This document shows, in pieces, positions 1 through 52,669 of a stretch of 52,669 nt of DNA. Both the position numbers and the translations under genes were made by a program. The stretch is from an uncultured Spartobacteria bacterium. GTDB lineage: Bacteria > Verrucomicrobiota > Verrucomicrobiia > Chthoniobacterales > Terrimicrobiaceae. The stretch is taken from contig CALAPX010000391.1 in assembly GCA_937888355.1 (NCBI GenBank), positions 1-52,669 of the forward strand, read 5' to 3'. The notes under the pieces are model-generated. The model made no database searches. It saw only the letters and a list, made by a program, of their open reading frames with translations, and was not told the origin of the DNA. How positions within the stretch are numbered: the first letter of the stretch is position 1; each line of letters opens with the position of its first letter.

Positions 1-729
1 CTCCACGAGAGGATGAGCGATGACAATTTCAGAGCCACTCTGCTCAAGGATTCGCAGATTGCCCAGGGGATCAAGGCCGACAAAGGCCCCGCAAATCATA
101 CGTCCATCGGTTAGCTGCAACTCAACAGATTGGGGATTGGCCCAATGACGATTCAATTCCTTGATTGCCGCACCCATGCCTCCCTCAAGCATGCGATGAT
201 AAGCTCTCGCAATGGCACTCAAGACCAAACCCGCTAACTCATCCATCGGAGGAGGTGAAATCCAGTCCGCCAGGCGCGTAGCAATTCCAGCCAGTTCTGG
301 CGTTTGCTCCCAAGGGGTGTTGTGAACATTCAACCCGAATCCCACGATCAGTTTGCCTGAAGCTGGTTGTTCAATAAGAAGTCCGGCGGTCTTTTTTGAG
401 CCGAGAAGCAGGTCATTGGGCCAGCGCAGACGGACCCCTGTTGCTCCAAGAGTACGGAGGCATTCAAGCAAGGCCGCCCCAACTTGAAGTGAAAACCCCT
501 CACGACTCCGAGGTGATCCATCAGCAGGGAGGACTGCGGAGATCCAAAGCCCGCCGGGAGAGCATGCATACGCACGCCCAAGACGCCCGCGACCTTGTGT
601 TTGGGTGTCCGCACGCAAAGCACTCCAAGATGGCAAATCTCGACACGCTGTGTTTGTGGAGCCGATGGATTCGACATGGTAGAGCGTCCAAGGACCGAGT
701 GACTGAGCAGTAACTTCATTCAACATCAT
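1..729 (-). CDS. birA: Biotin--[acetyl-CoA-carboxylase] ligase, 3' end beyond window
   Basis: The minus-strand frame is open from an ATG at 729 to the window edge (243 codons, no stop), so the C-terminal end is missing. The enzyme makes biotinyl-AMP and transfers biotin to the carrier protein of acetyl-CoA carboxylase in the cytoplasm. Visible family motifs are GRGRLGR (residues 46-52, biotinyl-AMP binding loop), RWPNDLLL (102-109), KKTAGLLIE (112-120) and GFGLNV (130-135), followed by the small C-terminal SH3-like domain. There is no N-terminal winged helix, so this is the single-domain, non-repressor form of BirA. A second ATG lies at 726, and no clear ribosome binding site separates the two. 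It is divergent from cysI. The family call is secure; the exact start is not. Confidence 0.93.
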   Translation of the reverse strand, partial: MMLNEVTAQSLGPWTLYHVESIGSTNTACRDLPSWSALRADTQTQGRGRLGRAYACSPGGLWISAVLPADGSPRSREGFSLQVGAALLECLRTLGATGVRLRWPNDLLLGSKKTAGLLIEQPASGKLIVGFGLNVHNTPWEQTPELAGIATRLADWISPPPMDELAGLVLSAIARAYHRMLEGGMGAAIKELNRHWANPQSVELQLTDGRMICGAFVGLDPLGNLRILEQSGSEIVIAHPLVE

Positions 730-905
730 CTATTGATTTTGTCATGATGATGATTCTGATTAAATCTTGATGTAAACAAGCCCGCTGCTTTTCAAGCATA
801 CAAAAGGGTGGGGTGTACCCATCGTTGCGCTTTGCAGGGGGCGCCTGATCCAAGAAAGGCATTGCGCCTTGCGAAATCATTTAGAACATTACACGCCTTC
901 AATCC

Positions 906-2618
906 ATGAGCACAGCCACACAGGAACCCAAACCACTCAGTGCAAACGAGCCTCTCAAAGCTGGATCCCATCATTTGCGCGGCCAGATCGCCAAAGAGCT
1001 TGCTGACTCTTCAACTGGGGCAATCACCGAGGGGACCGGCCAACTGACCAAATTCCATGGATTATATCTCCAGGATGACCGTGATCTGCGATTGGCGCTG
1101 AAAAAGGCGGGCAAGGAAAAAGCGTTTTCGTTTATGCTTCGCGTACGTCTGCCTGGAGGCACAGCGACGCCACACCAATGGCTCGTGCTGGACAAGTTGG
1201 CTGGTGATGTCTCTTCGCCATCGCTCCGCCTGACAACGCGCCAGACCTTTCAGTTCCATGGTGTCCTCAAGGGAAATGTTAAGCCACTGGTTAAGGGCAT
1301 GCACCAGGTTCTTCTCGATTCCATCGCAGCCTGCGGCGATGTAAACCGCAACGTCATGGCTCCTCCCAATCCGGAGCGCAGCGAGGCGGCAAGCCAAGTC
1401 TACGAACACGCCAAGGCATGGAGCGAGTTCGCACTCCCGAAGACACGAGCCTACCATGAAATCTATCTCGATGAGGAGCTTGTCGCCGGCGGCGAACCCG
1501 AAACCGAGCCAATGTATGGAGACACCTATCTCCCGCGCAAATTCAAGACCGGCTTTGTGCTGCCCCCTTCAAACGATGTGGACATCTTTTCCCAAGACCT
1601 AGGATACATCGCCATCGTCGAGAACGGCAAATTGATTGGGTACAATGTCACCGTCGGTGGCGGGCTTGGCATGAGCCATGGAAATGCAGAGACCTTTCCG
1701 CGATTGGCTGACACCCTCGGATTCATCGCTCCCGATCAAGTGAACAAAATTGGCGAGGCCGTCCTCACCACCCAGCGCGACTTTGGCGACCGTACAAACC
1801 GCAAGCATGCTCGACTCAAATACACGATCCAAGACCGGGGTATTGAATGGTTCAAGGCTGAGGTTGAGAAACGCTCTGGCATAACCTTTGCGTCCGCGCG
1901 CCCAGTGACATTTACGACAATCCAAGACCCCTTCGGTTGGCACGCTTGTGCCGACGGGAGCTGGTTCTTCGGCCTCCACATCCTGAGTGGCCGCATCATT
2001 GACAAAGAGGGCTGGCTCATGAAAACCGCCCTGCGTGAGATCGCGGCATTCCACACTGGCGACTTCCGCCTCACGCCATCTCAGAACCTCACCATTTCCG
2101 GTGTTACCCCAGAAATGAAGCCCCGGATTGAGGAGATCCTCTCCAAGCATGGCCTCGATAAGGAAAACGAACGTTCAGGACTACGCCTCAACGCCCTCTC
2201 CTGTGTCGCTCTTCCCACGTGCGGGCTCGCACTGGCAGAGAGTGAGCGCGCCCTGCCTGATGTGTTGGAAAAATTTGAAGCCGTCCTTGATGAAAACGGA
2301 CTCCGTCACGATGCCATCAGCATTCGCATCACCGGGTGTCCAAACGGATGCGCACGTCCCTATCTCGGTGAGATTGGGTTTGTCGGCAAGGCGCCGAACA
2401 AATATGCACTCTATCTTGGAGCCCGCTACGACGGCACACGCTTGAACAGACTCTTCTCCCCCAGCACCACGATCGAAAACGCGGTCGAGATGCTTCGCCC
2501 AGTCTTCAAGCGCTATTCCCTTGAGCGTCTTGATGGTGAAGGGTTCGGCGACTTTTGCAACCGTGTCATCCTGCCTGCCGATGCCACGTTCCATAGCGTC
2601 GGCACCCAAGCGGCTTGA
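906..2618 (+). CDS. cysI: Assimilatory sulfite reductase hemoprotein (beta subunit)
   Basis: This cytoplasmic enzyme reduces sulfite to sulfide with six electrons through a siroheme coupled to a 4Fe-4S cluster. It has 570 residues, the same length as E. coli CysI, and aligns along its whole length by eye (for example TNRQTFQFHG-like at about 110-119 and TYLPRKFKT at 207-215). The cluster and siroheme cysteines are C433, C439, C478 and C482, in SCVALPTC and TGCPNGC. No cysJ flavoprotein, cysH or cysDN gene is nearby, so the electron donor (an NADPH flavoprotein encoded elsewhere, or ferredoxin) cannot be read from this window. It is divergent from birA, with a 176-bp gap in which I could not define a promoter. 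Confidence 0.95.
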   Translation: MSTATQEPKPLSANEPLKAGSHHLRGQIAKELADSSTGAITEGTGQLTKFHGLYLQDDRDLRLALKKAGKEKAFSFMLRVRLPGGTATPHQWLVLDKLAGDVSSPSLRLTTRQTFQFHGVLKGNVKPLVKGMHQVLLDSIAACGDVNRNVMAPPNPERSEAASQVYEHAKAWSEFALPKTRAYHEIYLDEELVAGGEPETEPMYGDTYLPRKFKTGFVLPPSNDVDIFSQDLGYIAIVENGKLIGYNVTVGGGLGMSHGNAETFPRLADTLGFIAPDQVNKIGEAVLTTQRDFGDRTNRKHARLKYTIQDRGIEWFKAEVEKRSGITFASARPVTFTTIQDPFGWHACADGSWFFGLHILSGRIIDKEGWLMKTALREIAAFHTGDFRLTPSQNLTISGVTPEMKPRIEEILSKHGLDKENERSGLRLNALSCVALPTCGLALAESERALPDVLEKFEAVLDENGLRHDAISIRITGCPNGCARPYLGEIGFVGKAPNKYALYLGARYDGTRLNRLFSPSTTIENAVEMLRPVFKRYSLERLDGEGFGDFCNRVILPADATFHSVGTQAA

Positions 2619-2817
2619 AGCCCACTGCGGGTGAATCAGGTTTGCTGCTAGATCTTCGGATTGCAACCATGGAGATCCGTAGGATGCCATGCCGTGGCTT
2701 TTCGCGCTTTCGCGACACACGCATCGGATCGTGATGTGATCAAAAAAATGCAGTCCGGTGGCTATTGTTCAATTTTCCGCAGGGCCACGTTGGTGTGTTT
2801 CAGAAGGTAAAACGGCT

Positions 2818-2833
2818 TGGCATGGCGATTGCT
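2818..2833 (+). promoter_or_regulatory. Sigma-54 (-24/-12) promoter of amtB-glnK
   Basis: The sequence TGGCATGGCGATTGCT matches the sigma-54 consensus TGGCAC-N5-TTGCW. The invariant GG (2819-2820) and GC (2831-2832) are separated by exactly 10 bases. Transcription would start near 2844, about 36 bases before the amtB ATG. Nitrogen control of amtB-glnK through RpoN and NtrC is the classic arrangement in Proteobacteria. I could not define a convincing NtrC enhancer upstream. Confidence 0.78.
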
Positions 2834-2879
2834 TAAAGCCGTTCGCAACCGGCCACAGCCGGGCAAAAAAACAAACTCA

Positions 2880-4334
2880 ATGAAAAAACACACATCCATC
2901 CTGTCGGGGATCGCCGCAATCGCATTGTTTGCAGGTGGTCTGTTTAATGGGACTCTGGCGCAAGCCCAGGAGTCATCAACCACTGTAGTCGAGACCACTG
3001 CTGTCGTCGTCGCGGAAGTCGCGCCGGCCGCCGAGAAGCCTGCAGGGCCAGCCGAGCCAGATGAAGACTACCTTAAAATGGCGAGGAAATACGGAACGAC
3101 GTTCGATTTCTTCACGATTAGCAATCTCTGGATTCTTATCGCCGCAGCGTTGGTCTTTATGATGCACCTCGGTTTCGCCACGCTTGAAACCGGACTCACT
3201 CAATCGAAGAACACAACAAATATTCTGTTCAAAAATGTGTTCATCATCTGCATGGGCATTCTTGCGTATCTTATTTACGGCTTCAACGCGATGTACCCAG
3301 GGGATTTCAACGGTTTTTTTGCATTTGGCTCTCCAGTCACCATGGAAGCGTATGGAAGCACCGACTTCTCCTACGGCGGAACAAGCCTTTGCATGACTGG
3401 CTACACGGATTTCATTTTCCAAGCCATGTTCGCCGCAACCGCTGCGACGATCGTATCCGGGGCAGTTGCCGAGCGCATTAAACTTTCTTCATTCATGCTC
3501 GGTGTCACGCTCCTTGTGGCTTTCATCTATCCCATCACAGGTTCCTGGAAGTGGGGCGGCGGCTGGCTAGACAATATGGGCTTTTATGACTTTGCAGGAT
3601 CCTCGCTCGTGCACGGATTTGGAGGCTTCGCCGCTCTGGCTGCAGTAATTGTTCTTGGACCTCGTGCCGGCAAATACCTTGCCAATGGAAGAATCAAACC
3701 AATTTTGGGCCACAGCATGCCTCTGGCGACCGCAGGTGTGTTTCTTCTGTTCTTTGGTTGGTTTGGCTTCAATGGCGGGTCAGTCCTGAGCGCCAATCCT
3801 GAAGCTGTTTCTTTCGTCTTTGTTACGACGGCAGTTGCTGCGGCTGCCGGAGGGATCGCGACAATCTTCACCGCTTGGCTACTGCTCAAAAAACCTGACC
3901 TCTCGATGTCACTCAATGGTATTTTGGCTGGTCTCGTTGGCATCACCGCTGGGGCTGACTCGGTAACGATTCTTGGGGCTCTGATCATTGGTCTTATCTC
4001 AGGCGTCCTTGTGGTTTTCTCGATTCTGTTTTTTGACAAAATCAAAATCGATGACCCTGTTGGCGCGATTTCTGTACACGGTGTATGCGGAATTTGGGGA
4101 ACTATTGCCGTTGGCATCGGATTCCTCAATGGCGGTAACGCTGAGCTGAGCTTTATGACTCAACTTATCGGAACGCTGTCCGTTTGCGGGTTCGCCTTTA
4201 TCGTGTCGCTCGTCATCTTCGGGGCTATCAAAGCCATCTTCGGCCTCCGCGTCAGTGCCGAGGAGGAAGAAGAGGGTCTCGATATCAGCGAGCACGGCCA
4301 AGAGGCCTACCCGAACTTCGTGCCAAATAAATAA
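2880..4334 (+). CDS. amtB: Ammonium transporter, Amt family
   Basis: An inner-membrane ammonium channel of 484 residues. A signal peptide (about residues 1-30, cleaved near AQAQ) is followed by an acidic Ala/Pro/Glu linker, and the 11-helix Amt core starts near residue 75. The pore histidine pair is H245 (SSLVHGFGG) and H400 (GAISVHGVCG), and the conserved aspartate is D238. The AVAERIK signature sits at 195-201 and a cytoplasmic acidic tail ends the protein. The TTG-initiated extension from 2817 is rejected because it would start inside the sigma-54 promoter, whereas ATG 2880 gives a clean signal peptide. glnK follows 78 bases downstream; by family precedent the encoded PII protein blocks this channel when nitrogen is plentiful. 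Confidence 0.95.
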   Translation: MKKHTSILSGIAAIALFAGGLFNGTLAQAQESSTTVVETTAVVVAEVAPAAEKPAGPAEPDEDYLKMARKYGTTFDFFTISNLWILIAAALVFMMHLGFATLETGLTQSKNTTNILFKNVFIICMGILAYLIYGFNAMYPGDFNGFFAFGSPVTMEAYGSTDFSYGGTSLCMTGYTDFIFQAMFAATAATIVSGAVAERIKLSSFMLGVTLLVAFIYPITGSWKWGGGWLDNMGFYDFAGSSLVHGFGGFAALAAVIVLGPRAGKYLANGRIKPILGHSMPLATAGVFLLFFGWFGFNGGSVLSANPEAVSFVFVTTAVAAAAGGIATIFTAWLLLKKPDLSMSLNGILAGLVGITAGADSVTILGALIIGLISGVLVVFSILFFDKIKIDDPVGAISVHGVCGIWGTIAVGIGFLNGGNAELSFMTQLIGTLSVCGFAFIVSLVIFGAIKAIFGLRVSAEEEEEGLDISEHGQEAYPNFVPNK

Positions 4335-4751
<417 letters not shown>

Positions 4752-4788
4752 GAGGAAACCTAGGCCTGATGGTCTAAACACCTTGAGG

Positions 4789-4822
4789 CGGCGGGTGGGC
4801 AACATGTCCCCCGCCGCTTTTG
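4789..4822 (+). terminator. Rho-independent terminator after glnK
   Basis: An 8-bp GC-only stem, GCGGCGGG (4789-4796) with CCCGCCGC (4811-4818), has a 14-base loop and is followed by TTTT. Confidence 0.7.
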
Positions 4823-4890
4823 GTTTCAGGACGGAAAGACATCGCGATTTCCAATCGAAAGGAAGTGAAGAAAACTTGAAGGGGAAAATC

Positions 4891-4971
4891 TGCTCGGGGG
4901 GGGACTCGAACCCCCATGCCTTGCGGCATGCGCCCCTCAAACGCACGTGTCTGCCATTTCACCACCCGAGC
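4891..4971 (-). tRNA. tRNA-Leu (anticodon GAG)
   Basis: Read on the minus strand, the acceptor stem GCTCGGG pairs with CCCGAGC plus discriminator A. The anticodon stem TGCGT/GCGCA encloses loop TTGAGGG with anticodon GAG. A class II variable arm, TGCC-GCAA-GGCA, and a T arm containing GTTCGAGTC follow. The CCA end is not encoded. It reads CUC and CUU leucine codons. Confidence 0.93.
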
Positions 4972-5058
4972 GGGACGACATAGGCTAAGGGTTTTTGAAT
5001 TCACTGCAAGCGGGAAGTTCGAGAATCCTCATGAATATCCTGAACTGGTAGTTGAAGC

Positions 5059-5087
5059 TTGACGGAGTAATCCCCTAGACCTTTAGT
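5059..5087 (+). promoter_or_regulatory. Possible sigma-70 promoter
   Basis: TTGACG (5059-5064), a 17-base spacer and TTTAGT (5082-5087) lie 24 bases before the ATG at 5112. The -35 is strong and the -10 is weak. It would drive the two small membrane proteins and the SDR. Confidence 0.38.
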
Positions 5088-5111
5088 GGACTTTTAACAC
5101 CCCTACAATTC

Positions 5112-5510
5112 ATGTTGCTACAACTCTTTTCCATCAGCAGTGCGGGACTCTCTGTGTTGTTGGGCTTATGGTTTCTTGGAAGCAGTTTCGGAAACCAAGG
5201 CCTTCAGAGAACCCTACAAAAAAAGCAGGATGATATCCAAGCCCGCCAGCTAGCGATTCAAGCTCAACAGCAGCAACTTCAAGCTCAGCAACAACAAATC
5301 GATGCAGGAACTCAGCTTTCACAACAAGTTGGTCCTGCGATGATCCGTGATTTGGCCGCACTCCAAATAGAGAAAAATAACAAAAAAATTGGGCAGTTGC
5401 TACTAAAGTATGGCATTGAGGCCAAACTAAATCCTGCTGAGCCTGCGAAACAGTCAGCTCCCGTTCCACCTGCTTCTGCGAAACCAACTCAACAGCCTGG
5501 AGGTCAATAA
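5112..5510 (+). CDS. Small membrane-anchored coiled-coil protein, tandem copy 1
   Basis: 132 residues, function not recognised. An N-terminal hydrophobic helix (about residues 8-27) is followed by a glutamine-rich heptad region (about 35-75, with QAQQQQLQAQQQQ) and a Pro/Ala/Gln tail. The C-terminal part (QLSQQV ... LLLKYGIEA) resembles the same region of the next gene (QQSQQV ... VVQKFNIQR), so the two look like a diverged tandem duplication. The stop of this gene is 2 bases from the next ATG, and GGAGG at 5499-5503 serves as the next gene's ribosome binding site. An operon with the downstream SDR is likely. The real N-terminus of the protein could be a signal anchor; no lipobox is seen. Confidence 0.72.
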   Translation: MLLQLFSISSAGLSVLLGLWFLGSSFGNQGLQRTLQKKQDDIQARQLAIQAQQQQLQAQQQQIDAGTQLSQQVGPAMIRDLAALQIEKNNKKIGQLLLKYGIEAKLNPAEPAKQSAPVPPASAKPTQQPGGQ

Positions 5511-5512
5511 TC

Positions 5513-5908
5513 ATGGAAGACTTTAATGAGCTACCCAGCGGTACACCTGAGCCGGTCAAAGATCGCAAAGATCTCGTATTGATGTTGTTTGGATTGGCAT
5601 TCTGCCTCTTTTTATTTGCGCAGATTAGCAATCTCAGTCAAGCCGCCGCGAACATGAAATGGCAGGCGAATAATCTCGAGCGTCAAATTGAAGCGTTGAC
5701 TGAGTCAGAAACGCGCTTCGCTGATCTCATCAAGCAACGTGAGGTCAATGTCCAACAATCTCAACAAGTCCAAAGTCAATACACGAACCTGTTGGCAGAC
5801 TTGCTGGAGTTGTCGGAATCGGATGCTGATGCCCAAGCCGTTGTGCAAAAATTCAACATCCAGCGGCAAGAGGCCCCTCCGGCAGCCCCATCTGAAAAGA
5901 CGCCTTAA
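5513..5908 (+). CDS. Small membrane-anchored coiled-coil protein, tandem copy 2
   Basis: 131 residues, function not recognised. A short charged cytoplasmic N-terminus (residues 1-21) is followed by one membrane helix (about 22-40, LVLMLFGLAFCLFLFA) and a long predicted coiled coil (about 45-110) that would lie outside the membrane by the positive-inside rule. A Pro-rich tail ends the protein. It pairs with the preceding gene in layout and in its C-terminal QxSQQV ... K(Y/F)xI pattern. The SD sequence GGAGG, 9 bases before the ATG, supports this start. The two products may form a hetero-oligomer; that is inference from arrangement only. Confidence 0.74.
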   Translation: MEDFNELPSGTPEPVKDRKDLVLMLFGLAFCLFLFAQISNLSQAAANMKWQANNLERQIEALTESETRFADLIKQREVNVQQSQQVQSQYTNLLADLLELSESDADAQAVVQKFNIQRQEAPPAAPSEKTP

Positions 5909-5938
5909 TTCGCGCTCAGGCGTCAGGGCATCGGCACA

Positions 5939-6913
5939 ATGACGCGACTACTGCTGACTGGGGCGACTGGGTTTGTCGGCCGAAACCTTCTTTTAAAAGA
6001 AGTTTCTCGCGGCACGCGTATCCATGTTCCAGTGCGCGATCTGCCAAAATTATATGGGCAATTACGGCAAGAAGGCCTTGATGAGTCGCTGATAGAGCCG
6101 CTCCCGGTAGATCCCTTAAAGTGGCCGCAACTCCCTGTTGATCGTGCCATCTTGTGCGCGGGAGTCCTCTTTGCACGAAACCGGAACGAGTATTTCGAGA
6201 CCAATGTCAAGTGGAGCACGCAGATTCTGGAGGCTCTTCCGCCTGGATGTGAAACGGTAGTTCTTTCGTCACAAGCTGCTGGAGGGCCTACTCCCAAAAA
6301 TGCTGTAGCTCGCACGGAAGAGCATCCCGACAATCCATTAACTTGGTACGGTCGATCAAAGTTGGCGTTTGAAGAGCGCTTACGGGATCGTTTTTCAGGA
6401 CACAATATAAAGATTATCAGGCCTCCCATGGTGCTAGGAGCGCGCGATACCGCAACCTTGCCATTGTTTAAAATGGCAGCGGGCATTCTTCGGATAAAGC
6501 CCGGGCTACGGCCCAAGGAATATAGTTTTATTGCCGTGGATGACCTTGTGTCCGGGATCGATGCTGCATGGGGAACATCGTCCATTCGTCCTCTATACAT
6601 TTCCTCAGAGAGAACGATCACAGATTGGGAATTGATCAACACTGTCGCAAAAAGTATTCGCAGCCGTGGAGTCACCATCCCTCTGCCCCAGATTGTTGTA
6701 AAATTGTGTTCCATGCTCGTTGACTCGATCCCTGCGCTGCGTGACGCGGCGCCGAGTCTTACCCGTGATCGTATCCGCGATATCTGGCCAGACCGCTGGG
6801 TTGTTGATAGCACGGCTTTCCGAAAGGCTACCGGCTGGAGTTGCCGCCTGGATCTTTCCGACGCCATTGAGTCTGCCCGCGACTATTACGCCGGCCAAGG
6901 GTTGCTCCGATGA
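5939..6913 (+). CDS. NAD-dependent epimerase/dehydratase (extended SDR)
   Basis: A 324-residue Rossmann-fold sugar- or small-molecule-modifying enzyme. The nucleotide-binding motif GATGFVG is at residues 8-14. The YxxxK catalytic pair appears as WYGRSKLAFE, after a TVVLSSQAAGG strand in place of the usual catalytic serine region. The C-terminal half is the substrate domain typical of atypical SDRs that act on nucleotide sugars or quinone/ubiquinone partners. It follows the coiled-coil pair by 30 bases and precedes the nitroreductase by 58, all on the same strand. The substrate cannot be told from sequence. Confidence 0.85.
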   Translation: MTRLLLTGATGFVGRNLLLKEVSRGTRIHVPVRDLPKLYGQLRQEGLDESLIEPLPVDPLKWPQLPVDRAILCAGVLFARNRNEYFETNVKWSTQILEALPPGCETVVLSSQAAGGPTPKNAVARTEEHPDNPLTWYGRSKLAFEERLRDRFSGHNIKIIRPPMVLGARDTATLPLFKMAAGILRIKPGLRPKEYSFIAVDDLVSGIDAAWGTSSIRPLYISSERTITDWELINTVAKSIRSRGVTIPLPQIVVKLCSMLVDSIPALRDAAPSLTRDRIRDIWPDRWVVDSTAFRKATGWSCRLDLSDAIESARDYYAGQGLLR

Positions 6914-6971
6914 GGCGCTTGGATGCGAAAAAACTTGATGCATTTCGGTATCGGTATTCCCATCGCCGCCC

Positions 6972-7622
6972 ATGAACCCAATCCCGCCTTCTCATCTATT
7001 GGACGCCTTGAATTGGCGCTATGCCACCAAACAATTCGATCCCTCAAAGAAAATAGACGAAGCAACTTGGCAAGTGCTGGAGGAAGCCTTGGTTTTAACG
7101 CCCTCTTCCTATGGGCTCCAGCCATGGCTTTTTTTTGTGATAAAAACCCCCGAACTTCGCGCACGCCTGCGCCCACACTCGTGGAATCAACCTCAGATCA
7201 CAGACGCCTCGCATCTCGTTGTGTTTGCCATCCCCGATAAAATCGATGTGCCATTCATGGATAAATACCTCGATCGCATTGCTGAAGTGCGTGGCGTTGG
7301 ACTTGATTCGCTCGCCTTTTATCGCGACATGATGCTTAAGGACGTAATCACCGGCCCGCGTTCTGCTTGGTCCAAGGAGTGGGCATCCCGGCAAGTTTAT
7401 ATCGCCTTGGGCAATTTCATGACAGCAGCGGCAATAGTGGGAGTAGACACCTGCCCGCTCGAAGGCATTGCACCGCTCGAATACGACTCAATCCTCGACC
7501 TCACAGCCAAGGGATTCCACACTGTGGTGGCATGCGCGGCCGGCTATCGCTCGGCAGATGACAAGTACGCTTCCAGCCCCAAAGTCCGGTTTGAAATGTC
7601 GGACGTCATTCAACACCTCTGA
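6972..7622 (+). CDS. NAD(P)H-dependent nitroreductase family oxidoreductase
   Basis: A 216-residue FMN-dependent oxidoreductase, the same size as E. coli NfsB (217). Family features include an early RYATKQFD segment, TPSSYGLQPW (the flavin-contacting PSS..QPW motif), DASHLVVF, and a late CPLEGI segment matching the PIEG region of NfsB. Members are cytoplasmic dimers that reduce nitro-compounds, quinones or flavins with NAD(P)H; the natural substrate is unknown here. ATG 6972 is used. It lies 49 bases before fumC on the same strand. Confidence 0.88.
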   Translation: MNPIPPSHLLDALNWRYATKQFDPSKKIDEATWQVLEEALVLTPSSYGLQPWLFFVIKTPELRARLRPHSWNQPQITDASHLVVFAIPDKIDVPFMDKYLDRIAEVRGVGLDSLAFYRDMMLKDVITGPRSAWSKEWASRQVYIALGNFMTAAAIVGVDTCPLEGIAPLEYDSILDLTAKGFHTVVACAAGYRSADDKYASSPKVRFEMSDVIQHL

Positions 7623-7671
7623 GCACGAGCCAGCCACCCCATAAGGTGCAGCAATTTAATCTTAACTTACC

Positions 7672-9084
7672 ATGACCACTGTCGAAATACACAATCCCGC
7701 TACCCACCGCCTAGAATCTGACTCGATGGGGGAAATTTCCGTCCCTCACAATGTCTATTGGGGGGCACAGACCGCCCGCTCGCTGATTCACTTTGACATC
7801 GGCGAGGACATCCTTCCTCCCGAGATGGTGAAGGCCCTCGGCATCCTGAAAAAATCCTGCGCTCTTGCGAATGCCGATCTCGGCAAACTCTCGTTGGAAA
7901 AAAGGGATCTGATTGCGAAGGCTGCGGAAGAGGTCATCGATGGGAAACTTGACCCCCACTTTCCTCTCCGTATCTGGCAGACGGGCTCAGGCACGCAGAG
8001 CAATATGAATGCGAACGAGGTCATTTCGAACCGCGCTATCGAAATCGCCGGAGGGGAAATAGGCTCGAAGAAGCCCGTGCATCCGAATGACGACGTGAAC
8101 ATGTCCCAGTCCTCAAACGATACGTTTCCCACCGCCATGTCTATCGCCGCAGCCATGGTTGTTGTTGAGAATCTTATTCCTTCCGTGAAGAGACTCAGGG
8201 ACACGCTGAACGCCAAAGCGCAGGCTTTCGCTGGGATTGTCAAAATAGGGCGCACACACCTTCAGGACGCCACCCCGCTGACGCTTGGGCAGGAATTCTC
8301 CGGCTATGTGACGCTTCTCGACAATGCCCTCCGCGATATCGAACTGTCTCTTGGGGGCCTCTACCAACTTGCTATCGGCGGGACAGCTGTCGGCACAGGC
8401 CTCAATGCCCATCCCGAATTCGGTGACCGCGCCGCTGGGCATATCGCGAAGCTCACAGGACTTCCGTTCGAGTCAGCCCCCAACAAGTTCGCGGCACTCT
8501 CAGGGCATAATGAATTTGTTATTGCCAGTGGGGCGGTGAAATCGCTCGCCTGCGTGTTCATGAAAATAGCCAACGATATCCGTTGGCTTGCAAGCGGTCC
8601 ACGTTGCGGTCTGGGTGAATTGATCATTCCAGAAAACGAGCCTGGCTCATCGATTATGCCCGGCAAAGTTAACCCGACCCAGTCGGAAGCCCTTACGATG
8701 ATTGCAGTACAGGTTATGGGCAATGATGCGACTATTGGGTTCGCCGCCTCACAGGGCAACTTCGAGCTGAACGTGTTCAAGCCTGTCATCGTTCATAACT
8801 TCCTCCACTCCGTCCGCCTACTCTCGGAGGGATGCCGCTCTTTCAACGATCATTGTGCCATCGGCATTGAGCCGAACCTGCCTGTCATAGAAGGCTACGT
8901 GAAAAACTCCCTCATGCTCGTTACTGCGCTTAACCCCCACATCGGCTACGACAAAGCAGCTCAAATCGCCAAGAAAGCACACAAGGAAAATACCAGCCTC
9001 AAGGAGTCCGCCGTGTCTCTCAACCACCTGACAGCCGATCAATTTGACCAGTGGGTTGTGGCGGAAAAAATGACGCGCCCCTGA
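7672..9084 (+). CDS. fumC: Fumarate hydratase, class II
   Basis: A 470-residue TCA-cycle enzyme that interconverts fumarate and malate as a homotetramer without an iron-sulfur cluster. The superfamily signature [11 protein letters not shown] is intact, as are [23 protein letters not shown] and the [10 protein letters not shown] region that carries the catalytic histidine. A class II length near 465 residues and the start at MTTVEIHNP are as expected. An AT-rich gap of about 170 bases follows before the shared terminator at 9254-9290. The window also holds isocitrate dehydrogenase, but not in the same transcription unit. Confidence 0.96.
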
Positions 9085-9253
9085 TTGGGAAAGCCACAAA
9101 GGCTTATGTTTATTTCACAAGTTTTTGCTCGTTAAAGCATGGCGAGCTAAACTTGCACGGCGGTCTTTTCTCATCGGCCTGCAATGCGTTTCAAGTTAAA
9201 CGATCCGGCGGCCTCTCAACAGGCCATCAGTGAAGCCTGTAAAAGATTTAACA

Positions 9254-9290
9254 TAAAAAAAGCCTGCGGAATAATCCGCAGGCTTTTTAG
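9254..9290. terminator. Bidirectional terminator between fumC and rplC
   Basis: A perfect 10-bp stem, AGCCTGCGGA (9261-9270) with TCCGCAGGCT (9275-9284), is flanked by an A run (9254-9260) and a T run (9284-9288). It can end fumC on the plus strand and rpsJ-rplC on the minus strand. The 9085-9253 stretch shows nothing else that I can name. Confidence 0.85.
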
Positions 9291-9323
9291 CTATGAAAAA
9301 CTCCCAGGCAAGCCGGGAAACTT

Positions 9324-9965
9324 TTATTGAGCAGACTTTTTCTTAGATGGGCGCACGACAACGAACGAGCCATTTGCTCCAGGAACTGCGCCCGCGATAA
9401 CAATCACGCCCTCTTCACCGCGCACTTGAAGGATACGCAGATTTTGAACAGTGATGCGGTCATCGCCCATGTGGCCAGGCATACCCATGTTTTTCCAGAC
9501 ACGGCCAGGAGTCGAGCGGTTGCCGATTGCGCCGTTGCGGCGATGCATTGTCGAACCGTGACTGGCTGGCTGGCCGGCAAACCCGTGCCGCTTGATTGTG
9601 CCTTGGAAACCCTTGCCCTTAGATTGGCCAATTACATCGACAAATTGACCCGCTTCAAAATGCGTTACAGGAAGATCTGTGGGTTCAGGGGCAGATTCGC
9701 CGTCCTTGAGACGGAACTCTTTTATGAAGCGCTTAGGAGTAGAGGAAGATTTAGCAAAGTGGCCGGTTAGAGCTTTGCCCACGCGTTGGGGTTTTTGCTC
9801 GCCGTAGCCGACTTGCACGGCCGAATAGCCATCCTTGTCCTGCGACTTGACCTGAAGAATCCGATTGCCGCCAGCTTCAATGATTGTTGCGGGTGTGACA
9901 CGACCCTTTTCATCATAGATGCGGGTCATGCCGAGTTTTTTTCCGAGAAGTCCGATGCTGCTCAT
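9324..9965 (-). CDS. rplC: 50S ribosomal protein L3
   Basis: A 213-residue early-assembly protein of the large subunit that binds 23S rRNA near its 3' end. It starts MSSIGLLGKKLGMTRI, typical of L3, and contains the conserved loop GNRSTPGRVWKNMGMPGHMG that reaches toward the peptidyl transferase centre, plus the GQSKGKGFQGTIKRHGF segment. It lies 5 bases after rpsJ, as in the usual S10 operon order. It is then followed by a strong terminator instead of rplD, so the operon ends here. Confidence 0.96.
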   Translation of the reverse strand: MSSIGLLGKKLGMTRIYDEKGRVTPATIIEAGGNRILQVKSQDKDGYSAVQVGYGEQKPQRVGKALTGHFAKSSSTPKRFIKEFRLKDGESAPEPTDLPVTHFEAGQFVDVIGQSKGKGFQGTIKRHGFAGQPASHGSTMHRRNGAIGNRSTPGRVWKNMGMPGHMGDDRITVQNLRILQVRGEEGVIVIAGAVPGANGSFVVVRPSKKKSAQ

Positions 9966-9970
9966 GGCTG

Positions 9971-10288
9971 TTAGATTTTGATTGTGATGTCTACTCCGGC
10001 AGGGAGATTCAGCTTGCGAAGCTCATCAACCGTTTTGGCAGTGGGCTCCACGATGTCGAGGAGGCGCTTGTGGGTGCGAATCTCAAACTGTTCCATTGAT
10101 TTTTTGTCAACGTGAGGAGAGCGGTTGACGGTGAAACGCTCAATGCGGGTAGGGAGTGGGATCGGGCCTGCTACTTTCGATCCGGTGCGCTTGGCGGTTT
10201 CGACGATTTCCGAAGCAGAAGCGTCAAGGATTCGATAGTCGAACGCCTTAAGACGGATTCGGATTTTTTGACCATTGGGTGCTGCCAT
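9971..10288 (-). CDS. rpsJ: 30S ribosomal protein S10 (NusE)
   Basis: A 105-residue protein of the small-subunit head that also acts as the antitermination factor NusE. The chosen ATG at 10288 gives [19 protein letters not shown], the family N-terminus; the open frame back to 10405 is an artefact of upstream sequence. The motif [21 protein letters not shown] is unmistakable (quoted in part). It forms a two-gene unit with rplC. A sigma-70-like promoter lies at 10342-10369 on the same strand. Confidence 0.95.
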
Positions 10289-10341
10289 AATTGATAAAGA
10301 GCTATTTGGTTTTTGAGTTCCGCTTGAATTGCGGGACGGGC

Positions 10342-10369
10342 ACTCTAGGAGATCGCAAAATCTTGGCAA
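10342..10369 (-). promoter_or_regulatory. Possible promoter of rpsJ-rplC
   Basis: On the minus strand, TTGCCA (10369-10364) and TAGAGT (10347-10342) are separated by 16 bases. The -10 is about 53 bases before the rpsJ ATG. Confidence 0.42.
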
Positions 10370-10488
10370 GGGGATTTTCGGGTTTTTTTCAAGATGGGTT
10401 AACACCTTTCAGGCCTCCACGAGCAAGGAGCCAGCAGGAAGCGATCGGCGTTGTCTATCATGTGAAAATCACGCAGCATGGAACCTCT

Positions 10489-10965
10489 ATGTTAGATAAA
10501 CTCCATCCCGGCGCTCCGGCGCCTGATTTCACCGCCATAGCCGTGGGTGGATGCCACGGAGAGGGTGAGTCCATTTCCCTTTCCAGTCTGTATGGCAAGA
10601 CGGTTGTGTTGTACTTTTATCCGAAGGATGACACCCCCGGATGCACGACCCAAGCTTGCGATCTGCGTGAAAATTACAACACGATCATTGCCAAGGGGGC
10701 GGTGATTTACGGCGTGAGCATCGATTCGCCCCCAAGCCATGCTAAGTTCCTTTCGAAGTATCACCTGCCCTTTCCGCTCTTCAGTGACGAGCCCAAAGCC
10801 ATTGTCAACGCTTACGGAGTCTGGGTGGAAAAAAGCATGTATGGGAAAAAATACATGGGGACAGAGCGGGCGACATTTGTCATCGGTCCCGATGGAAATA
10901 TTAAAGCAATCCACCGCAAGATCCCGCCATCCGCCCATGTTTCAACCATCCTGAAGGATCTGTGA
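10489..10965 (+). CDS. bcp: Thioredoxin-dependent peroxiredoxin, Bcp/PrxQ type
   Basis: A 158-residue cytoplasmic peroxidase that reduces hydrogen peroxide and organic hydroperoxides. The active site DDTPGCTTQACDLREN holds the peroxidatic cysteine and, five residues later, the resolving cysteine of the PrxQ class. ATG 10489 gives the normal N-terminus (MLDKLHPGAPAPDF); the frame is open back to 10291 but that part has no family match. The stop overlaps the GTG of the next gene by 4 bases, so translation is probably coupled. Confidence 0.93.
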   Translation: MLDKLHPGAPAPDFTAIAVGGCHGEGESISLSSLYGKTVVLYFYPKDDTPGCTTQACDLRENYNTIIAKGAVIYGVSIDSPPSHAKFLSKYHLPFPLFSDEPKAIVNAYGVWVEKSMYGKKYMGTERATFVIGPDGNIKAIHRKIPPSAHVSTILKDL

Positions 10966-12002
10966 CAAAAGGCTCCGCGAAATCACTGGCTCGGCTATAC
11001 GACCGCTTCGTTGGAATCTTGGACAAGCTTCCAGGAGGTTTACAGAAGCCGTTACTTAAGGAACTTCAGCCTATCAGGGATCTATTCCTTGATCGCCGTG
11101 TGGCACATATCGGGTTGGTGGGTGGTAGTATCGCTAGTGTCCCTGAGCTCTTTGCGGCCATGGGCGTAAGGCCAGTTCGCGCCGGAGAATTGCTGCAGGG
11201 TTGGCGCGATTACACCTCCCTGGAAGGGAATATAATTTCGATTCTCGATGCACGTGCAAGTGCTCTGGAATCGCCCTTGGAAATCGGATTGTCTCACCGC
11301 ATTCCAGACCTCTTTCTTATTGTTCAGGATGCCGAGCCTCTTCCTGAAGATTGGAAGGAATCCATGCGCCGAGCCACAGTTGGCGGAACTTTGGTCTTGG
11401 GTCTTTGCTCGAATCCTGACTACCGACAGCGCCTTGAAGACCTTCTCTCCTATGAGCCCCTGGTTGCGACATCCGCTCCGGTTGTTCTTGAGCCCGGAAA
11501 TCCAGCCACCGCTGAATCCCTCTGCGCGGCGCTGCCGCTTCAAGCCCAGATTGAATTTGCGCAATTCACCAAGGCTCGAAGGGCGCAAGCCTATATAGCT
11601 TCGCGGTTGCTGCGATCCTTTAGTGCAATGTGCGCGATCATCGCACTGCAACCTATTCCATTTGCCGATTTGCCATTTCTTCTCTCGCTTCAGAGCCTAA
11701 TGATCGGCCTGATCATCTATACTACCGGCCGCAATGTAGGTCTGAAACTTATCGCCGAATTTCTTACTTCTCTAGGTCTCGGCGCCGCCGCCGGGCTTGC
11801 CTTTCGTGAAGCCGCCCGGATTGCAGTGCGCATTGTGCCCTTCTGGGGAAACGCAGTCTCTGGCGTTGTCGCCGGCGCGGGCACCTATGCGATTGGACGA
11901 GCAGCGATCGCATATTTTATTGATGACGCTCCGCTTGCCGAAACGCGTCGACTGTTCACAGGCCCCTGGTGCAATTCCACAACCCGGGCGATGTCGCCCT
12001 GA
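10962..12002 (+). CDS. DUF697 membrane protein with degenerate GTPase domain
   Basis: 346 residues, starting with GTG inside the bcp stop (GTGA). The C-terminal third (about 215-330) is a DUF697/YcjF-type hydrophobic domain with the ALQPIPFADLP signature and helices around 225-315. In relatives this domain follows an Era-like GTPase. Here the matching N-terminal region has GLVGGSIASV (51-60) where a P-loop GxxGxGKS should be, so the Lys and Ser/Thr are lost and nucleotide binding looks abolished. The G-domain-like strand order (ISILDARA, LFLIVQDAEPLP, TLVLGLCSNP) is still visible. I therefore read it as a pseudo-GTPase membrane protein. Its function is unknown. Confidence 0.75.
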   Translation: MTKGSAKSLARLYDRFVGILDKLPGGLQKPLLKELQPIRDLFLDRRVAHIGLVGGSIASVPELFAAMGVRPVRAGELLQGWRDYTSLEGNIISILDARASALESPLEIGLSHRIPDLFLIVQDAEPLPEDWKESMRRATVGGTLVLGLCSNPDYRQRLEDLLSYEPLVATSAPVVLEPGNPATAESLCAALPLQAQIEFAQFTKARRAQAYIASRLLRSFSAMCAIIALQPIPFADLPFLLSLQSLMIGLIIYTTGRNVGLKLIAEFLTSLGLGAAAGLAFREAARIAVRIVPFWGNAVSGVVAGAGTYAIGRAAIAYFIDDAPLAETRRLFTGPWCNSTTRAMSP

Positions 12003-12009
12003 AGAAGCC

Positions 12010-12465
12010 ATGCCTGCACCCGATCCCGCTGCGGCAGCCCAGAAGTCCGCTATCGCCGACGTTCAAGACATCTATCGTGAACTAGAAGAGCGCCCTCTGG
12101 CGCGTGACTGCATCCGACGCACTACGTGCTGTCAATTCCATCGCACGGGGAAAATCCCCCAACTTACTCGCGGCGAAGCGCTCGTTGCAGCGAAGGCCCT
12201 TAGGGCCAGCGGGCGCAAGACGCTGCCTACACGTTCAGATGGGGCGTGCCCCCTCCTCGATCCAGTCACATCGGGGTGTCTTATCTATAACGCCCGTCCT
12301 TTCGGATGCCGCACTCATTTCTGTGCCGCCGCTGGCGGCACCTACCCACGGGAGAGGGTCATTGATCTCATCCGCCGTCTTGAAGAGACGGATCAGCATC
12401 TCGGTGGCGATGGATCCCATCCTCTCAACCAGGCGATCGATGCAGCGCTTGCGACAAAGCGATGA
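12010..12465 (+). CDS. YkgJ family cysteine-cluster protein
   Basis: A 151-residue putative zinc- or iron-chelating protein. The cluster pattern is visible as TTCCQFHRTGK, then GACPLLDPVTSGCLIYNARPFGCR (quoted only by its key cysteines) and HFC, matching the CxxC ... CPxL ... GCxIYxxRPxxCRxxxC arrangement of the family. ATG 12010 follows the DUF697 stop by 7 bases. The third gene of the bcp unit may therefore be linked to redox or metal homeostasis. The biochemical role of YkgJ proteins is not established. Confidence 0.83.
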   Translation: MPAPDPAAAAQKSAIADVQDIYRELEERPLARDCIRRTTCCQFHRTGKIPQLTRGEALVAAKALRASGRKTLPTRSDGACPLLDPVTSGCLIYNARPFGCRTHFCAAAGGTYPRERVIDLIRRLEETDQHLGGDGSHPLNQAIDAALATKR

Positions 12466-12530
12466 TCCAAACCCATCAAAAAGGGGTGGAAATTTTCGCC
12501 AACCATTGTATCACTTTGCACGCTGCGATT

Positions 12531-14925
<2,395 letters not shown>

Positions 14926-15009
14926 ACCGGGCGGAGGATTAACATTTCGTGCGGTAACGTGTCTTCTGGCCCCATTAAAATGGGAATCCAAATGAGTTAA
15001 AACACAGGA

Positions 15010-15023
15010 GGCGTAGCGCCTTT
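15010..15023 (+). terminator. Weak hairpin after icd
   Basis: GGCG-TAG-CGCC followed by TTT. The stem is only 4 bp, so this is a weak candidate. The rest of 14926-15129 holds nothing I can name. Confidence 0.25.
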
Positions 15024-15129
15024 GGCTGCTACAGTTAATCTGCCACTAGAAGAATATATGCTAAGGTAGAGAAACACTCGGCGCGTTGCCAACTTGGAGT
15101 AGCCGATCAGCCAGAGAAGACCGCAAAGC

Positions 15130-16077
15130 TCAATTCAATAGCAGGAAATAAACATAGGCAAAATAAGCAGAGAAGAGAACCGCTCCCTCGGCACGCGAAA
15201 TGCGCAGTCCGGTCCATAACATTGGCACCAGCGCCGCTGCAATCGCCACCATTGCCCAGAGATCAAAGCGGCTGATTTCCGGAGCGGCCAGTGGTGCCAC
15301 TAGTGAGGCAATGCCCAGAATCCCAATGACGTTGAAGATATTGGAGCCGATGACATTTCCCAACGCGATGTCGGGCTCCTTTTTTATTGCCGCAACTATC
15401 GATGCGGCCAACTCGGGCACACTCGTTCCGGCCGCGACGATCGTCAGGCCAATGACCGCCTCACTCACGCCGAAAGATCGCGCTATCGCTACCGAATTGT
15501 CCGTGAGCAACCTCGCTCCGATAACCAAAATGCCCAACCCGCCGAGGATAAAAAGAAGATCCAGAAAAACTGAGCCGGACTGGGCAGGAACTCCATCGGC
15601 GAATTCCTTTTCCACCACCTTGGTGGCCGTCCGGCGTGCCATCCAAATGTTTCCGGCGACATAGACAATCAAGCCGCCAATAAGGAATGCTCCCTCAACA
15701 CGGCCAATCCGTCCACCCCACAACAAGGCAACCAATCCCAAGCTCACAGCCACCATGATGGGAGCGTCGATTTTGAGGAGTTGGAACTGGGCTTTCATCG
15801 GAGAAAGTAGCGCGCTGAGGCCGAGAATGACGCCAATATTGAAGATGTTCGATCCAACCACATTTCCAACAGCGAGGTCACCACTGCCAGCAAGGGCCGC
15901 CTTAACGCTTACCATCACCTCTGGCATGCTTGTTCCCATCGCCACCACAGTTAGGCCCACGACTAAGGGCGTCAGTCCAAGCCTAAGTGCAAGTGATGCA
16001 CTTCCGCGGACCAGGCCTTCGGCGCCGAAATAGAGAAGAACAAGCGAGCAGGCTAGGGAAAGCCAATGAATGAACAT
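15130..16077 (-). CDS. Calcium/sodium antiporter (CaCA family, YrbG-like)
   Basis: A 315-residue inner-membrane exchanger with about ten helices in two inverted halves. The two alpha repeats that form the ion path are visible: VVAMGTSMPEVMVS followed by GNVVGSNIFN, and IVAAGTSVPELAAS followed by GNVIGSNIFN. An acidic/basic cytoplasmic loop (residues about 150-165) separates the halves. The length is typical for the bacterial branch. It is on the minus strand, 53 bases downstream of the diguanylate cyclase, and may be read through from it. The direction of transport and ion preference are inferred from family only. Confidence 0.92.
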   Translation of the reverse strand: MFIHWLSLACSLVLLYFGAEGLVRGSASLALRLGLTPLVVGLTVVAMGTSMPEVMVSVKAALAGSGDLAVGNVVGSNIFNIGVILGLSALLSPMKAQFQLLKIDAPIMVAVSLGLVALLWGGRIGRVEGAFLIGGLIVYVAGNIWMARRTATKVVEKEFADGVPAQSGSVFLDLLFILGGLGILVIGARLLTDNSVAIARSFGVSEAVIGLTIVAAGTSVPELAASIVAAIKKEPDIALGNVIGSNIFNVIGILGIASLVAPLAAPEISRFDLWAMVAIAAALVPMLWTGLRISRAEGAVLFSAYFAYVYFLLLN

Positions 16078-16130
16078 GCGGGTCCTCTATATCCAAAGCA
16101 AAACAGTAGACAAGGCCTCTAAAAGGGTGA

Positions 16131-17399
16131 CTAGTGCGCGGCTCCTGTATACTCAGCCATCCGGACATGATTGTTGCCCGACTTCGCCGCATACATGGCC
16201 TCGTCGGCTGTGCGCAGAAGTTCTTCGATCGAACCCGCATGTTTTGGAAAGATGCTGATGCCTAGCGATGCTCCGATATGAATGCTTCCGAAAGAACCGG
16301 TAAAAGGCATTTCGAACGCACTGAAAACGATTTGGCGCAGTCGAGAAATAGCTGAATCCTCATTTTCCGCAGGGGTGAGCAAGACAATCATAAACTCATC
16401 TCCGCCATAACGGGCGACGAGATCTCCATCACGGCAATGTTCATTTAATCGCGCCCCAACCATACGAAGCACTTCGTCCCCGCGGCCATGTCCAAGGCGG
16501 TCATTGATCGTCTTGAAATTGTTCAAATCTACCATTCCCAGTATCACCGCATAATGTCCGTTGGTTGCTTTCCTAGTCACCGATTGCAAGTGTGACTGGA
16601 GCAAAGAACGATTTGCTACCTCGGTAAGCGGATCCTGAGTTGATTGGGTTTCCAGAGCTTCGGCTCTTTTCTGTTCGATCCTCCAGTTGGCCCAACCGAC
16701 CCATACTACAATTGCAGAAAAAAGAAGAAATGCCGCACGCAATATCTCAGCAGTCCGTTGCTCATATTGAATAGACGATGAATAGCGAGAATCAGCCATT
16801 CGTTGCGCTTCGCTGAGCAATTCATAAAATTTGGATTTCAACCCTAAATACGAGTCAGAGCTTAACATTTCATGGGCTTGCAGACGCGCTTCAGTTGTCT
16901 GATCAAGGGTAACCTTATCCATTGCTTGAATCTCAATAGTTGTGAGTTCATCTGAGATGGTTTGCGCTTGATTCATCAGCCCCAATTCGATCGGGGTGAA
17001 TCCGTTGGATTTCATAAGCTCGAGCAGAGAGGCTTTTGATCCGGAGATGGACTTGTTATGATTAAAATCGAGTTGAAACCCCCAATAATTTGATTGGTAT
17101 TTTGCAGTCCGCGGCAGGAGTCCATTGCGGATGGCTTGAATTTCCTCGAAGGTGGTTCTGTAGGATGCGTTTCCTGTGGTAATAAATGCCTTCGACATTG
17201 TGTAAAGATCTTCAGTCGAGCGCCTTAATTCCTCCGAGAGAAAAAAAGAAGTCAACCTGTTCTCTTCATCTTTGGTTGTATTTTTAACCGCTCTAATATG
17301 CAGCTCAAACAGTAGAGCCAGTGCTGCAAGTAGTGTCAGAAATATAAAGAGAAGCGGACGTTGACGAATCTGTTTCATGAGGGAGCGACGATAGTTCAT
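16131..17399 (-). CDS. Membrane diguanylate cyclase (GGDEF)
   Basis: 422 residues, predicted to make cyclic-di-GMP from two GTP. One membrane helix (about 15-35), a roughly 185-residue periplasmic helical sensor region, a second helix (about 222-239) and a C-terminal GGDEF domain are visible. The active site RYGGDEF is intact (332-336), and the inhibitory I-site RDGD lies five residues upstream (323-326), so product feedback is expected. I chose ATG 17399 (MNYRRS); ATG 17378 is also possible. It is divergent from the exopolysaccharide operon with 85 bp between starts, so it is probably that operon's dedicated activator. No known ligand-binding family was recognised in the sensor region. Confidence 0.9.
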   Translation of the reverse strand: MNYRRSLMKQIRQRPLLFIFLTLLAALALLFELHIRAVKNTTKDEENRLTSFFLSEELRRSTEDLYTMSKAFITTGNASYRTTFEEIQAIRNGLLPRTAKYQSNYWGFQLDFNHNKSISGSKASLLELMKSNGFTPIELGLMNQAQTISDELTTIEIQAMDKVTLDQTTEARLQAHEMLSSDSYLGLKSKFYELLSEAQRMADSRYSSSIQYEQRTAEILRAAFLLFSAIVVWVGWANWRIEQKRAEALETQSTQDPLTEVANRSLLQSHLQSVTRKATNGHYAVILGMVDLNNFKTINDRLGHGRGDEVLRMVGARLNEHCRDGDLVARYGGDEFMIVLLTPAENEDSAISRLRQIVFSAFEMPFTGSFGSIHIGASLGISIFPKHAGSIEELLRTADEAMYAAKSGNNHVRMAEYTGAAH

Positions 17400-17428
17400 C
17401 CAAAGGATTTTTCTCCCGGGCCCGCAAT

Positions 17429-17440
17429 GGGTGATCACCC
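17429..17440. promoter_or_regulatory. Palindrome in the divergent EPS/diguanylate cyclase promoter region
   Basis: GGGTGATCACCC is a perfect 12-bp palindrome, extended by AT before it and CAT after it. It sits in the 85-bp gap (17400-17484) between the cyclase start and the epimerase start. Its position fits an operator serving both directions, but no regulator gene in this window can be tied to it. Confidence 0.4.
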
Positions 17441-17484
17441 CATGGCGAAGGCATTTCCAGCGAGGCAATCTTGCGGCCTATTAT

Positions 17485-18477
17485 ATGAATGTCTTAATCA
17501 CAGGCGGCGCAGGGTTCATCGGCTCACATCTGGTAGGACTGCATCTTAACAATGGTGACAGTGTTCTCGCTGTCGATGATCTCAGCACGGGGAGGCGATC
17601 CAATATCGAGCCGTTTTTTGACGCAGAGGATTTCTGCTTCGAAGTGGCTGACCTGCTCGATTGGCCGGGGCTCGGGAGAGCAGTCTCCGGAGTCGATCGC
17701 ATCTACCATCTCGCTGCGGTGGTTGGCATGTTTCGTGTTCTTGATGAGCCAGTAGAAGTGATGCGTGTGAATGTTGGTGGCACCGAGGCGATTCTGGAGG
17801 AGGTAGTCCGCTCCGGGACTAGAGCGGAGATTCTCATTGCATCAAGCTCATCAGTTTACGGGCAGACTCAAGGAAAGGAACTCGATGAGGGGTTGGATCT
17901 CGTGTTCACGCCTGAAGGGGGAGGGCTTACAGGGTATGCGCTGAGCAAGCTGACAAATGAACTCCAGGCGATCGCTTACCAGCGTGAATACGGCCTGCCA
18001 GTCGCCGTGGCTAGGCTCTTCAATACAGTCGGCCCAAGGCAAGCGGGTGATTACGGATTTGTTCTGCCCAGATTCGTTAGGCAGGCGCTTGATGGTGAGC
18101 CGCTCACAGTCTTTGGCGATGGATCACAAACTCGCTCGTTTTGTGATGTGCGGGATACCATAGAGGCGCTCGAACTCCTTGCGGGCAATAAGGCAAACGA
18201 CGGTAGGCCGGTAAATGTCGGGAATGCCCGTGAGATTTCGATCCTGGATTTGGCCGAGTTGGTTATCGAGCGTGCCGGAAGTTCCTCTGATGTTGAGTTT
18301 ATTCCCTATGAGGAGGCCTATGGTGAGAAATTCCGAACAATTGGGCAGCGAAGACCGGTTGTAGAACGTTTGAAGACAACGACAGGATTCCAGCCAAAGT
18401 GGACACTTGAGCAGACAATCGATGATCTTATTGAGCGTGAGAGAGTTGAGGCCTATTCAAGGGAGGTGCTGGTATGA
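17485..18477 (+). CDS. UDP-sugar epimerase/decarboxylase (extended SDR)
   Basis: A 330-residue enzyme, first gene of the exopolysaccharide operon. The start MNVLITGGAGFIGSH places the GGxGFIG NAD motif right at the N-terminus, which fixes ATG 17485 despite the open frame upstream and the lack of a ribosome binding site. SSSSVYG and YALSK supply the Ser and YxxxK catalytic groups, and RLFNTVGPRQ and FGDGSQTRSFCDV are typical of UDP-glucose/UDP-GlcNAc 4-epimerases and UDP-glucuronate decarboxylases. With the dehydrogenase downstream it probably makes an acidic or epimerised UDP-sugar for the GT2 synthase. Its stop overlaps the next start by 4 bases. Confidence 0.9.
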   Translation: MNVLITGGAGFIGSHLVGLHLNNGDSVLAVDDLSTGRRSNIEPFFDAEDFCFEVADLLDWPGLGRAVSGVDRIYHLAAVVGMFRVLDEPVEVMRVNVGGTEAILEEVVRSGTRAEILIASSSSVYGQTQGKELDEGLDLVFTPEGGGLTGYALSKLTNELQAIAYQREYGLPVAVARLFNTVGPRQAGDYGFVLPRFVRQALDGEPLTVFGDGSQTRSFCDVRDTIEALELLAGNKANDGRPVNVGNAREISILDLAELVIERAGSSSDVEFIPYEEAYGEKFRTIGQRRPVVERLKTTTGFQPKWTLEQTIDDLIERERVEAYSREVLV

Positions 18478-19331
18478 GCCTCAAGCCCGCATGGACGATT
18501 GGAATGTTGATTTCCCTCATGATACCCACGGGATTAAACGCTGTCGGGGAGGGGCCCATTGGAGAGATGGAAGAGGAAAATATCCGGATCATCGAGGAAT
18601 CCGACAATCTTCGCCGATGGACCGTTGTGCCGATGTTCAGTTATAGCGTATTCAACAAGGGGAGGGAAAGTTGGCAGGAGGAATCTGCTGATATCTATTA
18701 CCAGCCTACAAAGTCATTTGTGATGGGTGGTGGCATTGATATTCTTAATCGACCGCCCTCTGGAACCGATATTTTATATAGCGCCTTGGCCTCATGGTAT
18801 CCGTGGAGCATTCTCGAGGTGCACGGGGAAATTTCGCTTTGCCCGGACGCGGACTTCTCTCCAAATCAGATCTACCGTGGAGGATTCCAATACCAAGCGA
18901 TGCCCCGCCTCGGGCTGTTGTTCGATTATGATCAGCTTAATTTCACCGGCGGGGACATTTCCCAAATAAAGCCCGGGCTGAGCTATTGGTTCAATGATGC
19001 GAGCTATTTAACTCTACGCTATGTCCGCGGATGGGCATTCGGGGATCTAAATTACAACTACTACTCCGCTGCATTAAATATTGGAGATATGCCGGGTGGG
19101 GGCCGGCTCACCTTGGGGTTTGCATACGGCACGGATCCGGACATCGAGTTCGGAACAAACCTAACCAGCCTGTCAAATGCCTACATCTACACCCTCTTCT
19201 ATAATCAACCTCTCACGCGCGACTTAAATGCTTTTGCTGGAATACAATACGTATACCGGCTGAATGAAGATAACAATGCTGAACTGTACCAGCAACTAAC
19301 CCCAACCATCGGACTCGTATGGAAATTCTAA
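18474..19331 (+). CDS. YaiO family outer-membrane beta-barrel protein
   Basis: A 285-residue predicted outer-membrane protein. The signal peptide spans about residues 1-23 (cleavage near GLNA). Alternating aromatic/polar strands run through the mature part, with repeated patterns such as LTLRYVRGWAFG and AGIQYVYRL, and the last residue is Phe (LVWKF), the usual barrel-assembly signal. The architecture fits the YaiO domain, found near a GT2 gene (yaiP) in E. coli. Here it is the only outer-membrane candidate, so I infer that it is the exit channel for the polymer. The next gene starts 13 bases inside it. Confidence 0.82.
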   Translation: MSLKPAWTIGMLISLMIPTGLNAVGEGPIGEMEEENIRIIEESDNLRRWTVVPMFSYSVFNKGRESWQEESADIYYQPTKSFVMGGGIDILNRPPSGTDILYSALASWYPWSILEVHGEISLCPDADFSPNQIYRGGFQYQAMPRLGLLFDYDQLNFTGGDISQIKPGLSYWFNDASYLTLRYVRGWAFGDLNYNYYSAALNIGDMPGGGRLTLGFAYGTDPDIEFGTNLTSLSNAYIYTLFYNQPLTRDLNAFAGIQYVYRLNEDNNAELYQQLTPTIGLVWKF

Positions 19332-20416
19332 GCCCCACCATTATCAAAATAGTCATACAGGCTGCCATCGCTCTCACGTTTATCAGCCTGCTATTACTCG
19401 GGATCATCATTGCGATTCGATGGGGAACCGATCGAAAGCAGCGCATTAGCAGTGATTACCGGAAGGAGGCAAAGCTATTTGTGATGGGCTTCATCACTGG
19501 AAAGATCACGAAAGAAGAAAGTCTGGAAGTCCTTAAGGAAAACCTTAAAGAGGGGCTGGAGCTTCTTTTGGAAATCGGAAACTCTTTATCTGAGGAGGAA
19601 AGAAAGCGTGTTAGAATTCTGTGCGCCGCCTTGCCATTCGAGGAAGAGCAACTGGATTTGCTGGAGAGCAGGCACTGGGAAAACCGCCGCCGCGCCGCTG
19701 AGAGTCTTGGCTACGTGGGAGGAACGGCCTCAGTCGCTCCGCTCAAGGCGGCGTTGAGTGATGGAATCCTTATCGTGAGGGAAGCCGCCGCGAGAGCATT
19801 GGTCGCTATGGGGTGCGTTGATGCCGTTGAATCGATTGTGCTCGCGCTGGATGCCCCCGGAGAAATGGCGGAACGACGCGCCGCAGAAGTGGTCACGGTT
19901 CTTGGCGATGGAGCGGTCGATCCGCTTCTGTCCATGCTTGATCAGAAGGGTGTGAAGTACACGCCCACTAGCATAAAAATCGTGATCCGTGCCTTGGGCT
20001 CACTGCGTGCGAGTGAGGCGGTGCCGGCTCTGGTCAGGCTTCTTAAAAACAGCGAATTCACAATAAGGCTCAACAGCGTTAGGGCGCTTGGGCTGATCGG
20101 AGACGCCTCTGTTATTCCTGAAATTGCCGAACTTGCAGAGGATCTTCCATGGGAGGTGAGGAATGTCTCAGTGCAGGCACTTGGACGCTTGCAAGCCACT
20201 GAGCGAATTCCCCTGCTAGTCCGAGCTTTGGGAGATCCTTCTTGGTGGGTCAGGTTCTCGGCCGCTCAAGCGCTTTACGCATTGGGAGAACCTGGCCTCC
20301 GTGAGTTACAAAAAAGTATGTCCGCGCACTCCGACCGGTATGCGCGCGATATGAGCCGTCAAATCCTGCAGGAGCATCGCCTCCTAGAAAGAAACTCTAT
20401 TCCTTCCGCCTTATGA
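19319..20416 (+). CDS. Membrane-anchored HEAT-repeat protein
   Basis: 365 residues. A single N-terminal membrane helix (about 8-34) is followed at once by RWGTDRKQR, so the positive-inside rule puts the rest in the cytoplasm. A helical linker (about 45-110) leads to roughly seven HEAT repeats (about 116-350), visible as recurring units like RRRAAESLGYVG, VREAAARALVAMG, IRLNSVRALGLIG and VRFSAAQALYALG. It overlaps yaiO at its start and the GT2 synthase at its end (ATGA), which argues for a physical partnership with the synthase. It could be a scaffold or a receptor for cyclic-di-GMP; no known nucleotide-binding motif is seen, so that part is a guess. Confidence 0.85.
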   Translation: MEILSPTIIKIVIQAAIALTFISLLLLGIIIAIRWGTDRKQRISSDYRKEAKLFVMGFITGKITKEESLEVLKENLKEGLELLLEIGNSLSEEERKRVRILCAALPFEEEQLDLLESRHWENRRRAAESLGYVGGTASVAPLKAALSDGILIVREAAARALVAMGCVDAVESIVLALDAPGEMAERRAAEVVTVLGDGAVDPLLSMLDQKGVKYTPTSIKIVIRALGSLRASEAVPALVRLLKNSEFTIRLNSVRALGLIGDASVIPEIAELAEDLPWEVRNVSVQALGRLQATERIPLLVRALGDPSWWVRFSAAQALYALGEPGLRELQKSMSAHSDRYARDMSRQILQEHRLLERNSIPSAL

Positions 20417-21828
20417 TCACTTTCGTTTTAATCTGTGTCTGGTTCGTGCTGGCTTACTTTATTGCCCTGCATGCATTGTATTTATTCTTAATTATTATCG
20501 GTGCCCTTCAAGTGCGCCGATACCAAAAAGGAATTACTTTTGCCGAGTTTGAGCGAATTGCGGCTTCTGACCTCACAATGCCGGTATCTGTCATCATTCC
20601 TATCTTCAACGAGGAGAGCATTGCCGTGGCAACAGTCCAAAATGCCTTGGCCCTAAACTACCCGAAACATGAGGTCATCGTGGTGGATGATGGTTCAACG
20701 GACAAAACAATGGCGGAACTAGTCGAGGCGTTCCGGTTGTTCCGAGTCGAAAAGCAGGGGCAAAAACACATTCCAACCCGAGAGGTGCTTGGCTCCTATG
20801 GGTCTGTGGAACATCCGAATCTTCTTGTGGTCACAAAGGAGAACGGACGCCGCGGGGATGCAATCAATGCCGCCGTGGCCGTATCCAAGTATCCGCTTCT
20901 TTGTGTGATTGATGCCGATTGCGTGCTTGAGAGCGACGGCTTGTTGCACATGGCGCGTCCATTTTTGAGGGATTCAAAGCTCGCCGCATCGGCGGGTGTG
21001 GTGAGGCCATCAAATGGTCTGCAACTTAAGGGTGGAAGGATCGTTGGGCAGGGCCTGCCGAAGAGCCTCTTGGGGTTGAGCCAGGAAATCGAGTATGCCC
21101 GAAGCTTTCAATGGGCACGCATTGGGTTGTGCCGCCTCCAGAGCATGTTGTGCATTTCCGGCGCGTTGCTGTTGATCAAGAAGAGTGTGTTTGAGGCCGT
21201 GGGGGGCAGTTGGCCGAATGCTATCACCGATGACATTGAGTTCACAATTCGACTAAACAAGCATATCCACGACCGCCGCCGAGACCGCACCCAGCATCTT
21301 GAATTCACGCCCGATGCCGTTTGCTACACCGAGGTGCCTGAAAAGTTTCGGCAATATGCTTCCCAGAGGAACCGTTGGCAGAGAGGAACCCTTCAAGCTC
21401 TTTTGCGGAATTGGAAAATGATGCTCAATCCCCGCTACGGCATGAGCGGACTATTTGGGATGCCGTTCTTCCTGATTTTTGAAGCCTTCTCCGCAATTGT
21501 TGAGTTGTTGGCTTATATGCTTATCCCCGTAACATTGATTTTGGGCCTCGCAGGGGCTTGGGAGATCGCGCTGATGCTCTATGCCGCTTATATCACCGGA
21601 GTCTGCCTGACCCTGTCGGCGATCCTGCTTTCAGAGACCGGGCGTCTCCGCGCGGCAAGCTGGCAGGACTTCTGGAAAATGATCGCGGCGGTCTTTCTGG
21701 ACAATCTTGGATTCCACCAGTGGCACTTGATCAACCGTGTGCTTGGAACATTCCAATACCTTATCCTGCGGCGCACGGACATGGGACTGCATATGGAGCG
21801 CCTCTCCCCGAATACAGCCACGCCATGA
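20413..21828 (+). CDS. Processive membrane glycosyltransferase, family 2
   Basis: A 471-residue inner-membrane polysaccharide synthase. After N-terminal helices (about 2-33) the GT-A domain shows VDDGS (91-95), DADC (167-170), TDDIE (272-276) and QRNRW (318-322), the D,D,D,QxxRW set of processive enzymes such as PgaC, NodC and cellulose synthase. About four more helices follow (345-450). There is no PilZ domain, so cyclic-di-GMP control, if real, must act through another protein. Four-base overlaps link it to the HEAT gene before and the dehydrogenase after. The polymer is unknown; the nearby GH16 enzyme suggests beta-linkages. Confidence 0.92.
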   Translation: MITFVLICVWFVLAYFIALHALYLFLIIIGALQVRRYQKGITFAEFERIAASDLTMPVSVIIPIFNEESIAVATVQNALALNYPKHEVIVVDDGSTDKTMAELVEAFRLFRVEKQGQKHIPTREVLGSYGSVEHPNLLVVTKENGRRGDAINAAVAVSKYPLLCVIDADCVLESDGLLHMARPFLRDSKLAASAGVVRPSNGLQLKGGRIVGQGLPKSLLGLSQEIEYARSFQWARIGLCRLQSMLCISGALLLIKKSVFEAVGGSWPNAITDDIEFTIRLNKHIHDRRRDRTQHLEFTPDAVCYTEVPEKFRQYASQRNRWQRGTLQALLRNWKMMLNPRYGMSGLFGMPFFLIFEAFSAIVELLAYMLIPVTLILGLAGAWEIALMLYAAYITGVCLTLSAILLSETGRLRAASWQDFWKMIAAVFLDNLGFHQWHLINRVLGTFQYLILRRTDMGLHMERLSPNTATP

Positions 21829-23126
21829 TGCCCAAGCCTGAAGGAGCTAAATATGAAGTAGCAGTGGTCGGCCTTGGGTATGTGGGAATTCCGCTTGCCA
21901 TTGGATTTGCGACTGCAGGGTGCCGCACGCTTGGGGTAGATTCGGATGCCGAGCGCGTAGAAATACTGCAATCTGGCAAGTCGCCGCTGCCGCATTTGGG
22001 AAACGCTAAAATAGCAACAGCGCTATCGGATCGGCGCGTGAGGTTCAGTGCGGAAAAATGCGATCTCGCCGAGAGCGAGGCGATCATCATTTGTGTTCCC
22101 ACGCCGATCCGCAGTCACAATGAACCGGACTTGGGGTATGTTTTGTCCGCAGCGGGCGAAATTGCTCCATGGCTTCGGCAGGGGATGCTTGTGTGCCTAG
22201 AGTCGAGCACTTACCCGGGAACGACTGGTCAGGATTTGCGTGAAGTATTGGAGAGCATGTCCGGACTGAAGGCAGGCGAGGATTTCCATCTTGCCTTCTC
22301 ACCCGAACGCGAAGATCCAGGAAACAACGGGAGTGTGCTGCACAAGATGCCTAAAGTCATCGGAGGCTACACGGAGGGGTGTCTTTCCCGCGCGCTAGAA
22401 CTGTATGAGCGTGTTGTGGAGCATCCTGTTCCTGTGAGCAGTTGCGAAACAGCCGAAGCGGTAAAGCTCACGGAGAACATTTTTCGGTTTGTTAATATCG
22501 CCCTTATTAACGAATTGAAGCGCATTTATTCGGCCATGGACATCGATATCTGGGAAGTAGTCGAGGCAGCAAAGACAAAGCCTTTTGGCTATATGCCTTT
22601 CTATCCCGGCGTTGGGGTCGGGGGTCACTGCATTCCAGTCGATCCGTTCTACCTCACATGGAAGGCGCGCGAATATAACCTCGACACCCGATTCATCGAA
22701 TTGGCCGGGCAGATCAACCGCTCAATGCCATACTATGCGGTGAACCACCTGCTCGAGGCTCTGAATGCCCGAAAGCGGTCGCTCCGGGGGAGTAGGATTC
22801 TTGTTCTCGGGGTGGCCTACAAGCCCGGGATTTCAGACGACCGCGAATCTCCATCGTATCGAGTCATGGATCTTCTGAGGCAAAAAGGGGCGGAAGTCGG
22901 ATATTATGATCCGTATGTTCCAGAAATCGATGCTCCAGGAACACCCTGGCATGCTCTTCGGACACTGGAATGGAACCGCGGGAACCTTGCCGCATTTGAT
23001 GCAGCAATCGTGTGCACGGCACACAGAGAAATTGACTACAAGGAACTGGCGGACGTGGTGCCGCTGGTGGTCGATGCCTGTAATGCAGTGCCAAAAAACC
23101 GTGTGGCGTGTGTCGTCCCTGCATGA
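21825..23126 (+). CDS. UDP-(N-acetyl)hexosamine/glucose 6-dehydrogenase
   Basis: A 433-residue enzyme that oxidises a UDP-hexose or UDP-N-acetylhexosamine to the uronic acid with NAD+. The Rossmann motif VGLGYVGIPLA is at 15-25 and the catalytic cysteine is C269 in GVGGHCIPVDPFYLTWKA. That form is closer to the WbpA/WbpO/TviB (HexNAc) branch than to UDP-glucose dehydrogenases. LGVAYKPGISDDRESPS is the C-terminal signature. The start is ATG 21825 (overlapping the GT2 stop) or the ATG at 21828. Paired with the epimerase, it predicts a uronic acid such as a HexNAcA in the polymer; the exact sugar is inference. Confidence 0.92.
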   Translation: MMPKPEGAKYEVAVVGLGYVGIPLAIGFATAGCRTLGVDSDAERVEILQSGKSPLPHLGNAKIATALSDRRVRFSAEKCDLAESEAIIICVPTPIRSHNEPDLGYVLSAAGEIAPWLRQGMLVCLESSTYPGTTGQDLREVLESMSGLKAGEDFHLAFSPEREDPGNNGSVLHKMPKVIGGYTEGCLSRALELYERVVEHPVPVSSCETAEAVKLTENIFRFVNIALINELKRIYSAMDIDIWEVVEAAKTKPFGYMPFYPGVGVGGHCIPVDPFYLTWKAREYNLDTRFIELAGQINRSMPYYAVNHLLEALNARKRSLRGSRILVLGVAYKPGISDDRESPSYRVMDLLRQKGAEVGYYDPYVPEIDAPGTPWHALRTLEWNRGNLAAFDAAIVCTAHREIDYKELADVVPLVVDACNAVPKNRVACVVPA

Positions 23127-23141
23127 CTCTTCGATGTTCTC

Positions 23142-23903
23142 ATGGGATTGCTTCTTCTCTCCACGATTCTTGCCTTTGGGGGGACTGTTTCTGGGGAGGG
23201 TGTATACGTTGAGGAGTTCGACTCGCCTGGAAAACCTCAAGCTCCCGTTGGGATGGAGTGGAGCAGGGTGACGGAGTTATATTTTCCTGTCTCGTGGGAC
23301 GAGATGGTGCCGGGAGACGGATATGCATATCTGAAAGCAGAACGGGCGATTTTCGATAATGGCGTGAGCCGGGGGAAGGGTCCGTTTCAAACGCTCTCGA
23401 TCGGACCAGTAGAAGCGGGGAGCCGACTTTCCATACGGGCGAAAAACACCGCTGTTCCAGGTCTGGTTGGGCTGTTTTTTACCTATAACGAGCAAGGAAC
23501 ATTTGACGAAATCGATATTGAGATTGTCGCATCTGACAGGACGGTGCGCCCTGCCGGTCAAGGAGGGAATTGGACAGATGCGCGATTTAACACATGGGCC
23601 GAAGCTGATCTAAATACACTGCGGCCCGGAAACATTAAAAAATCCCCCTTACGCAACGCGGCAGGGATCAAGGTATCGCACCGTGACGGCAAGTTCCATG
23701 TGTACACTCTCGAATGGAAGCCAGATTCGGTACGATTTCTGGTTGATGGGGTGGAGCAGTCCAGCACACGACAGTTTGTGCCAAAACGACCAGCGACCTT
23801 GATTTTTGGTTTTCGTCACATGCCATGGGCGGGAGAACCGGACTGGGATGGCTATCAAACAATGCAGGTCGATTGGGTGAAAATCGAAGCGTTATCTCCA
23901 TGA
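23142..23903 (+). CDS. Secreted glycoside hydrolase family 16 glycanase
   Basis: 253 residues with a signal peptide (about 1-18). The jelly-roll active strand reads FDEIDIEIV, giving nucleophile E123, D125 and acid/base E127. The bulge-less ExDxE form is shared with lichenases and differs from the laminarinase ExDxxE form. GH16 enzymes cut beta-1,3 or beta-1,4 glucans and galactans; within synthesis operons (for example ExoK in rhizobia) they set polymer length. It lies 15 bases after the dehydrogenase and its stop overlaps the next gene. It should act in the periplasm or outside the cell. Confidence 0.9.
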   Translation: MGLLLLSTILAFGGTVSGEGVYVEEFDSPGKPQAPVGMEWSRVTELYFPVSWDEMVPGDGYAYLKAERAIFDNGVSRGKGPFQTLSIGPVEAGSRLSIRAKNTAVPGLVGLFFTYNEQGTFDEIDIEIVASDRTVRPAGQGGNWTDARFNTWAEADLNTLRPGNIKKSPLRNAAGIKVSHRDGKFHVYTLEWKPDSVRFLVDGVEQSSTRQFVPKRPATLIFGFRHMPWAGEPDWDGYQTMQVDWVKIEALSP

Positions 23904-25705
23904 TTGAGCATATCGAAATCTTATCTGAAGCATTGCCTCTAAATGGGATCGATTCCGGATTCCGAAACATGCATGACCGGGATTTTCAAAGGGCATGCCT
24001 TGATGCTGTGAAGGACGTGCTAGGGAAAGTGCTTAGGATCCATTCGCCCTCAATGGGTCTCCTAAGCGCAAAAGTTGATTATCTTAGTGACGGGTATGCC
24101 GTGGAAGAGGTCGAATTACCCGGCGGGATCCCACTGATGGGAAGGAAAGCGTGGAGTAAAGTCACGGGTGGACTATTGGAGCCAGACACCTTTGAGGTGA
24201 TGGAAAATCAAGGCTACCGCTACGCTGGGGTTGTGCTCGTGTTTCAAGGGCGGGAGTTGATGCGGATCAGCTTTCTGCTAGAGGCTCCCGGTGCCGATGT
24301 GGAGCGTTTTAATGATTTGGTTTCGACCTGCGCAATCATGTCTGCGCAAGCGGTGCGCTTGGAAGAGCTGCGCTACCTTAGCAGGCATGACGCATTGACG
24401 GGGCTTGCGAACAGAACGTTATTTCTCGCAAGAATCGCATCTGAGATTCAAACCCTTCAGAGCGGGCAAGGAGGCGCTTACATTTTTGAAATTCGCCTCG
24501 CCTGCCTGGATTTAGTGAATGACAACTTTGGCCTGCATGCGGGGGATGAGTTGATTCTGGAGGCCGCGCGGCGATTAAGTGCGCTGAATGGAGGCCGGGC
24601 ATTTGTCGCAAGGGTGGGCGGAAGCAAATTCATGCTCCTCTTGAGCCATGAGGGCCCCGAAAATCTCGCCTTCCTTATGCGTGACGTCGAGGGTGCCCTT
24701 GAACATCCAGTGACAATCGAGGGGCAGGGTATTCAAATGACATTCGATATCGGGTGCGTGGCGATTGATGACCCGCAGTTGCACCCTGTTGAGGTGCTTC
24801 AACGCGCAGAAATGGCGGTTAGCGATGCGCAAAGCCGCTCTGTTTTGCTCCAACAGAAGACATATATTTACAAAGATACATTTTTCGAGACGAAGAGGCA
24901 AAACAGCCGCCTGAACTTATTGGTCCGTCAGGCGTACAGCGAAAAAAGATTTTTCCTGCTCTTCCAGCCGTTGGTTGATTTACGGAAAACCACCATGATC
25001 GGGTGCGAGGCATTATTACGGATGCTTGACCCGAGTGGTCAGACAATCGAGGCGGCACGGTTCATGCCCGCAGTGGAGCGTATCCGCTACGAGTCCACTT
25101 TGGACAAGTGGGTATTTGAGGAAATCATGCGTTTATACGGGAGTGATAAGTTTTTGAGGCAGCGGCTGAAGGCCGGGGGTTTCAAGATGGCGATGAATTG
25201 CGATCCTAAACTCCTTTCCCAAAATGGGCTTTCCAAGGAATGGTTATCCCGGTTCGAGCAAGCGGAGTTTGACCCCAAGGGGTTTTCTTTGGAGATGGTG
25301 GAACATCCAATTCTTTTTGAGAGTAGCGTGCTTATGCAAAATCTCCGGACTCTGCGCCGGGAGGGGGTACAAATTGCAGTGGATGATTTCGGATCTGGTC
25401 ACAGTAACCTTCGCTATTTGGCTGGTCTCCCGATCGATCTTGTGAAGCTTGATCGTGGGTTCTTGAAAGGTGTTGGAGACAATAGATCGCGCGAGGCCCG
25501 TCTGCTGAAGGCGATCCTCGATTTATGTGCAGAGCTTGGCTATGAATCGCTTTGTGAAGGGGTAGAGACTCAGGCGCATGCCGATTTTCTTAAAAGCATC
25601 GATTGCTCCAGTGCGCAGGGCTATTTCTACGGGAAGCCGATGCCTTTGCCTGAGGTGCTTGCGCTTGCCGACAGATACGATGCTGCACCCAAGGCGCTAG
25701 GGTAA
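23900..25705 (+). CDS. GGDEF-EAL protein, predicted cyclic-di-GMP phosphodiesterase
   Basis: 601 residues, start ATG 23900 overlapping the GH16 stop. A soluble N-terminal GAF-like sensor region (about 25-155) is followed by a GGDEF domain whose active site is degenerate (GGSKF, 240-244), so no cyclase activity is expected; such domains often bind GTP as a regulator. The EAL domain keeps its catalytic set: CEALLR (369-374), N433, EMVE (465-468), DDFGSG (495-500), KLD (516-518), EGVE (553-556) and QGY (573-575). It therefore probably degrades cyclic-di-GMP. As last gene of the operon it would oppose the divergent diguanylate cyclase. Confidence 0.9.
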   Translation: MIEHIEILSEALPLNGIDSGFRNMHDRDFQRACLDAVKDVLGKVLRIHSPSMGLLSAKVDYLSDGYAVEEVELPGGIPLMGRKAWSKVTGGLLEPDTFEVMENQGYRYAGVVLVFQGRELMRISFLLEAPGADVERFNDLVSTCAIMSAQAVRLEELRYLSRHDALTGLANRTLFLARIASEIQTLQSGQGGAYIFEIRLACLDLVNDNFGLHAGDELILEAARRLSALNGGRAFVARVGGSKFMLLLSHEGPENLAFLMRDVEGALEHPVTIEGQGIQMTFDIGCVAIDDPQLHPVEVLQRAEMAVSDAQSRSVLLQQKTYIYKDTFFETKRQNSRLNLLVRQAYSEKRFFLLFQPLVDLRKTTMIGCEALLRMLDPSGQTIEAARFMPAVERIRYESTLDKWVFEEIMRLYGSDKFLRQRLKAGGFKMAMNCDPKLLSQNGLSKEWLSRFEQAEFDPKGFSLEMVEHPILFESSVLMQNLRTLRREGVQIAVDDFGSGHSNLRYLAGLPIDLVKLDRGFLKGVGDNRSREARLLKAILDLCAELGYESLCEGVETQAHADFLKSIDCSSAQGYFYGKPMPLPEVLALADRYDAAPKALG

Positions 25706-25707
25706 TG

Positions 25708-25815
25708 CTAAGTGGTCTCGAGGAAGGGGTGGTGATTGGACCAACGGAATGCGCGTACCCCCAGCCATGCCACGCCGAGCGTTATTCCGGCAGCAACAAT
25801 GCGCAGGAGACTCAT
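25708..25815 (-). CDS. Tiny membrane peptide (35 residues), candidate
   Basis: A minus-strand ORF, ATG 25815 to TAG 25708, beginning [19 protein letters not shown] with one hydrophobic helix (about residues 3-22) and then a basic stretch. Its ATG overlaps the stop of the preceding 65-residue ORF as ATGA, a layout typical of translationally coupled genes. It ends 3 bases from the stop of the convergent EAL gene. Not recognised as any family; it could be chance. Confidence 0.42.
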   Translation of the reverse strand: MSLLRIVAAGITLGVAWLGVRAFRWSNHHPFLETT

Positions 25816-26009
25816 GGCCAAGTCGGGTGGACGAAATCCAAATGCCCAGAACATCCCTTGAATATCACAAAAAGCGACTGCTTGGGCTTTCTCGCAATCT
25901 GCATTGTTTCGACGAATAATTCATACTGGCGCAAAACATATTCGGGGTTCGCATGCAAAAATGCCAAGCCGGCAAGCAGAGCCATTCCTGCAATCAAGCG
26001 CCCTCCCAT
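25812..26009 (-). CDS. Small membrane protein (65 residues), candidate
   Basis: An ORF from ATG 26009 (or TTG 26024) with an N-terminal helix, [20 protein letters not shown], followed by a charged region ([20 protein letters not shown]) and a short tail. It overlaps the 35-residue ORF below it by ATGA, and is divergent from gpmA with 57 bases between. The hydrophobic-then-basic layout suggests a single-pass membrane protein. I do not recognise the family, and codon evidence is too short to be decisive. Confidence 0.5.
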
Positions 26010-26066
26010 GTCGTAAAGGCCCAAGGCTTGTCATTTCCACCGGAACTCCGCTACTTTGCCTTTTGC

Positions 26067-26813
26067 ATGCACAAACTCGTTCTCATCCGCCACGGCGAAA
26101 GCACGTGGAACAAGGAAAACCGCTTCACTGGATGGCACGATGTCGATCTGAGTGACAAGGGTCGCGAGGAGGCCACAGCCGCCGGCCAGCTCCTTAAAAA
26201 AGAAGGATTCGCCTTCGACATCGCTTATGTCTCTGTCCTAAAACGTGCCCTCAATACACTCTGGGGAGTTCTCACCGAGCTCGACCAACTCTGGATTCCC
26301 ATGGAAAAGGACTGGCGCCTTAATGAACGCCACTATGGCGCTCTCCAAGGCCTCAACAAAGCCGAGACCGCTACGAAATTCGGCGACGAGCAAGTTCTTG
26401 TCTGGCGCCGCAGCTACGATATTCCTCCACCCGCGCTTGAAAAATCCGACGCTCGCTGGCCTGGACACGATCCACGCTACGCGGATATCCCAGAGGATCA
26501 GCTTCCCCTCACCGAATGCCTCAAGGATACCGTCGACCGCTTTCTTCCCCTGTGGCACGAAAAAATCGCGCCGGCGGTGAAATCGGGCAAACGGGTCATC
26601 ATTGCTGCCCATGGGAATAGTCTCCGAGCTCTCGTCAAGTACCTCGACAACCTCAGCGAGGAACAAGTTCTCAAGCTCAACATTCCCACCGGAATCCCAC
26701 TCATTTATGAGCTTGATGAGGATCTTAAGCCGCTAAAGAGCTACTACCTCGGCGACCAGTCGGCCATTGCCGCCGCCATGAACGCCGTCGCCAACCAAGG
26801 CAAGGCAATGTAG
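26067..26813 (+). CDS. gpmA: 2,3-bisphosphoglycerate-dependent phosphoglycerate mutase
   Basis: A 248-residue glycolytic enzyme that interconverts 3- and 2-phosphoglycerate through a phosphohistidine. [18 protein letters not shown] carries the catalytic histidine near residue 9; [11 protein letters not shown] and [12 protein letters not shown] supply the other active-site residues. ATG 26067 gives the normal start [11 protein letters not shown], and the frame upstream is spurious. A GCCCC-TTC-GGGGC hairpin (26854-26866) without a T run lies downstream. Confidence 0.96.
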
Positions 26814-26927
26814 CGGTTTGTAGTGCCCCTGCCTCATGTAGAACACATTGTTGGCCCCTTCGGGGCACCAGGGTCTTCCCCAAGCCCGGATTGTTGCTTA
26901 ACCGCCATTGCTCTGCCTTATTCTTAA

Positions 26928-27380
26928 TTGTATGGTTGCAGAGTGGACAATTTGAGTTCGTTTTTTCAGGATCCAAGCTCACATCAGGTTCTTCTATGGC
27001 TTGCGGGCGGCTCTGTGGCCTGTTTCCTTGCCTCACTGATTGCCATTCCCATTGTCCTTGTTCGTATCCCCGCGCAATATTTCGATGTCCGCGTTCCGCG
27101 CACTTGGATGAAACACCACCACCCCGCATTGAAAATTCTAGGGCATGTGCTGAAAAACACTTTTGGGGCCGTTTTTGTGATTGCTGGCTTCTTGATGCTT
27201 TTTCTTCCTGGCCAAGGCATTCTCACCATGCTGATCGGTCTTTCCCTCCTTGACTTCGCCGGCAAGCGCCACCTCGAAGCCAAACTGATTGGCCGCCCCA
27301 GCATCCTTGGCGCCATCAACCGGCTCCGCTTGCGATTTAACAAGTCTCCCCTTGTGCTCGCTCGCGGCGATTCAAATTAG
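26928..27380 (+). CDS. PGPGW-type small membrane protein
   Basis: Up to 150 residues, with two or three membrane helices. The segment FLMLFLPGQGILTMLIGL resembles the PGPGW motif of a conserved but uncharacterised family of bacterial membrane proteins; here the motif reads LPGQG. The C-terminus is basic (NRLRLRFNK). No in-frame ATG exists near the start, so initiation is at TTG 26928, GTG 26943 or TTG 26952; none has a good ribosome binding site. Its stop lies 74 bases before queH. Confidence 0.7.
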   Translation: MYGCRVDNLSSFFQDPSSHQVLLWLAGGSVACFLASLIAIPIVLVRIPAQYFDVRVPRTWMKHHHPALKILGHVLKNTFGAVFVIAGFLMLFLPGQGILTMLIGLSLLDFAGKRHLEAKLIGRPSILGAINRLRLRFNKSPLVLARGDSN

Positions 27381-27415
27381 CGATACTTGAACCAGAACAT
27401 TAATTTTTGTTTCCC

Positions 27416-27438
27416 TCCCTTGATGTCACTTCAAGGGA
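27416..27438 (+). promoter_or_regulatory. Inverted repeat just before queH
   Basis: TCCCTTGA (27416-27423) and TCAAGGGA (27431-27438) are a perfect 8-bp inverted repeat with a 7-base loop, 17 bases before the queH ATG. It does not look like a preQ1 riboswitch aptamer. It may be an operator or an RNA hairpin that affects translation. Confidence 0.35.
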
Positions 27439-27454
27439 TTGCAAGGATGATCCA

Positions 27455-28126
27455 ATGATGAATCAACGTCCTATTCTCTCACCGCCCGGCGGGCAAACGA
27501 AAGTGCTCCTGCACTCATGCTGCGCCCCTTGCTCCGGCGAAGTGATGGAGGCCATGGCGGCATCCGGCATCGATTACACGATATATTTCTACAATCCGAA
27601 CATCCACCCACGGGAGGAATATGAGTTGCGTAAATCCGAAAACATCCGCTTCGCAGAGAAGGAGGGAATTCCATTCATCGATGCGGATTACGACACAGAC
27701 AACTGGTTCGCCCGAGTGAAAGGTCTCGAGTGGGAACCGGAGAAAGGCAAACGCTGCACGATGTGCTTCGACATGCGCTTTGAGCGCACGGCCCTGTATG
27801 CCCATGAGCATGGATTCCCTGTCATCACCAGCTGCCTCGGCATCTCTCGATGGAAAGACATGGAGCAGATCAATAATTGTGGGGAGCGCGCAGCGGCAAA
27901 GTACCCCGAAATAACTTATTGGACATTCAACTGGCGTAAAGGTGGCGGCGCCCAACGCATGCTTGAGATCTCGAAACGCGAGCATTTCTATCAGCAAGAA
28001 TACTGTGGGTGTATCTACTCGCTTCGAGACACAAACAAGTGGCGCATCTCCAATGGCCGGGAGAAAATCGATATCGGTGAGAAATTCTACGGAACCGAGC
28101 CCGCCTCAAAGGACTCCACAAAATAA
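27455..28126 (+). CDS. queH: Epoxyqueuosine reductase QueH
   Basis: A 223-residue enzyme that converts epoxyqueuosine to queuosine in the wobble base of tRNAs (the non-cobalamin alternative to QueG). Cysteines that bind the metal centres are visible at C22, C23 and C26 ([13 protein letters not shown]), C101 and C104 (RCTMCFDMR), and C184 and C186 (EYCGCIYSL). AAGGA at 27443-27447 supports ATG 27455 or 27458; the frame upstream to 27407 is spurious. No other queuosine gene is in the window. Confidence 0.92.
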
Positions 28127-28146
28127 GCGCCTCCCAATGCAGGCGC

Positions 28147-29178
28147 TCAGTTCCGCAACCCGATCAACTTGCTCTTCAAGCGGGCGAGTTGTCTCATGTC
28201 CACGGCGACATCGTCCTTTTCGTAAATTTCCTTTCCGATGAGATGTTCGATGATGTCTTCCATTGAGATAACTCCGGCAAATGAGCCAAATTCATCCATG
28301 ACCATTCCCAGTTGTTGTTGACCCTCAAGCAACGTCTCAAGGGCATGCGATGCCGTCGAGAACTCGGTAAAAAAGACCGCATCCTGCTTGAGGTCGCGCA
28401 CGAGCTTGTGCCCTTCTCCTACTGCAATGGCGTGCAGAATGTCACGACGCCTGATGATGCCGGACACTTCGTCGATCGTTTTCTCATATACCGGCATACG
28501 GCCGAAGTTGATCGTACGCAGACGTTGTAGCAGGTCGATGAGGCGCTCTCCTTCGGGAGCTCCAATCACCACCGTTCGGGGAGTCATAATGTCACTCACG
28601 CGCACGCTTGCAAGTGAGAGGGCGTTCGAGATCAATGTCACCTCCTCACGGTGGAGTTGGCCATCCTCCGCCCCCTTTTCAGCCAAGAGAATGATCTCAG
28701 ATCCTGTCTCAGACTCCTCGAGTTTTCTCCGCATGAGGCTTCTGACCAGTTTATTTGCAATAAATGTCACTGGCTTCAAGCTCGAGCAAATCAGGCTCAG
28801 GGGCATGACTGCAAGCGGTTGAATTGTTCGCCTGTAATTGACGCCGATATTTTTGGGGATGATCTCCGAGAAGATCAAAATGCTGAATGCCATGACGCCA
28901 GAAACGATTCCAATCGAAGCTTCACCGAACAACTTTGTTGCGATGCCTCCGACCACAACGGCGCCTAGAGTGTTTGCCAGAGTGTTGAGTGTCAGGATCG
29001 ATGAGATCGTTTCCTCAAGGTCCTCACGGATATTTTCGAGTTGTTCCCCTTTCAAGCGATTTCGTTTTTTCAGGACTTCGATGTCCGTTGGGGTTGTGCT
29101 TAAGATCATTGCCTCAAGGATTGAGCAGAGAGCAGAGATAAGGAGTGTAAAGGCAACCGCGATGGCAAGCGTCAGCAT
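28147..29178 (-). CDS. CNNM/CorC-type transporter (DUF21 plus CBS pair)
   Basis: A 343-residue inner-membrane protein. The N-terminal DUF21 domain (about 1-150) has three to four helices including SEIIPKNIGV, a typical CNNM signature. A linker leads to a CBS pair (about 185-320) with VSDIMTPRTVV, GRMPVYEKTIDEVSGIIRRRDIL and MVMDEFGSFAGVISMEDIIEHLIG. The C-terminal CorC_HlyC domain of the longer members is absent. Family members export magnesium or affect cobalt resistance; which ion is handled here cannot be read. It is convergent with queH (20 bases apart). Confidence 0.9.
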   Translation of the reverse strand: MLTLAIAVAFTLLISALCSILEAMILSTTPTDIEVLKKRNRLKGEQLENIREDLEETISSILTLNTLANTLGAVVVGGIATKLFGEASIGIVSGVMAFSILIFSEIIPKNIGVNYRRTIQPLAVMPLSLICSSLKPVTFIANKLVRSLMRRKLEESETGSEIILLAEKGAEDGQLHREEVTLISNALSLASVRVSDIMTPRTVVIGAPEGERLIDLLQRLRTINFGRMPVYEKTIDEVSGIIRRRDILHAIAVGEGHKLVRDLKQDAVFFTEFSTASHALETLLEGQQQLGMVMDEFGSFAGVISMEDIIEHLIGKEIYEKDDVAVDMRQLARLKSKLIGLRN

Positions 29179-29500
29179 GTTTTAAAAAGTGCGTAAATTA
29201 TGCACCCGGCGCGCTCCCGTGACAACCGCAGATACGATGCTTTTTCAAAAAGGGAAGAAGATGAACAAGGTACATATTGCATTTTTACCTCCGCGTATCG
29301 TGGAAGCAAAAATGTAAACATTGCAGCAGATCCGCGGGCATGGATGGGGCGGGTCAGTGATGAATACGACCAGGGAAAGCTATCGGGCGCTTTGAGTTGA
29401 AACGTCAGTATCATCCAAATGGCCATGCGATATTTACGCAGACACACACAATTCTTAATTGGCGGTTTGCGGCTTGGGTGGTGTGTGTTTAGTTGGTGAG
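29179..29500. other. Divergent intergenic region, no gene supported
   Basis: 322 bases between the CNNM gene and the DsbD-like gene. It must hold promoters for both. A 66-residue plus-strand ORF at 29200-29400 has no recognisable features and I do not accept it. ACACACAC (29442-29449) and GTGTGTGT (29481-29488) form an 8-bp inverted repeat with a 31-base loop just before the downstream gene; its meaning is unknown. Confidence 0.5.
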
Positions 29501-31546
29501 ATGGTTCACCGTATGTTAATGATAGCCGCGTGGGTGCTTGCTGCTGCTTTGGTGGCGCCAGCGCAGGAGCGTGAGGGGAAGCCTTTGGTGGTCGCAACAT
29601 TGCTCGCCGACACCGAGGCTGTGGTGCCTGGGAAGGCGTTTGAGGTTGGAGTGTTGCTCGAGATGGCCCCTGGCTGGCACACATACTGGGAGTATAGCGG
29701 GGATGCAGGGTTGCCAACGCGGGTTGAATGGGAATTGCCAACCGGGTTTGTTGCCGGGCCGCTTAAGTGGCCTGCACCGGAGGCAAAGATCGAGTCGGGA
29801 GGGATCCTGACCTATGCTTACACAGACAAGGTATTGCTGCTCGCCACAATAACACCGCCAGCGCAGTTGGCTGGCGAGATTGAGTTGAAGGCGAAGGTTT
29901 CATGGCTGGTTTGCGAGGATATTTGTATTCCCGGCGATGCGGCCGTGTCGCTGAGTCTTCCGGTGGGGCGGCAGGCTATTCCAGCAAATGATGCGGTTTT
30001 CGAGGAATTTCGCGCCCAAGTGCCATCGACAGACCCCGTGCCTTTTCATCTCAATTGGATGCGTTCGGGGAAAATGTTGCATTTACAACTCGAGGGAGTA
30101 CCTGAGGGAGCCCGGATCGAATTATTCCCCCTGCCATCTGAAAACCAGATCGTGGGACATCCTCAAAATGTTGGAACAAATGGGGTGGAGATTTCAGTCG
30201 AAGGGCCATTCAGCGGGGTGCTGGTGATGGAAAGAGGACCGACACGGAGCGCGTGGGTGGTCGATGAAATCATCCATGCTGGAGGTGGAGAGGAGAAGGT
30301 GAGGTATGGCGAGGTGATAGGGTTCTGGCTTGCCTTGTTCTACGGATTTTTGGGCGGCATGATTTTGAACCTGATGCCCTGCGTATTGCCGGTCATCTCA
30401 CTCAAGATTTTCGGATTCATTCGGCAGGCAGGCGAATCGAGGTGGAGAATTCTTTCCCACGGGTTGGCCTTTGCGGGCGGGATCTTCGCTTGGTTTTTGG
30501 GGTTGGCACTGATTGTAGTGTCATTGAGGTCCGGTGGCGCGGAGGTCACGTGGGCATTCCAGTTTCAGAATCCCTGGTTCAATGTGGTGATCGGATCGAT
30601 CGTATTTGTCTTCGCGCTGAATTTGGCTGGCGTATTTGAGATCGTGCTTCCTGGGCGGGCGGCAACAGCGATGGAATCAGCCGGCTCGGGGAGTGGGATG
30701 GGTGGTGCATTTTTTCAAGGGGTCTTTGCAACATTGTTGGCTACGCCTTGTACTGCCCCATTTTTAGGGAGTGCGCTGGGGTTTGCATTTGGTCAATCCG
30801 GCGCAGTTATTTTTGCAATGTTTGCCTCGGTCGCTTTTGGTATGGCGTTGCCTTATGTGTTGCTGAGCGCCAAGCCTGGGTGGTTGCGATTTCTGCCCAA
30901 GCCGGGCGCGTGGATGGAACGCCTGCGCCAATTCATGGCCTTTCCGCTTTTTGCAACGCTCATATGGATTCTTAGTGTGCTCGGAGGCCAACGTGGAGTG
31001 GCGGGCATTTTGTGGTTCACAGTATTTCTCCTTTGCCTTGCTTTTGCGTGTTGGCTCTATGGATCTTTTTGCGGACCGGTAGGGACGAAGGGTAGGCGGT
31101 TGGCCATCCTGGCACTGATCGTGGGGGTGTGTCTCAGTGGCGGATGGTGGGCGTTAGGCAAAAAGTTTGCCGGCATAGGCGCACAGGATATTGGTGGAAT
31201 TGGCTGGGCTCCCTTTTCAAAGGAACGACTTGAAAAAGAGATTGCGACTGGGCGTGCGGTATTCGTCGATTTCACGGCGGATTGGTGCATCACCTGCAAA
31301 TTCAATGAGCGTACAGCGATCGAAACGCCCCAAGTGCGGGAGCTGCTGAAGGAAAAGCGCGTCTTGGCGATGAAGGCGGATTGGACGAATGCAAACCCCG
31401 AGATCACCGCTGCTCTGAAATCTTTTGGCCGTGTAGGAGTCCCTTTTTACGTGATTTATCCTCCCGGTGAGGCTGCGCATCCTGTGGTGCTCCCAGAATT
31501 ACTTACGGAGTCAATCCTTGTGGACGCCTTGCAGAACCTTCCGTGA
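29501..31546 (+). CDS. DsbD/ScsB-type thiol:disulfide reductase
   Basis: A 681-residue membrane protein that carries electrons from cytoplasmic thioredoxin to the periplasm. A signal peptide is followed by a periplasmic N-terminal domain of the ScsB type (WHTYWEYSGDAGLPT and LVCEDICIPGD), an eight-helix membrane domain with its cysteine pair in LNLMPCVLPVIS and LLATPCTAPFLG, and a C-terminal thioredoxin fold with ADWCITCK. All six redox cysteines are present. ATG 29501 is chosen, with ATG 29513 as an alternative; the upstream start at 29459 would spoil the signal peptide. It lies alone and is convergent with the DUF429-like gene. Confidence 0.9.
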   Translation: MVHRMLMIAAWVLAAALVAPAQEREGKPLVVATLLADTEAVVPGKAFEVGVLLEMAPGWHTYWEYSGDAGLPTRVEWELPTGFVAGPLKWPAPEAKIESGGILTYAYTDKVLLLATITPPAQLAGEIELKAKVSWLVCEDICIPGDAAVSLSLPVGRQAIPANDAVFEEFRAQVPSTDPVPFHLNWMRSGKMLHLQLEGVPEGARIELFPLPSENQIVGHPQNVGTNGVEISVEGPFSGVLVMERGPTRSAWVVDEIIHAGGGEEKVRYGEVIGFWLALFYGFLGGMILNLMPCVLPVISLKIFGFIRQAGESRWRILSHGLAFAGGIFAWFLGLALIVVSLRSGGAEVTWAFQFQNPWFNVVIGSIVFVFALNLAGVFEIVLPGRAATAMESAGSGSGMGGAFFQGVFATLLATPCTAPFLGSALGFAFGQSGAVIFAMFASVAFGMALPYVLLSAKPGWLRFLPKPGAWMERLRQFMAFPLFATLIWILSVLGGQRGVAGILWFTVFLLCLAFACWLYGSFCGPVGTKGRRLAILALIVGVCLSGGWWALGKKFAGIGAQDIGGIGWAPFSKERLEKEIATGRAVFVDFTADWCITCKFNERTAIETPQVRELLKEKRVLAMKADWTNANPEITAALKSFGRVGVPFYVIYPPGEAAHPVVLPELLTESILVDALQNLP

Positions 31547-31552
31547 GGGTTG

Positions 31553-32332
31553 TCAGTATACGCCAAGAATCCAGCCCTCGAGACCCGCTTGAACTCGTTC
31601 ATGGGAAGTTAAGTTCGGGTGGAAGGCTGCAGAAAGTTCGCCTGAGATATCCGCATCTCGAAGCCATGATGAGGTGGCGAAGGCATCTAGTTGGTCTCCG
31701 GTGAGATCGGGGCGGGGGTATCTTGATTTCCAAAGAGAGGGGTAGATTTCCGCAATCACTGAGACGCCGGGTCGAGGAGCCCAGTTATCAAAGGGCCAGA
31801 AATGAATGCTTGATGCGAAAAGGGTGCGGAAATTGTGAAGCCATGGAATTCCAGCATGCGTCGAGTGGGCGACCGATCCCGGCACTCCAAAGTGGAAGAC
31901 CGACTTTGCAGAACCGGAGCGGTATTCGCAGAGGCGCTTCCAGCGTGGACTGCCCAGCCGTGCCGCGCCACTCCCTTTGCGAATGTCGCTAACACGAGCG
32001 CCGAGAGCCGCAGTGGGCCAATGGGTTGTAAAATCGATCAATAAATCCCCCCAAGTTGGCCCCAGATTGTATTTTTCCATATAGGCTAGAGGGAATGAAA
32101 AGCCGTGGTCGATCCCGATGATGGCGGGTCCTTGAGAGTTGATTTCATGGCTCAACCACTGGGCAAGTTCACGGCGCGACCAGTGATGCCCAAATCGAAC
32201 TTCATGGGGTGGAAGGAGCGGCGAGGATTCGAAGACACGAATTCCAGGCAGGCGGGATTCGGGGGCGCCTGCGCCGGAATAGTCGATCCCGATATGGCGT
32301 TGAAAGAGGGTCGTTGGAGCGGCCAACGTCAA
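31553..32332 (-). CDS. DUF429-like predicted RNase H-fold protein
   Basis: 259 residues, function not established. The pattern HIGIDYSGAG near the N-terminus, IIGIDHGFSFP in the middle, VIAEIYPSLW and DQLDAFATSSWLRD near the C-terminus matches the RNase H-like DUF429 group, where acidic residues on these strands would bind metal. The frame is open to 32455, but I place the start at TTG 32332, whose last bases overlap the pilT stop (TTGA), or at TTG 32326; no ATG is available near there. It may be a passenger of the pilT transcript. Confidence 0.65.
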   Translation of the reverse strand: MTLAAPTTLFQRHIGIDYSGAGAPESRLPGIRVFESSPLLPPHEVRFGHHWSRRELAQWLSHEINSQGPAIIGIDHGFSFPLAYMEKYNLGPTWGDLLIDFTTHWPTAALGARVSDIRKGSGAARLGSPRWKRLCEYRSGSAKSVFHFGVPGSVAHSTHAGIPWLHNFRTLFASSIHFWPFDNWAPRPGVSVIAEIYPSLWKSRYPRPDLTGDQLDAFATSSWLRDADISGELSAAFHPNLTSHERVQAGLEGWILGVY

Positions 32333-33420
32333 GCTCCCGCCACATTCGCCAAGGCGGCATCCTCTGGCGGCAGGTAAGGTTGGAAGCGGGCCTTGTCGAT
32401 GGCTTTCATGTAGGCCTCTTGTGCGGAAATGGCGCCCGCAAGGAGTTGTTCCCAAATGGCGTCATCCATGAACTGCATGCCCTGTCCCTTGCCTGCGACA
32501 ATGACATCCTGGAGTTTCTGGGTCGCTCCCTCGCGAATGATAGCCGCGACTGCATTGTTAACGATGAGGATTTCGTTTACCGCAACCCGGCCTGAGCCAT
32601 CGTGCTTTTTCATGAGTAATTGGGCAACGACTCCTCGCAGGGATGCGGAAAGCATGGTGCGGACTTGAGCCTGCTGGTCGCTAGGGAAGACATCAATCAT
32701 GCGGTCCACCGTTTTCCGCGCATTATTGGTATGGAGCGTCCCAAAGACGAGGAGGCCGGTTTCGGCAGCGGTAAGCGCCAGCGAGATGGTTTCGAGGTCG
32801 CGCATTTCACCAACAAGCACAATATCTGCATCCTCGCGGAGTGCCGCTTTCAAGCCAGCGGGAAACGATTCTGCATGCTCCGGAACCTCGCGTTGAGTAA
32901 TAATGCTGCGCTTGTTGCGGTGAACGAATTCGATTGGCTCCTCGATGGTGACGATGTGACGCGAGAAGTTCGTGTTAATATAATCGATGAGCGCGGCAAG
33001 GGTTGTGCTCTTGCCTGATCCAGTCGGCCCGGTAACCAGCACGATCCCTCCACGCATATGACCAAATGACTTGATTATCTCGGGAACGCGCAGGTCCTCG
33101 AGCGTCTTAATTTTTGTGGGGATGATTCGAAAAACAGCTCCGTAGCCATGGGTCTGCTTGAGATAGTTGCAACGGAAACGATTATTTTCATCCATCTCAT
33201 AAGCAAAATCGAGGTCACCGTGTTCTTCAAAGCGCTCCCATTTTTCAGGTGAGCAGATCTCACTGAGCATATAGCTCATTTCTTCTCGGGTGAGTGGTTC
33301 TTCCCGGATCGGGACGATTTCGCCGTGCTGTCGGACTTTGGGAGATTGGGCTTCGGCAAGATGGAGGTCCGAGGCTCCGCTTTCCACGAGGACTTGGAAA
33401 AACTGGTCGATGTATGGCAT
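32329..33420 (-). CDS. pilT: Type IV pilus retraction ATPase PilT
   Basis: A 363-residue hexameric cytoplasmic ATPase that depolymerises the pilin fibre. Walker A GPTGSGKST is at 131-139, with the Asp box ITIEEPIEFVH-like, Walker B DIVLVGEMRDLETI and His box FGTLHTNNA all intact. The AIRNLIRE-type motif of PilT is present as AAIIREGATQK. A second, related ATPase gene lies just upstream in the same direction, 37 bases away, as a PilT/PilU-like pair. No other pilus genes are in the window. Confidence 0.95.
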   Translation of the reverse strand: MPYIDQFFQVLVESGASDLHLAEAQSPKVRQHGEIVPIREEPLTREEMSYMLSEICSPEKWERFEEHGDLDFAYEMDENNRFRCNYLKQTHGYGAVFRIIPTKIKTLEDLRVPEIIKSFGHMRGGIVLVTGPTGSGKSTTLAALIDYINTNFSRHIVTIEEPIEFVHRNKRSIITQREVPEHAESFPAGLKAALREDADIVLVGEMRDLETISLALTAAETGLLVFGTLHTNNARKTVDRMIDVFPSDQQAQVRTMLSASLRGVVAQLLMKKHDGSGRVAVNEILIVNNAVAAIIREGATQKLQDVIVAGKGQGMQFMDDAIWEQLLAGAISAQEAYMKAIDKARFQPYLPPEDAALANVAGA

Positions 33421-33457
33421 CCGGAAGAAGTATTAAGTGGGGTGCTTTAGGGTGAGG

Positions 33458-34558
33458 TTAACTTTCCGAGTAACCAGTAAGATTGATCATATCGTTCTTC
33501 TGCTCCGCCCGGTAGACGGCCTCCTCTGCGGAGATGATCCCCGATTGGAACAAATCCGCAATCGCATCATCCATAAGTTTCATGCCCAATTTTTTACCTG
33601 TCTGAATGATGCCAGGGAGCATGAATGTCTTGCCTTCCCGGATGACGTTTCCGATCGCCGGTGTATTCATGAGGATTTCCATCGCAAGAGCACGGCCATT
33701 GCCGTCGGCGCGGGGAATGAGTTGTTGTGAGACGATTCCACGGAGGGATTCGCTGACCATGATGCGGATTTGATCGCGTTGGTCGGTTGGGAAGACATCC
33801 AGAAGGCGGTCAAGGGTGCGCGCGGCATTGCTGGTGTGGAGGGTGCCAAGCACAAGGTGGCCGGTCTCAGAGGCTGTGATCGCAAGCGAGATCGTCTCAA
33901 GGTCGCGCATTTCCCCCACCATGATGACATCGGGGTCTTCCCGAAGAGCTCCGCGAAGGGCATTTGCAAATGATTTTGTATGGGTGTGGACCTCCCGCTG
34001 GGTGACATGGCATCCCCGCGAGGGAATGATATATTCGATCGGGTCTTCAAGCGTGATGATATGGTCCTGGCGGCTCCGGTTAATTTGGTCAACAAGTGAC
34101 GCCAGCGTGGTGCTTTTGCCGCTGCCCACCGAGCCGGTCACAAGCACAAGGCCGTTATGAAACTCCGTGAGGAGTTTAAGTTGATCCGGGAGTCCGAGCT
34201 CATCCATCGAGCGCACCGAGTCGCCGATAATACGAAAAACAAGATCGTGGCCGGTTCGTTGACGCACCACGCTTGCACGGAATCTTCCGATACCGGTGGA
34301 GTATGCAAAGTCAACATCACCCCGGGAATTGAGTTGTTCGATCTGGCCCGGTTGGAGGAATCCCAGGGTAAGGCTCTCAGTGGCCTCTGGAGTCAGGTTT
34401 GGTGCTTGTGCCCACATTGGCTCCAACAGTCCATAGCGTCTCCAGACGGGAGGTGAGTTAACGCTGAGGTGGATATCGGAGGCACCGGACTCCTTGCCTA
34501 CGGCGAGGTAATCATCGACGTGGGTGAGAGTCATTGAATCGGGCTGGGAGTCATCCAT
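33458..34558 (-). CDS. PilT/PilU-type ATPase, second paralogue
   Basis: A 366-residue ATPase of the same family as its neighbour. Walker A reads GSVGSGKST (142-150), Walker B DVIMVGEMRDLETI and the His box LGTLHTSNA. It matches its neighbour along the length but is clearly diverged, especially in the first 110 residues and the C-terminus. In Proteobacteria such pairs are PilT plus an accessory PilU; which of the two is the main motor here cannot be told from sequence. It may start at ATG 34558 or at the internal ATG at residue 9. Confidence 0.92.
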   Translation of the reverse strand: MDDSQPDSMTLTHVDDYLAVGKESGASDIHLSVNSPPVWRRYGLLEPMWAQAPNLTPEATESLTLGFLQPGQIEQLNSRGDVDFAYSTGIGRFRASVVRQRTGHDLVFRIIGDSVRSMDELGLPDQLKLLTEFHNGLVLVTGSVGSGKSTTLASLVDQINRSRQDHIITLEDPIEYIIPSRGCHVTQREVHTHTKSFANALRGALREDPDVIMVGEMRDLETISLAITASETGHLVLGTLHTSNAARTLDRLLDVFPTDQRDQIRIMVSESLRGIVSQQLIPRADGNGRALAMEILMNTPAIGNVIREGKTFMLPGIIQTGKKLGMKLMDDAIADLFQSGIISAEEAVYRAEQKNDMINLTGYSES

Positions 34559-34619
34559 GGGGCGGAAAGTGGATTGTTGATTAACAAGAAATACCTTAAG
34601 GAGCCACCCTTTTGATCAC

Positions 34620-35687
34620 TCAATCCAATACGCGAAAGGTATCCTCCTTGGTCAAGCTGCGGATGAATCCGGCAGCGAGCCGTGCAGCATTTTTTGCATC
34701 CTCAAGAGAGATTGTTTCAACCGGTGAGTGCATGTAGCGAAGTGGGATCGAAATCAGTCCACATGGGATGCCGTCTCGAGAAGTGTAGATAACATCGGCA
34801 TCCGTGCTGGTGCTGCGTGAGACCGCCTCATGTTGGATGGGGATCTTAAGGGTTGAGGCCACCTCGATGAGCCGCTGCATGACGAGCGGATGGTTTGCCG
34901 CTCCGTGGGCGATTGAGGGCCCGTGGCCGAGTTCCACCAGGCCGTGTTGTTTCGCGTTGATGCCTGGAGTGTCTGTAGCGTGAGTGACATCAAAGACAAG
35001 GGCTACTGCGGGCCTGATGCGGTGGGCGGCCATGCGGGCGCCATGGCAGCCGAGTTCCTCTTGGACGGCATTCACCGCAAAAGTTGAAGCTGCCGGTCGT
35101 TTCCTCAAGGCATGAAGCTCGGCCAGTACGTGGGCCAAGACATATCCACCGATGCGATTGTCGAGAGCTCTCCCCACAATACGGTCTTTTCCAGCCTCGA
35201 TGGCATCATCTGTAAAAATCGCTGGCGTACCCACGCGGATGCCAAGTTTTTCGACCTCCTTCGCGGTTGATGCCCCGATATCAATGAAGAGATCCTTCCA
35301 CTCCGCCGGCTTGTCTTTTGAGGTGTCGCGCAGGTGGATGGCTGTGTTGCCGATAACCCCTTGGACAATTCCTTTGGAGCCGAAGAGGCGCACCCGACGG
35401 GCCGAAGCAAGAGTGCGGTCAGACCCTCCGATTGGCCCCAATGAGAGAAAGCCCTTTTCATCAATATGGCGGACGATGAATCCAATCTCATCAGCATGGG
35501 CCTCGAGCATGACACGGGGAGCTGATGGGTCTGAGCCCTCAAGGACAGCCCAGGCATTGCCATGCGGATCGGATTCCACCTTGTCGGAGACGGGGTTAAC
35601 ATTTTTGATCCAGAGTTTCTGGCCGTCGCGTTCCCATCCGGAGGGACTGGGAGTGGCAAGGATATCGAGGAGGTTTTTGGTTTTCAT
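34620..35687 (-). CDS. M42 family (TET-like) aminopeptidase
   Basis: A 355-residue cytoplasmic metallopeptidase, usually a dodecamer, that removes N-terminal residues from peptides. Metal and catalytic motifs are visible: EAHADEIGF (first His/Asp), RALDNRIGG (bridging Asp), AVQEELGCHGA (catalytic Glu pair), VFDVTHATD and a late RYMHSPVET (last His). Family members bind two zinc or cobalt ions. Its ATG overlaps the ispD stop by 4 bases. The peptide substrate is not known. Confidence 0.93.
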   Translation of the reverse strand: MKTKNLLDILATPSPSGWERDGQKLWIKNVNPVSDKVESDPHGNAWAVLEGSDPSAPRVMLEAHADEIGFIVRHIDEKGFLSLGPIGGSDRTLASARRVRLFGSKGIVQGVIGNTAIHLRDTSKDKPAEWKDLFIDIGASTAKEVEKLGIRVGTPAIFTDDAIEAGKDRIVGRALDNRIGGYVLAHVLAELHALRKRPAASTFAVNAVQEELGCHGARMAAHRIRPAVALVFDVTHATDTPGINAKQHGLVELGHGPSIAHGAANHPLVMQRLIEVASTLKIPIQHEAVSRSTSTDADVIYTSRDGIPCGLISIPLRYMHSPVETISLEDAKNAARLAAGFIRSLTKEDTFRVLD

Positions 35688-36367
35688 GATGGGATACTGG
35701 CAGAAGGCATCGTCATTTTCAGGGCTTCCGCCAACAAAAGATCTGCCGGGTAGGTGATCTTGATATTCGGTGTTTCGTGAATAAGCGGAAGCACATGGAC
35801 GCCATCCGCGATGAGGGCGGAAACATCATCGGTGGCGGCTATATGACGGGATTGCAAGGCAGAGACAAGGAGATCAAAACGGGTAGCCTGTGGAGTTTGC
35901 ATCGCAAAAAGATTAGTGCGGGGAACTGTCTGATGAAGAAGGCCGGAGGCGTCGGCGCGGTGGAGCGAGTCGGAGACGGGTTGAGCCGCCGAGGCAGCTC
36001 CATGGGACACGGCGGCAGCCAGGACTTTTGAGAACAAGGCCGGAGAAGCAAGAGGCCTTGCGGCATCGTGCACGGCTACAAAAAGGGGTGGATTTGACAA
36101 AAGGGCCTGCAGGCCATGAAGAACTGAAGTCCCGCGTTCCGCCCCACCGGCAACGATATGACGAAATTTTGAAAATGGAGCGGCTAGTCTGGTAAATTCA
36201 TCGGTACGATATTCTGCGCAGACAAGCACAGCCACGGTGATGTCCACGCAATCTTGGATGGCGCGCAACGAATGAACGACAAGCGGAACACCGCACAGTG
36301 GAGCGGTGGGTTTATCAAATCCCATACGGGAACTCGATCCGGCAGAGACGAGGATTGCGGCATTCAT
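35684..36367 (-). CDS. ispD: 2-C-methyl-D-erythritol 4-phosphate cytidylyltransferase
   Basis: A 227-residue enzyme, third step of the MEP pathway to isoprenoids, joining CTP to methylerythritol phosphate. SAGSSSRMGFDKP is the CTP-binding glycine-rich loop. VAVHDAARPL, the ATDDVSAL region and NIKITYPADLLLAE are family hallmarks. It is followed by an overlapping M42 peptidase gene. Its start is only 1 base from the stop of the upstream J-domain-like gene, so the three may be one transcript. ispF, often fused or adjacent, is not seen. Confidence 0.94.
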   Translation of the reverse strand: MNAAILVSAGSSSRMGFDKPTAPLCGVPLVVHSLRAIQDCVDITVAVLVCAEYRTDEFTRLAAPFSKFRHIVAGGAERGTSVLHGLQALLSNPPLFVAVHDAARPLASPALFSKVLAAAVSHGAASAAQPVSDSLHRADASGLLHQTVPRTNLFAMQTPQATRFDLLVSALQSRHIAATDDVSALIADGVHVLPLIHETPNIKITYPADLLLAEALKMTMPSASIPS

Positions 36368-36368
36368 T

Positions 36369-37544
36369 TCAAAAATCGAAGGATGTCTGGCTTGTGGTTG
36401 ATGATGGAGATTTTTTGCGCAGAGATGTTTTTTGAAGGGAGGAGCCCAATGGTTTCGGGCTTTTCAAATCCGATTTCCGCGGTGGATTTGGTTGCTTTTG
36501 AAGGGCTTCAGATTTCCAGTGTGCGATTTCAGCCTCAAGCTTCGCGAGGTCCATTTCAGCATCCTCCACACGCTCTTTGGCAGCCTTTCGGAATTTAATC
36601 TCTGCCTGTCGGCGATCATTTACATGCCAGAATTTCCAGGCATCGGATTTGCGAATTCCAGCAAATCGTTTTTCGAGGCCGAACAGGGTAGATGTCATTT
36701 TTTTTGCTACCAACCTGATATGATAAAGAGAGGAATTGATGGAATCACCCCCTTTGTTCACTTCTGTAATTGTAAGAAGGATTTCCAGTCGCTCCAAGTC
36801 ACGATTGTTATAGGCTTCCTGCAGGTCGTGCCAAAGGCTCGCAAAAAATGGATCGGCTTGTGTTCCGGAATCCGGGTGGAGGCGCCGGACGAGGTGGCGG
36901 TAGAGTTCCTTGATGCGTGCAGGGATATCCTTCGCTTTCGCGCTCGCTGCAGCTGCAGTGGTTTCCTCAAATTTTGCCCGCCATGTTTTGTATTCTGAAA
37001 ACATGTGCCTGTATTCGGCTTTGCGCATGCTGTCGGGGTCTCTCCCAAAAATAGTGCGGAGGTGCGCCCGGAAATCTTGTTCCTCCGGGCTGTAGCCTGC
37101 ATCGCGAGCCCGCGCCTCATCTTCGCGCTGGTCAGTATCCTCTGTGGCTTCGGCGTGCTTGTCTTCAGGCGCGCTTGAAGCTTTGCCCTTAGCGGCTTTT
37201 GCATAGATCTCATAGGGATCTTTCCCGGTAAAGAACGCCTGCATGGTGGCGAATTCAATCAATTCGGAAAGTGCTTCGATCTTGGCTTCCAGCTCCGATT
37301 CGCGGGAAAGAAGTTCCCCGATATTATCCCGTTCCCATCGAGAGAAAGCTGGTTCGATAGTGCGCTCGAACTCCGCGATCTGTTTATTCAAGCGGGAAAT
37401 CTCCCGCATGGCAGTTCTTGCCGCTTCGAGGGCCTCGTTGCAAAGGGGAGTGCTGTCGATTGGCACAATGCGATACTCGGCATGAGGAGGCTTTTTGTCG
37501 CACTTGCTGGGCTGAGTATGATTGCGTCGCGTTTTTTTCAACAC
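36369..37544 (-). CDS. J-domain-like coiled-coil protein, hypothetical
   Basis: About 391 residues. A predicted coiled coil (first 100 residues) leads to an acidic low-complexity stretch (TEDTDQREDEARARD) and then a helical region with LYRHLVRRLHPDSG, which carries the HPD tripeptide of J-domains in the right helix-loop context. A second coiled coil and a basic Ser/Pro/Lys tail follow. It may recruit DnaK, but the J-domain match is short. The open frame begins at 37592 inside the glutaredoxin terminator, so I moved the start to GTG 37544; GTG 37466 is also possible. Confidence 0.62.
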   Translation of the reverse strand: MLKKTRRNHTQPSKCDKKPPHAEYRIVPIDSTPLCNEALEAARTAMREISRLNKQIAEFERTIEPAFSRWERDNIGELLSRESELEAKIEALSELIEFATMQAFFTGKDPYEIYAKAAKGKASSAPEDKHAEATEDTDQREDEARARDAGYSPEEQDFRAHLRTIFGRDPDSMRKAEYRHMFSEYKTWRAKFEETTAAAASAKAKDIPARIKELYRHLVRRLHPDSGTQADPFFASLWHDLQEAYNNRDLERLEILLTITEVNKGGDSINSSLYHIRLVAKKMTSTLFGLEKRFAGIRKSDAWKFWHVNDRRQAEIKFRKAAKERVEDAEMDLAKLEAEIAHWKSEALQKQPNPPRKSDLKSPKPLGSSLQKTSLRKKSPSSTTSQTSFDF

Positions 37545-37578
37545 ACGTGAGATTACCGTAGCGGCAGTATGGGAAAAG

Positions 37579-37616
37579 AAAAAGACCGCCACGGAATCCG
37601 TAGCGGTCTTTTTTGG
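37579..37616 (-). terminator. Terminator after the glutaredoxin gene
   Basis: AAGACCGCCACGG and CCGTAGCGGTCTT form a 12-13 bp stem with one mismatch and a 3-base loop, flanked by A and T runs on both sides. On the minus strand it ends the glutaredoxin-like gene; it would also work on the plus strand. Confidence 0.8.
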
Positions 37617-37638
37617 GTGTTGATTGCCTTAGGTGCTC

Positions 37639-37971
37639 CTACTTGAGACGGACCATGGAAGCGTGCTCCTCGTCGGAGCATGGCGCATTTAGCGGCACAT
37701 CGGTGGAATTGGAGGTTTGGCCGACCAAGCCTTGTTCAAGCAAGTAGGCCTCGACCTCCTCGCCGCTGATGTCGGCGAGCATTATTCCATTGATGCTGAC
37801 GCAGGGCGACAGCGGTTGGCCGCTGAGTTGCTCCATTTCAAAGCGGAAGTCCGGGTTCTGAATGATGTCCTTCTCGGTGTAGGGAAGGTCATGTTTCTCG
37901 AACGCGGCCCGCACACCGCGGCTCCAGCCGCAGTGGGTTTTCAGGTAGGCAGTGATTTCAGGTTTTTCCAT
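37639..37971 (-). CDS. Glutaredoxin-like protein with CGWS active site
   Basis: 110 residues with a thioredoxin fold. The active site is THCGWSRGV, so only C14 of the usual CPYC pair remains and Ser takes the second place, making it a monothiol type. LSPCVSINGIMLADI matches the cis-Pro/GSH-binding segment of glutaredoxins, with Ser-Pro-Cys in place of the usual Thr-Val-Pro. The C-terminal 25 residues (PLNAPCSDEEHASM) are extra. It may be a glutathionylated redox or iron-sulfur carrier. It sits 39 bases downstream of rpsA. Confidence 0.82.
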   Translation of the reverse strand: MEKPEITAYLKTHCGWSRGVRAAFEKHDLPYTEKDIIQNPDFRFEMEQLSGQPLSPCVSINGIMLADISGEEVEAYLLEQGLVGQTSNSTDVPLNAPCSDEEHASMVRLK

Positions 37972-38010
37972 TATATTGAATCTACGTGAGGATTCGGGAA
38001 TGCGATGCGA

Positions 38011-39690
38011 TTATTTATTCGATTCGCCTGGACGATATTCGTCCTCCGCAAACTGGAATGCCTGATCGAGGCCGACCATGTCTTCGCCTGGGCGGAGTGT
38101 GTCGAATGCCTCAGCTTCCTTGCGAATAGCTTCCTCACTGTAGTTGGCGGCTTTAACCGAGAGACCGATGCGGCGCTCAGCTTTGTCCACTTTGATGACA
38201 CGGGCTTCGACTTCTTGGCCGACTTTAAGGACGTCCTTGACCTTCTCGACACGGTCTTCGCTGATTTGCGAGATGTGCACGAGGCCGTCAATATCGTCTT
38301 GAAGTTGGACGAAGGCACCGAAGTTGGTGAGTTTGCTGACGGTGCCCTTGACGAGATCGCCGATACGAAAACGGCCATCGATCTCCTTCCAAGGATCATC
38401 GTCAAGTTGCTTGACTCCCAAGCTGATGCGTTGGTTTGTCTTGTCGATATCGAGGACAACAGCTTCGATCTCGTCACCTTTTTTGAGCATCTCAGAAGGG
38501 TGGTTGATCTTACGAGTCCAAGAGAGATCGGAGACGTGAATCATGCCGTCGATGCCCTCTTCAAGTTCAATGAAGGCACCATAAGCAGTCATGTTGCGTA
38601 CCTTGCCCTTGACCTGCTTGCCGATCATGTAACGAAGTTCAATCTCATCCCAAGGATTCGGCTCAAGTTGGCGGACACCGAGTGAGATCTTCTGCTCGTC
38701 TTTGTTGACGCCGAGCACAAGTGCTTCGACATCTTGGCCGAGGGTGAGGACATCCGAAGGACGGGCAATACGCTTGGTCCAAGATAGTTCTGAGACGTGG
38801 ATAAGACCTTCGACACCCTCTTCGATTTGCACGAAAGCGCCGTAGGGCATGAGGTTCGTGACCTTGCCTGAGACCTTCTGGCCGACCGGGAAGCGTTCCT
38901 CGATCTTATCCCATGGGTTCGATTGCATCTGCTTAAGGCCAAGTGAAACGCGCTCTTTATCCTTGTTGATGTCGAGGACTTGTACAGTAAGCTGCTGGCC
39001 AACTTTAATGAGTTCAGACGGATGGGTGAGGCGGGCCCAAGACATGTCAGTGACATGGAGGAGACCGTCGATGCCATCAAGGTCGATAAACGCGCCAAAG
39101 TCAGTGATGTTTTTGACCGTACCGGAGATCTGGTCGCCGATCTTGACCCCAGAGAGGAAGGTTTGGCGTTTTTCCGAGCGTTCCTGCTCGATGATTTCGC
39201 GGCGGCTGAGAACGACATTTTTGCGGTCCTCGTTGATTTTGACGATTTTGAAATCGTAGACATTGCCGACAAACGGCGTAAGATCTTTTGGCGGGACGAT
39301 GTCGATTTGTGATGCGGGGAGAAATGCTTCCACGCCCACGTTCACCATCAGTCCGCCTTTAACGGCCGAGCGGACTTTGCCCTTGATGAGGCCGTCGCCT
39401 TTAAAGACGCCAACGATTTTCTCCCAGTTTTGACGCTGGGCGGCTTTTTCCTTTGAGAGGACGACCATGCCCTCATCATTTTCAAGGCGTTCGAGTAAAA
39501 CTTCGATTTCGTCGCCGAGTTCGACGGAGTCGGGATCGTCGAATTCCGAGGCGGGGATGACGCCTTCGCTTTTGTATCCGATATCCACTAGGAATTCCCT
39601 GTTTCGAATCTCAAGGATGTGGCCCTTGACGATACTTCCTTCGCGATAATTCTTGATCGAGTTGGCGATCAATTCTTGCAGTGCTGACAT
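38011..39690 (-). CDS. rpsA: 30S ribosomal protein S1
   Basis: A 559-residue protein with six S1 (OB-fold) RNA-binding domains that helps load mRNA on the small subunit. Repeats show the recurring GxVxxxxxxGAFVxxxxxxxGLxHxS pattern, for example ITDFGAFIDLDGIDGLLHVTD and LMPYGAFVQIEEGVEGLIHVSE (quoted by their cores). Domains one and two are the diverged ribosome-binding type. It starts MSALQELIANSIKNYREG. S1 matters more than usual for initiation in genomes with few Shine-Dalgarno sites, as this window suggests. The 164-base leader (39691-39854) separates it from the next gene. Confidence 0.96.
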   Translation of the reverse strand: MSALQELIANSIKNYREGSIVKGHILEIRNREFLVDIGYKSEGVIPASEFDDPDSVELGDEIEVLLERLENDEGMVVLSKEKAAQRQNWEKIVGVFKGDGLIKGKVRSAVKGGLMVNVGVEAFLPASQIDIVPPKDLTPFVGNVYDFKIVKINEDRKNVVLSRREIIEQERSEKRQTFLSGVKIGDQISGTVKNITDFGAFIDLDGIDGLLHVTDMSWARLTHPSELIKVGQQLTVQVLDINKDKERVSLGLKQMQSNPWDKIEERFPVGQKVSGKVTNLMPYGAFVQIEEGVEGLIHVSELSWTKRIARPSDVLTLGQDVEALVLGVNKDEQKISLGVRQLEPNPWDEIELRYMIGKQVKGKVRNMTAYGAFIELEEGIDGMIHVSDLSWTRKINHPSEMLKKGDEIEAVVLDIDKTNQRISLGVKQLDDDPWKEIDGRFRIGDLVKGTVSKLTNFGAFVQLQDDIDGLVHISQISEDRVEKVKDVLKVGQEVEARVIKVDKAERRIGLSVKAANYSEEAIRKEAEAFDTLRPGEDMVGLDQAFQFAEDEYRPGESNK

Positions 39691-39854
39691 ATGGTTGATG
39701 GTTCCTGTTTCTTGTTCGCAACCGGGATTTAGTAGGTAATAAATAACGGCGTGCGACCACCACGGCCGCTTGCGAGGGAGAGTGACTCTATGCGCCGCGG
39801 GGAAGGCAGCAATCTTTTTCTCTGATTTTCACAAGGTTCCGCCGAATGGGTCGC

Positions 39855-40892
39855 TCAGTGGCGTTTGGCGAAACGGTAGTGGCTCACGAGCCATTCGTTG
39901 CCGCCGCGAAAGCCCCAGAGTTCAGCACAGGACATGAAGAAAACTCGCCAGTAGGCGCGCCACTTTGCGGCCTGGTCCACGCCGTAGGTTTTCTGAAGGA
40001 TCGGAGTTACAGACGCTTCATTTGCATCCATTTTATCCAGCCATGCCTCGGAGGTGCGTTGGTAGTGGGATCCAGAGACGCGCCAGTGTTTCTCGATCGA
40101 AAGGTCGTCCTGGAAATAAAGGAGAAGGTCGTCCGAGGGCATCGTGCCGCCCTCGAAGAAGTATCGCGTGATCCAGTCCGAGGGATCTTTTCCTTCAAAG
40201 TGGTAGGCCAATTCCCGGTGGGTAAAAATATGAATGAAGAGCTTGCCCCCGGGCCGTAGCCAGCGAGCAACCTTTGCCATGAGCAGTTGGTAATTTTTCA
40301 TGTGCTCGAACATTTCCACCGAGACCACTCGATCAAATGCAGAGTCACCGGCTTCAAAAGCATTCATGTCGGCAGTGAAGATTCTCACATTCCCTAATCC
40401 ACGCCGAGCGGCCTCGGCTTCGATGTGGATTTTTTGGGTAGAGGAATTTGAGACGCCGGTGACGCGTGCCGTGGGGTATTTTTCGGCCATCCACAGTGTG
40501 AGGCTCCCCCAACCGCAACCGAGCTCCAAAATGTCGAGACCGTCGGCAAGTTCTGCGCGTTCGCACGAGAGCGATAGCATCGCCTCCTCGGATTCCGCAA
40601 ACGTCGTATCCTCGCGGGGCCAGAATCCCGAGCTGTATTTCATGCGGGGACCGAGGACGAGTTTGAAGAATTCTGTTGGCACCTCGTAGTGCTGCTCATT
40701 TGCCGCGGTTGTCTTGATCGCAATCGGGTTGCGTTTGAGTTCATCCACAAAAACGGCAAGTGCTTCGGATTGGGCAACGGCATTTTCGCGGGTTTCCTCG
40801 CGGAGCTTTTTGGCGAGCAGGTTGCGAATGCCAAACCGTATTGCGGCATCGGGCAGAAGGTTTCTGGCTAGGAGGTCGTCGAGTTTGATCAT
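39855..40892 (-). CDS. CFA-synthase-like SAM methyltransferase
   Basis: 345 residues. The SAM motif I is LDILELGCGWGSLTLWMAE, followed by TGVSNSSTQK and VEMFEHMKNYQLL. These place it in the branch of the cyclopropane-fatty-acid synthase superfamily related to plant N-methyltransferases, distinct from the canonical Cfa at 42210. Its start overlaps the DUF1295 gene by 4 bases. The neighbours suggest that it modifies unsaturated membrane fatty acids; the actual product is unknown. Confidence 0.88.
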   Translation of the reverse strand: MIKLDDLLARNLLPDAAIRFGIRNLLAKKLREETRENAVAQSEALAVFVDELKRNPIAIKTTAANEQHYEVPTEFFKLVLGPRMKYSSGFWPREDTTFAESEEAMLSLSCERAELADGLDILELGCGWGSLTLWMAEKYPTARVTGVSNSSTQKIHIEAEAARRGLGNVRIFTADMNAFEAGDSAFDRVVSVEMFEHMKNYQLLMAKVARWLRPGGKLFIHIFTHRELAYHFEGKDPSDWITRYFFEGGTMPSDDLLLYFQDDLSIEKHWRVSGSHYQRTSEAWLDKMDANEASVTPILQKTYGVDQAAKWRAYWRVFFMSCAELWGFRGGNEWLVSHYRFAKRH

Positions 40893-41674
40893 GATTTTGG
40901 GAACCAGGGGATGAAGGCGCTCGTGCGGCGTTGGTAGTCGCGGTAGGTATCACCGCGGGTAGCCAGTGCGCGGGCTTCGGCCGGCGGGATGCCGGTCACG
41001 CGTGTGAGAAAAAACAGCATGAGCAACGGGCTTGCTAGGCCAACCCATGCCCAAGGCGATCCGAGCGCAAAGACAAAGTAAGCTATCCACACGATCCACT
41101 CGCAGAAGTAGTTCGGGTGGCGTGAGTATTTCCAGAGTCCGATATCGCACACGCGCCCTTTAGCGGCGGGATGTGCTTTGAAGATCGCGAGTTGCATATC
41201 AGCGATGGATTCGCCGCCGATGGCCAGAAGCCAGAGGAGCAACCCGGCGATTTCAAACATTCCGATGCCTGGCGAGGGGTTCGCGCAGGCGAGGGCAACA
41301 GGCAGTGACAAGAGGCCGATCAATACCCCTTGGAGTTGGAAAAAACCGAAAAACATGAGCCAAGTATGTTTTGGAAAGCGCTTTCGGAGTTCGGTGTAGC
41401 GTGGGTCTTCCTGTGGATGGTGGGCCATAACCCGTTTGTGGAGATGTATGCCGAGACGCAGGCTCCACACACAGATCATCGCGGCGATAAGGCCGTTTCG
41501 CATCATGTGACCGCTTCCAAAAACCCCGTAAAACAGTGCTACCGGAGTGAACCCGAACGCCCACCAGATATCCACGATGCCGGCATTATCCATCCGCCGG
41601 GCGAAAAACCAGACAAGCACCATCATGGCCATGGCGAGAGCTGTTCCTGCAGCAACTAGCGGGAGCGGATTCAT
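40889..41674 (-). CDS. DUF1295 (steroid 5-alpha-reductase-like) membrane protein
   Basis: A 261-residue protein with about six helices. The C-terminal segment LWKYSRHPNYFCEWIVWIAY holds the RHPNYFGE-like motif of the ICMT/steroid-reductase superfamily, where NADPH or SAM binds. DUF1295 members are often found next to CFA synthases and in oxidative-stress regulons of Proteobacteria. Here it precedes the CFA-like methyltransferase with a 4-base overlap, so they act together. A role in fatty-acid reduction or modification is inference. Confidence 0.9.
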   Translation of the reverse strand: MNPLPLVAAGTALAMAMMVLVWFFARRMDNAGIVDIWWAFGFTPVALFYGVFGSGHMMRNGLIAAMICVWSLRLGIHLHKRVMAHHPQEDPRYTELRKRFPKHTWLMFFGFFQLQGVLIGLLSLPVALACANPSPGIGMFEIAGLLLWLLAIGGESIADMQLAIFKAHPAAKGRVCDIGLWKYSRHPNYFCEWIVWIAYFVFALGSPWAWVGLASPLLMLFFLTRVTGIPPAEARALATRGDTYRDYQRRTSAFIPWFPKS

Positions 41675-41755
41675 GAAAGGGCACCTTCTATGAAAGCCGG
41701 ATGCTATGAAATATTATTCGGCGCCTTGGGCTCCCGGCCCAGTGAATAAGGCTCT

Positions 41756-41953
41756 TCAAAGCGATGTGCTCCCGGGATTGTTTGCGGTCGGCGGCGTGAA
41801 GGTGGAGGTGTGAAGGTGGAGGTCGGCGGCGTGTCCGGTGAGTGCTTCGTATTGCGCGACGGAGAGGAGAACGGCGCGGGGGTTGTCGTGGCGGGTGATG
41901 ACAACAGATTTACTGGAAGAGACTTTATGAAAAACAACGGCGGTGGCAATTGT
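41756..41953 (-). pseudogene. Phd/YefM-type antitoxin remnant
   Basis: The minus-strand frame contains VVITRHDNPRAVLLSVAQYEALTG (quoted in two parts: VVITRHDNPRAVLL and SVAQYEAL), the core of Phd/YefM antitoxins. Upstream of it, where the DNA-binding N-terminus should be, the frame reads low-complexity Ser/Arg sequence with no family match. No toxin gene (RelE, Doc or PIN) follows; after the core the frame runs into Thr/Pro/His-rich repeats. I read it as a decayed toxin-antitoxin locus. Confidence 0.6.
41786..41833. repeat. Nested short direct repeats
   Basis: GGTCGGCGGCGTG occurs at 41786-41798 and 41821-41833, and GTGAAGGTGGAG at 41796-41807 and 41810-41821. The pattern is a local duplication at the 3' end of the antitoxin remnant. 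Confidence 0.7.
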
Positions 41954-42209
41954 GAATCCGGTGCCTCGAGAGGCGGATCCAGAGCTAAGCAGGTTACTAT
42001 TTTTTCGTGTAGGCGAGGAGCTTGAAAAACGCGATCGCCTCGGAAGCTGTTCTTTTCCGACGCGTCCGCGCTTGCTCGCAATGGGGATTGGGCTTCCGAC
42101 CAAGTCGAATCATTCCCGGCCTTAGCGAAAGAGTATTTAGTGGAAAATCACTAATTGAGACGCTGAGGCGCTCGGTAGCGCTATTCCGGATTGGGGTGAT
42201 GGAAGGCGT

Positions 42210-43484
42210 TCAGTCCGGGAGCCGGTAGATTGATGTCGGGATCGAGAGGTTGTCCGGGCGGGTGATGGCAAATTGGGCGACTGTGATATGACGGGTGCCG
42301 AAGGCCGCTTCACAGTAGGCGAGGTAGTAACGCCATTTACGGATGAACACCTCGTCGAATTCCAATGCGCGGACTGCCTCGAGTTTTTGCTCGAACGTGT
42401 CCCGCCAGCGTTTGAGGGTGAGCGCGTAGTGCGGGCCCATGTCCTCGTAGTCGAACAGGTTGAGGTCGCCACAGGCGCGTAGGGCCTGGCCGATGCGGGC
42501 GTTGCACATGAGGAGCGAGCCAGGGAAAATGTGTTTTTGGATGAAATCAACTCCATCGCGCAGGATGGGGTATTGGTTGTCGGGGCAGAGGATTGCTTGG
42601 AGGGCGGCGATGCCGCGCGGGGCGAGGAGTTCTTCAATTTTTGCGAAATAGCCATCGACATATTTGTCGCCCACTGCTTCGAGCATTTCGATCGAGGCAA
42701 TCTTGTCAAATTGCCCACGCAGGTCTCGGTAGTCACAAAGAAGGAGTTGGATCCTGTCTGCAAGGCCTGCTTCGCGGATGCGACGTGCTGCTTCGTCGTA
42801 TTGCTGTTGGGAGATCGTGACCGTGGTGACGCGGCATCCAAAATTCCGTGCGGCGTGCATGCTAAAACCGCCCCAACCTGAGCCGATCTCAAGCACGCTA
42901 TCGGAGGGAATGATATGGAGTCGGCGGCAGAGCTTATCGTATTTGCGGTTTTGGGCAGCCTCCAGCGGTTCGTCTGCGTGTTCAAAATACGCGCTCGAGT
43001 AGGTCATCGTGGAGTCGAGCCAAAGCTGGAAGAATTCGTTGGAAAGGTCGTAGTGCTCGCGGATGTTTTCCCTGCTCATCCGGAGGCTGTTCGGGCGCCT
43101 CAAATGCAAGAGGCGATTGGCAAAATTCAGAAGGTTGAATGCACCAGTACGGCGTGAGGATCGGGTTTGCAGGGCATCGGCATCGTCGGCATTGAGGATG
43201 AACCAAGCGATAACTTTTACTAGATCGGGGGTGGTCCACTCGCCTGCCAAGTAGGATTCAGCGAAGCCGATCGGACCTTGAAGCACACAGCGCTTAAAGA
43301 AGTTCTCGTGGAGGATGTTGAACTCGGCCTGTGGCACCTCAGCAAGTCCGCCATAGGTGCATCGGATTCCATCGGGCAGGGTCACCGAAAGTTTTCCCAG
43401 GCGGAATTTTGAGAAGCTGGTGAGGACAAGGCGGCGGTAAAGCATGGAGGCGGGCACGATGGGCGGCGGTGGCAGTTGAATCAA
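42210..43484 (-). CDS. cfa: Cyclopropane-fatty-acyl-phospholipid synthase
   Basis: A 424-residue peripheral membrane enzyme that adds a methylene from SAM across the double bond of phospholipid acyl chains. REHYDLSNEFFQLWLD, MTYSSAYF, VLEIGSGWGGFSMHAA, TVTISQQQYD and IEMLEAVGDKY are all canonical. The late KHIFPGSLL and DYEDMGPHYALTLKRW are also diagnostic. It may start at ATG 43484 or at the internal ATG of residue 14 (MLYRRL). It is separated from the other lipid genes by the antitoxin remnant. Confidence 0.93.
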   Translation of the reverse strand: MIQLPPPPIVPASMLYRRLVLTSFSKFRLGKLSVTLPDGIRCTYGGLAEVPQAEFNILHENFFKRCVLQGPIGFAESYLAGEWTTPDLVKVIAWFILNADDADALQTRSSRRTGAFNLLNFANRLLHLRRPNSLRMSRENIREHYDLSNEFFQLWLDSTMTYSSAYFEHADEPLEAAQNRKYDKLCRRLHIIPSDSVLEIGSGWGGFSMHAARNFGCRVTTVTISQQQYDEAARRIREAGLADRIQLLLCDYRDLRGQFDKIASIEMLEAVGDKYVDGYFAKIEELLAPRGIAALQAILCPDNQYPILRDGVDFIQKHIFPGSLLMCNARIGQALRACGDLNLFDYEDMGPHYALTLKRWRDTFEQKLEAVRALEFDEVFIRKWRYYLAYCEAAFGTRHITVAQFAITRPDNLSIPTSIYRLPD

Positions 43485-43509
43485 GGCCTACGCTTCGGAC
43501 GCATAAATT

Positions 43510-43740
43510 TTATCCACACCCGCAGGAGGCTCCGCAACCATGGACACCAGAGGGCGCAGACGTGCCGCCGCTTTTGCCGGAGGTCATGATGCCGAGGCCC
43601 CCGGTGATGATGCGGCGCATCGGTTCACCAGTGTCTGGATGTGTGGTGAGCGCATCGTCCTTCATGCTTTGCTGGATCTCGTAGGTTCGCACAGGTTCCT
43701 CAGGCTCTGAGGGAATGGTTTCATAGACGTAAGTGGCCAT
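43510..43740 (-). CDS. FmdB-like small protein lacking the zinc-ribbon cysteines
   Basis: 76 residues from ATG 43740 (MATYVYETI). The layout follows FmdB regulators (a TYxY start, a QSMKDDAL segment, then a PMRRIITGG segment). The CxxC pairs that would hold zinc are replaced by ETIPSE and HPDTGE, so a zinc ribbon cannot form in the usual way. The protein ends HGCGASCGCG, a late cysteine cluster that might bind metal instead. It is divergent from cobW. The frame above to 43818 is spurious. Confidence 0.68.
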   Translation of the reverse strand: MATYVYETIPSEPEEPVRTYEIQQSMKDDALTTHPDTGEPMRRIITGGLGIMTSGKSGGTSAPSGVHGCGASCGCG

Positions 43741-43973
43741 GGTTGGAAAATTCGTGTGCAGCGCGGCGGAGGCAAGCGATTTATGGAGTTTGAAAAAAGA
43801 AATATACCGCTCCGGCATGGCAGAGGGTGGTCCGCTGGTAGTTCCTGCTCAATGGAATTTTTATGGAGAGTATGGCAAATGGGCAAAAACAGCGAGGGCA
43901 ACCAATTCCTGCATGACGGCTTCATGATGGTTTTCACTTTCCAGCGAGGGCGTTTTTTTCGTTACTCCACGCC

Positions 43974-44933
43974 ATGTCACGTATCCCAGTCACGATTCTC
44001 ACGGGCTTTCTCGGTTCGGGAAAAACAACGCTCCTCAACCGCATCCTCACTGAAAAGCACGGGCTGCGAATCGCCGTGATTGAAAATGAATTCGGTGAGG
44101 TGGGCATCGATCATGAACTCGTCATCAGCACTGACGAGGAGCTCTTTGAGATGAACAACGGGTGCATCTGCTGCACGGTGCGGGGTGATTTGATCCGGAT
44201 CCTTGGCAATCTGATGAAGCGCCGCGACAAATTCGACCATATCCTCATTGAGACGACCGGCCTGGCCGACCCGGGACCGGTGGTGCAGACTTTTTTTGTC
44301 GATGACGAACTCCGGGAAAAAACCATTGTGAATGGTGTGGTAACGCTCGTCGATGCACACCATATCGTTGGACAACTTGAACAAACGCATGAGGCGGAGG
44401 AACAGGTTGCCTTTGCTGATGTGATCGTGCTGAACAAGTGCGATCTCGTGCCCGAGGAAAATCTGGATGCTCTGGAACAACGGGTTCGCGGCATCAATGC
44501 GCTGGCAACAATCCATCGCACCACACGCGCTGACATCGACATTGCGAAAGTTCTCGAGGTTGGTGGATTCAATCTGGACCGCGCCGTGGAGGTGAATCCT
44601 CATTTTCTGGATGCGCATGGGCACCACCATCACCACCACTCAGAGATATTCAGCGTAGGGATCGAAGCCGAGGGGGAGTGCGATGGGCGAAAGCTCAACG
44701 ACTGGATCTCTAAGCTCGTCCGCGAGCAGGGGAAGGATATTTTCCGGATGAAAGGGGTCTTCGCGGTAAAAAATCAGGCCGATCGCGTGGTCTTTCAGGG
44801 AGTGCACATGCTCGTCGATGCCGCTAGCGGGGGGCCCTGGGCTGGGCGCCCGCGAAAGAATGCGGTGGTCTTCATCGGTCGCAATCTCAACCGCGAGGCG
44901 TTGAATGCCGGTTTCCGCATGTGCCTCGCATGA
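43974..44933 (+). CDS. CobW/COG0523 family GTP-dependent metal chaperone
   Basis: A 319-residue P-loop GTPase of the COG0523 group. G1 is [10 protein letters not shown] (11-20), the metal-binding CxCC is C64, C66 and C67 in NNGCICCTV, and the NKxD box is NKCD (154-157). A run of histidines (215-222, HGHHHHHH) sits before the C-terminal domain, as in many zinc-linked members (YeiR, ZigA, ZNG1). The metal is probably zinc, but cobalt, iron or nickel cannot be excluded. Its stop overlaps the WD40 gene by 4 bases. I could not find a Zur box upstream. Confidence 0.92.
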
Positions 44934-45904
44934 AAAACCTCGGGGAATTCGAAGCCGGAGACAATATTCTCTCCCTGAAGTGGAGCCGCGATGCCGCAAA
45001 ATTGCTGGTCACTCCATCGACAGGCGACATTCTTGTAGCAGGCTTAGAGGAATGTTCTGTAAAGGAACGATTTTCGGGGCATGGCATGGGAAACGGCTCG
45101 TCTGATTGGTTCCAAGGTGAGCCGGTGACTTGCGGGTTCGACGGGAAGGTGCGCCGCGCCGGCAAGGAGTGGGCTCCCGGGCGTGGGATGATCGATCGTG
45201 TGAAATCAAACTGCGATGATTCCTTATTCGCTGTGGCGCAAAATCGGCGCCTGCATGTGTTTAATGGCGCTAATGAACCTCTTTACATGATCGACTTGCC
45301 CGCTTCAGCAGCCGATTTCGGCTGGAGTCCAACGCAAGCCGGTGAAATAGCAACGGCCGGAGCTGGAGGGGCATGCCTGTGGCGGGTGGGTGAGGACAAC
45401 CCATTCGCGCGTTTCGATTGGGGCGGGGCGTGTCTCGGCGTCGAGTGGAGCGCAGACGGCCGCTGGTTGGCCACGGCTGACCAGACTCCAAGCGTTCATG
45501 TTTACGATATCCCCCGCGACCATCCCCTTCACATTCAAGGCTTCGAAGGCAAAGTGCGCACGATGGCTTTTTCCCCAGACTCGAAACGTCTGGCCACCGC
45601 AGGAAGTCCGGTGGTGACAGTCTGGCCATGCAAAGGCAAAAAAGGACCGGAGGGGGCAACTCCAATCCAGGTCGATGGAAGTGAATCCGAGGTTCTGGCT
45701 GTGGCTTTTTCTCCAAAAACAGGACAACTAGCCACCGGTGACGGTAAGGGAACGCTACTTGTGGTGAGCTTTGAGTCCGGCCAATTCCGACGCAAGCGCA
45801 CAAGGCTCACCTCCGGCATTGCCTCACTGGCATGGCACCCGCTCTTGCCGTTACTGGCAATTGGTCATGACAATGGTAATGTCATGTTCCTCTCGATGGA
45901 GTGA
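44930..45904 (+). CDS. WD40-repeat protein coupled to CobW
   Basis: A 324-residue predicted beta-propeller. About seven blades can be seen as recurring patterns such as [40 protein letters not shown] and [14 protein letters not shown], each ending near a short strand (VHVYD, VTVWP). No signal peptide is present, so it is cytoplasmic. ATG 44930 overlaps the cobW stop (ATGA). The coupling suggests that the propeller is a partner or target of the metal chaperone; such a pair has been noted in COG0523 surveys. Confidence 0.88.
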
Positions 45905-45952
45905 GACGTGGATGTTCAGCATGGCACAGTCGTAAAAAAACCGAAAAACTGA

Positions 45953-45980
45953 TTGCATCCTACTGACCGCTTGGTAATCT
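45953..45980 (+). promoter_or_regulatory. Probable promoter of rpmI-rplT
   Basis: TTGCAT (45953-45958), a 16-base spacer and TAATCT (45975-45980) lie 15 bases before the rpmI ATG. The leader would be only about 9 bases long. Confidence 0.45.
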
Positions 45981-45995
45981 CCCACCCCTTTTCCA

Positions 45996-46208
45996 ATGCC
46001 AAAATCAATAGCACGCAGCAAGACGCGCAAGTCCGTGGCCAAGCGTTTCAAGATCACCGGAACCGGTAAGGTTGTTCGCAACCACGCCTCCCGGCGCCAC
46101 TTGATGGCGAGCAAGAGCGCCAATAAAAAACGCCACATGGCAAAATCCGCTTTGGTTCATGAGAGCGATGTGGATCGTGTGAAGGCAAATTTGCCTTTCA
46201 GCCATTAA
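45996..46208 (+). CDS. rpmI: 50S ribosomal protein L35
   Basis: 70 residues, strongly basic. MPKSIARSKTRKSVAKRFK and the ASRRHLMASKSANKKR segment are typical of L35. infC, which usually precedes rpmI, is not here; a WD40 gene is. rplT follows after 140 bases with hairpins in the gap. Confidence 0.95.
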   Translation: MPKSIARSKTRKSVAKRFKITGTGKVVRNHASRRHLMASKSANKKRHMAKSALVHESDVDRVKANLPFSH

Positions 46209-46241
46209 CGTAGCGCGCAGAAAACCAGATCCCTTCGACTG

Positions 46242-46337
46242 CCTTGGAGATATTCCAAGGATCACGGAGCCGGTGAGTCGGGGGATATAAAACAAACAAA
46301 CAACCGCTCCAAGGAGGCCCCGTCGGTAACGCCGGGG
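46242..46337 (+). promoter_or_regulatory. Hairpins in the rpmI-rplT spacer
   Basis: CCTTGGA (46242-46248) pairs with TCCAAGG (46254-46260), and CCCCG (46318-46322) pairs with CGGGG (46333-46337) just before the rplT start. L20 represses its own operon by binding leader RNA in E. coli and Bacillus; these stems could be part of such a site, but the match to a known L20 motif was not shown. Confidence 0.3.
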
Positions 46338-46348
46338 TTTAGTAAGAC

Positions 46349-46720
46349 ATGCCAAGAGCAACCAATGCTCCAGCCAGCCGTGCCCGCCGTAAGCGCGTAA
46401 TCGCAGCCTCTAAAGGCTATCGTGGTCGCCGTTCCAAACTCTTCCGCTATGCGAAAGACGCCCAGATGAAGGGCAAATACTGGGCCTACCGCGATCGGAA
46501 AAATCGCAAGCGCACTTTCCGCGCCTTGTGGATCACCCGTCTTAGCGCCGCTGTTCGCGCTGAGGGGATCACCTACAGCCGCTTCATCGAGGGCCTCAAG
46601 TCCGCAAATATCGGCCTCGACCGCAAGGTGCTCGCCGATATCGCCGTCCAAGACGAGGCGACCTTCAAAACAATCGTCGGGAAGGTTCGCGCTGCTCTCG
46701 AAGCCAAAAAAGCAGCTTGA
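46349..46720 (+). CDS. rplT: 50S ribosomal protein L20
   Basis: 123 residues, early assembly protein of the large subunit and translational repressor of its own operon in other bacteria. MPRATNAPASRARRKRV, the SKGYRGRRSKLFRYAKD segment and GLKSANIGLDRKVLADIAV are canonical. It precedes pheS by 113 bases, the common order. Confidence 0.97.
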   Translation: MPRATNAPASRARRKRVIAASKGYRGRRSKLFRYAKDAQMKGKYWAYRDRKNRKRTFRALWITRLSAAVRAEGITYSRFIEGLKSANIGLDRKVLADIAVQDEATFKTIVGKVRAALEAKKAA

Positions 46721-46833
46721 GGAATCTCACCACGGGGCAGCTCGGAGACTAATGTTGTGGTTTGATGCGGGAAATGCCTGCACGACCTACCGTTGGTAGA
46801 ACTCCGGCTGCTCCTTGGAGAACTTCTTTTCCC

Positions 46834-47841
46834 ATGGAACAGCAAGTTGACGCCCTTCGCGAGGAGGCGCTAGCCTTGATTTCAGCGGCCAACTCCGCCG
46901 CTTTGCTAGAGGCCGCACGGGTGAAATATCTCGGTAAAAGCGGTGCAGTCACCGCTCTCAGCGAGGGCATGCGGAATGTCCCCAAGGAGGAGCGCCCGAA
47001 AATTGGGAAAATCCTCAATGATCTTCGTGCTGCAGTCACTGGTGCCTTGGAGAAATCCCAAGCTCGCCTTCTTGAAGCCGCCGATTCGGCAGCAGTCGCT
47101 GGCCTTGACTTGTCCCTGCCGGGTACGTTTCCCGCCCCAGGCACGCTCCACCCGCTGACCCAGCTTATGGATCGGGCGGTGCAGTGCTTTCGGCGCATGG
47201 GGTTCGCCATCGCCGATGGTCCCGACATCGAGACCGAGTGGCATTGCTTTGACGCGCTGAATACCCCGCCAGACCACCCTGCACGAAACGAGCAGGATAC
47301 ATTTTATCTTCACGACGGTCGTCTGCTACGCTCGCATACGTCGAGCGTGCAAATTCGCGTCATGGAGACCACTCCGCCACCGGTACGGATCATTGCCCCC
47401 GGGTCGGCCTACCGCCGGGACGAAGTGGATGCCACTCATCTTGCCCAGTTCACTCAAATGGAGGGTCTCTATGTGGCAGAAAAAGTGACGCTGGGGGACT
47501 TGAAAGGAACGCTGGAATTTTTCTTCCGCGAATTATTTGGCTCAGGCACAGATATTCAATTCCGGCCCCATTTCTTTCCTTTTACCGAGCCGAGTTACGA
47601 AATTGATATTCGAGCCGAAGCGCTCGGAGGCGAGTGGATGGAGTTAGCCGGCTGCGGCATGGTGGATCCAGCCGTCTTTGAGGCTATCTGCAAACAACGG
47701 GGCGATCGTGTCTATGACCCCGACAAGGTGAGTGGGTTTGCATTCGGCTTCGGTTTGGAACGGCTTGCCATGAACCTTTCGCGCATTCCCGACATCCGCA
47801 TGCTTGTGGAAAACGACCTGCGATTCCTGAACCAATTTTGA
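46834..47841 (+). CDS. pheS: Phenylalanine--tRNA ligase alpha subunit
   Basis: A 335-residue catalytic subunit of the alpha2beta2 enzyme. The N-terminal coiled coil (1-90) is followed by the class II core with motif 2 (YRRDEVDATHLAQFTQMEG), SSVQIRVME and motif 3 GFAFGFGLERLAM. ATG 46834 gives MEQQVDALREEAL; the frame upstream to 46762 is spurious. A short spacer with two small hairpins precedes it. Its stop is 7 bases before pheT. Confidence 0.96.
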   Translation: MEQQVDALREEALALISAANSAALLEAARVKYLGKSGAVTALSEGMRNVPKEERPKIGKILNDLRAAVTGALEKSQARLLEAADSAAVAGLDLSLPGTFPAPGTLHPLTQLMDRAVQCFRRMGFAIADGPDIETEWHCFDALNTPPDHPARNEQDTFYLHDGRLLRSHTSSVQIRVMETTPPPVRIIAPGSAYRRDEVDATHLAQFTQMEGLYVAEKVTLGDLKGTLEFFFRELFGSGTDIQFRPHFFPFTEPSYEIDIRAEALGGEWMELAGCGMVDPAVFEAICKQRGDRVYDPDKVSGFAFGFGLERLAMNLSRIPDIRMLVENDLRFLNQF

Positions 47842-47848
47842 TCCTGCT

Positions 47849-50176
47849 GTGAACATCTCGCTTAACTGGCTCCGCGACTACATTGATTGCCAACTCTCCG
47901 TTCCCGAACTCGAGGCGCTCCTGAGGCGTGCGGGATTGGAAGTTGCCGGCGTGAAGAAGCGTGGCGTCTCGATCGAAAAAGTCGTTGTTGCACAGGTGCT
48001 GGAATCAGTCCAACATCCGAATGCCGATCGACTTAGTGTTTGTAAAGTTGATGACGGGTCGGGACAACCACGCCAGATCGTTTGTGGTGCAAAAAACTAC
48101 AAGATCGGCGACAAGGTTCCGCTTGCTCTGCCTGGTGCGGTGATGCCCGGTGATTTCAAGATCAAAACCGGAAAACTCCGCGGGGTAGAAAGTGAGGGGA
48201 TGATGTGCAGCGCAAAGGAACTGCAACTTGCCGAGGATGCCGAGGGTCTCCTGATTCTCGATGCGTCGAGTGTCCCGGGAACGGAACTGAAGAATCTCTT
48301 TCCGGTTGAAACCGTGCTTGAGCTAGAGATCACGCCCAACCGCTCCGACTGGCTAAGCCATGTGGGAGTCGCCCGAGAGATTGGGGTTTTCACGGGTAAA
48401 GTGGCTCAGGTGCCCAGGCCGGCTTTGCCTAAGTCTATTGATGCGGCAGGTCATGCCTCCATCGAAGATGCCGGCTGTTCGTATTACACACTGCGCAAAA
48501 TTTCCGGCGTCAATGTCGCTCCCAGTCCGCAGTGGTTGGTGGATCGCCTGATATCCATCGGTCTCCGGCCGATCAACAACATCGTCGATATCACGAATTA
48601 CGTTCTTTTTGAGCTTGGCCAGCCACTCCATGCGTTTGATGCGGGAAAGATCACTGGCGGCATTCGTGCGCGTGGAGCCATTGATTCCGAGCGATTTCAA
48701 GCGCTCGATGGACAAGAATACCATTTGCCAGCCGGAACTTTGGTGATTGCCGATGACAATGGCCCGGTCGCTCTTGCTGGAGTGATGGGAGGCGAGGGGA
48801 GCGGGGTCACAGAATCCACGAACGATATTCTTCTCGAAAGCGCAATATTTGACCCTTCGCGGGTGCGTCGTGCCTCACGTGCATTGGGGGTGTTCAGCGA
48901 TTCCAGCTACCGATTTGAACGTGGCGTCGATCCCGATGGGGTCGCAACGGCTTCCGCCCGGGCCGTCGAGCTTATCCTGCAACTTGCCGGAGGAACCGCT
49001 GCCTCGGAGCTTCTTGTTGCCGGCAGTGTGCCTGCACGTCATGCCGTTACTTTGCGTCATGATCGAGCCAGGGCGCTCTTGGGTACCGAATTATCAGATG
49101 CCGACATCGATGCTGCGCTGCAGCGCACCGGATTGGAAAAAGGGCTTGATGGGCAGTGGGTCATTCCTGGCTACCGCCGTGAATTAACCCGTGAGGCCGA
49201 TTTGATCGAAGAGGTCGCCCGCGTCGTTGGAATCGAAGACATTCAATCCCGTGCGGAAGGTATCTTTGCTCAAGGTTCCTCAGCCGATGCCGCCTACGAT
49301 TTTACCATGGCCCTTCGCCGCAAGCTTGCCGGTGCAGGATTTCATGAGGCACGCACGGGAACGTTGATTTCAGCCAATGCCGCTGATCTCATTGGCCCCT
49401 CGGTGTCGCTGAAAAATCCTTTTGGAGACGACCAATCACGCCTTAGAAACAGTCTTATTCCAGGCTTGTTGGCAGCGGTTGTTCGCAATTTCGATCAAGG
49501 AGCCAAAAGCATTCCGCTGTTCGAGGCTGGTCGCATTTTCAACTCTGAAGGCGAGTTTCAGAGGCTTGCCCTCGTGGCCACAGGGGAGCGCCAGTCCCCT
49601 GACTGGCGAGGCACAGACGTCCGCCCATGGGATGCCTTTGATTTGAGTGGCCTTGTGGTCCGTATCGCAGGAGCAACGATCCAACCGCTCACCAATCCCC
49701 CGACCCCATTTGGCGCGGCAGCTGTGGCTGCCCTGAATGGCAAGCGCATTGGAATCGTGGGGCAACTCCTGCCTTCAGTAGCACGAAGTTTGGGAATTGA
49801 TGGAGCACTCCTTGCCGCTGAATTCGATTTGGATGCGTGGTTGGCTGTTGACGCCCGCGAAAAAACAGTATCACCACTTCCGAAATTTCCAGCGTCTTCG
49901 CGAGACATCGCCTTTATTGCTCAGTTGGCCTTGCCTTATGGAGAAGTTCAGGCCGCGATTGCTTCCTTAAACGAACCCCTCCTTGAGTCGGTTAAGTTAT
50001 TTGATTTATTCACCGACCCGAAGGGAGAAAAAATTCCAGCGGAAAAAAAATCACTGGCTGTCTCCTTGACTTTCCGAAGCCCGGAGAGAACGTTGACTAC
50101 AGAGGAGGTCAATGCCGCCACAGACCGCATCAAAGCGGTTCTGAGGGAGAAAACGGGAGTCGATCTCCGCGAGTAG
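47849..50176 (+). CDS. pheT: Phenylalanine--tRNA ligase beta subunit
   Basis: A 775-residue subunit for tRNA binding and editing. It starts with GTG (NISLNWLRDYID), then the EMAP/tRNA-binding domain (40-150), the B3/B4 editing domain (LRPINNIVDITNYVLFELGQP), B5, the inactive catalytic-like core, and a C-terminal anticodon-binding domain (FPASSRDIAFI ... SLTFRSPERTLT). The length is normal for the bacterial form. It is the last gene of the rpmI-rplT-pheS-pheT run and is followed by the 6S RNA candidate. Confidence 0.96.
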   Translation: MNISLNWLRDYIDCQLSVPELEALLRRAGLEVAGVKKRGVSIEKVVVAQVLESVQHPNADRLSVCKVDDGSGQPRQIVCGAKNYKIGDKVPLALPGAVMPGDFKIKTGKLRGVESEGMMCSAKELQLAEDAEGLLILDASSVPGTELKNLFPVETVLELEITPNRSDWLSHVGVAREIGVFTGKVAQVPRPALPKSIDAAGHASIEDAGCSYYTLRKISGVNVAPSPQWLVDRLISIGLRPINNIVDITNYVLFELGQPLHAFDAGKITGGIRARGAIDSERFQALDGQEYHLPAGTLVIADDNGPVALAGVMGGEGSGVTESTNDILLESAIFDPSRVRRASRALGVFSDSSYRFERGVDPDGVATASARAVELILQLAGGTAASELLVAGSVPARHAVTLRHDRARALLGTELSDADIDAALQRTGLEKGLDGQWVIPGYRRELTREADLIEEVARVVGIEDIQSRAEGIFAQGSSADAAYDFTMALRRKLAGAGFHEARTGTLISANAADLIGPSVSLKNPFGDDQSRLRNSLIPGLLAAVVRNFDQGAKSIPLFEAGRIFNSEGEFQRLALVATGERQSPDWRGTDVRPWDAFDLSGLVVRIAGATIQPLTNPPTPFGAAAVAALNGKRIGIVGQLLPSVARSLGIDGALLAAEFDLDAWLAVDAREKTVSPLPKFPASSRDIAFIAQLALPYGEVQAAIASLNEPLLESVKLFDLFTDPKGEKIPAEKKSLAVSLTFRSPERTLTTEEVNAATDRIKAVLREKTGVDLRE

Positions 50177-50216
50177 TTCTTTCCTCAATTTGATTTATGC
50201 GGCTTCGGCCGCAACA

Positions 50217-50400
50217 GATTTGCCCTGCTGTGTTCGCGATTAAACGAGGCAGCTCCCGGACCTATGTAAATACATCCCGGAGGCTAGGCGGCCGCGCGTG
50301 ATGTCAGGCCTTCATTGGAAGGCAGATCCCGCGGTTTGCGGTCATCCACCCTGTTAAAAGGGAACGGGAAACGCTTCGGAACGGCACGAGCAGGGCAAAA
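50217..50400 (+). ncRNA. ssrS: 6S RNA candidate
   Basis: About 184 bases, the usual 6S length, closed by a perfect 11-bp stem of TTTGCCCTGCT (50219-50229) with AGCAGGGCAAA (50389-50399). The TGTTCGCG on the 5' side and GGAACGGCACGAG on the 3' side match the flanks of the E. coli 6S closing stem (TGTTCGCA and GCGGCGGCATCTC). Internal stems are possible around CCCTGTTAAAAGGG. A large central bubble, which mimics an open promoter for RNA polymerase, is consistent but was not folded. A strong terminator follows at once. Confidence 0.72.
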
Positions 50401-50405
50401 TTTTT

Positions 50406-50440
50406 AAAGCCGTCATGCGTATGTGCATGACGGCTTTTTT
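50406..50440. terminator. Strong terminator between 6S RNA and the YugP gene
   Basis: A perfect 13-bp stem, AAAGCCGTCATGC (50406-50418) with GCATGACGGCTTT (50425-50437), has a 6-base loop and a T run to 50440. A T run before the stem (50401-50405 on the plus strand) gives A's for the minus strand, so it works best for the plus strand, but also for the convergent protease gene. Confidence 0.88.
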
Positions 50441-50449
50441 CTGACCTGA

Positions 50450-51142
50450 TCAATCGTCACGACGACCTAGGAGCAACGGCAGCAAATGCCAGAGGAAGTA
50501 GGTCAGTGATGTGATGAATGCGGCGACGTAGGTCCATGCGGCGGCGTTGAGTACGCGGTTCACGCCATCCTCCTCATGCATCGCGGCAAGGATGCCCGAG
50601 TGGCGGAGGGCAACTTTAGCCCGCGCAGAGGCATCGAATTCCACAGGCAAGGTAATGAGATTAAAAAGCATGATGATACCCCAGCCTCCAGCCATGAAGA
50701 TCATTGCGGTCTGGGTGTGGATAAATCCGGTGAACAGGCCGATCAATGGAAGCCACATGACGATCTGGCTTGCGAAGCGGGTAGCCCCGACTGCAGCCAT
50801 GCGCATATGGAGGGGCGCGTAGGCGCGGGAGTGCTGGATAGCGTGGCCTGCCTCATGAGCAGCCACGGCAATCGCAGCCACGGATGTGCCGCGATAGTTG
50901 CCTTCACTAAGCACAAGGCGCTTGTGAAGGGGATCGTAATGGTCGGTGAGATGGCCTGGCGTAGAAGTGATTTCAACGCCCTCCACGCCGGCATCCTGCA
51001 TCACGCGAGCAGCCGCTTGGGCTCCGGTCATGCCGGTGAGCGAAGGTTCCGCAGCGTATTTGTTATAAACGCTTTTGACACGCGCTGATGCCCAGAACGA
51101 GAGTGCCAGAGTGCCTAGAAAAAGAAGAATTGGTAGAAACAT
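50450..51142 (-). CDS. YugP-type membrane zinc metalloprotease
   Basis: A 230-residue inner-membrane protein. The zinc site AAHEAGHAIQH carries the HExxH motif. Membrane helices lie at about 1-20, 125-145, 150-170 and 205-225. LTGMTGAQAAARVMQDAGV and LTDHYDPLHKRLVLSE are typical of the YugP family. Its substrates are unknown. It is convergent with the 6S RNA. Confidence 0.92.
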   Translation of the reverse strand: MFLPILLFLGTLALSFWASARVKSVYNKYAAEPSLTGMTGAQAAARVMQDAGVEGVEITSTPGHLTDHYDPLHKRLVLSEGNYRGTSVAAIAVAAHEAGHAIQHSRAYAPLHMRMAAVGATRFASQIVMWLPLIGLFTGFIHTQTAMIFMAGGWGIIMLFNLITLPVEFDASARAKVALRHSGILAAMHEEDGVNRVLNAAAWTYVAAFITSLTYFLWHLLPLLLGRRDD

Positions 51143-51200
51143 GAGTCTTTAAATTGCACCACACAGCGATTTTGCAAGTCGTTTTCGGTAGCACTTGATC

Positions 51201-52049
51201 TTATCGAAGTCTGAAGAACTTCTCCGCAGTGCTTGTGGTGGCAGCGGCGATCTCTTCCAATGCAAGGCCACGCGACTCCGCGATCCTTTCTGCGATAAGA
51301 CGGGTGTGGGCTGGTTCGCAGCGCTTCCCGCGGTGAGGTTCCGGAGCGAGGTAAGGACAGTCGGTCTCAACCATGAATGCATCCAAGGGAATAGCCGCCG
51401 CGGTTTCGCGGACAAGGTTGGCATTTTTAAACGTGACGATCCCAGTGAATGAAACGAGGTGCCCGAGAACAAGTAATTCACGGGCCTGTGTTGGAGTGTT
51501 GCCAAAGCAATGGAAAACGCCGCGCACTTTGCCGGTATAGGGACGAAGCAGGTCGAGCGTATCGCGCCAAGCGTCACGTTGGTGGATCACAACATTCAGG
51601 CCGAGTTCCGCCGCAAGATCGAGTTGTGCAGTGAACGCCTCTGCTTGAGCGGCTTTGTAAGCGCCGTCAATGATCGAGGCTGTAGTGTCGCTCGCCATTT
51701 CGGCCTGCAAGGCACTGATGGCAGGGGATGATTCCAAATTCTCCGAAGGCAGGCGGTGATAGTCGAGTCCGGTCTCGCCGATCGCGGCGACTTTCGGGTG
51801 GGAAGCGAGTTCGCGGATGCCATCAAGCCACCCGGGGGATTCTTCAGCTACATAGGTGGGGTGCAGACCGACCACTGCGAAGACGTTCTCGAAGCGCTCG
51901 GCCAGAGCCAATGCGCGACGGCTGCTTTCGAGGCCTGTTCCGATCGTGATCACTCTGTCGACGCCAGTCGCCCGGGCCGCCTCCAGCACGGCAGGGAGGT
52001 CTTTTTCAAAGTCGGGGTAGTCGAGGTGGGCATGGGTATCAATGATCAT
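51201..52049 (-). CDS. TatD family metal-dependent hydrolase
   Basis: A 282-residue TIM-barrel metallohydrolase, with 3'-5' exonuclease activity in studied members. DTHAHLDYPDF (metal-binding HxH), IGETGLDYHR (bridging Glu), VVIHQRDAW (His), GVFHCFGNT (His) and VETDCPYLAPEPHRGKRCEP (Asp, quoted by its core) are all intact. Between GLDYHR and the next helix (about residues 103-135) an extra stretch of about 25 residues appears that most TatD proteins lack. Its ATG overlaps the folA stop by 4 bases. Confidence 0.93.
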   Translation of the reverse strand: MIIDTHAHLDYPDFEKDLPAVLEAARATGVDRVITIGTGLESSRRALALAERFENVFAVVGLHPTYVAEESPGWLDGIRELASHPKVAAIGETGLDYHRLPSENLESSPAISALQAEMASDTTASIIDGAYKAAQAEAFTAQLDLAAELGLNVVIHQRDAWRDTLDLLRPYTGKVRGVFHCFGNTPTQARELLVLGHLVSFTGIVTFKNANLVRETAAAIPLDAFMVETDCPYLAPEPHRGKRCEPAHTRLIAERIAESRGLALEEIAAATTSTAEKFFRLR

Positions 52050-52498
52050 GCGAGTCGCTTGTGGCGGCGGATTTCGTAATTTGCGCCTGTTTCAAGAATT
52101 TCACCTTCGTCGAATTCAGTCTCAAAGGCGGGAAAGAAAGTGTCGCCAGCAACCTCCATCGCCACACGGGTCAAGAGGAGTTCGCTGCAGCGAGGAAGAA
52201 GTGAGGCATAGAGTTCCGCTCCCCCAATCACGAAAAGGCGGCGGCCATCAGAAGGCTCTGAAACCTCATCCAGTGAGCGTGCCATCCGGACGCCAGGAAA
52301 GCTGGCGTGGCGGGAGATCACGATATTCTCGCGTCCTGGGAGAGGCTTCCCAATAGACTCGAATGTTTTCCTGCCCATAAGCACGGCATGGCCCAAGGTG
52401 GTTCGCTTGAAAAACTTTAGATCCTCTGAAAGATGCCACGGGATACGGCCATCCGCTCCAATAACACGGTTCGGGGACATGGCAACAATTGCGATCAT
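52046..52498 (-). CDS. folA: Dihydrofolate reductase
   Basis: A 150-residue enzyme that reduces dihydrofolate with NADPH to tetrahydrofolate. AMSPNRVIGADGRIPWHLSEDLKFFK is the start of the fold (core PWHLSEDL with the catalytic acid). VLMGRKTFESIGKPLPGR and VIGGAELYASLLP bind NADPH. It lies 2 bases after the thyA-like stop and overlaps tatD, so all three are probably one transcript, the usual thymidylate-folate pairing. Confidence 0.95.
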   Translation of the reverse strand: MIAIVAMSPNRVIGADGRIPWHLSEDLKFFKRTTLGHAVLMGRKTFESIGKPLPGRENIVISRHASFPGVRMARSLDEVSEPSDGRRLFVIGGAELYASLLPRCSELLLTRVAMEVAGDTFFPAFETEFDEGEILETGANYEIRRHKRLA

Positions 52499-52500
52499 GG

Positions 52501-52669
52501 TCAGATGGAAATGGGCGCCTTGATGGCCGGGTGGGGGTCGTATCCCTCAAGCGTGAAATCATCGAACAGTTGAAGGAGGGCGGTGTTTTTTCCGGCAAGG
52601 CCGATGCTCCGGAAATCAGCTTCTATCGCATGCGCGACTTCGTCGATCTCTGCCGTGGTCCCCATGTTG
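52501..52669 (-). CDS. thyA: Thymidylate synthase-like C-terminus (cut by window)
   Basis: The last 55 codons of a minus-strand gene, TGA at 52501-52503. The end FTLEGYDPHPAIKAPISI is the conserved ThyA C-terminus and binds dUMP and folate. The preceding 34 residues (NMGTTAEIDEVAHAIEA ... LAGKNTALLQ) do not look like the usual QLSREPRPLP region. Either this is a diverged ThyA or the gene has an unusual insertion or fusion here; the rest lies outside the window. Position next to folA supports the call. Confidence 0.7.
   Translation of the reverse strand, partial: NMGTTAEIDEVAHAIEADFRSIGLAGKNTALLQLFDDFTLEGYDPHPAIKAPISI

Follow-up and report, generated by a model that had tools for sequence, protein, structure and literature searches.

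In an uncultured Spartobacteria bacterium, whose DNA is that of a Terrimicrobiaceae-like Verrucomicrobiota MAG, we have identified an operon whose products very probably synthesize a surface polysaccharide and carry it out of the cell. The synthase at its center is of a kind seen next to a membrane-anchored HEAT-repeat protein in many bacterial phyla and also in archaea. In our favored reading, to which we give a probability of about 0.6, the operon encodes an unnamed synthase-dependent exopolysaccharide machine, in which a HEAT-repeat protein and a GT2 synthase would constitute the core, a YaiO barrel would serve as the exit, and cyclic-di-GMP would be an input particular to the clade. All eight genes were found in the window (i.e., the whole stretch of 52,669 nucleotides analyzed here) at the places and in the order that an earlier note on this DNA had given (Table 1). 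The spacing described there, overlaps of 4–13 bases and a 15-base gap, was also reproduced; namely, the junctions SDR/YaiO (18474–18477), HEAT/GT2, GT2/dehydrogenase, and GH16/GGDEF-EAL (with ATG at 23900) overlap by 4 nt and YaiO/HEAT by 13 nt, and a gap of 15 nt lies between the dehydrogenase and GH16 genes. The reading frame of the divergent cyclase is open to a TTG at 17468, and an internal ATG at 17402 is probably its start, leaving ~82 bp as the divergent promoter region. Because the five core genes, SDR-YaiO-HEAT-GT2-UDP-sugar dehydrogenase, are collinear in all 11 related loci (38–87% identity; one of them, L012, has a truncated SDR with only its last 26 residues on the contig), the gene order in the window is not a product of chance. 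An Rfam scan of the window gave no GEMM riboswitch at the gathering threshold, and its lone match was a tRNA at 12531–12602.

Table 1. Features of the operon and its divergent neighbor in the window
Feature	Position	Strand	Basis
Divergent membrane-sensor diguanylate cyclase	16131..17402	-	two hydrophobic segments; GGDEF with RxxD I-site
Divergent intergenic stretch, presumed promoter region in both directions	17403..17484	.	sequence layout
Extended SDR nucleotide-sugar enzyme	17485..18477	+	motifs SSSSVYG, YALSK
YaiO-family outer-membrane beta-barrel	18474..19331	+	14 predicted strands, TPR-less
Membrane-anchored HEAT-repeat protein	19319..20416	+	N-terminal hydrophobic segment, then predicted alpha-solenoid
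Processive-type GT2 synthase, HEAT-partnered subfamily	20413..21828	+	motifs and profile scores
Nucleotide-sugar 6-dehydrogenase, UDP-HexNAc type	21825..23126	+	sequence GVGGHCIPVDPFYLTW
Secreted GH16 glycoside hydrolase	23142..23903	+	catalytic motif EIDIE
GGDEF (degenerate, GGSKF)-EAL, predicted cyclic-di-GMP phosphodiesterase	23900..25705	+	motifs and profile matches

The conserved unit of this locus is the pair of HEAT and GT2. The GT2 protein (PF13641, 72 bits) contains the motifs DAD, TDD, and QRNRW and hence has the signature of a processive inner-membrane synthase (QxxRW, DxD, ED/DD); its profile matches in the PDB include chondroitin, hyaluronan, and cellulose synthases. The HEAT protein (PF13646, 108 bits) starts with a long helix (6–59) carrying one hydrophobic segment (15–33), which is followed by an alpha-solenoid predicted to be cytoplasmic, and a fold search hit designed alpha-Rep proteins and generic HEAT solenoids but nothing else. 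We then defined a HEAT-partnered GT2 subfamily by a score of >300 bits on the A1 model together with an adjoining membrane HEAT gene; the window pair belongs to it. Among 73 loci of this subfamily, mainly from five bacterial groups, 69 have a HEAT gene that directly precedes GT2 and shares its strand, and the N-terminal hydrophobic segment is present in all but one of these 69 upstream proteins (68/69). Indeed, a HEAT gene lies within 300 bp of 52/54 subfamily GT2 genes versus none of 51 other GT2 genes. The distance matrices of HEAT and GT2 were also correlated (r = 0.69; the best of 500 permutations gave 0.09), a correlation that partly reflects shared species history. This HEAT-partnered type of machine was found in 2–13% of the sampled genomes across five bacterial groups, and the pair is present at three haloarchaeal and two Gram-positive plasmid loci. 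Among the proteins encoded nearby at other subfamily loci are polysaccharide deacetylases, sulfatase/LTA-synthase-like proteins, CotH, and DUF4838 (annotation of the c4 neighbors gave no catalytic family and a weak TPR in one). The co-occurrence of HEAT, YaiO, and GT2 genes, which had been set beforehand as a point on which the proposal would stand or fall, is conserved in other genomes. The GT2 protein would polymerize a UDP-sugar at the inner membrane and itself provide the transmembrane channel by which the chain crosses, and the HEAT protein, anchored by the single N-terminal helix, would contact GT2 as its partner and regulatory platform.

In one survey, five synthase-dependent polysaccharides are counted as characterized, namely cellulose, acetylated cellulose, PNAG, alginate, and Pel (PMC7112194). 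The window shares with those systems an inner-membrane GT2, an outer-membrane barrel, a polysaccharide-acting enzyme, the cyclic-di-GMP enzymes and, in many of its relatives, TPR (PMC7112194). Unlike them, it has a HEAT partner, a separate GT2 subfamily, and a YaiO-type 14-strand barrel, and neither a PilZ/GIL receptor nor a co-polymerase was found in the window. The Nfr system of E. coli (NfrB-NfrA-YbcH), which is locally controlled through cyclic-di-GMP by the dedicated cyclase DgcJ, likewise combines a GT2 synthase, an outer-membrane barrel protein, and a local cyclase, but NfrB has its own MshEN receptor domain and no HEAT partner (PMC8669469), whereas the window GT2 and HEAT have no match to MshEN. 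Membership in Nfr was rejected with the absence of a C-terminal MshEN (PF05157) from the window GT2.

It is nonetheless to be considered that the locus is a variant of a known system (PNAG, cellulose, Nfr, or E. coli YaiO-YaiP), given that the best NCBIfam match of GT2 is PgaC/IcaA and that YaiO is shared with E. coli. The scores make this very improbable: GT2 gave 119.6 bits on the PgaC model TIGR03937, far under its cut-off of 422.3, and 48.5 bits on the CelA model TIGR03030 with a cut-off of 699. No PilZ, BcsB, or MshEN match and no deacetylase were found among the eight window proteins, so that the absence of PilZ and a BcsB-like subunit held as the earlier note had described. The E. coli cluster yaiO-yaiX-yaiP-yaiS also places a YaiO barrel near a GT2 gene, but it has no annotated HEAT gene, encodes a deacetylase, YaiS, and has yaiX broken by IS2; YaiP scored 61 bits on our subfamily model versus at least 398 for the members and hence belongs to a different GT2 subfamily. 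E. coli thus has the yaiP-yaiO association but not the full set, as previously noted. To our knowledge, HEAT proteins are not part of PNAG, cellulose, Nfr, E. coli YaiO-YaiP, or any other named systems. A likeness is also seen in a plasmid of Legionella adelaidensis, where dehydrogenase, SDR, YaiO, HEAT, and GT2 genes are collinear and GGDEF/EAL signals are present, though ~7 kb off; it differs in a GT2 of only ~31% identity, an extra SDR and hydrolase, and no annotated GH16. No Sinorhizobium record was among the 40 plasmid matches listed. Also, nothing relevant to YaiO, HEAT, and GT2 together was found in the open-access literature, a coverage outside which subscription papers and most preprints fall, and neither there nor in NCBIfam was the set found as a named system, in line with the earlier claim. 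We therefore regard the locus as an unnamed variant of synthase-dependent polysaccharide secretion, in a comparison that leaves the sequences of Xanthomonas XagABCD and S. meliloti uxs outside. As for the proposal of a distinct class, the HEAT-partnered GT2 does stand outside the PNAG, cellulose, Nfr, and YaiP families, but cyclic-di-GMP and the lack of TPR fail as traits of the class.

Two enzymes would supply the precursor. The SDR (PF01370, 166 bits) has a UDP-glucuronate decarboxylase (4lk3) as its best solved relative, which would make it a UDP-xylose synthase; however, the window SDR has Ser at what we take to be the position of the catalytic Glu, and it is for this reason probably a UDP-sugar 4-epimerase. 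The dehydrogenase (TIGR03026, 392 bits) belongs to the family expected of a UDP-sugar dehydrogenase but can be assigned more narrowly, as UDP-HexNAc dehydrogenases are closer in sequence than UDP-glucose dehydrogenase. The two enzymes would produce an acidic UDP-sugar, probably UDP-N-acetylhexosaminuronate or its 4-epimer. The GH16 protein (PF00722), which retains EIDIE and is kept in 7/11 related loci, would trim or release the polymer.

The window YaiO scored 55.6 bits on TIGR04390 (cut-off, 32), had no match in Pfam, and is predicted to form 14 strands without TPR; the polymer would leave the cell through this barrel. Generic porins were nearest in the fold search, with OmpG giving the best TM. 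The small size of the barrel (14 strands) and the ordinary porins as its nearest folds count against the favored reading. A tblastn search of YaiO against plasmids gave no match. A YaiO/TPR barrel is encoded within four genes in 58/68 subfamily loci; TIGR04390 was matched by 46 and TPR models by 36 of 50 YaiO-type neighbors, and sister verrucomicrobial YaiO proteins have an N-terminal stretch that, judged by eye, is TPR-like. The lack of a TPR scaffold, previously taken as a trait of the system, does not apply to it; rather, TPR appears from these sequences to have been lost in the window clade.

Alternatively, the GT2 product might stay anchored to the cell as a capsule- or teichoic-like polymer or a glycoconjugate, with YaiO as an accessory barrel and not the exit pore. 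An LTA-synthase/sulfatase protein adjoins GT2 in several Bacteroidia loci and is fused to it in two (L141 is confirmed by Pfam). Furthermore, none of the five plasmid loci from archaea (three) and Gram-positive bacteria (two) gave a YaiO gene (the Paenibacillus record is unannotated). We nevertheless consider an anchored product unlikely: neither the window nor its relatives showed a sulfatase gene next to the cassette, the linked YaiO is often a TPR-plus-barrel protein like known exporters, and GH16 suggests a trimmed polymer.

In terms of cyclic-di-GMP, the GGDEF motif of the divergent cyclase (GGDEF, 144 bits) was confirmed to be intact, and its I-site reads RDGD. The last gene (EAL, 184 bits; GGDEF, 86 bits) has a degenerate GGSKF, but its EALLR, DDFGSG, VKLD, and EGVE motifs are intact, and both directions of cyclic-di-GMP turnover, as proposed earlier, are accordingly predicted at the sequence level. 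What the earlier note missed is that these flanking enzymes hold all the GGDEF (two) and EAL (one) domains detected in the genome, which is 90.8% complete and could thus be missing further GGDEF, EAL, or PilZ genes. GGDEF/EAL genes flank 7/11 Verrucomicrobiota loci but are absent from the 54 non-verrucomicrobial subfamily loci, many of which have a stand-alone response regulator. Given such core cassettes without cyclic-di-GMP genes in relatives and other phyla, cyclic-di-GMP is a clade trait and not intrinsic to the machine; its use to define a class of cassettes, as first suggested, is ruled out.

It is possible, albeit doubtful, that HEAT and GT2 form a synthase core and the cyclic-di-GMP genes are mere neighbors acting on other targets such as MshEN pilus/type II secretion ATPases. 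Three MshEN matches are present in the genome, and Rubritalea and a Prosthecobacter-labeled MAG carry the core cassette with no GGDEF match in their genomes. However, the RLGxxL motif that is usual for MshEN is missing from the one domain read over its full length (L182), and genomes without GGDEF matches still encode MshEN proteins. Also, all 15 GGDEF domains are at the cassette across the six related genomes whose contigs reach far enough to judge their placement. We thus favor a dedicated cyclic-di-GMP circuit as the input in the window clade, with the divergent cyclase turning the machine on and the EAL enzyme turning it off. Since the genome gave no PilZ match, any receptor would have to be of a new kind or lie concealed within the client, and the HEAT or GT2 protein itself would be the most likely one to bind cyclic-di-GMP.

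As a tentative extension, the membrane HEAT protein might be a general regulatory subunit of GT2 in bacteria and archaea, receiving a phospho-receiver input in most lineages but cyclic-di-GMP directly in Chthoniobacterales, where HEAT (or its GT2) could be a cyclic-di-GMP receptor of a new class, acting in the sole circuit of this kind in the cell. In conclusion, the locus points to a further type of machine with a fixed HEAT partner, beyond the five characterized polysaccharides (PMC7112194), and its verrucomicrobial version is an unusually clean minimal cyclic-di-GMP circuit, with one detected cyclase, one detected phosphodiesterase, and one apparent client.

Re-measurement of the window sequence reproduced the positions and overlaps that the earlier note had described for a seven-gene operon (SDR, YaiO, membrane-anchored HEAT-repeat protein (HEAT), GT2, nucleotide-sugar dehydrogenase, GH16 and GGDEF-EAL) and a divergent GGDEF cyclase, and its family calls were upheld for all eight genes; YaiO was assigned by TIGR04390 only, with no match in a Pfam scan of this protein. 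GT2 (DAD, TDD and QRNRW) and GH16 (EIDIE) retain their catalytic motifs, and the divergent cyclase indeed possesses both GGDEF and an I-site (RDGD), as had been claimed. We predict phosphodiesterase activity for the GGDEF-EAL protein, because its EAL motifs are intact (EALLR, DDFGSG, VKLD and EGVE) and its GGDEF reads GGSKF. For the dehydrogenase, which carries GVGGHCIPVDPFYLTW, UDP-ManNAc/TviB-type models outscored UDP-glucose models, and SSSSVYG in SDR, which we read as its active site, argues for a 4-epimerase. Our best guess for the product is an acidic amino-sugar polymer. The window also has a tRNA gene (Rfam, 71 bits), the only RNA family reaching the gathering threshold.

Coordinates of the cassette and of other features discussed in the text
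Feature	Sequence	Position	Strand
Seven-gene operon	window	17485-25705	+
Divergent cyclase (probable start, 17402)	window	16131..17402	-
tRNA gene	window	12531-12602	
GT2 fused with sulfatase/LTA-synthase-like domain	L141	3985-7419	
Dehydrogenase, two pieces joining at 12414	L010 (Rubritalea profundi)	11413-12710	

The contig belongs to a 2.6-Mb verrucomicrobial MAG (completeness, 90.8%), and the closest relative, a Terrimicrobiaceae MAG, has the same eight genes with GT2 87% identical. Among 11 related loci, ten bear verrucomicrobial labels, Rubritalea profundi and a MAG labelled Prosthecobacter among them, and the eleventh comes from a MAG labelled Proteobacteria (L009, WB4_3_0938), which has a Spartobacteria-like locus and is probably mislabelled. 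The order SDR-YaiO-HEAT-GT2-dehydrogenase is identical in 11/11, with just the SDR end on the contig of L012, and GH16 and the GGDEF-EAL protein are each present in 7/11. The Rubritalea dehydrogenase aligns as two pieces, as from a frameshift, by either sequencing error or decay.

The pairing of HEAT with GT2 extends well beyond these loci. HEAT is immediately upstream of GT2 on the same strand in 69 of the 73 GT2 loci, the four exceptions being a contig edge, L163 (a convergent pair), L171 (an extra gene between) and L135, where a divergent HEAT-like segment opens a sulfatase-domain protein in which Pfam detects the sulfatase only. GT2 profile scores were bimodal (members, at least 398 bits; non-members, at most 178 bits), and the co-occurrence that the earlier note had proposed to check was borne out for HEAT and GT2: HEAT lies within 300 bp of 52/54 subfamily GT2 genes versus 0/51 non-subfamily GT2 genes from loci of the same search or the same neighbourhoods. 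HEAT and GT2 distance matrices correlate at 0.69, as expected for co-inherited partners but also for shared species history. A hydrophobic N-terminal segment is found in 68/69 HEAT partners, and the AlphaFold model of the window HEAT (mean pLDDT, 90.9) has a single long N-terminal helix followed by a solenoid, which would be cytoplasmic because positive residues follow the hydrophobic segment. Several Bacteroidia loci carry a CotH-kinase-like gene next to HEAT or slightly upstream, and Planococcus has one in the vicinity of HEAT (L129, L134, L136, L138 and L176). In L141, a sulfatase/LTA-synthase-like domain is fused to the C terminus of a subfamily GT2 (Pfam-confirmed), and a similar fusion in L150 (1134 aa) was judged by length and similarity; these fusions and the L135 protein could reveal polymer decoration.

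In a survey with the GT2 profile (E ≤ 1e-60), the counts are lower bounds because just the best 6-16 candidates were scored per genome; subfamily GT2 was found in at least 4/195 genomes of Verrucomicrobiota, 4/240 and 31/247 in the classes of a Rhizobiales genome and a Flavobacterium, 12/229 in the class of a Marinobacter, and 5/99 in the phylum of a Desulfofustis. The pair also occurs on plasmids of Mesorhizobium, Erythrobacter, Emticicia, Legionella, Deinococcus, Bacteroides, Devosia, Paenibacillus (known from ORFs only, in a record without annotation), Planococcus and three haloarchaea. The Legionella adelaidensis plasmid (dehydrogenase, SDR, YaiO, HEAT, GT2, SDR) has the nearest non-verrucomicrobial gene set seen. 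On the haloarchaeal plasmids (L054, L174 and L175), a response regulator, HEAT and GT2 are collinear, and the L175 cassette adjoins glmS and a sugar nucleotidyltransferase.

A YaiO/TPR protein is encoded within four genes in 58/68 loci. The supposed absence of a TPR scaffold holds for the window YaiO but not generally: TPR is apparently kept, by eye, in the sister clade L003-L009, and among 50 scanned YaiO-type neighbours, 46 match TIGR04390 and 36 also TPR models. The window YaiO is modelled with 14 strands (barrel pLDDT mostly about 90) and resembles OmpG in a fold search (TM about 0.6-0.7). No YaiO was seen in haloarchaeal and Gram-positive HEAT-GT2 loci, which is what a role of YaiO as the outer-membrane step would predict.

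A whole-genome search of the 90.8%-complete MAG found the GGDEF domain twice and the EAL domain once, in every case inside the cassette, and no PilZ. When contig positions were matched by hand, 15/15 GGDEF domains across six genomes (the window's and those of L002, L004, L005, L007 and L008) were at the cassette, as were 1/3 in the L009 genome and the sole above-cut-off domain in that of L012; GGDEF matches in the L003 and L006 genomes, whose cassettes lie on short contigs (9 and 14 kb), are on other contigs, and none was found in the Rubritalea genome and the Prosthecobacter-labelled MAG. MshEN was found in ATPases, but L182, the one of several copies in the window's genome examined over its full length, is without the usual RLGxxL motif. 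Cyclic-di-GMP does not, however, characterize the cassette as the earlier note had proposed, since in 54 loci outside the related clade the cassette carries no GGDEF/EAL genes. A stand-alone response regulator is within four genes in at least 33/58 loci outside the related clade, and the simplest model would be a HEAT-GT2 synthase with an interchangeable input.

One survey covers five synthase-dependent polymers (PMC7112194), and a further cyclic-di-GMP-controlled synthase is Nfr (PMC8669469), in which, as distinct from the window cassette, MshEN is a feature of the synthase. Among the matches listed, open-access papers mentioning YaiO named no exopolysaccharide system in titles or abstracts, a search of open-access papers for HEAT with glycosyltransferase and polysaccharide turned up no such gene set, and neither the window GT2 nor HEAT reached any NCBIfam model cut-off. 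Given this absence from the literature and NCBIfam searched, we judge the cassette to be a new variant of synthase-dependent secretion, of interest for its HEAT partner and its missing cyclic-di-GMP receptor.
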